Assembly (NCBI GenBank): GCA_004299145.1
Contig: SCQD01000329.1
Coordinates: forward strand, 1-41,004
Length of the DNA: 41,004 nt
Direction of reading: 5' to 3'
Source: Methylococcaceae bacterium
GTDB lineage: Bacteria > Pseudomonadota > Gammaproteobacteria > Methylococcales > Methylococcaceae
Both the position numbers and the translations under genes were made by a program. The notes beneath the pieces were generated by a model, which did not search any database, was not told where the DNA came from, and saw nothing but the letters and a program-made list of their open reading frames with translations. This document shows, piece by piece, positions 1-41,004 of this stretch; within the stretch, counting starts at the first letter, position 1, and each line of letters opens with the position of its first letter.

Positions 1-60
1 TGCATTCAAAACCATTACAAATAACGACGTTTATGGATATTTTAATCACGCTTCTCAATT

Positions 61-411
61 CTAGTTCCTAGTAACTAACATGAATTGAAAGCCCTGTAAA
101 GGTATTGGTTTCGGGAAATCAAAAAATTTTCCTTGCATAATATCACTAACCTCCCTGGTCCCATTTGTTGTATATCCGACATTTTTAGAGTCAAGCCAAG
201 TAGAAAATCCGGTAATATTCGAATTTAAATCCTTCAAAAACTTTTTCTCTCTCGGTCGACCCGTCGGTTGTTTTGGAAATAGTATTCGCCCATCCTCTAT
301 CATCATTTCTATATTAATCTTGCTTTTTGACCACCCTCTGCTTGGGTTAGGGGGGTAGGTATTTCCAGTTTTGGGATCAACTATATCGTAGTGCAAATTT
401 GGTCTTTGCGG
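61..411 (-). pseudogene. Internal fragment of a type III-like adenine-specific DNA methyltransferase (Mod)
   Basis: The minus strand encodes an internal piece of a Mod-type N6-adenine methyltransferase. It reads RPNLHYDIVDPKTG, then YPPNPSRGW, GRILFPK, GRPREKKFL and FFDFPKPI, which are landmarks of the substrate-recognition and PKP region of Mod proteins. The family is usually over 500 residues; here about 115 remain. The N-terminal part with the catalytic DPPY-type motif is missing. After FPKPI the normal continuation into the SAM-binding motif is lost and the frame ends 13 residues later. The 5' side runs directly into a helicase fragment at about 408-416. The stretch is AT-rich compared with the rest of the window, which suggests foreign origin. 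It is not expected to be functional. The family call is by motif recognition only. Confidence 0.75.
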
Positions 412-710
412 TCGAGTTTGTTCTTGAGATGGATCTCGAATTCGCTGCCGTAGAGGCTGCGTTCGCGACTGGCTTTGGGAATGTGAAATTCGCGCTGCTC
501 TTTTTTGAATTTATCGGTAACTTCGTAAGGTATGAAAGTGGGGGCGGTAAAAATAAACTCCAGGGAATCAATCCGCTCCAGTACGCGCTTTAGAGCTACA
601 AAAGCGTAGATGGAAAAGCAGGATGCGGCGATTTTGAGCTTGGCATTCGGCTTGATGGTGCGCTTGATGTTTTCGCCAAGCAGTTGATTGATGTTATCGA
701 TTATTTCCAT
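381..710 (-). pseudogene. N-terminal fragment of an SF2/SNF2-type helicase of a defence locus
   Basis: The reading frame starts with ATG at 708-710 and encodes about 99 residues resembling the N-terminus of helicases with a PLD-like N-terminal domain found beside Mod methyltransferases: IKPNAKLKIAASCFSIYAF, LEFIFTAPTF, EFHIPKASRERSLYGSEFEI. Such helicases are normally about 1,000 residues. Similarity stops after LKNKL (about position 414), where the sequence passes in another frame into the Mod fragment; the last residues (DRKDQICTTI) are out-of-frame Mod sequence. The layout is what one deletion removing most of the helicase and the front of mod would leave. No good ribosome binding site is visible. 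Non-functional remnant. Confidence 0.7.
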
Positions 711-979
711 TCGATTTAGCGTGGTTTTACCGGATCGTTGTCGCCCCCCATGAAACCCGTTGTTGAAGCAGCGCTGACGTTAAACCCGGCAGGTCGTTAA
801 AACAAAAATGCGCTTGTGCCGGCTTGCCACGAATATGTATGGTTGCCGGAGCTGGTAAAGCGACATTGAATTGCCCTCACCCTAGCCCTCTCCCGGTGGG
901 AGAGGGGACTTTCATGTCGCTTTACCAGCTCCGGCTGCTATAACAGCAACTGTCAGCCAGCGGTGGTTACAAAAATGTT
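711..979. other. Intergenic stretch between defence remnant and hypothetical gene
   Basis: No coding region was recognised here. The second half (845-935) is a long hairpin repeat, listed separately. The first half shows nothing I can name. Confidence 0.6.
845..935. repeat. Hairpin element, family A, copy 1
   Basis: A 21-bp perfect inverted repeat (845-865 and 915-935; the arm contains GGAGCTGGTAAAGCGACA) encloses a GC-rich core that forms its own small hairpin (CCCTCACCCTAGCCCTCTCC opposite GGGAGAGGGG). Flanks of the type TATGG on the left and CTATA on the right recur at the other copies, so the element probably extends a few bases past the perfect arms. Further copies lie at 10782-10870 and, as a right half only, at 37720-37759. 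Confidence 0.9.
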
Positions 980-1285
980 TCAAGCCGCGTTATCCAACAC
1001 CCGGTTAAGCTTGCCGGTGGCCTCCGACACCGCGCGCAACGCTTCCGCCAGACGGTTTTTGTCGCGCTGGGCGGCTTTTACTTTGCCGGCAGCGGCGCGC
1101 ATGGCTTCCATGGCCGGCTTGTAGTTGGGTGCGGCGGCATGTGGCGTGGCGATGTTCAGATCCATCTTCTGCTGGTAAAGCTGGTCCAGCAATTCATAGA
1201 CCGCATCACTGTGTGCTCCTGCGTGATCGCTGATTTGCTCAAGAACTCGGATAACGTTTTGCAATTCGTTGTTTAGCGTGTCCAC
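980..1285 (-). CDS. Hypothetical coiled-coil protein
   Basis: A 101-residue protein read from a GTG start. It is rich in Ala, Glu, Gln and Lys with heptad-like spacing (LNNELQNVIRVLEQI; AMRAAAGKVKAAQRDKNRLAEALRAVSEATGKL) and is probably almost entirely helical. It has no signal peptide, membrane segment or catalytic motif that I can recognise. It lies 140 bp downstream of the ferredoxin gene on the same strand and could share its transcript. I do not recognise the family and assign no function. Confidence 0.55.
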   Translation of the reverse strand: MDTLNNELQNVIRVLEQISDHAGAHSDAVYELLDQLYQQKMDLNIATPHAAAPNYKPAMEAMRAAAGKVKAAQRDKNRLAEALRAVSEATGKLNRVLDNAA

Positions 1286-1425
1286 GGTGGCCGACCTCGT
1301 ACTGTTCGATGATGCTGCATGGCCGTCCCTGGCTGAACCCCATGAATTTCAAGCTAATTCACGGGCTTGTCTGTCGCAATTTCGCACCATTATAGGCTGC
1401 GTAGTTTGCATTTTGTCTGCATCCA

Positions 1426-2757
<1,332 letters not shown>

Positions 2758-2858
2758 AAGTGATTCAGACAAAGTCAAAAATTTGATGGCGACGCCAAAA
2801 CCGCATTATACCCGGCGCCGGGGCATCACCTGACCGCCATGGCAGCCAGGCTGGGTAA

Positions 2859-2884
2859 CAGGGATAATAACCCTGGTTTTTTTT
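2859..2884 (+). terminator. Terminator-like stem-loop in the rsmD/dut divergent region
   Basis: CAGGG (2859-2863), a 7-base loop and CCCTG (2871-2875) are followed by G and eight T residues. The shape is that of an intrinsic terminator read on the plus strand, yet no plus-strand gene lies upstream. It sits 30 bp before the dut start, so it may be part of a dut leader or stop read-through. The stem is short. Confidence 0.45.
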
Positions 2885-2913
2885 CACCCTACCCCTTATA
2901 GAGGCCTCCCAAG

Positions 2914-3369
2914 GTGCACACCATCCAACTCAAAATTCTGGACACCCGCCTGGGCGGCGACATCCCGCTGCCCCATTACGCCACCGACGGTTCAGCCGGC
3001 CTGGATTTGCGCGCCTGCCTGGAACAACCGATCACCTTGGCGCCGGGCGAAACCCAATTGATTCCCACCGGTTTGGCGATTCATATCGGCGATCCCGGCA
3101 TCGCCGCCGTGTTGCTGCCCCGCTCCGGCCTGGGACACAAGCACGGCATCGTGCTGGGCAATCTGGTGGGACTCATCGACTCCGACTACCAGGGCCAGGT
3201 ATTTGTTTCCTGCTGGAATCGCGGCAACACGCCGTTTCGCGTGGAAATCGGCGAACGTATCGCGCAAATGGTGTTTATTCCGGTGCTGCAAGTGGCTTTT
3301 GAACAGGTGGAATCCTTCGATGCAAGCCATCGCGCCGAGGGTGGTTTCGGGCATACGGGCAGGCATTGA
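2914..3369 (+). CDS. dut: dUTP diphosphatase (dUTPase)
   Basis: 151 residues, typical for a trimeric dUTPase. It hydrolyses dUTP to dUMP and pyrophosphate, keeping uracil out of DNA and feeding dTMP synthesis. The five conserved motifs are visible in order: [33 protein letters not shown] (with the catalytic Asp), RIAQMVF, and the C-terminal arm [10 protein letters not shown]. The start is GTG at 2914, followed by HTIQLKILD as in other family members. In many relatives dut follows coaBC; here it stands alone, opposite rsmD. Confidence 0.97.
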
Positions 3370-3521
3370 GCAACAATCCTTGCCTGGCGGCTTTTTTGCC
3401 GCAGATAGCCGCCAACTTGCCCTGTTTTGCCGGGTGAACTGGACAAGATCGGGGCGGTTGGGCAGAATAGCCCTCCACTGAGGATTCGATAAAAACTCCA
3501 TTCACCTGACTGTAGTGAAAG

Positions 3522-3980
3522 ATGGCGAGCGTTCTGGTAATCAACGGCCCCAATTTGAACATGCTCGGCGTGCGCGAGCCCACCGTGTATGGCAACCAGA
3601 CGCTGGCGGACATCGAGCAAAAACTGGCTCGACTAGGCGCGGAACTGGGCTGTCAAACGGCGTTTTTTCAAAGCAACGCCGAGCACGCCCTGATAGAGCG
3701 CATCCACCAGGCTTATCACGACGGGGTGGATTTTATCCTCATCAATCCGGGTGCCTACACGCACACCAGCATCGCCATTCGCGATGCGTTTTTGGCCACG
3801 CGCGTTCCGTTCATCGAGTTGCACCTGTCCAACGTGCACGCTCGTGAGCCGTTCCGTCGCCACTCCTACCTTTCCGATATCGCCCAAGGCGTCATCTGCG
3901 GCTTGGGCGCGTTCGGATATGAAATCGCCCTCCAGGCAGCCATGCAAAACCTAGAAGAGAAAGCGCGTCATGGACATTAG
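3522..3980 (+). CDS. aroQ: 3-dehydroquinate dehydratase, type II
   Basis: 152 residues. This dodecameric type II enzyme dehydrates 3-dehydroquinate to 3-dehydroshikimate in the shikimate pathway. Conserved features are [21 protein letters not shown] (flexible loop with the active-site Arg and Tyr), [34 protein letters not shown], and [15 protein letters not shown] with the active-site His. It is the first gene of aroQ-accB-accC-prmA, a common gammaproteobacterial order. Its stop overlaps the accB start by 11 bp. Confidence 0.97.
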
Positions 3981-4410
3981 AAAAATCAAAAAACTGATAG
4001 AACTGCTCGAAGAGTCGGATATTGCCGAAATCGAAATTCACGAAGGCGAAGAATCGGTACGCATCAATCGCTATTCCAACCGGCAAGCGCCGGTTGTGAT
4101 GCAAGCGGCGCAGGTGGCGGCCGCTCCGGCAGCGGCCCCCGCAGCGCCGGCGGCGCCAGCCGAAGAGGTCATCACCGGCCATACCGTACGTTCCCCCATG
4201 GTGGGTACTTTTTACCGCGCGGCTTCGCCCGATTCCAAGCCGTTTGTGGAAGTAGGGCAATCGGTAAAATCCGGCGACACTTTGTGCATCATCGAAGCCA
4301 TGAAAATCCTCAACCAGATCGAATCGGACAAAAACGGCGTGGTCAAGCGCATTCTGGTGGAAAACGGGCAGCCGGTGGAATACAACCAGCCGCTGTACAT
4401 CATCGAATAA
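3970..4410 (+). CDS. accB: Biotin carboxyl carrier protein of acetyl-CoA carboxylase
   Basis: 146 residues. BCCP carries CO2 on biotin between AccC and AccAD in the first step of fatty acid synthesis. Residues 1-35 form the conserved N-terminal segment ([23 protein letters not shown]). Residues 45-66 are an Ala/Pro-rich flexible linker. Residues 70-146 are the biotinyl domain with the EAMKIL motif, Lys112 being the biotinylation site. Start and size match the family. It overlaps aroQ by 11 bp and lies 46 bp before accC. Confidence 0.97.
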
Positions 4411-4456
4411 TCGGCTTGTTTGCCATCCGATCGACCAGTTACGGGAACGATTCATC

Positions 4457-5803
4457 ATGCTAGGTAAAGTCGTCATCGCCAATCGCGGCGAGATTGCGCT
4501 ACGTATTCTGCGCGCCTGCCGCGAATTGGGCATCAGCGCGGTCGCCGTTCATTCGGAAGCCGACCGGGATTTAAAGCACGTGCGTCTGGCCGACGAGTCG
4601 GTATGCATAGGCCCAGCCGCTTCGCGCGACAGCTATCTCAACATCCCCGCCATCATCAGCGCCGCTGAAGTCACCGACGCCGTCGCCATTCATCCCGGCT
4701 ACGGCTTTTTATCGGAAAACGCGGACTTTTGCGAAAAAGTCATCCAGAGCGGTTTTGTGTTCATCGGCCCCAGGCCGGAAACTATCCGCCTGATGGGCGA
4801 CAAAGTATCGGCCATCAACGCCATGCGCGCGGCGGGCATTCCCTGTTTGCCCGGCTCCAACGGCGCATTGGGCGAAGACGCGGAAGAAATCACCCGCTTG
4901 GCGCGCCAAATCGGCCTGCCGGTGATCATCAAGGCTTCCGGCGGCGGCGGCGGCCGCGGCATGCGCGTGGTGCATACGGAAGCGGCGCTGCATAAAGCGA
5001 TCGAAATGACGCGCGCCGAAGCCGGTGCCGCATTCGGCAACAGCCAGGTGTACATGGAAAAATTCCTGGAGAATCCGCGCCACATCGAATTCCAGGTTTT
5101 GGCCGACAGCCACGGCAACGCCATCCACCTGGGCGAGCGCGATTGCTCCACCCAGCGCCGCCACCAGAAAGTCATCGAAGAAGCCCCGGCGCCCGGCATT
5201 ACCCCGGAACAGCGCCACGCCATGGGCATGCGCTGCGTCAAAGCCTGCCAGGATATCGGCTATCTGGGCGCCGGCACCTTCGAGTTCCTGTATCAGGACG
5301 GCGAGTTTTATTTCATCGAAATGAACACGCGCGTGCAGGTGGAACATCCGGTCACGGAAATGGTGACCGGCGTGGACATCGTCAAGGAACAGCTGCGCAT
5401 CGCCGCCGGCGAAACGCTGTCGGTCAGGCAGGAAGACGTCGTCATGCGCGGCCATGCCATGGAATGCCGCATCAATGCGGAAGACCCGGACACGTTCATG
5501 CCTTCGCCCGGCCTGATCGACCTGTTCCACATGCCGGGCGGCCCCGGCATCCGCGTGGAAACCCATATTTACAGCGGTTACCGCGTACCGCCCTATTACG
5601 ACTCCATGATAGGCAAAGTCATCGCCCACGGCGAAACCCGCAGCAGCGCGATTGCCAGAATGCACATGGCGTTGACGGAAATGGTGGTCGGCGGCATCAA
5701 GGTCAATATACCGCTGCTGCTCAACATCCTCAGCGATGCGGGCTTTGAGGCCGGCAGCCAGAACATCCATTACCTGGAAACCAAGCTGGGACTGAAGCAC
5801 TAG
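4457..5803 (+). CDS. accC: Biotin carboxylase subunit of acetyl-CoA carboxylase
   Basis: 448 residues, the standard length. It carboxylates the biotin of AccB using ATP and bicarbonate. Visible landmarks are [20 protein letters not shown], the preATP-grasp domain, [10 protein letters not shown], the glycine-rich ATP-binding loop [14 protein letters not shown], and the metal/bicarbonate segment [20 protein letters not shown]. It is followed after 3 bp by prmA, so the two are almost certainly co-transcribed. Confidence 0.98.
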
Positions 5804-5806
5804 CTT

Positions 5807-6700
5807 ATGGCATGGCGGCAAATCTCGGTATGTACCGATGCAGCATCGGCCGAAGCCCTGTCCGACTGGTTCAGCGCACAGGGCGCCTTGTCGGTTACCC
5901 TGGAAGACGCCGCCGACCAGCCGCTGTACGAGCCCAAGCCCGGTGAAACCCCGCTCTGGCAGCAGACCCGCGTGGTGGCGCTGTTCGAAGCCGATGTCGA
6001 CATCAGTTTGCTTAACCGCAAACTGACGGCGGCATTCGGGCTGGAACGCGCTTGGCAGTGGAACGTCGCCACCATTGAGGATCAGGCTTGGGAAAGGGCC
6101 TGGCTGGAGCATTTCAAGCCCATGCGCTTTGGGCGGCGGCTGTGGGTGTGCCCCAGTTCGCTGACGCTGCCGGATGAAGCCGCCGGCGGTGTTTGCATCA
6201 CGCTGGACCCCGGCCTGGCTTTCGGCACCGGCACCCATCCCACCACCGCCCTGTGCTTGGCCTGGCTGGACGGCCTGGACTTACACGGTAAAAGCGTGCT
6301 CGACTACGGCTGCGGCTCCGGCATCCTGGCCGTCGGCGCCCTGCTGCTGGGATCGGCGGAAACCATCGGCGTGGACATCGACCCGCAAGCCTTGCTGGCC
6401 AGCAAGGACAACGCCGGCAAAAATGCCGTCGCCGACCGCCTGACCTGTTGTTACCCGGAACAGCTGCCGGCTGCGTGGCAGGCCGACGTCGTGCTGGCCA
6501 ACATCCTCGCCAATCCCCTGGTGGAACTGGCGCCCAAACTCGCCGGCCACTGCAAGCCGGGTGGCGTCATCGCTTTATCCGGCTTGCTGAGCGAACAGGT
6601 GGAGCAGGTCAGTCAGGCTTATCGCCCGTATTTCCGCCTCGATCCGGTGCAATACCAGGAAGGCTGGGCGCTTGTCAGCGGCATCAAAGTTGTGACCTGA
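5807..6700 (+). CDS. prmA: Ribosomal protein L11 methyltransferase
   Basis: 297 residues. PrmA trimethylates several amino groups of ribosomal protein L11. The N-terminal substrate-recognition domain spans roughly residues 1-100 (MAWRQISVCTDAASAEALSDW). The catalytic domain has the FGTGTHPTT loop, SAM motif I (VLDYGCGSGILAVGAL) and the motif IV segment VVLANILANPLVELAP. Linkage to accC, 3 bp upstream, is conserved in gammaproteobacteria. The stop shares one base with the start of the next gene (TGATG). Confidence 0.97.
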   Translation: MAWRQISVCTDAASAEALSDWFSAQGALSVTLEDAADQPLYEPKPGETPLWQQTRVVALFEADVDISLLNRKLTAAFGLERAWQWNVATIEDQAWERAWLEHFKPMRFGRRLWVCPSSLTLPDEAAGGVCITLDPGLAFGTGTHPTTALCLAWLDGLDLHGKSVLDYGCGSGILAVGALLLGSAETIGVDIDPQALLASKDNAGKNAVADRLTCCYPEQLPAAWQADVVLANILANPLVELAPKLAGHCKPGGVIALSGLLSEQVEQVSQAYRPYFRLDPVQYQEGWALVSGIKVVT

Positions 6701-7728
6701 TGTACACACGCTGCCCCAAGTGCCAAGCCTTGTATCCACTGGAAGCCAAGGACTTGCGCGCCGGGCGCGGCGAAGTGCAGTGCGACCGATGTCATGTCCT
6801 GTTCAGCGCCTTGGGTGCGCTGGCCGACAGCCCCGAGCAAGCCCACGCCGATCCTAATGCCGTCGTGCGCATCCCCACCCTGGGGCGCGGCACCCCCTCC
6901 ACCGCCGATTCGGCCGGCAAGGGGACCAGGCCGGACGATGGTCCAGCTTCGACGGCACCTTCAACCGCATTGCCCGTCGATGCCTTCCTCAGCGGCCTGC
7001 GCGCCGAACCCCGTTTTCAGGAAGCCTTAGTAATTCCGCGAGGACGCGGCGGCTTTCAGGAAGCCTTAGTGACTCCGCTAGGACGCGGCGGCTTTCAGGA
7101 AGCCTTAGTGATTCCGCGAGGACGCGGCGGCTTTCAGGAAGCCTTAGTGATTCCGCGAGGACGCGGCGGCTTTGCGGCTTCTTTTGAGCCTGCCGATTCC
7201 GGCGCGGACGAATTCCAGGAAGTTCCCGCTAACGCCGGCGTCCACTTACCAGGCAAACCCGCCAGTCCGGTATTTTCGTTCTGGCTCATCGCCGTGCTGG
7301 CCGCCGCCGCCGCACTGTGCTTGCAAGCGCTGATTTTCGAGAGCGAGCGCTTGGCCCGGCGTCCCGGTTGGCGGCCATGGGTCGAACGGCTGTGCCCGCT
7401 GTTCGACTGCCCCGTTCCCGCGTATCGCGATTTGGCGCAAATCCAGATCGTCGAGCGCAGCCTCACCCCGGCGCACGGCGGCGTGGATGGCCAGGAATTT
7501 CGCGCCGTGCTGGCCAACTATGCCGAGCGGCCGCAACCCTACCCGCGCTTGAAGCTCACCCTCAATCAATACAACGGCGAACCCATCGCCCAGCGCATAT
7601 TCACGCCACAGCAATACCTGGAAACCGCCGGCAGCGGTCTGATGCCGATAGCGGCGGTGGTAACCATTCACCTGCTGATCGCCAATCCAGGCAAAGACGT
7701 GGGTGGGTTCAGCATTGAGCTGCTTTAA
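6700..7728 (+). CDS. Zinc-ribbon and DUF3426 membrane protein carrying an in-frame 39-bp repeat array
   Basis: 342 residues. The N-terminus (YTRCPKCQALYPLEAKDL..VQCDRCHVLF) is an MJ0042-type CxxC/CxxC zinc ribbon. A low-complexity linker follows, then a single membrane helix (about residues 190-210, FSFWLIAVLAAAAALCL) and a C-terminal DUF3426 domain with the typical VERSLTPAHGG..VLANYAERPQPYPRLKLTL. The biochemical role of the family is not established; the gene commonly sits after prmA, as here. The ATG at 6700 overlaps the prmA stop by 1 bp. Residues 106-157 are four tandem copies of a 13-residue unit (FQEALVIPRGRGG) encoded by a 39-bp repeat, which lengthens the linker and looks acquired. 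Confidence 0.9.
   Translation: MYTRCPKCQALYPLEAKDLRAGRGEVQCDRCHVLFSALGALADSPEQAHADPNAVVRIPTLGRGTPSTADSAGKGTRPDDGPASTAPSTALPVDAFLSGLRAEPRFQEALVIPRGRGGFQEALVTPLGRGGFQEALVIPRGRGGFQEALVIPRGRGGFAASFEPADSGADEFQEVPANAGVHLPGKPASPVFSFWLIAVLAAAAALCLQALIFESERLARRPGWRPWVERLCPLFDCPVPAYRDLAQIQIVERSLTPAHGGVDGQEFRAVLANYAERPQPYPRLKLTLNQYNGEPIAQRIFTPQQYLETAGSGLMPIAAVVTIHLLIANPGKDVGGFSIELL
7015..7170 (+). repeat. Four tandem 39-bp units inside the DUF3426 gene
   Basis: Four head-to-tail copies start at 7015, 7054, 7093 and 7132. The second copy differs at a few bases. Each unit contains the small palindrome CCGCGAGGACGCGG. The unit length is a multiple of three, so the host frame stays open. A fifth, near-identical copy lies in relA (15308-15346). 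The even spacing without unique spacers excludes a CRISPR. Confidence 0.95.
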
Positions 7729-7815
7729 TCGCCTCCTCAACGTAGCCTGGCCTGTTCTGAAAAACCCGCGAATGCTATACCATGACGGCATATTCAGTTT
7801 CCATCGCGGCGCCCC

Positions 7816-10638
7816 ATGAACAACCCTTCCGACCTGCTCGATCAAGACTCTGCTTTTTCCGGCGCCAATGCCGCTTTTCTGGAGGGGCTGTACGAGAGTT
7901 ATCTTGAGAACCCCGAGTCGGTGGACGAAACCTGGCGCGCCCAATTCGCCGCCTTGCGCCGCAGCGCCAACGGCCAGCCGGAAGTCGCGCACAGCGAATT
8001 GCGCCAGCGCATGGTGCAGGAAGCCAAGGAAGCCAGCGTGCAGCGCTATCAGGGCACGCTGCAATTCACCCTGTCGGAAGAAAACATCCAAAAGCAATCG
8101 GCGGTGGCGCGCCTGATCAACCATTACCGGCTGCGCGGCCATCAGGCGGCGGACAACAACCCATTGCAATACCTGCCCAAACCGCCGGTGGAAGACCTCG
8201 ATCCGGCCTATTTCGGCCTGGGCGAGGCGGACATGGACACCGTATTCGACACCGGCACGTTGTACGGCGCGGACCGCCTGCCTTTGCGGGACATACTGAC
8301 GGTGCTGCGCGAGTCCTATTGCGGCAGCATCGGCGCCGAATACCTGCATATCGCCGACACCGGCATCAAGTGCTGGATCAAAGACCGCCTGGAAAGCGCG
8401 CGTGGCCGCGCCGATCTGGACAACGCCAAAAAACGCTGGCTGCTGCATTCGCTCACCGCCGCCGACGGCATCGAAAAACACCTGCACCAGAAATACGTGG
8501 GCCAAAAGCGCTTTTCGCTGGAAGGCTGCGACTGCCTGATTCCGCTCATGGATGAACTGGTCCAGCGCGCCGGCGAAATGGGTACCAAAGAAATCGTCAT
8601 CGGCATGGCCCACCGCGGACGCCTCAACATGCTGGTCAACATTCTCGGCAAACAACCCGCCGTGCTGTTCCGCGAGTTCGAAGGCACGGCGGATCGCGCC
8701 GCCCAGACCAGTTCCGGCGACGTGAAATACCACCTGGGCTATTCATCGGACGTGATGAGCCGAGGCGGCATCGTGCACCTGGCGCTGGCGTTCAACCCCT
8801 CCCACCTGGAAACCATCAGCGCGGTGGTGCTGGGTTCGGTGCGCGCGCGCCAGGACCGGCTGGGCGACAACCGTCTCACCGAAGTATTGCCGGTGTTGAT
8901 CCACGGCGATGCCTCGTTTGCCGGCCAGGGCATCGTCATGGAAACCCTCAACATGGCGGAAACGCGCGCCTACAGCGTCGGCGGCGCCGTGCACATCGTC
9001 ATCAACAACCAGATCGGCTTTACCACCAGCCGCGCCGACGAAGCGCGCTCCACGCCCTACTGCACCGACGTGGCGCACATGGTGCAGATCCCGGTGTTCC
9101 ACGTGAACGCGGACGATCCCGAAGCCGTGCTGTACGTCACGCAACTGGCGCTGGACTACCGCATGCAGTTCCGCAAGGACGTCGTCATCGACCTGATCGG
9201 CTATCGCCGCCAAGGCCATAACGAAGCGGACGAGCCGGCGGTGACCCAGCCGTTGATGTACCGCTTTATCCGCAATCGCCCGCCGGTGCACAAGCTTTAC
9301 GGCGAACAGCTGTTGGCGGAAGGCGTGATCGTGCCCGGCGAAGCGGAAGAAATCGAGCAAAACTACCGCAAAGCGCTGGAAACCCAGGACATCGTGTCGC
9401 GGCCCATCGTGCCCAATCCCGAACACTACAAGCGCAGCTGGCGGCCGTATTTCGGCATGGACTGGGACGCGCCCGCCGATACCGCCGTGCCGGTGGCCCG
9501 GCTGCAAGCCTTGGGCGATAAGCTGCTGCAACTGCCGGACGGCTTCACGCCGCACCCGCGCGTGGCGGCCATACTGGCGGCGAGAGCCCGCATGAACCGG
9601 GGTGAAGAACCGATGGATTGGGGTTGGGCGGAAACCCTGGCCTACGCCAGCCTGCTGACCGACGGCTATGGCGTGCGCATTTCGGGCCAGGATTCGGAGC
9701 GCGGCACGTTTTTCCACCGCCACGCCGTGCTGTACGACCAGGAAACCGGCACGGAACACACGCCGTTGACCGCCTTCGACAACGGCGAAGCGCATTTTCA
9801 AATCTATAACTCGCTGCTGTCGGAAGAAGGCGTGCTGGGATTCGAGTACGGTTACGCCACCGCCGAACCAGAAAGCCTGGTGGTGTGGGAAGCCCAATTC
9901 GGCGATTTTGCCAACGGCGCGCAAGTGCTCATCGACCAGTTTTTGAGTTCCGCCGAAGCCAAATGGGGTTTGCTGTGCCATCTCACCCTGCTGCTGCCGC
10001 ACGGTTTCGAAGGCCAGGGGCCGGAGCACTCGTCGGCGCGGCTGGAACGCTATTTACAACTGTGCGCCGAGCACAATATCCAGGTGTGCGTACCCACCAC
10101 GCCGGCGCAGATTTTTCACCTGCTGCGCCGCCAGATGCTGCGCTCCTGCCGCAAACCCTTGGTGGTATTGAGCCCCAAAAGCCTGCTGCGCCACAAGCAG
10201 GCCGTTTCCAACCTGGAAGATTTGGCGACGGGTGGATTTCAAACGATGCTGGATGAAATCGACCCGATCGATCCCGACACGGTCGAGCGCGTGGTGCTGT
10301 GCAGCGGCAAAGTGTACTTCGACCTGCTGGAGGCGCGCCGCGAAACGCTGAAGGAGCACATCGCCATCGTGCGCATCGAACAGCTTTATCCCTTCCCCAA
10401 AGTGCAGTTCAAAAGCATCCTGGGCCGCTACAAAAACCTCAAGCAACTGATCTGGTGCCAGGAAGAACCGGAAAACCAGGGCGCCTGGCACCGCATTTTG
10501 CACCGCATCCACGACTGCACCAGCCCCGACATGAGACTGCGCTATGCGGGGCGCCCCATCTCCGCCGCTCCCGCCGTGGGCAAATACAGCCTGCACCTGG
10601 AACAGCAACGGCAGTTGGTGGTGGATGCGCTGAGCTGA
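7816..10638 (+). CDS. sucA: 2-oxoglutarate dehydrogenase E1 component
   Basis: 940 residues, the usual SucA size. This thiamine-diphosphate enzyme decarboxylates 2-oxoglutarate and passes the succinyl group to SucB. The N-terminal NAAFLEGLYESYLENPESVDETWR segment that contacts E2 is present. The TPP core is recognisable: IGMAHRGRLNMLVNILGK, HGDASFAGQGIVMETLNM, INNQIGFTTS, GYRRQGHNEADEP. The C-terminal transketolase-like part has SGQDSERGTFFHRHAV and LLPHGFEGQGPEHSSARLER. No sucB or lpd follows; a hairpin repeat and a convergent gene come next, so the E2/E3 genes must lie elsewhere if the complex is complete. Confidence 0.97.
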   Translation: MNNPSDLLDQDSAFSGANAAFLEGLYESYLENPESVDETWRAQFAALRRSANGQPEVAHSELRQRMVQEAKEASVQRYQGTLQFTLSEENIQKQSAVARLINHYRLRGHQAADNNPLQYLPKPPVEDLDPAYFGLGEADMDTVFDTGTLYGADRLPLRDILTVLRESYCGSIGAEYLHIADTGIKCWIKDRLESARGRADLDNAKKRWLLHSLTAADGIEKHLHQKYVGQKRFSLEGCDCLIPLMDELVQRAGEMGTKEIVIGMAHRGRLNMLVNILGKQPAVLFREFEGTADRAAQTSSGDVKYHLGYSSDVMSRGGIVHLALAFNPSHLETISAVVLGSVRARQDRLGDNRLTEVLPVLIHGDASFAGQGIVMETLNMAETRAYSVGGAVHIVINNQIGFTTSRADEARSTPYCTDVAHMVQIPVFHVNADDPEAVLYVTQLALDYRMQFRKDVVIDLIGYRRQGHNEADEPAVTQPLMYRFIRNRPPVHKLYGEQLLAEGVIVPGEAEEIEQNYRKALETQDIVSRPIVPNPEHYKRSWRPYFGMDWDAPADTAVPVARLQALGDKLLQLPDGFTPHPRVAAILAARARMNRGEEPMDWGWAETLAYASLLTDGYGVRISGQDSERGTFFHRHAVLYDQETGTEHTPLTAFDNGEAHFQIYNSLLSEEGVLGFEYGYATAEPESLVVWEAQFGDFANGAQVLIDQFLSSAEAKWGLLCHLTLLLPHGFEGQGPEHSSARLERYLQLCAEHNIQVCVPTTPAQIFHLLRRQMLRSCRKPLVVLSPKSLLRHKQAVSNLEDLATGGFQTMLDEIDPIDPDTVERVVLCSGKVYFDLLEARRETLKEHIAIVRIEQLYPFPKVQFKSILGRYKNLKQLIWCQEEPENQGAWHRILHRIHDCTSPDMRLRYAGRPISAAPAVGKYSLHLEQQRQLVVDALS

Positions 10639-10781
10639 ATGCGGCATCTTACCTGTATAGCTTCTGAGCGTGTCCATCCAAGCCTTGAAGTGAACGCACT
10701 CGCGTTCAATCACCTCCAGCGTGATGTGCTCGGCAGCAAGAACGCTAGGCCTGCCGGTCTCCATGGTGTGCGTTATGGATG

Positions 10782-10870
10782 CCGGAGCTGGTAAAGCGAC
10801 ATTGAATTGCCCTCACCCTAGCCCTCTCCCGGAGGGCGAGGGGACTTTCGTGTCGCTTTACCAGCTCCGG
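10782..10870. repeat. Hairpin element, family A, copy 2
   Basis: Perfect 20-bp arms (10782-10801 and 10851-10870; CCGGAGCTGGTAAAGCGACA and its complement) enclose the same core as the copy at 845-935. The left flank TATGGAT and right flank TTCCTATA match the other copies. It lies between the convergent ends of sucA and the following minus-strand gene and supplies that gene's last codons and stop. It might also act as a terminator, but no T-tract is present. Confidence 0.92.
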
Positions 10871-13800
10871 TTCCTATATCGACAACCAGCAACTCTTCAA
10901 AATCCCGCGCCGGCATGGGCCGTGCGAATAAATAGCCCTGCGCGTAATCGCAGCCCGCTGCCACCAGCAGCGCGCGCTGCTCTTCCGTCTCCACGCCTTC
11001 CGCGATTACTTTCATGCCCAGCTTGTGCGCCATGACGATGATGGCTTCGCACAAAATCATGTCGTGTGAGTACGGCGCGAGATTGCACACGAAGGACTGG
11101 TCGATCTTGAGATAGTCGATGTCGAACTTTTTGAGATAGGACAGCGCTGAATAACCGGTGCCGAAATCGTCGATCGCCACTTGTATGCCCGCATCGCGGA
11201 ATGCCAGCAGTTGCCGGGAAACCACGGCGCCGATGTCCAGCAGCAACCCCTCGGTGATTTCCACCACGATGCTTTGTCCCGGCAGGTCCAGCGTTTGCAG
11301 ATACTCGAACCAGGGCGCGTGGATGCCTTTTTCATTGTGGAATTGCACGGGCGATTTGTTGACGCTGATCTGGAACTCGGGATGGTAGGCCGCGCGCCAG
11401 CTTGCTGCCTGGTGCGCCGCCTGGCGAAACACCCAGTTGCCGATTTCGACGATCAGGCCGTTTTCTTCGGCAATCGGAATGAAATCGGCGGGATCGACCA
11501 GGCCGCGCGTCGGGTGCCGCCAGCGCAGCAGGGCTTCCGCTTTGCGGATGGCGCCGCTCGCCAGTTCCACGATGGGCTGGTAGTACACCTGGAACTGGCG
11601 GCCGGCCAGGGCGCCGCGCATATCGTTGGTCAGCCGCATGCGGGCCTGCGCCGCTTCCTGCATGGAATGGGTGAAGTAACTGTAACGGTTGCCGCCCCGG
11701 CTTTTGGCGGCGTACATGGCCTGGTCGGCGTTTTTGAGCAGCTCGTCGATGCTGCCGGCATCCCCCGGGTAAAACGTGATGCCGAGACTGGCCGACACAT
11801 AGTTGATCTCGTTCCCCAACCGGAATGGTTCGGCCAGTTTGCCCAGGATGTCCTGCGCAATGCGTTCGAGAGTTCCAGGGGTGCTCATTTCACCGAGGAT
11901 GACGGTGAACTCATCGCCACCCAGGCGCGCCACGGTGTCGATTTCCCGCACGCAGCCACTCAAACGCTGCGCGGCTTCCTTGAGCAGCATGTCGCCGACG
12001 TCGTGCCCCAGGGTATCGTTGATGATTTTGAAGCGGTCCAGGTCGAGAAACATCAGCGCCAGCGGCAGGCCGGTGCGGTTGGCTTTTTTGATGTCCATGT
12101 CCAGCCGGTCGTAGAACATGCGCCGGTTGGGCAATCCGGTCAACGGGTCGAAATTGGCCTGCTGCCAGATGATTTGTTCCGCCCGCTTCTGATCCGTGAT
12201 GTCGGAAAACATGGCGACGTGCTGCAATACGTGGCCTTGCTCGTCGTAAATCGTGCTGATGGCCAGCCACTCCAGATAGACCTCGCCGTTCTTGCGCCGG
12301 TTATGGATTTCGCCCTGCCAATGCCCGGTTTTTTCCAGCGCCAGCCACATGTCCCGGTAAAACGCCTGATCCTGGCGGCCGGATTTGAGCAGTTTCGTGG
12401 TTTGGCCGACCGCCTCCGCTTCGCTGTAACCGGTCAGGCGGGTGAACGCCGGATTGACGGCGACGATGCGGTTGTCGGCATCGGCCACCATGATCGCTTC
12501 GCCGATGGCCTTGTAGACCGTGGCGGCGAGCTGCATTTCGGTGATGTCGCTGACGGTTTCGATGACGCCGATAATCTGCTCGTCACTGCCGTACAGCGGG
12601 GCTTGCACGGAACTGGCCCAGCCGCTGCGGCCCGTTTGCGGCGCCGACCAGCGGAACGGCGGATTTTTTACCGTTTCCCCCGCCAGCGCCCGCCGGATGC
12701 CGTCGGGAATACCGGTTTCCAAAAGGAAGGAAAATACTTCGATGGGCAGTTTTCCCAGGCAATCCTGCCTGCCGACACCGGTGATGCTCTCCATGAACGG
12801 ATTCCAGATGCTGAAGCGGCCGTCCAGGTCGTAAACGATGATGCCTTCCTGCGCGGATTCGATGATCTGCCGATTCAGCTCGTTGGCCGCTTTGATCGCC
12901 GCTTCGCTGCGCATGCGCGCGCTGATGTCGACCACGGTGGCGATGATGAAGGTCTGGTTGTCCATGGCGATGGGACTCAGGCTGACCTCCACCGGGATAT
13001 CGCCGCCGTCTTTCCGGGTGGCGGTCAGCTGCCGGTTGAGGCCCATCGAGCGCGGCAGCGGCGCGTGCATGTAATCGCCGCGCATTTGAGCATGAGCGGT
13101 GCGAAGTTGCGCAGGCACCAGCACGTCGATATTGCTGCCTACCAGTTCGGTTTGGGAATAACCCAATACGCGCGGAACCACGCCGTTGGCGAATTTGATC
13201 AAGCCGTCCGCGCCCACCAACAACGTGGCTTCCGGGGAGGAATCGAGTATTTCGGCGATCAACTGTTTTTCGAGGGCTTTGCGGTCGGTGATGTCGGCGT
13301 GCGTGCCTATCATGCGCAAAGGTTTGCCGTCCTCAGTCCGGCTGATCAGGATGGCGCGGTCCAGTATCCACTTATAGTTGCCATCCCGGCACAGCATGCG
13401 GTATTCGGTGGCGAACGCCGGCGCTTTGCCGTCGAGATAGGCGCGTAAGTTGGCCAACACGCGCGGCATGTCCTCCGGATGCACACAGTCTCGCCATTCG
13501 TGGCTGACTTTGCCGTTTTCGTCCTCCACCAGGCCGTACATGGCTTTGTAGCGCTTGGAATAGACCACGGCCCCAGTCAGCAGGTTGTAATCCCACACGC
13601 CTTCGCCCGCGCCTTCCAGCGCAAATTTCCAGCGTTCTTCGCTTTCGCGCAACGCGGCTTCGGAGCGCAGCCGCAGCGCAACTTCCTCCTGCAGCTTGGC
13701 GTTGGCCTGCCGCAGCACGGCGGGACTGGTAAGGCCGAGCGCTTGCGGAATCAACGGCCACAACAGGATGGCCGTGCTGACCGAGGTGACGGCGGTAACC

Positions 13801-14096
13801 AGCTTGACCAAGCCGTCCGCCAGATAATCCGGCTGCCAGATCGTCCACACGCCCATGAGGTGAGTCGTGCCGCACGCAACGATGAACACGGCGAACAGCA
13901 GAAAAATCCAGCGAAACTCCAGGTCTTTTCTTTTCAGGGCGAAATAAGCCAGCGCGGCGGGTATGGAGTAGTAAGACGCCGCAATCAGCAGATCGGAGAC
14001 CACGTGCAACCACAACAAATCGGCATTCCATAGCAAACACATGCCGTGGGGCATGAAATCGCCGGAAGGCGGCAGGTTGAGTTGCTCACTAAACAT
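10818..14096 (-). CDS. Membrane-bound GGDEF/EAL protein with ethylene-receptor-like sensor and four PAS domains
   Basis: About 1,092 residues from the ATG at 14094-14096. Residues 14-120 form three membrane helices closely matching the ethylene-binding domain of ETR1/SynEtr1: [12 protein letters not shown] and [17 protein letters not shown]. They retain the counterparts of ETR1 Asp25, Tyr32, Cys65 and His69 (here Asp35, Tyr42, Cys75, His79) and a Lys aligned with Lys91. Cys and His are the Cu(I) ligands in ETR1. Four PAS/PAC modules follow (about 155-660, with DITDRK, DISAR, DITEM, DITDQK), then GGDEF (RLGGDEF intact, about 665-825) and EAL ([28 protein letters not shown] intact). Both cyclic-di-GMP synthesis and hydrolysis are possible. 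Start codons up to 26 codons upstream are open, but the first would overlap the toxin gene. The last 19 or so residues come from a repeat element. Confidence 0.9.
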
Positions 14097-14148
14097 GGAC
14101 GGTATTTCCGCTGGATGGTTGCCGGACATATTAACCGACCGGTCGGGT

Positions 14149-14448
14149 TCAGTCAGAACCAGGAGAGATTTCATTCAAGTCGCGTGAACCGTGTATTACA
14201 CGGACAACCTCAATCCCTGATGGCCGTTCCTGGTACAAAATCAGGTAATTTTTTACAGGGAAATGGCGCATGGCAGGAGCAATATCGGCGCGAGCCTGCC
14301 CTAAACGGGGGTTTTCTCCCAATAAAGCGCATTTCTTGTCGATGGCATCAAGCAGCTTATCCGCTGCGTCTGGATTGTCTTCGGCAATATACGACCAGAT
14401 TGAAAGCAAATCAGAGCGTGCTTTCCGGGTATGAATAACTTTCGTCAT
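14149..14448 (-). CDS. parE: RelE/ParE-family toxin of a type II toxin-antitoxin pair
   Basis: 99 residues. The sequence [81 protein letters not shown] is typical of ParE-like toxins: an N-terminal helical hairpin followed by a beta sheet ending in RVIHGSRD. ParE proteins poison DNA gyrase, while RelE relatives cleave mRNA; the sequence alone does not settle the target, though it reads more like ParE. The ATG at 14446-14448 overlaps the antitoxin stop by 4 bp (ATGA), the usual coupled order of antitoxin then toxin. Confidence 0.9.
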
Positions 14449-14729
14449 ACCTTGGGCTTTCCATGCTCCATGTCGTAACGCTGGCGGGCCTCCTTTTTGA
14501 TTTCCGCCATGTCGAGCATACCGGCTGAACCACTTGCCATGCCTTCCTGCCATAAAGCGCGTAACTCACGGGCTCTTTGCTCGTCTGCCTCCTGCTTTTT
14601 CTGCCAATCGCGTAGCGCTTCGCGGATGACATCGCCGACGGAGGCGTAATAGCCATCTTCTACCGCGCTGTGTACCCGTAAAGCCAAATCAGGAGTAAGC
14701 GCAACGCTGATTTTTTCTACCGCTGACAT
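14445..14729 (-). CDS. parD: ParD-like ribbon-helix-helix antitoxin
   Basis: 94 residues from the ATG at 14727-14729. The N-terminus VEKISVALTPDLALRVHSAVEDGYYASVGDVIREALRDW is a ribbon-helix-helix DNA-binding domain of the ParD/CopG type. The charged C-terminal half would wrap the toxin. The ATG is preceded by GGAG at 6-bp spacing; a TTG four codons upstream is a weaker alternative. Such antitoxins neutralise the toxin and repress their own promoter, which should lie in 14730-14838, but I see no clear operator. Confidence 0.9.
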   Translation of the reverse strand: MSAVEKISVALTPDLALRVHSAVEDGYYASVGDVIREALRDWQKKQEADEQRARELRALWQEGMASGSAGMLDMAEIKKEARQRYDMEHGKPKV

Positions 14730-14838
14730 AGGACGCTCCAATGTGATTGCTTGATATGACGGATAACTATCTGAGTGCGGTTAGAGGTGAACGCTTACGT
14801 TGAGGTTGGGAAGCAGCCGAACCAGCATACCCTGACAC

Positions 14839-17046
14839 TCAACCACTCACCCTGCGCACCGCCACCACGCCGTCCAAACGGCGGATTTTTTCTGAAGCGG
14901 CATCCATGGCCGGTTCCGTGGCCTGTTCCACGCTGATCTGCATGCTGACCCGGCGGTTGTTGGGGTCGGTGTAGGTGAAGGCTTTGCTGATGTCCAGGCC
15001 TTCGTTGCTCAGCACCTGGGTGACGTCGCGCAGCAAGCCGCGCCGGTCACGGGCGGTGACGTGCAATTCCACCGTGGTGGAACCGTCGTCACCTTCCCAG
15101 TAAGCGCCGATCAAACGCTGCCGCTGCGGCTCCGTCAGACTCTGAATATTGGCGCAATCGCGCTTATGGATCATCAAGCCCCGGTTGACGCTGAGATAAC
15201 CCACCAGCGCATCGCCGAATTCCGGCTTGCAGCAACCCGCCAGTTGCGTTGCCGCGTGCGGAATGCCGGGGATGCAGACCTGCGCCTGGACGCCGGGCCT
15301 GGGCGGTTTTCGGGAAGCCTGAGTGATTCCGCGAGGACGCGGCGGCTTTCTGGCCGGCTGCGGTCTGGGCGCCTGCGCTGGGTGTTCCACGGTCAACGCC
15401 AGCTGGCCGGCCAACTGCGCGGCGGTGATTTCACCGCGCCCCACGGCGGCCAGCAAATCTTCCCAGCGCTTGTAGCGGTACTTGTCCAGCAGCGTTTTTT
15501 GCTCCACCTCGCGCAGGCCCAAGCGCTGCCGCTCCTTGTCGAATATGGTTTTGCCCTGGCGCCAGTGCTGCTCGAAGTCCAGTTGCTTGAACCACTGCCG
15601 CACTTTGGCGCGCGCGTCGCTGCTGTGCAAAAAGCCGGCGCCGGGTTCCAGCCAGTGGCGGCTGGGGGCGGGCTGATTGCCGGTAAGGACTTCCACCTGT
15701 TCGCCGGAGTGCAGCGTATAGGTCAACGGCACCATGCGGCCGTCCACTTTGGCGCCGCGGCAGCGGTGGCCGACTTCGGTGTGGATGGCGTAGGCGAAAT
15801 CCAGCGGCGTGGCGCCCCGGACCAGGCGCACGATGCGGCCTTTGGGGCTGAGCACGAACACGTCGTTGCCCTGCGCTTCCAGGCGGAAGTTTTCCAGCAG
15901 CGCGTGGTTGTCGCCGGGGTTTTCCAGCAGACCACGCAGCAGCGCGATGCTGCGCTCGAATGCGTCGTCGCGGCCCGCCCCGCCGCCTTCCTTGTAGCGC
16001 CAGTGGGCGGCCACGCCGTATTCGGCGAAAGTGTGCATGGCGTGGGTACGGATTTGAATTTCGACGGCTTTGCCTTCCGCGCCCAGCACCACGGTGTGCA
16101 GCGATTGGTAGCCGTTGGGCTTGCGGTTGGCGATGTAATCGTCGAATTCCTTGGCGATGTGCGACCAGCGGTTGTGCACGATGCCCAGCACGGTATAGCA
16201 GTCGGTGATGCTGTCCACGATGACGCGCACGGCGCGCAGATCGTACAACTCGTCCAGCGCGAGGTGCTTGCGCTGGAGTTTTTTCCAGATGCTGTGGATG
16301 TGCTTGGGGCGGCCATAGACCTTGGCGCTCACCTGTTCTTGCCGCAGCAACTGCTTGAGTTCTTCGGTGAAGTGCTGCACGTAGCTTTCGCGCGCCACGC
16401 GGGTTTCGGCCAGTTGTTTCGCCAGGCTGCCGTATTCCAGCGGGTTCAAATAGCGAAAAGCCAAGTCCTCCATTTCCCATTTCAACTGAGCCACGCCCAG
16501 CCGATTGGCCAGCGGCACGAAGATGTCCAGGGTTTCCTGGGCGATGGAGCGGCGCGTGGTGTAGTCTTCGCGCGCCAGCAGGCGCAGCCGTTCCAGGCGA
16601 TAGGCCAGCTTGATCAGCACGGCGCGCACGTCGTTGACCACCGCCAGCAACATGCGCCGCAGCAACTCCGCCTGTTCCGGCTCCAGCAAGGCGGCGTCCC
16701 GGTAGTCGGTGAAGGTGTTGAGCCAGTTGACTTTTTGTACCAGCTCGGCGGTTTCCGCGCCGAAGCGCTGGTTGATGGTCGCTTGCGGCAAGGTTTCGCG
16801 CAGCTTGGGATCGCACAGCAGCGCTACGGTCACGCTGCCGGCGTCGGCTTTGAGCTGGTGCACGATGCGCGCGGCGTCGATGCCGCGCGGGCGCGGCTTG
16901 TCGTCCTGGGCGGCGGCTTGCAAGGCCAGGCTCAAGGCGGCGCCGATGCGTTCGCACTGCTGCGCATCGTAGCCCTGGCACAATTGCCGGCGCAGTTCGG
17001 CTTCGTCGTGGTGTGCGGGCTGCGGTGTGGTGCTGGATGGATTCAT
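14839..17046 (-). CDS. relA: (p)ppGpp synthetase RelA
   Basis: About 735 residues. The N-terminal hydrolase-like domain lacks the HD-box (CDPKLRETLP.., FTDYRD), as in monofunctional RelA. The synthetase domain has LDELYDLRAVRVIV and KEFDDYIANRKPNGYQSLHTVV; EFDD is the EXDD signature of RelA rather than SpoT. TGS (VFVLSPKGRIVRLVRGATPLDFAYAIHTEVGH), a helical and Cys-containing region (ATQLAGCCKPEFGD) and a C-terminal ACT domain follow. It makes (p)ppGpp on stalled ribosomes. The ATG at 17044-17046 is preferred; a GTG 19 codons upstream is possible. The linker before the Cys region contains one in-frame copy of the 39-bp repeat (residues reading RKPPRPRGITQASRKPPRP). Confidence 0.95.
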   Translation of the reverse strand: MNPSSTTPQPAHHDEAELRRQLCQGYDAQQCERIGAALSLALQAAAQDDKPRPRGIDAARIVHQLKADAGSVTVALLCDPKLRETLPQATINQRFGAETAELVQKVNWLNTFTDYRDAALLEPEQAELLRRMLLAVVNDVRAVLIKLAYRLERLRLLAREDYTTRRSIAQETLDIFVPLANRLGVAQLKWEMEDLAFRYLNPLEYGSLAKQLAETRVARESYVQHFTEELKQLLRQEQVSAKVYGRPKHIHSIWKKLQRKHLALDELYDLRAVRVIVDSITDCYTVLGIVHNRWSHIAKEFDDYIANRKPNGYQSLHTVVLGAEGKAVEIQIRTHAMHTFAEYGVAAHWRYKEGGGAGRDDAFERSIALLRGLLENPGDNHALLENFRLEAQGNDVFVLSPKGRIVRLVRGATPLDFAYAIHTEVGHRCRGAKVDGRMVPLTYTLHSGEQVEVLTGNQPAPSRHWLEPGAGFLHSSDARAKVRQWFKQLDFEQHWRQGKTIFDKERQRLGLREVEQKTLLDKYRYKRWEDLLAAVGRGEITAAQLAGQLALTVEHPAQAPRPQPARKPPRPRGITQASRKPPRPGVQAQVCIPGIPHAATQLAGCCKPEFGDALVGYLSVNRGLMIHKRDCANIQSLTEPQRQRLIGAYWEGDDGSTTVELHVTARDRRGLLRDVTQVLSNEGLDISKAFTYTDPNNRRVSMQISVEQATEPAMDAASEKIRRLDGVVAVRRVSG
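15308..15346. repeat. Single 39-bp repeat unit inside relA
   Basis: The plus-strand sequence matches the unit repeated in the DUF3426 gene at 37 of 39 positions by eye, including GTGATTCCGCGAGGACGCGG. relA reads it on the opposite strand. In plus-strand orientation this copy contains a TGA, so it could not be tolerated in the frame used by the other gene. It lies in the linker between the TGS/helical region and the Cys-rich/ACT end of RelA. Confidence 0.9.
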
Positions 17047-17163
17047 GGTGGTCGACTTTGGTTGCAGCAGGTCATGGCCCGCACCGCTGTCGACGTGATC
17101 CACGACAGGTTCCCGGGCAAGAACGAGCGTAGATCAGCAGGATTTGGCGTGTTGCGGACGGTG

Positions 17164-17808
17164 TTATGGGTACTCGGCCGGACTGCGGCTTGCCACAGCG
17201 GCCGCCAACTGCCCGACCAGCGCTTTGACGGCGGCGTGCTTCATTTTCATGGCGGCTTTGTTGACGATCAGCCGCGAGCTGATCGGCATGATCAAATCGC
17301 GCGGTTCCAAACCGTTGGCGCGCAAGGTGTTGCCGGTGTCCACCAGGTCGACGATGCAATCGGCCAAGCCCACCAGCGGCGCCAGTTCCATGGAGCCGTA
17401 CAGCTTGATGATTTCCGCCTGCACGCCCAGATCGGCGAAATAGCGCTGAGCGATGGCGACGTATTTGGTGGCCACCCGCAAGCGCCGGGCCGGGAAGGCC
17501 ACGCCCACCTTGCCGGCGGTCATCATGCGGCAACAGGCGATGTTCAAATCCAGCGGTTCATAAAAGCCTTCCGCGCCGTATTCGATCAGCACGTCGCGAC
17601 CGGCCACTCCCAAATCGGCGGCGCCGTATTCGACGTAAGTGGGTACGTCGGTGGCGCGCACCACCAGCAGTTGCACGCCGGGCTGGTTGGTGGCGAGGAT
17701 CAGCTTGCGGCTTTTGTCGGGGTCCTCAAGCGGGACGATGCCTGCATCGGCCAGCAGCGGCAGGGTTTCCTGGTAAATGCGGCCTTTGGATAAGGCGATG
17801 GTCAGCAT
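17164..17808 (-). CDS. hisG: ATP phosphoribosyltransferase, short form
   Basis: 214 residues, the length of the short HisG(S) class. It condenses ATP with PRPP in the first step of histidine synthesis. Conserved segments are [43 protein letters not shown], and the PRPP loop [19 protein letters not shown]. The short form lacks the C-terminal allosteric domain and needs HisZ as regulatory partner; hisZ is not in this window. It starts 10 bp after murA, the widespread murA-hisG order, but hisD does not follow: relA does. Confidence 0.96.
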
Positions 17809-17818
17809 GGTGCGGTTC

Positions 17819-19105
<1,287 letters not shown>

Positions 19106-19109
19106 TTAT

Positions 19110-19298
19110 CGTTCCCACGCTCTGCGTGGGAATGCATCTTGGGACGCTCTGTGTCCCGAATGGCGTTGCTGCTGATTTCAGCCATAGGCAACATTCGCTC
19201 TATACGAAATACGGAGGGTGTTCTGAATGGGTGCATCGTTGTCTATGATACGGGACGCAGAGCGTCCAGGGCTGCATTCCCACGCGGAGCGTGGGAAC
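19110..19298. repeat. BIME-like pair of inverted REP hairpins
   Basis: One REP unit (GTTCCCACGCTCTGCGTGGG at 19111-19130, then GGGACGCTCTGTGTCCC at 19141-19157) is followed about 95 bp later by a second in opposite orientation (GGGACGCAGAGCGTCC at 19252-19267, then TTCCCACGCGGAGCGTGGGA from 19277). The pair fills the gap between mlaB and murA, where many relatives have ibaG/bolA. Related units occur at 27061-27103, 34015-34060 and 40664-40840. Confidence 0.9.
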
Positions 19299-19326
19299 AA
19301 TAAAAACATGGGAACGATAAAAAGAT

Positions 19327-19662
19327 TCAGGTTAAAGGCAAAATAGCTTCCAATCCTCCCACTTTTGCCATGCGCAAAATTTGCTCGGGCACGTGCAGGA
19401 AGCGCAAAGACTTATCCAGGCGCTGCGCCTGGGCCAGCCATTCCACCAGCAAGGCCAGACCGGCGCTGTCGGCCCGCTGCACGCCGGCCAGGTCCAGCTC
19501 GACGGTCGGCGTCGGATTGGCGAACAAGTCGGTGCTTTGCCGCAGCAGTCCCGTTACGCTGGCGAAGCTCAGCTCACCCGTCAATAAAAAACGGCCGTTG
19601 CCTTGATGGCGCAAGCTGGCCGTTGTTTTGTCCCTGGTTTGGCGTTGCCGGAATAGCGTCAC
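19327..19662 (-). CDS. mlaB: STAS-domain protein MlaB
   Basis: 111 residues. A single STAS domain (FLLTGELSFASVTGLLRQS..TVELDLAGVQRADSAGLALLVEWLAQAQ) matches MlaB, the cytoplasmic subunit that supports assembly and activity of the MlaFEDB phospholipid transporter through MlaF. The ADSAGLALL helix cap carries the Thr/Ser position usually conserved in MlaB. The ATG overlaps the mlaD stop by 4 bp. It is the last gene of the operon; the mlaC gene that normally precedes it is absent. Confidence 0.9.
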   Translation of the reverse strand: MTLFRQRQTRDKTTASLRHQGNGRFLLTGELSFASVTGLLRQSTDLFANPTPTVELDLAGVQRADSAGLALLVEWLAQAQRLDKSLRFLHVPEQILRMAKVGGLEAILPLT

Positions 19663-20207
19663 GGTGCCGCCGGCGCAACCGGCTCGGCCTGTACGGCGTT
19701 GCTCCCGTTTTTTTCCACGGGAGAGGAACTGCTCGCCTTCTTTTCGCCTTCCGCTTTGCTGTACAAAAATTTGCTGACCATTTGCTCGAACACGATGGCA
19801 GACTGGGTCAGGTCGATAACACTGCCTTGCTGTAGCGTTAAATCGGAGCCGCCGGGGCTCAGGCTGATGTATTGTTCGCCCAGCAGTCCCGCCGTCAGTA
19901 TGGTGGCGCTGGTGTCTTCCGGCAGGTTGTCGAATTTAGGATCGATGCGCAATTCCACCAGAGCCTGAAATTTTTGTTTGTCGAAGGTAATCTGGCTGAC
20001 CCGCCCTACCCGTACGCCGGACATGGTCACCGGGGCGCGGACCTTCAAACTGCCCACGTTGTCGAAATACGCTTTGACCACGTAGCCTTCATCGGCGCTG
20101 TAATCGGCCAGATTGCTGACCTGCATGGACAGGAAAAACAAGGCCACCAACCCTAAGGCGACAAACACGCCCACCCATAATTCAATCATTTTCGATTGTC
20201 GCATCAA
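19659..20207 (-). CDS. mlaD: MCE-domain lipid transport protein MlaD
   Basis: 182 residues. An N-terminal membrane helix (IELWVGVFVALGLVALFFL) anchors the protein in the inner membrane. The MCE domain follows (about 35-120: YVVKAYFDNVGSLKVRAPVTMSGVRVGRV..LPEDTSATILTAGLLGEQYISL). MlaD hexamers form the periplasmic ring of the MlaFEDB complex that shuttles phospholipids between membranes. The C-terminal 30 residues are a Ser/Pro/Ala-rich tail. Overlaps with mlaE (4 bp) and mlaB (4 bp) show one operon. Confidence 0.95.
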   Translation of the reverse strand: MMRQSKMIELWVGVFVALGLVALFFLSMQVSNLADYSADEGYVVKAYFDNVGSLKVRAPVTMSGVRVGRVSQITFDKQKFQALVELRIDPKFDNLPEDTSATILTAGLLGEQYISLSPGGSDLTLQQGSVIDLTQSAIVFEQMVSKFLYSKAEGEKKASSSSPVEKNGSNAVQAEPVAPAAP

Positions 20208-20983
20208 GCGTCTCCAAACATCAGGGCCGTCAGCACAAAATCGCAGCCCAGCACGGCAAAAGCAGAAAAAACCACCGAGCGGGTCGTCGCCCGGCCCACA
20301 CCTTCCGAAGTGGGCAGCGCATCATACCCTTCGAACACCGCAATCCAGGTCACCACCACGCCGAACACCAGGCTTTTGATGACGCCGTTGATGATGTCGT
20401 CCCAAAAATCGATGTGCGTATGCATGGCGGTCCAGAATGCGCCGTCGTCCACGCCCAGCAAGCCCACGCCGACAAAAAATCCGCCCATCACGCCCACCAT
20501 GCTGAACAGTGCCGCCAGCAACGGCATGGCGATCAGTCCGCCCAGAAAGCGCGGCGTGACGATGCGCTTGATGGGGTCGACCGCCATCATTTCCATGCCG
20601 GACAATTGTTCGGTGGCTTTCATCAGGCCGATTTCCGCCGTCAGCGCCGAGCCCGCCCGCCCGGCGAACAGCAGCGCAGTGACCACCGGCCCCAGTTCGC
20701 GCACCAGCGAGGCCGCCACCATCACGCCCAAAGATTCTTCGGCGCCGAAATCCGACAGCACGTTGAAGCCCTGCAAGCCCAGCACCATGCCCACGAACAG
20801 CCCGGAAACGGCGATGATGAGGATGCTCAGCACGCCCAGCGAAAACACCTGGGCGCTGAGCAGGCGCGGACGCAGCAGTATGCCCGGCACGCCGCTGAGC
20901 ACGTGCAGCAAAAACAGGTGGGAACGCCCCAGTTTTTGCAGCATCGCCAGCGTGGTTTCACCTAATCGTATGAACACATTCAT
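20204..20983 (-). CDS. mlaE: ABC transporter permease MlaE
   Basis: 259 residues with the MlaE/permease fold. Recognisable stretches are LVRELGPVVTALLFAGRAGSALTAEIGLMKATEQLSGMEMMAVDPI, followed by PRFLGGLIAMPLL and further hydrophobic helices. It is the membrane-embedded subunit of the MlaFEDB phospholipid transporter. It overlaps mlaF and mlaD by 4 bp each. Confidence 0.96.
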   Translation of the reverse strand: MNVFIRLGETTLAMLQKLGRSHLFLLHVLSGVPGILLRPRLLSAQVFSLGVLSILIIAVSGLFVGMVLGLQGFNVLSDFGAEESLGVMVAASLVRELGPVVTALLFAGRAGSALTAEIGLMKATEQLSGMEMMAVDPIKRIVTPRFLGGLIAMPLLAALFSMVGVMGGFFVGVGLLGVDDGAFWTAMHTHIDFWDDIINGVIKSLVFGVVVTWIAVFEGYDALPTSEGVGRATTRSVVFSAFAVLGCDFVLTALMFGDA

Positions 20984-21906
20984 CGCGCTTTTAACAGATC
21001 CTGAGCATAATCCGCCGCCGGATAGTGAAACGCCACCGGCCCGTCCGGCAAGCCCTGCATGAACTGGCGCACCCAGGCGGAATCGGAATCCGCCAGCTCC
21101 GCCGGCGTGCCTTGCCCCACCACCCGGCCGGCGGAAACCAGGTAGATGTAATCGGCGATGGCGGCGGTTTCGTGCACGTCGTGCGAGACCACGATGCTGG
21201 TCAAACCCAGCGCATCGTTCAACTGGCGGATCAATTGCACCAGCACGCCCATCGAAATGGGATCCTGGCCGGTGAACGGCTCATCGTACATGATCATCAT
21301 GGGATCGAGCGCAATCGCCCTGGCCAGGGCCACGCGCCGCGCCATGCCGCCGGACAGTTCCGACGGCATCAGCCGGGAAGCGCCGCGCAGGCCCACGGCT
21401 TGCAGCTTCATCAACACCAGGGTGCGGATCATGGACTCGGGCAGGCGGGTGTGTTCGCGCAGAGGAAACGCCACGTTTTCGAACACGTCGATGTCGGTGA
21501 GCAGCGCCCCGCTTTGAAACAGCATGCCCATGCGCTTGCGCAATTCATACAGTTCGCCCAGCCTCAGCGTATGCACCACCTGGCCGTCGACCGCGACGCT
21601 GCCGGCGGTGGGCCGCAATTGTCCGCCGATCAGGCGCAGCAGCGTGGTTTTGCCGGTGCCGCTCGGCCCCATGATGGCGGTGATTTTGCCGCGGCGGATG
21701 TCCATGTCGATGCCGTCGAAAATATGGCGCTCACCGCGCGCAAAAGACAGATTGCGCACGGCGACCAGTACCTCGTCGGAGTTCCCGGGTGCAGGGCTGT
21801 CGTTCGGGGCTGTCCAGCCTGATGGCACGCGGTTATATGCAAGGCTTGCCCCGGCGGGTATGTCTTGAGCTGCACCGAAGAGAGCGTTGTCCGAAGCGGT
21901 GACCAT
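20980..21906 (-). CDS. mlaF: ABC transporter ATP-binding protein MlaF
   Basis: 308 residues from the ATG at 21904-21906; longer and shorter starts are possible. The ATPase core starts near LVAVRNLSFARGERHIFDGI and has Walker A GPSGTGKTT, the signature LSGGMARRVALARAIA, Walker B MIMYDEPFTGQDP and the switch His in VVSHDVHE. It powers phospholipid transport by MlaE/MlaD. Family members are usually about 265-270 residues, so the first 40 or so residues here are extra or untranslated; no strong ribosome binding site decides the start. First gene of mlaF-E-D-B. Confidence 0.93.
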   Translation of the reverse strand: MVTASDNALFGAAQDIPAGASLAYNRVPSGWTAPNDSPAPGNSDEVLVAVRNLSFARGERHIFDGIDMDIRRGKITAIMGPSGTGKTTLLRLIGGQLRPTAGSVAVDGQVVHTLRLGELYELRKRMGMLFQSGALLTDIDVFENVAFPLREHTRLPESMIRTLVLMKLQAVGLRGASRLMPSELSGGMARRVALARAIALDPMMIMYDEPFTGQDPISMGVLVQLIRQLNDALGLTSIVVSHDVHETAAIADYIYLVSAGRVVGQGTPAELADSDSAWVRQFMQGLPDGPVAFHYPAADYAQDLLKAR

Positions 21907-22004
21907 GCGGGAATAAGCGTTCCGTATTGTGAAAACGGCGTTAAAAATCCCGCTATTGTCCCTAACCCGTTTGCCGCCAGTCAACCGGCGAATGGAATCG
22001 GTGG

Positions 22005-24830
22005 TTATACAGGGATGCTGCGAGGTTGCAGCGAGGCATTGCTCATGTATTCCCCCATCGATTCCGCCGGCCCCGGCCTACCGTAATAAAAGCCCTGCGC
22101 CTCGTAACAACCGCACTGCATGAGCAGGGCGGCCTGCTCCGCCGTTTCCACGCCTTCGGCTATCACGCTCAACCTGAGACTTTTCGCCATATTGATGATG
22201 GCGGTGATGATGGTGGCATCGTCCGGATCGTGAGTGGCATCGCGCACGAAAGCCTGGTCGATTTTCAAGCGGTCGACCGGAAACCGCTTTAAATAAGCGA
22301 GACTGGAATAACCGGTGCCGAAGTCGTCGATGGACAGCGACACCCCCAGACTCTTCAGGGATTGCAACAGGCCGATGACCGATTCCTCTTCGCCCATCAG
22401 TATCGATTCGGTCAATTCCAACTCCAGGCTTGCTCCCGTTATGCCGGTCTCTTGCAGCGTTTCTTTGACCGACTGGAAAAAATCACCGGTGCGAAACTGC
22501 AGCGCGGAAATATTGATCGCGATCGGCACCTGCGGATAACCCAGGCTCTGCCAGCGGCGGCTTTGCAGGCAGGCGGTGCGCATCACCCACTGGCCGAGTT
22601 CGACGATCAGCCGGGAGCTTTCCGCCAGGGGGATGAATTTAATCGGCGGCACCATGCCGAACCGGGGGTGCTGCCAGCGTATCAGCGCTTCCCAGCCGAT
22701 GAGGCGGCCGTCCTGCATATTGAATTGCGGCTGGTAATACAGCAGCAGCTGTCCTTCATGGATGGCGCTGCGCAATTCATTTTCCATGATCAAATTTTCC
22801 ACCGCCGCCAGTTCCATGCTTTCCCTGAAAAAATGGTAGCCGCCGCGCATGGCTGTCTTGCCGTGATGGGTGGCGATTTCCGCTTTTTTGAGCAGCGCGG
22901 TGCTGCTGGCGCCGTCGTCCGGGTAAAGGCTGATGCCCAGGCTGGCGGATAAAGCAATGCTGTGCTCGTCCAGCTGGAAAGGTTCGGCCAGTTTGACCAG
23001 CAGGGATTCGGCGCGGGCTTTGGCTTCATCGGCGCTGTGGATGTCGGAGCACACCAGGGCAAACTCGTCGCCGCCCCATCGCGCCAGGCAATCGTTTTCC
23101 GCACTCAGTGCCGAGAGCCGCCTTGCCACTTCCTTGAGCAGCCGGTCACCGGCCGGATGCCCCAGCGATTCATTGATGCGCTTGAAAAGATCGAGATCGA
23201 GGAATATCACCGCCAGCATGCCTTGCCGGTGTTTGGCTGCGTCCAGTTGGTCTTGCAGGCGTTGATCCAGGTGGAAACGGTTGGCGACGCCGGTGAGCGC
23301 ATCGTAGTTGGCGAAGCGCTGCAGCTGATTGCGCAGGGAATGTTGCTCGCTCAAGTCCCGGTGTATGCCGACATAGTGGGTGACGGCGCCCCGCGTATCT
23401 TTGATGGTGCTGATGGACAGCCATACGGGATACAGCTCGCCGCTCTTGCGGCGGTCGAACAGCTCGCCGCTCCAGTGGCCATGGTTGTGCAGGCTGTGCC
23501 ACATGCTCTGGTAAAACGCCGCGTCATGATGGTTGGAACTGAGCCGTTTCGGCGTATTGCCCAGCAACTCGGTTTCCGGGTAGCCGGTAATTTCACAGAT
23601 GGCGCGGTTGACCGAAATAATCCGCCGTTCGGCGTTGGTAACCAGAATCCCTTCGTGGCTGACTTCGAACACTTTGGTGGCGAGCTGCGACTGGATTTCC
23701 GCGCGCTTGCGCTCGGAAATATCGAGTATGTAAGCCAGAAAGCCCACAGGCTTGCGCTGCTCGTTGCAAATCACCATGGCGTTGAAATAAACCCACAGCG
23801 TGGCGCCGTCATGCCCGCAATAGCGTTTTTCCATGGCATAGCTGGACAGGTTGTCGCCAAGCTGCATGGTTTCACGCAGCGCCGCTTCTTCGGCCAGATG
23901 ATCGGCGTGTACCCAGCGGCATTCCGGCTGGCCGATAAAGTCAGATTCAGAGCCGCCCAACGGCGTGCACAGGTTGGCGGGCACGTCTTTCCAGCACCAT
24001 TGCTCGTCGAACTCGGCCACCATGACGTTGGACAGCCGGGCAGCCGTTTCCGCGATGGTTTTGCGGCGCTTGATTTCCTGGGTCAGGCGGCGGTTTTGCA
24101 GCAGTCCGCGCACGCGCGCCATCAGCTCTTCCTCGACCACGGGTTTGATCGCGTAGTCGTTGACGCCGAGGTAAAACAGCTCTATGCGTCTGGCCATGTC
24201 ATCAAAGGCCGTGATGGCGAGTATCGGCACGTCCCCGCGGTCATCCGGCAAGCGGCGCACGCGGTTGGCGAAAGTCAGGCCGCTCATCTGCCCCGCCAAT
24301 ACGATGTCGGTGACGATCAAATCGAATTCCTGCTCGCGAAAAACATCCCAGGCGGCTTCGGCGGTGGTCAGCGTGGTTACCTGCAAACCCCTGGCAACAA
24401 ACATGGCCGAGATGATGGCAGCCTGGGCTGCGGAGTCTTCGACAAACAACACGCGGCCTTCCATTTGGCGGGCGCGCACGACAAAGCGCGCGGCAAAATT
24501 GGCCAGTTGGTCGACGTCCTGCTTTTGGAAAACTTCGGTCACGCCGTTCATCAGCGCTTCCTGATGCACGGCGCCGGATTTTTCCGCCGTGAACAATACG
24601 ATGGGCACGTAGGCGTAACCGGGCAGCTTGCGGATACGGCGCGCCAATTCAATGCCGTCGGTATCCTGCAGGTGCAGGGTGATGCAAATGAAATCGAAAT
24701 TTGCGGCGGACAGCGCCGCGATGGCGTCCGCGCCGGTATGAGCCGCTGTGGCCTGGGAATCGGCACCGCGAAAGATCTGGCCGACGATATCCTGGAACAG
24801 CTTGCTGTGATCGACGATGAGCAGGTTCAT
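22005..24830 (-). CDS. Two-receiver PAS/GGDEF/EAL cyclic-di-GMP regulator
   Basis: 941 residues, soluble. Residues 1-118 are a receiver domain whose phospho-acceptor Asp is replaced by Thr51 (ICITLHLQDTDG), so it should not be phosphorylated. Residues 125-245 are a second receiver with an acidic pair (VEDS), Asp175 (LIVTDIVL) and the conserved Lys (YAIKPV), so it looks competent. Two PAS regions follow (about 265-380 and 388-505, ending in DISERK and DLSEQ). GGDEF (RWGGDEFALV) and EAL ([29 protein letters not shown]) motifs are intact. The partner kinase is not in the window. It lies about 100 bp upstream of mlaF and could be co-transcribed with it. Confidence 0.93.
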   Translation of the reverse strand: MNLLIVDHSKLFQDIVGQIFRGADSQATAAHTGADAIAALSAANFDFICITLHLQDTDGIELARRIRKLPGYAYVPIVLFTAEKSGAVHQEALMNGVTEVFQKQDVDQLANFAARFVVRARQMEGRVLFVEDSAAQAAIISAMFVARGLQVTTLTTAEAAWDVFREQEFDLIVTDIVLAGQMSGLTFANRVRRLPDDRGDVPILAITAFDDMARRIELFYLGVNDYAIKPVVEEELMARVRGLLQNRRLTQEIKRRKTIAETAARLSNVMVAEFDEQWCWKDVPANLCTPLGGSESDFIGQPECRWVHADHLAEEAALRETMQLGDNLSSYAMEKRYCGHDGATLWVYFNAMVICNEQRKPVGFLAYILDISERKRAEIQSQLATKVFEVSHEGILVTNAERRIISVNRAICEITGYPETELLGNTPKRLSSNHHDAAFYQSMWHSLHNHGHWSGELFDRRKSGELYPVWLSISTIKDTRGAVTHYVGIHRDLSEQHSLRNQLQRFANYDALTGVANRFHLDQRLQDQLDAAKHRQGMLAVIFLDLDLFKRINESLGHPAGDRLLKEVARRLSALSAENDCLARWGGDEFALVCSDIHSADEAKARAESLLVKLAEPFQLDEHSIALSASLGISLYPDDGASSTALLKKAEIATHHGKTAMRGGYHFFRESMELAAVENLIMENELRSAIHEGQLLLYYQPQFNMQDGRLIGWEALIRWQHPRFGMVPPIKFIPLAESSRLIVELGQWVMRTACLQSRRWQSLGYPQVPIAINISALQFRTGDFFQSVKETLQETGITGASLELELTESILMGEEESVIGLLQSLKSLGVSLSIDDFGTGYSSLAYLKRFPVDRLKIDQAFVRDATHDPDDATIITAIINMAKSLRLSVIAEGVETAEQAALLMQCGCYEAQGFYYGRPGPAESMGEYMSNASLQPRSIPV

Positions 24831-25234
24831 ACCGCTGCCGCCTCGTGCGCAGACCGGCCGTTAAACGGAAAGTCCATAAAATACGTCGATTCCACAGGTA
24901 GTCGTTGAAGAAAATCCACCCCGATTCATCGGCAATGGGATAAGCAGGTACCCGTATTTTACCCGTGTGCAATCCGCTATTCATTAACGATGATTATGGT
25001 GGGATAGTCATGGTGGGCGCGGCTCCGGGTATCAAGCGATATAAGACTGGAAGTAGCCTGGTTTCTATGTCACGATGCGGCCCGCTTGCCTGTCGACGCG
25101 CTTGGCATGGATCCGAATATTTCCATGAACGCCGCACTGGGCTCGCTTAAATAAGGCGTTTTCTTGATGCAATCAAGGTTGCGCGGCTCCCCCGTTGCCG
25201 AAACGTCCGGCAAAATTACCCAAGGAACCCCACT
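24831..25234. other. Divergent intergenic region
   Basis: This 404-bp region separates the divergent cyclic-di-GMP regulator and secreted-protein genes and must hold both promoters. I see no convincing gene, repeat or strong promoter pair. AAGGAAC just before 25235 is a good ribosome binding site for the plus-strand gene. Confidence 0.6.
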
Positions 25235-26950
25235 ATGTCTGCAAAATTTCAAGCCTTGGCGATAGCTGGTTTTATCGCTCTAAGCGCTGCTTATGCTGAA
25301 GCCTCCGAAGAGACCGTGCACTCGGAGCGGTTGCCCGCCGTCGATGCCGTGCAATCTCCGCCAGTGCGGGACATTGCACCGGCCGATGCGGAGCAAGACC
25401 GCGACCAGCCGCACGTCGTGCCGCTGCGCAAGCGGGAGCCGTCACCCGCCACCTCCGCTCCGCTGAGCAAACCGCCCCAGGATCCGCTGGCGCCGATGCA
25501 GCGCAAGGTTCCGCTGACGCCACTGGGATCGCCCCTCATCAGCTTCGAAGGCCTCAGCGGTAAAAACAACGAAACGGCCTTTGGTTCGCCGTCTTCGCCC
25601 GCCGACGTGAACGGCGACGTCGGGCCGAACCATTACGTGCAAATGGTCAACAACTTATGGCGGGTCTTCGATAAACAGACCGGGCAGCCGCTGACCGCCC
25701 CGCTGAAGCTCAGTGCGTTATTTAAAGCCGGCGGGGTGACCGGATCGTGCGCCAAGCAGGATCAGGGCGACCCTATCGTGCTGTACGATCCGTTGGCGGA
25801 TCGCTGGTTGCTGAGCCAGTTCAACTTTGATACCGCCTGGAACGGCAACGATAAACCGCCTTATCACGAGTGCGTGGCGATTTCCGCGTCAGCTGATCCA
25901 ACCGGCGTTTATTATCTGTACGACTTTATCATGGAGAAAAACCGCTTCAACGATTACCCGAAATTCGGGGTATGGCCGGACGGTTACTACCTGACGGTTT
26001 CCCAGTATGGTCCCAACGGCGGCGATTTTGTCGGCCAGGCGCTTTATGTGTTCGACCGCGCCGGCATGCTGGCGGGCCAGTCGGCCGCCGCCAATTATCA
26101 CGACTTTTCCGACATGTATGAATTGAGTATCCTGCTGCCGGCCGACCTGGACGGCCCGCCGCCGCCAGCCGGCACGCCCAATTATGTGGTCGGCTTCAAT
26201 ACCAATTACTACTCGGGCTTGCCCATACCCAAGCTGCGCGTCTTTGAAATTTACGCGGATTTTGCTTCCACCAGTCCTTCGGTGTACGAAAGAGCAGAAA
26301 GCCCGCTCAGTCTGGCCACATTCAATGCCAAAATTTGCAGCAATAGCGCCGGCAATTGCATACCGCAGCGCGGCGTCGGCCAAAAACTGGACGCGTTGAC
26401 CGACCGTCCCCTGCACCGTCTGCAATACCGCTATTTCGCCGACTCCTGCCCGGTCGACGCCAGTCTGTCCGCCTGCGGCACGCTGACCTTCAATCATTCG
26501 GTCAACTCGGGGAATTCCAAAACCGGCGTGCGCTGGTATATCGCCACCATCAACCCCTCGACGGATGCCCTGCGCATCGCTCAACAAGGCACTTTCGGCA
26601 CGACGGATAATTCGCGCTGGATGGGCAGCGTGGCGCTCAATAAAAATGGCGATTTAGCTGCGGGTTACAGCATTTCCGGCCCCAATGTTTTTCCATCCAT
26701 TCGCTACAGCGGTCGCCTGGCTGGCGATACGCCCAATATTCTGACCCTGGGTGAAGGTGTACTGCAAAACGGCACGGCGCCGCAAACCGGCGGCTCCGAG
26801 CGCTGGGGGGATTATTCCATGATGGCGGTAGACCCTGTGGATGACTGTACGTTCTGGTATACCAACCAGTATTACAGCACCAAATCGGATGGTTATAACT
26901 GGTATTGGAAAACCCGCATCGGCAGTTTCAGATTGGCTGATAACTGCTAA
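25235..26950 (+). CDS. Secreted protein of unknown function, probable beta-propeller
   Basis: 571 residues. A Sec signal peptide is clear (KFQALAIAGFIALSAAYA, cleavage likely after AYA). A Pro-rich linker runs to about residue 100. The body contains PADVNGDVGPNHYVQMVNN, DPIVLYDPLADRWLLSQF, CVAISASADPTGVYYLYDF, YPKFGVWPDGYYLTVSQY and a late RWGDYSMMAVDP. The repeated strand-turn pattern with Asp/Trp-rich turns suggests a beta-propeller. Several Cys pairs (GSCAKQ, ICSNSAGNC, SCPVDASLSAC, DDCTFW, C-terminal DNC) point to disulfides outside the cytoplasm. I recognise the pattern from uncharacterised secreted proteins but know of no function. The ATG has the ribosome binding site AAGGAACC. Confidence 0.85.
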   Translation: MSAKFQALAIAGFIALSAAYAEASEETVHSERLPAVDAVQSPPVRDIAPADAEQDRDQPHVVPLRKREPSPATSAPLSKPPQDPLAPMQRKVPLTPLGSPLISFEGLSGKNNETAFGSPSSPADVNGDVGPNHYVQMVNNLWRVFDKQTGQPLTAPLKLSALFKAGGVTGSCAKQDQGDPIVLYDPLADRWLLSQFNFDTAWNGNDKPPYHECVAISASADPTGVYYLYDFIMEKNRFNDYPKFGVWPDGYYLTVSQYGPNGGDFVGQALYVFDRAGMLAGQSAAANYHDFSDMYELSILLPADLDGPPPPAGTPNYVVGFNTNYYSGLPIPKLRVFEIYADFASTSPSVYERAESPLSLATFNAKICSNSAGNCIPQRGVGQKLDALTDRPLHRLQYRYFADSCPVDASLSACGTLTFNHSVNSGNSKTGVRWYIATINPSTDALRIAQQGTFGTTDNSRWMGSVALNKNGDLAAGYSISGPNVFPSIRYSGRLAGDTPNILTLGEGVLQNGTAPQTGGSERWGDYSMMAVDPVDDCTFWYTNQYYSTKSDGYNWYWKTRIGSFRLADNC

Positions 26951-26956
26951 ATCCCA

Positions 26957-27103
26957 TCGTGCCCACGACCGTAATCGTTCACGCCCCCCTGCTTTTATGC
27001 CCTCACCCCAGCCCTCTCCCGCAGGGAGAGGGGGGTTAAATGTGGGGGCGTGAACGATTACCCACGACCAGCGTGGGCACGCATCCAGGGACGCTCCCCG
27101 TCC
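26957..27103. repeat. REP unit interrupted by the hairpin element
   Basis: The flanks CGTGCCCACGACC and AGCGTGGGCACG form an interrupted REP hairpin. It is followed by AGGGACGCTCCCCGTCC, the second hairpin typical of this REP family. The REP extends to a few bases before the symporter gene, and its conserved tail GAATGGCG contains the most upstream ATG of that gene. Confidence 0.8.
26971..27060. mobile_element. MITE-like hairpin element (family B arms) with 9-bp target duplication
   Basis: Arms TAATCGTTCACGCCCCC (26972-26988) and its exact complement (27044-27060) enclose a core almost the same as in the family A hairpins (CCCTCACCCCAGCCCTCTCC, then GGGAGAGGGG). The element is bracketed by the direct repeat CCCACGACC at 26962-26970 and 27061-27069. 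Removing one repeat and the element restores a continuous REP-type sequence, so this looks like an insertion into a REP. No transposase is encoded; movement would need one in trans. Confidence 0.8.
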
Positions 27104-27118
27104 TGAATGGCGCTATTT

Positions 27119-28348
27119 ATGAATATTTCCCTCAATGCCCAAATCCTCGGCAGCGCCATGCTTGGCCTGACGATTGGCTTGGCGCTGTCACACCTTCCCG
27201 CGGACAGCGGCGCTAAAATTTCCAGCCTGTACGCCTGCGGCCTGATCGGCGGCGTGTTCGTCGATTTGCTGAAAATGGTGCTGATCCCGTTGGTGTTTCT
27301 CTCCATCGCCGCCGGTGTGGCGAATTTGAGCGCCCACGAACACATGCACCGGATTTGGCGCGTCACGCTGATTTTTTTCTTGTTCACCACCGCTGTGGCG
27401 GTGACGGAAGGCTTGCTGGTCAGCAACTGGTTTCGTCCCGGCGCCGGGCTGGACGTGGCCTTGTTTCGCGACGCCATGGGACATTACCAGGGCCAGCAAT
27501 TAACGCTGGGCGAGTTCGGCGGCAAGTTTTTGCACAGCCTGTTCATGAACCCGGTGGCCGCCATGGCGCAAGGCGAAGTGCTGGCGACGGTGATTTTCGC
27601 CTTGCTGGTCGGCATCGCGCTGGTGGTGTTGCGCGACGCCGCCGCCAAGCTGGTGATATTGATGAACGAAGCGCTGAGCGTGGTCATGCTGCTGGTCGAC
27701 TGGATCATGAAACTGGCGCCCATCGGCATCATGGCATTGCTGATCAAGCTGGCCGCCACCCAGGATGCCGCCCTGCTGGCCGCGCTGAGTAAATTCGTGG
27801 TGGTGGTGCTGGGCAGCATCCTGTTCCACGGCATCGTAGTGCTGCCGCTGCTGCTCTACCTGATCACCGGGGTCACGCCCTTGGCGTTTTGGCGCGGCGC
27901 CCGGCAAGCGCTGATCACGGCGTTTGCCACCAGTTCCAGTTCGGCCACGCTGCCGGTAACCCTGGGTTGCACCCAAAACCAATTCAAAGTCGACAAAAGC
28001 ATCGCCGGCTTTGTGGTGCCGCTGGGTGCGACCGTCAACATGGACGGCACCGCGCTGTATGAAGCCGCCGCCGCTTTGTTCGTCGCCAATCTGGTCGGCG
28101 CCGAGTTGAACCTGGGGCAGCAGTTGGTGGTGTTTTTTACCGCCATGCTGGCCGCCATCGGCGCACCGGGCATACCCAGCGCCGGCATGGTGACCATGGT
28201 GATGGTGCTGCAATCGGTGGGCCTGCCCGCCGAAGCCATCGCCATTTTGCTGCCCATCGACCGCTTTCTCGATGCTTTTCGCACCATGGTCAACGTACAG
28301 GGCGACATGATAGGTTCGCTGGTGGTGCAGCGGCTGATCAAGCGATGA
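27119..28348 (+). CDS. Dicarboxylate/amino acid:cation symporter (DAACS family)
   Basis: 409 residues from ATG 27119; an ATG at 27107 is also in frame but lies in REP sequence. It is a multi-helix inner-membrane protein of the glutamate/C4-dicarboxylate transporter fold. Family motifs are the serine-rich hairpin TAFATSSSSATLPVTL (HP1), the helix-7 signature GATVNMDGTALYEA and the HP2-like IGAPGIPSAGMVTMVMVL, followed by IDRFLDAFRTMVNVQGD. Substrates in the family include glutamate, aspartate, succinate and other C4 acids, with Na+ or H+ coupling; the sequence does not decide. It overlaps the next gene by 4 bp. Confidence 0.93.
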   Translation: MNISLNAQILGSAMLGLTIGLALSHLPADSGAKISSLYACGLIGGVFVDLLKMVLIPLVFLSIAAGVANLSAHEHMHRIWRVTLIFFLFTTAVAVTEGLLVSNWFRPGAGLDVALFRDAMGHYQGQQLTLGEFGGKFLHSLFMNPVAAMAQGEVLATVIFALLVGIALVVLRDAAAKLVILMNEALSVVMLLVDWIMKLAPIGIMALLIKLAATQDAALLAALSKFVVVVLGSILFHGIVVLPLLLYLITGVTPLAFWRGARQALITAFATSSSSATLPVTLGCTQNQFKVDKSIAGFVVPLGATVNMDGTALYEAAAALFVANLVGAELNLGQQLVVFFTAMLAAIGAPGIPSAGMVTMVMVLQSVGLPAEAIAILLPIDRFLDAFRTMVNVQGDMIGSLVVQRLIKR

Positions 28349-29418
28349 GCGAATTCCAGCGCCGCCCCCAGCACCGCTACCAAGACCCCCTGGCGCGCAT
28401 CTGGATCGATTGCGCCGAACGCGGCGGCTTTCGCATCGCCCGCACCGCCACGGCTTATGCCAGCAGCGACGGGCGCGGCACCATTTTTATCGGCAGCGAT
28501 GAAACGCTGGACCCGGACGACTCCCTGGCGCAGATGATATTGCACGAGCTTTGCCACGCGCTGGTGCAGGGTGAGGAGAATGAAAGCAAACCGGACTGGG
28601 GCTTGAGCAATGAGGGGCGCATCGCCAACCCCTGGCGCGAACACGCCTGTCTGCGTTTGCAGGCATTTCTGGCGGACAGCGTCGGCCTGCGCGATTTTTT
28701 CGCGCCCACCACCGATTACCGGGTGAGCTTTTGGGACAGTCTGCCGCCCGATCCTTTTGCGGCTGACGGGGGACGGCGCGATTCCTCCTGTGTGGCGGCG
28801 CGCGCTGCGCTGTGGCGGGCTTCGTTGCCGCGCTGGGCCGGTCCGCTGCAGACGGCGCTGCAAGCCAGCGCCGCCATCGCTGCTGTCGTGCCCAGACAAA
28901 CACAAGACGAAGCACAAAGCGGGTTGCCGTCTCTATGGACTACGGCAGCGCCCATGCCGCCCCGCCATCCCGCCGGACACGCCGCCGTGGCGGCTTATCA
29001 CGCCGGCCATGGCTGCTCGGACTGTGCCTGGAACTACAAGCTGCGTGAAACTCAGCGCTGCCGGCACGCGCCGAAAATCCGCCTGGACGACGCCGCGCCG
29101 GCCTGTACCCGCTGGGAAGCGGCGGCTGAACTGGATTGCCTGGACTGCGGCGCTTGCTGCCGCGAAGCGTTCGATGCGGTGGAAATTTCCGCGCGCGAAC
29201 CGTTGATACAGCGCCATCCGACGCTGCTGGTCATCGAAAGCCGGCGCCGCAAACTGCGCCGCCATGAAGAACGCTGCGCAGCCTTGACCGGAGGAACGGC
29301 GCCTGGTACAGCCTATGCCTGCGCCATTTACGCCGACCGCCCCCGCACCTGCCGCGAGTTTGCACGCGCCGGCGGCCATTGCCTGGAAGCGCGGCGGCGC
29401 GTAGGGTTGTCGTTGTAA
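28345..29418 (+). CDS. Fusion of a HExxH metalloprotease-like domain and a YkgJ-type cysteine-cluster domain
   Basis: 357 residues. Residues 1-130 contain AQMILHELCHALVQGEENE, a zinc-metallopeptidase-like HExxH (His67-Glu68, His71), with downstream PDWGLSN and REHACLRLQAF that could supply further ligands. A linker follows, then a central region with Cys224, Cys227, Cys239 and Cys254 (HGCSDCAWN). The C-terminal YkgJ-type module has DCLDCGACCREAF (265-272) and CAIYADRPRTCREF (326-336). YkgJ proteins are thought to hold a metal or Fe-S cluster. No signal peptide is seen. The ATGA overlap with the symporter implies co-translation. Function unknown; a metal-dependent processing or redox role is only a guess. 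Confidence 0.8.
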   Translation: MSEFQRRPQHRYQDPLARIWIDCAERGGFRIARTATAYASSDGRGTIFIGSDETLDPDDSLAQMILHELCHALVQGEENESKPDWGLSNEGRIANPWREHACLRLQAFLADSVGLRDFFAPTTDYRVSFWDSLPPDPFAADGGRRDSSCVAARAALWRASLPRWAGPLQTALQASAAIAAVVPRQTQDEAQSGLPSLWTTAAPMPPRHPAGHAAVAAYHAGHGCSDCAWNYKLRETQRCRHAPKIRLDDAAPACTRWEAAAELDCLDCGACCREAFDAVEISAREPLIQRHPTLLVIESRRRKLRRHEERCAALTGGTAPGTAYACAIYADRPRTCREFARAGGHCLEARRRVGLSL

Positions 29419-29423
29419 GCCGT

Positions 29424-29474
29424 GGATACCTCATATACAGAATATCTCCGGCACACAGGCATGGGGAGGTATCC
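29424..29474. terminator. Inverted repeat between convergent genes
   Basis: A perfect 9-bp inverted repeat, GGATACCTC (29424-29432) and GAGGTATCC (29466-29474), lies between the ends of the HExxH/YkgJ gene and bamE. The loop is 33 bases and no T-tract follows, so a bidirectional terminator role is only possible. Confidence 0.3.
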
Positions 29475-29502
29475 CGCTTCCCGCCGTTAAATTCCAGACA
29501 GG

Positions 29503-29952
29503 CTATTTTTTCAGCCAGCGGGTAAACTGCCCCCACCAGGTGGTATCCAGATCGCGGGGCGGCACGACGATGCTGCTATGTTTGCCGGTCGGCATTACCG
29601 CCTCGTCGCTGGGGCGAAAATCGCCTTCGACACCCGCCAACTGGTCTTTTTCAAAATACAAGGTAAGCCGCTTGGCGCTACGCTCTTCGCCGCTGGGCTC
29701 GTTGGTAAACACGTAATCCCAGCGGTCTTTGTGAAAAGCATCCTGGATCAGCGGCGTTCCCATGATGTAAGCCACTTGGCGCTTGGTAACGCCGGGCTGT
29801 AGCTGGCTCACCATTTCCTGGGTCACCGCATTGCCTTGTTGAATATCGATGCGGTAGATACCCGGCAGCCAACCCCAGGCGCCGGCGGAACAGCCGGAAA
29901 GCGCGGCACAGGCCAGAACAGCGAATAAAGTATTGGTTTTTGCCATGGACAT
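29503..29952 (-). CDS. bamE: Outer membrane protein assembly factor BamE
   Basis: 149 residues. A lipoprotein signal with lipobox ALSGC (Cys21) directs it to the outer membrane. The SmpA/OmlA domain is clear: GWLPGIYRIDIQQGNAVTQEMVSQLQPGVTKRQVAYIMGTPLIQDAFHKDRWDYVF, then AKRLTLYFEKDQLAGVEGDF. BamE is a small subunit of the BAM complex that inserts beta-barrel proteins. The tail beyond residue 115 ends in WWGQFTRWLKK. It is divergent from fur, a conserved gammaproteobacterial neighbourhood. ATGs at 29952 and 29946 are both possible. Confidence 0.96.
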   Translation of the reverse strand: MSMAKTNTLFAVLACAALSGCSAGAWGWLPGIYRIDIQQGNAVTQEMVSQLQPGVTKRQVAYIMGTPLIQDAFHKDRWDYVFTNEPSGEERSAKRLTLYFEKDQLAGVEGDFRPSDEAVMPTGKHSSIVVPPRDLDTTWWGQFTRWLKK

Positions 29953-30018
29953 GGTTTTGATCGAGCGAGGTTTTAAGGGAAAATGATACCCCAAATAGAT
30001 CACACCGGAGTTTATTGC

Positions 30019-30438
30019 GTGGAAAATGAAGAAATCCGTGGCGCCGGCCTGAAAGTCACGGTGCCCCGCGTCAAAATTTTGCAAATGCTGGAAAGCCGGG
30101 GTGAAAACGACCGTCACCTGAGCGCCGAGGACGTGTACAAAACGCTGCTGCAGGATGGTGAAGAAATCGGTCTGGCAACGGTGTACCGGGTGCTGACCCA
30201 GTTTGAGGCCGCCGGCCTGGTAACGCGCCACCACTTCGAGGGCGGCAACTCGGTATTTGAGCTCAACCGGGGCACCCATCACGATCACATCCTCTGCATC
30301 AAGTGCGGCCGGGTGGATGAATTTACCGACGAAGTCATCGAAACACATCAGAACGCCATCGCCGCCCAACTGGGCTATGAACTGACCGATCACTGCCTGT
30401 ACCTTTACGGCGTCTGCGCCCACTGCCGCACCCGCTGA
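30019..30438 (+). CDS. fur: Ferric uptake regulator Fur
   Basis: 139 residues from the GTG at 30019-30021, preceded by GGAG at 8-bp spacing; this gives VENEEIRGAGLKVTVPRVKILQML, matching the usual Fur N-terminus. An ATG at 29983 would add 12 unrelated residues. The winged-helix DNA-binding domain (HLSAEDVYKTLL..IGLATVYRVLTQFEAAGLV) is followed by the metal-binding dimerisation domain (GTHHDHILCIKCGRVDEF and CAHC near the end). With Fe(II), Fur represses iron-uptake genes. The bamE-fur intergenic region is short and AT-rich; I see only a partial match to a Fur box. Confidence 0.96.
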   Translation: MENEEIRGAGLKVTVPRVKILQMLESRGENDRHLSAEDVYKTLLQDGEEIGLATVYRVLTQFEAAGLVTRHHFEGGNSVFELNRGTHHDHILCIKCGRVDEFTDEVIETHQNAIAAQLGYELTDHCLYLYGVCAHCRTR

Positions 30439-30478
30439 ACGCCCCTTCCGCCGCCACCTGCAAGGATAGTTCAACACC

Positions 30479-31726
30479 ATGTTTCGCCCCCTGATCGTCT
30501 ACATCGGCCTGCGTTATACGCGAGCCAAGCGCCGCACGCGCTTTATTTCCTTCATTACCCTGACTTCCGTGCTGGGAATTGCGCTGGGCGTTACCGCCCT
30601 GATCACCGTGCTGTCGGTGATGAACGGCTTTGAAGCGGAACTGCGCGAACGCATCCTCGGCATGACCGCCCACGCCACCATCAGCGGCCGGGATGGACCC
30701 TTGCGCAACTGGCACAGCCTGGAACCGCTGCTGGCCCTGCAAAAACCGGTGCAAGGTTGGGCGCCTTATATCGAAGGCCAGGTCATGCTCACCGCCGACC
30801 GCCGCGTCAGCGGGGCCATGCTGCGCGGCGTGCTGGTCGACTTTGAACCCAGGGTATCGGAAGTGGCGCAACACATCGAACGGGGCAAGCTGGAGGCGCT
30901 CAAACCCGGGGAATTCGGCATGATCATGGGCGAAGAACTGGCGCAGTTCCTCGGCCTGCTGCCGGGCGAACAGGTCACGGTCATCACACCGCAGATGAAC
31001 GCCACCCCGGCCGGCGTCCTGCCTCGATTGAAGCGCTTCACCCTGGTGGGCACCTTTAAAGTGGGCATGTACGAATACGACCGCAACCTGGCGCTGATCC
31101 ACCTGGACGACGCCGCCAAGCTGTTTCGCGGCGAGGAAGGCGTGACCGGCTTGCGCCTCAAGCTGGACGATTTGTTCCAGGCGCCGCGCGTCACGCGGGA
31201 CTTGGGCAAGCTGCTGGGTTCCAGCTTCTACGTGGCCGACTGGACCAAGGCCCACGACAACTTTTTCCGGGCGGTGCAGACCGAAAAGCGCGTGATGTTC
31301 ATCATCCTGCTGCTGATCGTCGCGGTGGCGGCGTTCAACATCGTCTCCACCCTGGTGATGGTGGTCACCGACAAGCGCGCCGACATCGCCATCCTGCGCA
31401 CCCAGGGCATGACGCCGGCTGAAGTTATGGGCGTGTTCATGGTGCTGGGCACGGTGATCGGCCTGTTCGGCGCCCTGCTCGGTGCGGCCGGCGGTATCGG
31501 CCTGGCGCTCAACGTCTCCAGCATCGTGCCGTGGATAGAAGAACAATTGCAGGTCAAATTCATGCCGGGCGACGTGTACTACATCAGCGAATTGCCCTCC
31601 AAACTGGTGTGGAGCGACGTATTGCAGATTACCGGCATCGCCTTTGTGCTTTCGCTGCTGGCCACCATTTATCCGGCCTGGCAGGCAGCGCGCATCAAGC
31701 CGGCCGAGGAGTTGCGCTATGAATAA
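30479..31726 (+). CDS. lolC: Lipoprotein-releasing system permease LolC/LolE (LolF-type)
   Basis: 415 residues with the MacB/FtsX permease layout. A first membrane helix ([21 protein letters not shown]) is followed by [25 protein letters not shown], a large periplasmic domain (about 55-265), and three C-terminal helices (from [25 protein letters not shown] to [27 protein letters not shown]). It extracts mature lipoproteins from the inner membrane for LolA. Only one permease gene is present beside lolD, so it may act as a homodimer (LolF) unless a partner lies elsewhere. It overlaps lolD by 8 bp. Confidence 0.95.
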
Positions 31727-32411
31727 ACCCACCCGCCCCATCGTCCTGCAATGCAGCCACCTGTCCAAGCGCTTCAATGAAGGCGGCCTGGACGTGGAAG
31801 TGCTCAAAGGCGTCAACCTGTCCATAGGCCAGGGCGAGCGCATCGCCATCATGGGCGCTTCCGGTTCCGGCAAAAGCACGCTGTTGCACTTGCTGGGCGG
31901 CTTGGAAAAGCCGACGCGCGGCATCGTCAGCGTGGACGGCATCGCCATCGCCACGCTGAAAGAAAAACAACTGGCGCGGTTGCGCAACCGGGCGCTGGGC
32001 TTCGTCTATCAATTCCATCACCTGCTGGGAGAATTCACCCTGCTGGAAAACGTCGCCATGCCGCTGCTCATCGGCGGTGCCACGGTGGCCCGCGCTACGG
32101 AGGCGGCGCAAGACATGCTGGCGCGGGTGGGTTTGCAGCAGCGCCTGGAACACAAACCCGGCGAGCTGTCAGGCGGAGAGCGTCAACGCGCCGCCATCGC
32201 CAGGGCTTTGGTGACCCAGCCCAAGTGCGTGCTGGCGGACGAGCCGACCGGCAACCTGGACAGTAAAAACGCCGAGCAGGTGTACGATTTGATGGTGGAG
32301 TTGAACCAGACCCTGGGCACCAGTTTCCTGGTCGTCACCCACGACGCCCACCTGGCGGGGCGCATGGATAAAGTGTGGCATATGGAGGACGGCAGGCTGG
32401 CGCATGCTTGA
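31719..32411 (+). CDS. lolD: Lipoprotein-releasing system ATP-binding protein LolD
   Basis: 230 residues. Walker [10 protein letters not shown], the LolD-type Q-loop stretch [21 protein letters not shown], the signature [15 protein letters not shown], Walker [14 protein letters not shown] and the His switch VVTHDAHLA are all present. It hydrolyses ATP to drive lipoprotein release by the LolC/E permease encoded just upstream. The ATG at 31719 sits within the last codons of lolC; longer upstream readings overlap lolC and are rejected. Confidence 0.96.
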
Positions 32412-32468
32412 TTTGATTTGTTTAGTACTAATATTTTATGGGGGCTTATCAGGGCCTGGTTTTTTTAA

Positions 32469-32759
32469 TCAATAGCCCACTTCCTTCTGGTGTCGAACGG
32501 CAACGATCACGGCGGTTTGCCCGTCGTAGCGGTACAACGCAATATAACCGCTGTCGCCAAAACCGATCAACCACTCCCGGTATTCCGGCTCCATGCCTTC
32601 GGCGGGTCTGCCGATTTCCGGCTGATGGGCGATGATTTTTACACCTTCCCGGATGGCTTTTACGGCACGCTGAGCCGCATGGGTATTTTTCGCCGCCAAA
32701 AAACGATGGAGGCGCTGAACGTCCAGTAACGCGGGTGGCGACCAAATCAAACGTGGCAT
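32469..32759 (-). CDS. RelE/ParE-family toxin, second pair
   Basis: 96 residues. PRLIWSPPALLDVQRLHRFLAAKNTHAAQRAVKAIREGVKIIAHQPEIGRPAEGM..YREWLIGFGDSGYIALYRYDGQTAVIVAVRHQKEVGY follows the RelE/ParE plan: helical hairpin, then strands ending in VRHQKEVGY. This tail is typical of the RelE/StbE-ParE group. The target (mRNA or gyrase) is not decided by the sequence. It overlaps the antitoxin gene by 13 bp and runs convergent to lolD. Confidence 0.9.
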   Translation of the reverse strand: MPRLIWSPPALLDVQRLHRFLAAKNTHAAQRAVKAIREGVKIIAHQPEIGRPAEGMEPEYREWLIGFGDSGYIALYRYDGQTAVIVAVRHQKEVGY

Positions 32760-33037
32760 TCAGGCGGTTCTGCTTCTTGGCCGGTTTCCAATTTGGTCAA
32801 CCAAGCGTCTGCTTCCTCCCAGGTAACATGCAGCCCAGTGGCTTGGTATTCGTTCCATGCGCGAATACCGTCCTGCCGGAATATTTCGCGCTTTTCCTCA
32901 CGCTCGACGTATTGCAGGATGGCCTCGCGCAGCACCCAATGTGTAGTGCGGTGGCGTGCATCCGCAAGATGTTTGATGCGCTCCTTAATGCTTTGATCCA
33001 GCTTGATGGCGACAGGGCGGGCAGCGGTAGTGGTCAT
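32747..33037 (-). CDS. Ribbon-helix-helix antitoxin, second pair
   Basis: 96 residues. The N-terminus RPVAIKLDQSIKERIKHLADARHRTTHWVLREAILQYVEREEKRE is a CopG-type ribbon-helix-helix domain. The acidic C-terminal half (TWEEADAWLTKLETGQEAE) is suited to bind the toxin. The ATG is preceded by GGGAGGGATGTC, a strong ribosome binding site. It should repress its own operon; TATACT on the minus strand (33075-33080), within a partly symmetric GTAGTATATAC, could be the -10 and operator. Confidence 0.88.
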   Translation of the reverse strand: MTTTAARPVAIKLDQSIKERIKHLADARHRTTHWVLREAILQYVEREEKREIFRQDGIRAWNEYQATGLHVTWEEADAWLTKLETGQEAEPPECHV

Positions 33038-33170
33038 GACATCCCTCCCACAGGGGATTTAGAAGTATTACCGTAGTATATACCTGCCGAATGTTCAGCG
33101 GACACGAGCGGTTCTCCGCGTAAGGGGGGCGGGCTGAGCCCGAATGGGGCGGAATTGGGCGATGGGCGCC

Positions 33171-33527
33171 CTAAACGTTGCGCCGGTTATATTTGGTGGC
33201 GTTGCCGCGCGCCAGCGCCAGCGGGTATTTTTCCGCATTGCGCTGCATTTTTTCGCCCACGGCTTGCTCCAGATCCACGCCCAGCACGTCCGCCAATCGC
33301 AGCAGATAAATCATCACGTCGGCCATTTCTTCGCGCACGGCTTGCATAGTGTGCGAGTCGGCGTCGATGTCGCGCGATTGCGCTTCGGTCAGCCATTGAA
33401 AGTGTTCCAGCAGTTCCGCCGCCTCTACCGACAAGGCGATGGCCAGATTTTTCGGGCTGTGGAATTGTTGCCAGTCGCGCTCGTCGGCGAAGTGCTGTAG
33501 TCGGTGCTGGATGGCTGGGATGTCCAT
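33171..33527 (-). CDS. MazG-like nucleotide pyrophosphohydrolase
   Basis: 118 residues. The all-alpha NTP pyrophosphohydrolase pattern is clear: FHSPKNLAIALSVEAAELLEHFQWL (ExxE metal ligands), AVREEMADVMIYLLRLADVLGVDL (second E..D pair) and the C-terminal KMQRNAEKYPLALARGNATKY. This is the RS21-C6/DCTPP1-like group, which hydrolyses (d)CTP-type or non-canonical nucleotides to the monophosphate and pyrophosphate. Its exact substrate is unknown. The ATG at 33525-33527 lies 8 bp after the stop of the YqaA-like gene, so the two are likely co-transcribed. Confidence 0.92.
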   Translation of the reverse strand: MDIPAIQHRLQHFADERDWQQFHSPKNLAIALSVEAAELLEHFQWLTEAQSRDIDADSHTMQAVREEMADVMIYLLRLADVLGVDLEQAVGEKMQRNAEKYPLALARGNATKYNRRNV

Positions 33528-33535
33528 GGCGATTC

Positions 33536-33955
33536 TCAGTGGGTCAACCAAAGCACCACGGCATAACGCGCGGCCTTGCCCATTGCCATGGCGGCCAGAC
33601 AAGGCAGAAAGGGCAGGCGCAGCCAGCCCGCCGCCAGGCAAAAGCCATCGCCGACCAGCGGCAGCCAGGAAAACAGCAATAAAGGCATGCCGTAACGCCC
33701 CATGCGCTCCAGCATGTTTTGTTGCGGCGGCGAGTGTCTACGCAGCCAGCCCAGTGCTACGGCATAACCCAGCAACCAGGTGGTGACCGCGCCCAGGGTA
33801 TTGCCCAGCGTCGCCACGCTCAGCAGCAAGCTGTCGGAATAGCTCGCCTGCAAAGCCAGATAAGCCAGCACGGCCTCCGATCCGCCCGGGGCCAGGGTGG
33901 CGGAAATGAATGCGCTGGCGAATAAGCCGGCGAGGGCAGGGGTAAGTTCGTTCAT
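33536..33955 (-). CDS. YqaA/DedA-type (VTT domain) membrane protein
   Basis: 139 residues, with four to five hydrophobic segments. FASAFISATLAPGGSEAVLAYLAL is the re-entrant-loop signature of YqaA proteins (usually LPG.SE), followed by SVATLGNTLGAVTTWLLGY and MGRYGMPLLLFSWLPLVGDGFCLAAGWLRLPF. The wider DedA/VTT family is linked to lipid carrier flipping and envelope homeostasis; the role of YqaA itself is not established. Inner membrane. Confidence 0.9.
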   Translation of the reverse strand: MNELTPALAGLFASAFISATLAPGGSEAVLAYLALQASYSDSLLLSVATLGNTLGAVTTWLLGYAVALGWLRRHSPPQQNMLERMGRYGMPLLLFSWLPLVGDGFCLAAGWLRLPFLPCLAAMAMGKAARYAVVLWLTH

Positions 33956-34014
33956 CTGGGGTGAGTATCACGGAGCCGAGGGAACGAGAAAAATATCCAT
34001 CCTGTGCGGCTACT

Positions 34015-34060
34015 GGACGCAGAGCGTCCCGGGCTACGTTCCCACGCGGAGCGTGGGAAC
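34015..34060. repeat. REP unit
   Basis: GGACGCAGAGCGTCC (34015-34029) and a 23-bp palindrome (34038-34060) built on TTCCCACGCGGAGCGTGGGA. Same family and orientation as the right half of the pair at 19252-19298. It lies just beyond the terminator of the copper operon. Confidence 0.9.
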
Positions 34061-34063
34061 GAT

Positions 34064-34092
34064 AAAAAGCCTTCGGATTTGCATCCGAAGGC
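34064..34092 (-). terminator. Intrinsic terminator of the copper operon
   Basis: On the minus strand a perfect 10-bp stem (GCCTTCGGAT paired with ATCCGAAGGC, at 34069-34078 and 34083-34092) with a 4-base loop is followed by five T residues. It starts 25 bp after the stop of the cupredoxin gene. Confidence 0.9.
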
Positions 34093-34117
34093 CTTGTGGC
34101 ATCAAACGCGGGGCGCG

Positions 34118-35071
34118 CTATTTTTTGTAGCGATGGTAAAGCTGCATAGCCAAGTCCAGCGCCATGCCCAACCACTCCTTCAGCAAGTCCACGGTGGCAT
34201 CGACCAGACTGGCCAGATCGTCGCCTTTGCTGCGCGCACGGATGCGCTGCCAGAGGTGAGGAGCGCCGAATACGCCGATGGCGATGCCCAGAATGGTCAT
34301 GCCAGACAACCAGGAACCACCGGACGACGGCGCTTTGTCGGCAGTGGCTTTGGCGCCTTTGGCCGCTGCGCCTGGAGCGGATTCCGAGTCTCCGCCCTTG
34401 GCTTTCAGCGCTGCCGCCGCCACGTCGACCTGCTCCGCCAGGACGGTGGACGGCACCGGTTCCGGCGCATTGACGTTGTAGCTGTCCGGCAAAGCGTGCG
34501 GCGTCAGGCCGGGTATGCTGGGCAGATCGCCCGTACCCTTGCCCGAAACCAACTCGGCTTTCATGCCTTTTTCCATGTGCTGGGCGATGTCGCAGTGCAC
34601 CAGGAAGGTTTTATCGTTCGGCGGCAGAATCAGCGTGCCGGTAATTTTGGCCGGGCCGGTGATTTCCAGGTGGAACATGCCTTTTTGGTAGATGTATTTG
34701 GGCAGGCCGTGCATCATCCACTGGTGGCGGACGTTGTCTTCGTTAATGAAGTTCACCGTCAACCGGGTGCAGGGCTTGACTTTCCATTGGTTCTGGTCGA
34801 AACCGAAGATAAAACCGGGCTTGGCGTATTTGCGCCCCGCCTTCACGGTGATTTCTTTATTTTCGGCGATTTCGTCGCAGCCGCCGGGCAGCGTGTCTTT
34901 GTTCTGCCCCATGATCATGCCGCCCTGCATGTCCATCAGGTGGCCGTCACCGTGATCCATCAGCGCATCGTGCACGACGGGATTGACCTCCTGTTTGGGT
35001 TCTCTGGGCTGGGCCTGCGCCGTCATGGCGGCCAGGGCGAACGTCAAACCGACGATCAGTTGCCTTTTCAT
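34118..35071 (-). CDS. Secreted, membrane-anchored cupredoxin (type 1 copper protein)
   Basis: 317 residues. A signal peptide (QLIVGLTFALAAMTAQA) is followed by a Met/His-rich stretch (34-56, HDALMDHGDGHLMDMQGGMI) that could bind copper. The cupredoxin domain (about 70-175) has the type 1 ligands His116 (VRHQW), Cys160, His165 and Met170 (HCDIAQHMEKGM). A Pro/Ala/Lys-rich linker (about 180-250) leads to one C-terminal membrane helix (WLSGMTILGIAIGVFGAPHLW) and an amphipathic tail. So an electron-transfer or copper-carrier domain is held on the periplasmic face. It starts 1 bp after the oxidase stop and is followed by a strong terminator. Confidence 0.88.
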   Translation of the reverse strand: MKRQLIVGLTFALAAMTAQAQPREPKQEVNPVVHDALMDHGDGHLMDMQGGMIMGQNKDTLPGGCDEIAENKEITVKAGRKYAKPGFIFGFDQNQWKVKPCTRLTVNFINEDNVRHQWMMHGLPKYIYQKGMFHLEITGPAKITGTLILPPNDKTFLVHCDIAQHMEKGMKAELVSGKGTGDLPSIPGLTPHALPDSYNVNAPEPVPSTVLAEQVDVAAAALKAKGGDSESAPGAAAKGAKATADKAPSSGGSWLSGMTILGIAIGVFGAPHLWQRIRARSKGDDLASLVDATVDLLKEWLGMALDLAMQLYHRYKK

Positions 35072-35072
35072 A

Positions 35073-36842
35073 TTATTTGCCTCCCATCGCTTTGATTTGC
35101 GCTATGAGCTGCGCCGCCAAAGCCATCAATCGCCGGCGATTCACATAGGCCGCATACCCCAGGGCACCCAACAGCAAGCCCCTGAGCAAGTTGCCGAAGC
35201 TGGAGGATTCACCGCCGGAACCCTCGGCGGCCGGCTGCTTTGCGGGTTTCTTGGTGGGTTCCAGCGTTTTGGGCAAAGGAGGCACGGTGTTGGGTTTGAC
35301 GCCTTCCATCTTGGGCATGCCCAGCGACTCACCCACGCTCAAGTGCTGCCAAACGGGAATTTCGCGTTTCCAGAACTTTTTGCTGAAGTAAGGCGAAACG
35401 TCCATGCCGTGCAATTCCGGCGTACCGGCGGCGTCGGCATAGCCTTTGTACACCAGCAGGCTGATGCTGCCGCCTTCACCCTGACCGTTGGTGGTAAAGG
35501 TGGTTTCCACGTGGTCGTGGAACATCCAGATGCCGGAACCGAAACTGTTCAGGCCGTCGTTGGTGGTATTCAGCTCCAGGTCCAGGCGCTGCGCCGGGGC
35601 CAGGTCGTAAACGTCGCGCTGGATGCGCGCCGCCGGGGCGTGCGGCACGCCGTCGTAATCGGTAATGGTGGCTTTGTGTCCGTGAATGTGCAGCGCCATG
35701 CCTTCGGTGTGACCGTTGAGCACGCGCAGTTTCACTTTTTGATTGGGCTCGACGTTGATCAGCGACTCCCGCAACGAATAGGGGAAGGCTCGGCCATTGA
35801 GCATGAAATAGTCATCCTTGGCGTCGGTGATGTCGTACTTCTGATTCATATTGAGCGCGATCAGGCGCGGGTCGTTGTACTGCTGGATGATCTGGTGCAG
35901 TTCTTTGTCCGCCGACTGATAGTGCAGGTCGTATTCCTGGTTGTACTTTTCCAGCACCGCCTTGGAGGGGTGGCGTACCTGCCCATTACCCAGGTTGAAA
36001 GTCTGCGGCCAGTTGTTGGCGCGGTTTTCCTCCACGATGAACATGCCGGCCAAGCCCATGGGAATATGGGTGTGGGGCTGTACGTGGCAGTGATAATACA
36101 TGGTGCCGGGCTGGCGCGGTTTGATGACGTAAGTCTTGGTCTGACCGGGCATGACGTCCATTTCCGCGGTCTGGCCCACGCCGTCGTTACCGCTGCCGCT
36201 GTGATCCATATAGGGGTGATCCACGCCGTGCAAGTGGATGGAATGCGGAAAATAGTGCGTGTTTTCCAGTACCAGCCAAACCGTATCGCCCTGCTCCACG
36301 CGGATGGCGGGAGAAGGCATGCGCAACAGCGTATTGGCTTCCAGGCTGGCAAAGCCGCGCGTCGACATGTCGCGGGATTTGGGGGTATACACCCAAAAGC
36401 CCGGTTGTATGCCCGGCGCGATATCGAAGGTGGGCACTACGCCGGGAAAGTCCGGCGAGCGCCCGTTCAGCTCCATGATTTCCAGTTTGATGACGATGCG
36501 ATCCGGGTCGCCGTCGCCGTCTTCGTCGTTGGACATGGTCACGGCATCCGGCGCCAGCTTGGTGTCCATGAGCGTATCCATGGACACGCCGTTGGTACCT
36601 TTGACGAAAGCGGCGATTTCGGAAGGGTTGTCCGGGTCGCAAACCCGGGATTCCTGCATGGCGACGCCTTCCACGGTCTGCGCATCGCGCCATACCGACG
36701 GCGCACCGCTATTGCAGAAAGGCTCTACGTCGCCCGTTTCAACTTTGACGGTGGGCGGCAAGTCAACCGCCGCAAAGGCCAGTGGCGCGGAGGCCAGTAG
36801 CGCCGCCGCCAGCCAAAACCCCCGGGTTTGCTTTCGCTTCAT
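35073..36842 (-). CDS. Membrane-anchored multicopper oxidase, probable type C two-domain form
   Basis: 589 residues with an N-terminal signal peptide (FWLAAALLASAPLAFA). Residues 27-130 are an extra N-terminal region with Cys43 and Cys68. Copper motifs: HSIHLHG (200-206) and YYHCHVQPHTHIPMG (249-263) in domain 1, ALHIHGHKA (383-391) and FHDHVETTF (441-449) in domain 2. Type 1 ligands (Cys252, His257 or His259, Met262) are seen only in domain 1. In domain 2 the Cys of the usual HCH is Asp443. This is the type C arrangement known from Nitrosomonas blue copper oxidase. A Pro/Lys/Ser-rich linker, a C-terminal membrane helix (LLRGLLLGALGYAAYV) and a short tail follow. The oxidised substrate is unknown; Cu(I), Mn(II) or phenols are possible. 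Confidence 0.88.
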   Translation of the reverse strand: MKRKQTRGFWLAAALLASAPLAFAAVDLPPTVKVETGDVEPFCNSGAPSVWRDAQTVEGVAMQESRVCDPDNPSEIAAFVKGTNGVSMDTLMDTKLAPDAVTMSNDEDGDGDPDRIVIKLEIMELNGRSPDFPGVVPTFDIAPGIQPGFWVYTPKSRDMSTRGFASLEANTLLRMPSPAIRVEQGDTVWLVLENTHYFPHSIHLHGVDHPYMDHSGSGNDGVGQTAEMDVMPGQTKTYVIKPRQPGTMYYHCHVQPHTHIPMGLAGMFIVEENRANNWPQTFNLGNGQVRHPSKAVLEKYNQEYDLHYQSADKELHQIIQQYNDPRLIALNMNQKYDITDAKDDYFMLNGRAFPYSLRESLINVEPNQKVKLRVLNGHTEGMALHIHGHKATITDYDGVPHAPAARIQRDVYDLAPAQRLDLELNTTNDGLNSFGSGIWMFHDHVETTFTTNGQGEGGSISLLVYKGYADAAGTPELHGMDVSPYFSKKFWKREIPVWQHLSVGESLGMPKMEGVKPNTVPPLPKTLEPTKKPAKQPAAEGSGGESSSFGNLLRGLLLGALGYAAYVNRRRLMALAAQLIAQIKAMGGK

Positions 36843-36907
36843 CGGTTTTTATCCCAGTGCTAGGTCATTTCAACTGTAGTCATTTCGATCAAAGGTAATA
36901 CCGCCGC

Positions 36908-37507
36908 TTAGAAGTCTTTGGCCTTCTTGAAAATGCCGTCGATCACGCCTTTGAAGCCGGCATTGGACAGGTACAGCAAATAGCCGAGCGCGGCCAGCAC
37001 GACTGCGCCGATCAGCAGGGTATTGCCGCCGCTGGGACCGCCGCCGGCACCGCTGCCTACCGTGATGGGCAAGTGAGCGTCGATGCGCTGGCCTTCGTTG
37101 ATCAAGGTGATGTGAGCCAGGTATTTGCCGGATTGGGTAAAGTTGTAGGGGGTCGTGATGACGCCGTTGCTGTGTTTGCCTTGGGGGATTTTGACCAGGG
37201 AAGTGCCTTCCGGCTCTTTGGTCAATTCGAATTCCACTTCCATTTGCCGCAACGCCTTGCCTTCATAGTCGATGACCAGATTGCTCTGGCCCGGGCCGGG
37301 GATGTCGCCGCAGTATTCGTCCATGCCGGTCAATTGCGGTTGATAAGCCGTGAAGTGCACCCAATGGGCGCCCACCGGGATGCGGCAGGTATCGAATTCT
37401 TGTGCTGCCCCGCCACCATGCGCAAAGGCATCTGACATCGGCAGGATAACCGAAACTGACAGCCCCAAAGCCAGAAGGGCATTTTTAAAGGATGTATTTT
37501 TACGCAT
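36908..37507 (-). CDS. Small secreted, membrane-anchored protein with predicted N-terminal histidine; first gene of the copper operon
   Basis: 199 residues from the ATG at 37505-37507, which has GGAAGAG as ribosome binding site. The signal peptide probably ends at DAFA, so the mature protein would begin HGGGAAQ with His30. HWVHF supplies His48 and His51; Cys41 and Cys66 may pair. The rest (LVIDYEGKALRQMEVEFELTKE, TTPYNFTQSGKYLAHITLI) looks like a beta-sandwich of about 120 residues. A Gly-rich linker and one membrane helix (LLIGAVVLAALGYLLYL) with a short basic tail follow, the same plan as its two operon partners. I do not recognise the family. A mature N-terminal His with further His residues recalls CopC and PmoB copper sites, but this is inference. 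Confidence 0.75.
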   Translation of the reverse strand: MRKNTSFKNALLALGLSVSVILPMSDAFAHGGGAAQEFDTCRIPVGAHWVHFTAYQPQLTGMDEYCGDIPGPGQSNLVIDYEGKALRQMEVEFELTKEPEGTSLVKIPQGKHSNGVITTPYNFTQSGKYLAHITLINEGQRIDAHLPITVGSGAGGGPSGGNTLLIGAVVLAALGYLLYLSNAGFKGVIDGIFKKAKDF

Positions 37508-37848
37508 AACTCTTCCCACTCTTATAAGGTGTAATTGTGACGGTGCTTTGGCAAGGCCACCCGAGCCCGCTTGTTGCGCCCACTCTCTTGAACAACCGCT
37601 AAGGAAAGGCGCCAAGTGCGGACTCTGGACTTTAGCACAGGCTTCCCGGTGAAGGGAAGCGACAATGCGACTTTACTGTCCTTACGCTCCATGCTTGGCC
37701 GGCCTTGTTACGTTATCCTAGGGGGCTTTCGTGTCGCTTTACCAGCTCCGGCTCCTATAAAATAGGAACAACCACCCACTATTCTCCGAATCATGGTACG
37801 CAGGCGTACTCTATCCGGCTGATCCAACCCAGGGCTTTGCTCCAGACC
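37508..37848. other. Divergent intergenic region with a half-repeat
   Basis: This region separates the copper operon from the lipase-like gene and should contain both promoters. Apart from the half hairpin element at 37720-37759 I see no gene and no regulator site I can name. Confidence 0.6.
37720..37759. repeat. Right half of hairpin element family A
   Basis: GGGGGCTTTCGTGTCGCTTT and ACCAGCTCCGGCTCCTATA match the right half of the copies at 845-935 and 10782-10870, including the CTATA end. The left arm and most of the core are missing, so this is a truncated or partly deleted copy in the upstream region of the lipase-like gene. Confidence 0.85.
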
Positions 37849-40329
37849 ATGCGGCGTTATTTATTTTTACTATCGATTTTATTGAGCATCGCCTGTTCCG
37901 ATGGAGCCTGGGCGTCGGGCGACACCCCCGGTGACAAAGGCGTTGGCATGGAAGCGCCGATCATTACCGAAGTCACGCCCACCACCGCCACGCTGCACCA
38001 ACTGACGCGGTTTGTCGTGACCGGCGTTAATCTGACGGCGGATATGGAATTAATCGTGAAATACTGTAAACCGGTCGGCAAAGGAAGCACCGGTTCGGCC
38101 ACCCGGCGCGTGTTTCAGTGTACGCCGCAAAAAATCGGCGACAGCAAGCTGACGATCAAGGAAAAACACGCCGGTAAAACGTTGCTGACTTCGAAAATCA
38201 TCGTATTTTCCTCGCCGAACGTGGTATTGCTGTTGCACGGCATGAGTTCCAACCCCGGCGTCTGGGAAGATTTGACGATCAATAAAACGGGGTATTTCAA
38301 ATCGGGGTGCCCGATCATTTACGCGGGAGCCCTGTCGTCCGCCGGCTTCATCCCCAATGCGCGCGGCACTTATTGTTTTCGCGTCAAGTTCGGCGAATAC
38401 GACATGGCAAACAAGCTCGATGGCTTGGACCACGCCAAGCAGTATGCCATACATCACGCTTGGCCGATGTCTGGGGATTTTTCCACTTTTTATCAATTGG
38501 GCCAGGAAGTCGAGGCGGCGGTGGACGCCATCCTCAGTATCAACCCCAATGCCAAAATCGTCCTGCTGGGCCACAGCCGCGGCGGCTTGGCGGCGCGGGC
38601 GTTTTTACAGACGCCGGGAACCACGGCGGCCAAAAGCAGTATCAAGGGTTTGATTACTTCCGGCACGCCGCATCAAGGCAGTCGTTTAGGCAGGATTTAT
38701 TTTTATATAGAAAATAGTTTACTTACCCATGCCGGCATTCACATAACCAGCGGAAACAAAGACAACGACTGGAGAACGATAAACTTTTTACTGAAGGGCA
38801 ATAAACTGGACGTACGCCGCCCGACCGTCGGTTTTCTCGCCGACACCAGCGCGCCGCTTAAAAGCTTGCGCAGAGGCATAAAATATCTTCCAAACTGGAT
38901 TCGGTATGGCCAGATTTACTATGCGGGTACCGACCTGGGCGTATTGGGATCGAAATTCGGCATCGATTATACGATTTTCGGCATCAACTGGCTTAATGCG
39001 ATCACTGTTTCAAGCCCTATGCATAGGGCGCTGGGATTAAAGTTCGGGCTGGACGACGTTTTCGACATAGATATTCCCGACATTAATATCAACCTTGAAA
39101 AACAGTTGTCCAATGCGGCCAGAATCGCGATTTTAGGGCCGGGTAGAACACCGCGCGATTACAAAGGCGACGGCATCGTGCCGGAAAACAGCCAAAAAGG
39201 CGGCGCGCCGCATGCCCATTCCTGGCGTGGAAACGGCGGTGACAACGTGTTTCACCTGGAAGAGCCGCAGCAAGTTCTGGACATCGCCACCATGTTTTGC
39301 AGAATGGGGTTTTCCGACTGGTTGAGTCGTTGCCCAGTCGGAAAAACCGCGCCCGAATCGTTGGACCCGCCGTATACGGCGGATGTGGCGGTGGAGGAGG
39401 AGGATACCCCTGCCCTGACGGCGGCATCGACGCAACGCCGGCAGGACTATCAGGCATGGCAGGAACTGCCGATCGAGGAACAATGGCGACGCTGGCAGGC
39501 GATGAACGGGGAAGACGACGACGTAGCGCGGGAACTGTTGGGCAACGCACTGGCCGAACGCTTGCAACAGGGCGAGGACGGCGGCGTTTATCAGGAAGCC
39601 GGTCTGATTTTGCGCCAATCCGCCACGCCGTTGGCGGAACGGGCGCGCTTGGCGGCACTGCTTGGCCAAACCGCAACCCAGGCGGCGTTGCAAACCTTGC
39701 TGCAGGTACTGGAAATGGGCGACGCGGCCTTACGGCCGGCGCTGTTGTCCGTCATCGAGCGGGTGGGCGATGAGCGCTGGAACGGACGCTTTCCCGCCGA
39801 GCTGTCGCCGCTGTTGCAAGCCGCCTGGCAAGATGCCGGTAACGATGCCGCATTGCTGGCATCCGTGGCGCGCGCGTTGGCCAGGATCGGCACCCCGGAT
39901 GGCGTGGCTTTACTGCTGCAAGCCGTGGCGCAGAGCGGCCAAAGCGCAGCAGCGCTGGAGCGGCGAGCGCATCTGTCCGAAACCGATGCGCGTGCTTTGG
40001 CCGCTTGGGACGTGCTGAGCCTGATCCGCAACCCGGATGCCATACCCGTATTGAGCCAGGGATTACATCAGCGCGACGCCGTGCTGTCCCAGGCCGCTGG
40101 CGATGCTTTGGCCGCCATGGGCTACCCCGAGGCCACCGCCGCATTGTTGCAGTGGGCACGGCTGGCGGACGATGCAGTGGAACCCAAGGTGGCGCTATGG
40201 CTCAATCGCCTACGCGACAGCGATTCCAAACAGTTATTGCGTGAAAACTTGTCCAGCAGCCGGCCTTACCGCAGCCAGCGCGTGCGCAAAGCCTTGCGTG
40301 ACAGGCTGGATAAGCTGGACGCGCCGTAA
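37849..40329 (+). CDS. Secreted alpha/beta hydrolase (lipase/PGAP1-like) with IPT-like and HEAT-like domains
   Basis: 826 residues from the ATG at 37849. A signal peptide (YLFLLSILLSIACSDGAWA) may be cut by signal peptidase I after AWA, or at the less typical lipobox SIAC. Residues 35-125 resemble an IPT/TIG-like beta domain (PIITEVTPTTATLHQLTRFVVTGVNL). The hydrolase domain has the oxyanion stretch VVLLLHGMSSNPGVWEDL, the nucleophile elbow LLGHSRGGLAARAF (Ser243), and late GDGIVPENS and NVFHLEEP that could give Asp and His. From about residue 520 to the end the protein is Ala/Leu-rich with repeated helical pairs (ALQTLLQVLEMGDAALRPALLSVIERVGDERW), like HEAT repeats. Likely exported lipase or esterase; the substrate is unknown. 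A longer frame upstream runs through the half-repeat and is rejected. Confidence 0.85.
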   Translation: MRRYLFLLSILLSIACSDGAWASGDTPGDKGVGMEAPIITEVTPTTATLHQLTRFVVTGVNLTADMELIVKYCKPVGKGSTGSATRRVFQCTPQKIGDSKLTIKEKHAGKTLLTSKIIVFSSPNVVLLLHGMSSNPGVWEDLTINKTGYFKSGCPIIYAGALSSAGFIPNARGTYCFRVKFGEYDMANKLDGLDHAKQYAIHHAWPMSGDFSTFYQLGQEVEAAVDAILSINPNAKIVLLGHSRGGLAARAFLQTPGTTAAKSSIKGLITSGTPHQGSRLGRIYFYIENSLLTHAGIHITSGNKDNDWRTINFLLKGNKLDVRRPTVGFLADTSAPLKSLRRGIKYLPNWIRYGQIYYAGTDLGVLGSKFGIDYTIFGINWLNAITVSSPMHRALGLKFGLDDVFDIDIPDININLEKQLSNAARIAILGPGRTPRDYKGDGIVPENSQKGGAPHAHSWRGNGGDNVFHLEEPQQVLDIATMFCRMGFSDWLSRCPVGKTAPESLDPPYTADVAVEEEDTPALTAASTQRRQDYQAWQELPIEEQWRRWQAMNGEDDDVARELLGNALAERLQQGEDGGVYQEAGLILRQSATPLAERARLAALLGQTATQAALQTLLQVLEMGDAALRPALLSVIERVGDERWNGRFPAELSPLLQAAWQDAGNDAALLASVARALARIGTPDGVALLLQAVAQSGQSAAALERRAHLSETDARALAAWDVLSLIRNPDAIPVLSQGLHQRDAVLSQAAGDALAAMGYPEATAALLQWARLADDAVEPKVALWLNRLRDSDSKQLLRENLSSSRPYRSQRVRKALRDRLDKLDAP

Positions 40330-40386
40330 TTTGTGTCACCGGGTTCCCACACCCGGCTGCCCAATGTGGGGCAGCGGGAACAGTCA

Positions 40387-40458
40387 GCAAAGGAAGATTT
40401 AAAGCGCGAAACGGACTTGCTGCGCCGCGACATGCGCGAAATGGAGCGCGGTATGCGC
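40387..40458 (+). pseudogene. Possible fragment of a coiled-coil (DUF1640-like) protein
   Basis: The plus strand reads AKEDLKRETDLLRRDMREMERG, which resembles the end of coiled-coil proteins of the DUF1640 type. It has no start of its own and passes into the antisense of the DUF2200 fragment. Too short to be sure. Confidence 0.25.
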
Positions 40459-40461
40459 AGC

Positions 40462-40563
40462 CTACCTGGCTTCTTCTTTCGTGCGATTTTTGCGTTCCGC
40501 TTTTTGAACATACAGCGGATAAACTTTTGCAAATGTTGTCGCGAAAATGTGATGCTTGGACAT
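40462..40563 (-). pseudogene. Truncated DUF2200 gene (5' end only)
   Basis: From the ATG at 40561-40563, with the strong ribosome binding site AGGAGAAATAGCG, the frame encodes MSKHHIFATTFAKVYPLYVQ and then KAERKNRTKEEAR before a TAG. This matches the first 33 residues of DUF2200 proteins, which are normally over 100 residues. The rest of the gene is missing; different sequence follows at once. Function of the family is unknown. Confidence 0.75.
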
Positions 40564-40615
40564 CGCTATTTCTCCTGCTTGCTGACCGCCGACGCTAGTC
40601 GGAATTATTAAGGCT

Positions 40616-41004
40616 GCTTGAAAGTAACAGCGGCGGCTAAGGCCGCCGCACTCCATAGTAGGCGTTCCCACGCAGAGCTTATGGAGTGCGTCGGCAGAGC
40701 GTTTTATCGTTCCCACGCTCCGCGTGGGAATGCCGCCCTGGACGCTCTGCGTCCCGTGGCTCCCACACAAACCATCCACGCCTACACTGACGCGACGCGG
40801 AGCGTCGCCGAATGCATTTCCACGCGGAGCGTGGGAACGATATAAATCCCCGGCTGTAAGGCCGAAGCTATGGAGTGCGCCGGCAGAGCGTTAGCGGCGA
40901 CGGCGCTATGGCTTTCGAAGCGTTGTGTTTGCCTCTAGCTCAGTGCTTCGAAAGTAACAGCGGCGGCTAAGGCCACCGCACTCCATAGTAGGCGTTCCCA
41001 CGCA
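40616..41004. repeat. Composite repeat block with about 330-bp direct repeats and REP hairpins
   Basis: A segment of about 59 bp starting with GAAAGTAACAGCGGCGGCTA and ending in GGCGTTCCCACGCA occurs at 40616-40674 and again at 40946-41004, running to the window edge. Between them lie REP hairpins (TTCCCACGCTCCGCGTGGGA near 40710-40729, GGACGCTCTGCGTCC at 40740-40754, a further unit at 40790-40840). CACTCCATA (40649-40657) and TATGGAGTG (40680-40688) pair as another inverted repeat, with a third TATGGAGTGCGCCGGCAGAG copy from 40870. No gene is seen here. Confidence 0.85.

Follow-up and report, generated by a model that had tools for sequence, protein, structure and literature searches.

A copper-protein operon in a probable methanotroph

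The window analyzed here, a 41,004-nt stretch of DNA whose host is probably a methane-oxidizing bacterium, carries three genes of interest, all identified on the minus strand from its open reading frame (ORF) list. These comprise a pmoD-family gene (199 aa, positions 36908–37507), a gene for a two-domain, type C-like multicopper oxidase (MCO; 589 aa, positions 35073–36842) and one for a putatively anchored cupredoxin (317 aa, positions 34118–35071), separated by intergenic gaps of 65 bp (PmoD–MCO) and 1 bp (MCO–cupredoxin). Directly 3′ of the cupredoxin stop, on the same strand, lies an intrinsic terminator-like hairpin (positions 34066–34095) with a 13-pair stem and a T-rich tail. A terminator scan returned nine sites of this type, with a mean of 7.4 in shuffled sequences, and the hairpin of the trio featured the longest stem. 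ORFs, gaps and terminator of the same-strand operon proposed in a preliminary description of the locus were, thus, all recovered. At loci of the window's family, the PmoD and cupredoxin genes occupy the MCO strand in 29 of 30 cases, and the sole exception, L010, lacks the cupredoxin because its locus ends just past the MCO.

The small protein belongs to the PmoD family, as its profile matched the PmoD structure 6cpd with an E value of 1.5e-24 (runner-up, 0.2). It contains a signal-type segment at residues 1–29 and, as predicted from hydropathy, a C-terminal helix at approximately residues 163–181 (19-residue hydropathy of 1.79 and 2.11 for the N and C termini, respectively). Its motif reads Cys41-x9-His51-x14-Cys66, with both cysteines invariant in 19 aligned rows. 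Assignment to the CuA-forming PmoD subclass was rejected, the Cx7MxHxnC motif being absent. Motifs across the PmoD homologues were listed with a simple pattern, which picked wrong Cys pairs in L111, L119, L157, L165, L180, L212 and L223, among others. Several homologues start with Asp or Gly, ruling out the N-terminal His as a conserved His-brace; ‘His-led’, the trait by which the protein had initially been defined, was accordingly dropped.

The MCO contains the Pfam domains PF07732 and PF07731 and matched 3g5w (E = 1.3e-25) and 2zwn (E = 1.2e-22), which were also the best fold matches of its predicted model (pLDDT 89). Type C two-domain MCOs are homotrimers that keep their type 1 ligands to the first domain. 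The window MCO, modeled as a single chain, shows this ligand placement and has a complete trinuclear His set. In an alignment with 3g5w, the motif YHCHVQxHxHxxMGL (residues 250–264, positions 36051–36095, minus strand; invariant columns in 48 rows) suggests Cys252, His259 and Met262, together with His200, as candidate type 1 ligands, and the same motif would provide trinuclear-site histidines. Across the 48 rows, H200, H203, H205, H251, C252, H253, H259, M262, H385, H387, H442 and H444 are invariant and H389 is kept in at least 90%, while the final motif is HDH and lacks Cys. An invariant acidic loop at residues 106–114 (positions 36501–36527, minus strand; D106, D108, D110, G111, D112, P113 and D114 in 48 rows) represents a possible Ca2+ site. 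Membership in the CueO/CopA copper-resistance families was rejected, with scores far under the curated cut-offs for NF008205 (35.3 of 525 bits) and TIGR01480 (37.2 of 479 bits).

The cupredoxin consists of a Met/His-rich N terminus, a type 1 site, a linker, a C-terminal helix and an amphipathic tail. Residues M46, M54, C65, C101, H116, C160 and H165 are invariant in 53 rows and M170 is present in at least 90%, completing the His, Cys, His, Met type 1 set. The Met-rich segment (residues 46–57, positions 34901–34936, minus strand; M46, M54 and N57 invariant) is a candidate for an extra Cu(I) site. The closest fold to the predicted model (pLDDT 85) was that of the auracyanins, which are electron carriers. 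No NCBIfam model matched the protein and no curated cupredoxin family includes it; the best Pfam model, PF07731, scored slightly below its cut-off and is cleared by the homologue at L097 (30.3 bits).

The preliminary description had also assigned a common anchored plan to the three proteins, and hydropathy indeed predicts terminal segments in all of them. Values of 1.88 (N terminus) and 1.21 (C terminus) for the window MCO and of 1.05 and 1.55 for the cupredoxin make the C-terminal helix of the former and the N-terminal segment of the latter weak by hydropathy alone. Both segments are helices in the predicted models, and C-terminal hydropathy reaches at least 1.6 in 55 of 57 MCO homologues measured. 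The membrane anchors of the trio proteins are predictions.

Distribution of the trio

Within the window's order, 114 of 121 genomes contained a match to the MCO, 113 to the cupredoxin and 116 to the PmoD protein, with paralogues counted. For a broader view, 563 relatives were ranked by their similarity to a single query and 80 were kept as scan loci; proportions among these 80 are therefore not those of a random sample. The cupredoxin occurred without PmoD at ten of these 80 loci, where MCO and cupredoxin stay paired. Among 61 genomes of an ammonia-oxidizer (AOB)-like family, MCO and cupredoxin were both present in the same 21 and both absent from the same 40; one AOB-like genus carries the pair in 21 of 22 genomes. 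Co-occurrence of the three genes in other genomes, on which the preliminary description had made its reading depend, was therefore found. The MCO tree used below omits L104 and L154, whose MCOs are partial, and in it L160, L204 and L205, with a cox2-like ORF only, were relabeled from ‘cox’ to ‘other’.

Downstream of the terminator, a fourth gene encodes a VTT/DedA-like membrane protein (139 aa, positions 33536–33955, minus strand; PF09335, E = 2.9e-6, 28.2 bits with a curated cut-off of 33.9). This gene, a cluster member in Methylococcales, was found in the same position at loci of families f1, f2, f3, f4, f6, f7 and f8 and at two Methylothermaceae loci, and was not recognized in the mapped loci L111, L118, L121 and L125. 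We rejected it as part of the core module because we recognized it only at loci of the window's order and at the two Methylothermaceae loci (two of 80 scan loci). The preliminary description had overlooked both this gene and the monooxygenase link described below. Clustering of untagged neighbors across 92 loci, which left out the PmoD, MCO, cupredoxin, VTT, pmo and cox genes tagged beforehand, yielded no group present in more than 12 loci.

Genomic association with copper membrane enzymes

The trio is repeatedly linked to genes of the copper membrane monooxygenases (CuMMOs), the methane/ammonia-monooxygenase family. Either pmoA or pmoB was present at 30 of 86 loci, with the recognized genes on one strand in all 30; L095, also with pmo genes, lies outside this set. 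The commonest order, pmoC-pmoA-pmoB-PmoD-MCO-cupredoxin, was seen at ten loci, and 27 of the 30 include the cupredoxin. The distance between the MCO and the closest pmo gene is at most 1.3 kb at 28 of these loci, the exceptions being L221 (2.4 kb) and L094 (4.7 kb). On the MCO tree, several branches show same-strand linkage, and pmo genes occur at 24 of the 80 scan loci.

Presence across genomes points in the same direction. Among 369 genomes of the class, 11 were MCO positive and 11 CuMMO positive, with nine containing both (Fisher p = 9e-15, or 8e-9 after removal of four genomes of the window's own order; p values ignore relatedness). In family f6, MCO and cupredoxin were present in 12 of 12 pmoA-positive versus one of six pmoA-negative genomes, five of the latter being assigned by elimination (p = 7e-4, again ignoring relatedness). 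Two PF02461 matches indicate that the window's host encodes a CuMMO, which sits on contigs other than that of the trio. No pmo genes were recognized beside the module in the mapped f1 and f8 loci. In the AOB-like genus g306, 16 of 22 genomes contain a CuMMO A subunit, while none of the 22 contains the MCO or the cupredoxin; G148 and G332 likewise feature a CuMMO without the MCO. MCO and cupredoxin are, thus, dispensable for CuMMO in some lineages. Because of g306, a role of the two as an obligate CuMMO subunit or donor is unsupported.

Other loci have a different context. A cytochrome-oxidase cluster, encoding another copper-requiring enzyme, was detected at 12 of 80 scan loci and in G164, the only case typed as caa3-like, and 41 of the 80 (34 + 7) contain neither pmo nor cox genes. 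Outside the order, no CuMMO match was detected in 45 of 46 sampled genomes without linked CuMMO genes, many of them drafts with possible assembly gaps, and 12 of these loci are the cytochrome-oxidase-linked ones. Of the 56 scan loci that lack pmo genes, this genome test covered all but ten, which belong to the window's order or Methylothermaceae. A host CuMMO likewise went undetected in 47 of the 48 MCO-bearing genomes examined besides that of the window, where absence from a draft may reflect an assembly gap. PmoD homologues from 18 genomes without CuMMO still matched 6cpd (7.9e-20) as the sole match up to E = 1. Cox11 (PF04442), a standard copper-insertion factor, was found in 43 of 69 genomes tested, including the window's genome and G164, so the trio does not simply replace Cox11 and this candidate role was dropped. 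Taken together, the trio is a conserved, widespread module located near CuMMO-type genes in many bacteria and near a respiratory oxidase in others where CuMMO was not found.

Possible roles of the module

Our best explanation, to which we assign somewhat less than an even chance, is that the trio forms an accessory, inner-membrane-anchored copper-redox or copper-loading relay for O2-using copper membrane enzymes, here the particulate monooxygenase. The PmoD protein would hold periplasmic copper via Cys41, His51 and Cys66. The cupredoxin, with its Met-rich Cu(I)-type site and type 1 center, would swap copper and/or electrons with the PmoD protein, and the MCO, through its type 1 and trinuclear sites, would complete the cycle by O2 oxidation of Cu(I) or of reduced cupredoxin. 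Such a relay might maintain the copper state for enzyme loading or repair and curb Cu(I) damage. Passage of electrons or copper between the anchored proteins can fairly be inferred; that the relay serves copper loading, which way transfer would run and that the proteins form a physical complex are inferred rather than observed. The interpretation in the preliminary description is partly supported as a whole.

Counted in favor of the relay were linkage and co-variation with CuMMO, the cytochrome-oxidase linkage and the kept copper ligands, in addition to published excerpts reporting that copper is bound, and no CuA formed, by PmoD proteins whose motif is Cx9HxnC (PMC6189053) and that MCA2130, a pmoD adjoining an MCO gene, falls without copper (PMC6688271). 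Counted against it were CuMMO without the MCO in g306, G148 and G332, the separate contigs of the window's CuMMO, the mapped f1 and f8 loci with no pmo genes recognized, the 41 of 80 loci without pmo or cox, Cox11 in 43 of 69 genomes and the 1.21 hydropathy of the window MCO anchor.

A possible but rather unlikely alternative is an electron-transfer module, in which the cupredoxin, with or without PmoD, would deliver electrons to the monooxygenase or cytochrome oxidase or accept them from it, and the MCO would act as an O2-reducing, redox-balancing branch. The type 1 ligand sets of MCO and cupredoxin, the auracyanin-like fold of the latter, a blue copper protein type, and the cytochrome-oxidase linkage fit this scheme, as do MCO–cupredoxin pairs kept without PmoD (10 of 80 loci) and the joint presence or absence in 61 of 61 AOB-like-family genomes. 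Some CuMMO-bearing genomes lack the pair, however, an O2-reducing branch next to an O2-using monooxygenase would by reasoning waste reductant, and the invariant Met-rich segment would be superfluous for simple electron transfer. We consider it improbable that the trio serves copper detoxification only, as an anchored cuprous oxidase in a CueO/CopA-like role that is co-regulated with copper enzymes made when copper is plentiful. The MCO family membership and the copper response of MCA2130 in the PMC6688271 excerpt would agree with this role, but CueO/CopA scores are far too low (35 of 525 and 37 of 479 bits), same-strand pmo linkage recurs in several MCO-tree branches and nearly every genome of one order has the MCO (114 of 121). 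Least probable, and in our view quite unlikely, is that the MCO, partnered by the cupredoxin, oxidizes small by-products or metals (for example, hydroxylamine, NO, Mn(II) or Fe(II)). This role is suggested by the Nitrosomonas europaea blue copper oxidase among the closest solved MCOs and by the pair in 21 of 22 genomes of the AOB-like genus; the MCO also occurs in genomes where CuMMO was not found, however, and is therefore not tied to CuMMO-derived hydroxylamine.

Returning to the copper relay, a broader extension, conceivable but less likely than not, is that PmoD is not CuMMO specific and instead belongs to a cross-phylum relay of PmoD, anchored type C MCO and anchored Met-rich cupredoxin. 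CuMMO and a caa3-like cytochrome oxidase, two unrelated membrane enzymes that depend on copper and O2, would each have adopted this relay as a module of their own for metallation or electron transfer. The trio hands PmoD two testable partners in the oxidase and the cupredoxin. Trio hosts where CuMMO was not found, some of them cox linked, offer a natural comparison between copper loading and CuMMO-specific electron delivery.

Comparison with known systems

The preliminary description knew of no named system with this gene set. This view needs amending for the small protein, which is of the PmoD family, and for the PmoD–MCO pair, which passages of PMC6688271 already describe in Methylococcus capsulatus (MCA2130) and Methylacidiphilum. 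For the full trio, its cupredoxin and the cytochrome-oxidase context, we found no published mention among the matches listed, most of them judged by their entries. The M. capsulatus Bath MCA2130 locus, likened by its description in PMC6688271, is probably of the same type in Methylococcus; those passages on M. capsulatus Bath and Methylacidiphilum mention no cupredoxin, VTT gene or cytochrome-oxidase context, and the main-text portion of Larsen and Karlsen 2015 (PMC4831470) does not name MCA2130.

Like 3g5w (N. europaea blue copper oxidase) and 2zwn (metagenomic laccase), the window MCO is built of two cupredoxin domains, places its type 1 ligands solely in the first and has the trinuclear His set. 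Beyond these features, it has ~170 extra N-terminal residues with the invariant acidic loop, a C-terminal linker and a predicted membrane helix. Similarly, the cupredoxin has the type 1 cupredoxin fold of auracyanin (1qhq, 2aan) and adds the Met-rich N-terminal segment and C-terminal helix.

The small protein resembles characterized PmoD/AmoD (6cpd), as described by Fisher et al. 2018 (PMC6189053), in its N-terminal signal-type segment, periplasmic domain bearing two invariant Cys and C-terminal helix, but has Cx9HxnC where CuA-forming PmoD has Cx7MxHxnC. According to the same source, PmoD/AmoD genes are found within pmo operons or close to them, and MCO genes are frequent neighbors of one PmoD class; its discussion leaves the role open between reducing equivalents, copper loading and stabilization. 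Its main text states that every PmoD came from a CuMMO-bearing species and its methods give 98.5% of 860 PmoDs in CuMMO-bearing hosts. Unlike in that survey, relatives of the small protein also occur in genomes where CuMMO was not found and, unlike known PmoD/AmoD, the small protein is repeatedly encoded in one cassette together with the MCO and the cupredoxin.

Organization of the gene cluster

The cluster lies on the minus strand and comprises open reading frames (ORFs) for a PmoD-family protein (199 aa; 36908-37507), a multicopper oxidase (MCO; 589 aa; 35073-36842) and a cupredoxin (317 aa; 34118-35071), separated by gaps of 65 and 1 bp, respectively. A minus-strand hairpin with a 13-pair stem and T-rich tail (34066-34095) separates this trio from a fourth gene, located 162 bp from the cupredoxin stop and encoding a VTT/DedA-like membrane protein (33536-33955; PF09335, E 2.9e-6, short of the curated cut-off). 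Hydropathy (19-residue values) or predicted models suggest an N-terminal secretion-type segment and a single C-terminal helix in all three trio proteins. The C-terminal MCO segment is mildly hydrophobic in the window (1.21), with values of at least 1.6 in 55 of 57 homologues measured. The preliminary description of the three-gene layout, gaps, hairpin and shared signal-segment and C-terminal-helix plan proved accurate by ORFs, hydropathy and predicted models.

Between terminator and VTT gene, we also observed a perfect inverted repeat, with 11-nt arms and a loop of 3 nt (34037-34061), that may be a dispersed repeat. Neighboring minus-strand genes encode a MazG-like nucleotide pyrophosphohydrolase (33171-33533; PF12643, 5.3e-17) and, beside the cluster, a pair of ParE-type toxin (PF05016, 1.1e-16) and ribbon-helix-helix antitoxin (PF01402, 1.9e-10; 32469-33037). 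A divergent plus-strand gene (37780-40329) encodes an alpha/beta hydrolase fused to HEAT repeats (PF07819, 2.6e-7; PF13646, 1.8e-11).

Protein identities and candidate ligands

The best MCO matches were two-domain enzymes (3g5w, 1.3e-25; 2zwn, 1.2e-22), in agreement with the predicted fold (pLDDT 89; 2zwn, 4.5e-28; 3g5w, 5.1e-27). Type C MCOs carry their type 1 ligands in domain 1 and lack Cys in the last HxH motif. The window MCO shares the Cys-free motif and has candidate type 1 ligands in domain 1, which we take to be H200, C252, H259 and M262. These residues and the trinuclear histidines are invariant across 48 aligned rows, except for H389 (at least 90%), as is an acidic loop (residues 106-114) that may form a putative calcium site. 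In the cupredoxin, whose nearest folds are auracyanins, all 53 rows share H116, C160 and H165, along with M46 and M54, and no fewer than 90% share M170. The small protein belongs to the PmoD family, as its alignment profile matched structure 6cpd at 1.5e-24, with no second match below 0.2. Its motif, Cys-x9-His-x14-Cys, corresponds to the Cx9HxnC pattern, for which a tested member is reported to bind copper but to form no CuA (PMC6189053).

Conservation of the trio

Across 121 genomes of the order, matches (paralogues counted) were detected for the MCO in 114 (E≤1e-20), the cupredoxin in 113 (E≤1e-5) and the PmoD protein in 116 (E≤1e-4). PmoD and cupredoxin genes accompany the MCO on the same strand within ~1.5 kb in 29 of 30 loci of the window's family, the remaining locus being cut short, which bears out the expected co-occurrence of the three genes in other genomes. 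When a 25-row MCO alignment was scanned against contigs of named genomes, at least 563 relatives were obtained; among the best 80 retained, 63 MCOs occurred with both partners, ten with cupredoxin only and seven with PmoD only, and all seven of the latter loci end ~260 bp or less behind the MCO. Variants include five loci of family f8 (L107, L110, L114, L115 and L119) in which PmoD, cupredoxin and VTT lie side by side and the locus lacks an MCO. In several of the order's families, a second MCO-cupredoxin pair lacks PmoD (L103, L105, L108, L112 and L117); these pairs form one MCO clade with L099 and L239. The trio is a real, conserved module around a known protein family, and probably an important one.

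Linkage to CuMMO genes

The window's genome encodes two A subunits of CuMMO, the methane/ammonia-monooxygenase family, both on other contigs; its organism is therefore probably a methanotroph. Judging by named relatives, the order is probably Methylococcales. The module lies directly behind the CuMMO (pmo) genes in family f7 (L096, L098) and one f6 locus (L097) and within ~5 kb of them in f2 (L095) and f3 (L094); in L102, also of f6, no pmo genes lie near the module. Among 86 loci, 30 contain pmoA or pmoB, with all recognized genes on one strand, the cupredoxin included in 27 and pmoC-pmoA-pmoB-PmoD-MCO-cupredoxin as the commonest order (ten loci). The pmo genes and the MCO are no more than 1.3 kb apart in 28 of these and 2.4 kb apart in L221; in L094, at 4.7 kb, unrelated ORFs in both orientations intervene. 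Six Binatota loci (L166, L167, L168, L170, L173 and L209) feature an extra PmoD, one copy preceding pmoC and another between pmoB and MCO. A Binatota-like PmoD-pmoCAB-MCO-cupredoxin run also occurs on CAMBFS010000153.1 (L189), a contig labeled as a Klebsiella pneumoniae MAG that is probably mislabeled or mis-binned.

In 369 genomes of the class, MCO and CuMMO each occurred in 11 and together in nine (Fisher p 9e-15); without four own-order genomes, five were shared among seven each (p 8e-9), these p values assuming independent genomes, though the genomes are related. As mismatches, MCO occurred alone in G164 and G283, and CuMMO alone in G148 and G332. In f6, MCO and cupredoxin occurred in 12 of 12 pmoA-positive versus one of six pmoA-negative genomes, five of the latter assigned by elimination. 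Single pmoA absences are weak evidence, since the 28 pmoA-negative genomes of the order include many fragmented drafts.

In a family of 61 genomes with CuMMO copies suggesting the ammonia-oxidizer type, MCO and cupredoxin occur jointly or not at all: in genus g278, the same 21 of 22 genomes carry both, and genera g306 (0/22), g305 (0/9) and g307 (0/8) have neither. CuMMO is nonetheless encoded in 16 of the 22 g306 genomes, some of which are assembled as a single contig and carry three copies; at least some CuMMOs can therefore do without MCO and cupredoxin.

The trio beside cytochrome oxidases

The best 80 of at least 563 loci comprised 24 with pmo genes, 12 with a cytochrome-oxidase cluster (cox1 and/or cox3) and three with a cox2-like ORF only; pmo and cox never co-occurred in this set. 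We searched for CuMMO in 48 genomes, namely G164, G283 and those of 46 non-order loci that lack pmo genes. None was found in 47, most of them drafts of unestablished completeness; of the 46 non-order genomes, 45 lacked a match and that of L192 had one. The complete trio is present in 40 of these 46 loci, with PmoD absent from L192 and L238 and cupredoxin from L163, L165, L183 and L219 (contig end). PmoD proteins of 18 such genomes matched 6cpd at 7.9e-20 as sole match. PmoD has been called specific to methane and ammonia oxidizers, with 'all' in the main text and 98.5% of 860 sequences in the methods (Fisher 2018, PMC6189053); this specificity must be qualified, because the PmoD-bearing trio occurs in genomes in which CuMMO was not found.

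G164, a single-contig genome (99% complete) without CuMMO match, encodes a caa3-like oxidase cluster with the trio directly behind it (L153, 7548-16376): heme o synthase, subunit II with a cytochrome c domain, subunit I, two subunit III-like genes, subunit IV, PmoD, MCO and cupredoxin. The caa3-like typing applies to this cluster alone, the other 12 having been picked by likeness to it. Across the 13 loci, the oxidase genes precede the trio, follow it or run opposite to it, with spacing from overlap (stop-to-stop frames) to 1.1 kb in 12 and 2.0 kb in L163.

In an unrooted 107-row MCO tree built by a quick method, in which the direction of change is not readable, 44 of 46 rows from genomes without CuMMO formed one clade (SH-aLRT 99) adjoining pmo-linked rows, among them rows assigned by name to Porticoccaceae and Cellvibrionales. 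L183 and L238, the two outside this clade, were nearer Binatota rows. Along well-supported branches, the pmo label switches five or more times.

Proposed function and relation to known systems

The gene set, its conserved ligands, the PmoD-family assignment and the linkage are observed, and the membrane anchors are predicted. Tentatively, at slightly below even chances, we read the trio as a relay that loads or protects a copper- and O2-dependent membrane enzyme. PmoD would hold periplasmic copper, the cupredoxin would exchange Cu(I) or electrons via its Met-rich segment and the MCO would oxidize Cu(I) or cupredoxin with O2, leaving the membrane enzyme loaded or protected. That the trio instead serves electron delivery appears rather unlikely; pure detoxification is improbable, and action on another substrate more improbable still. 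A role as Cox11 stand-in found no support, as Cox11 is present in 43 of 69 genomes, including the window's and G164, where it is encoded away from the trio locus.

Among the matches listed, we found no description of the trio or of its cytochrome-oxidase context in the open-licence literature; a supplementary neighborhood figure of Fisher 2018 may show part of it. In Binatota, pmoD is reported in five of 11 CuMMO-bearing genomes, and the main text, as far as seen, contained neither 'multicopper' nor 'cupredoxin' (PMC8262859). MCO genes are reported as common neighbors of the Cx8MxnC PmoD class (PMC6189053); a pmoD is reported to adjoin an annotated MCO in Methylacidiphilum, and MCA2130, a pmoD adjoining an MCO in M. 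capsulatus, to fall without copper (PMC6688271).
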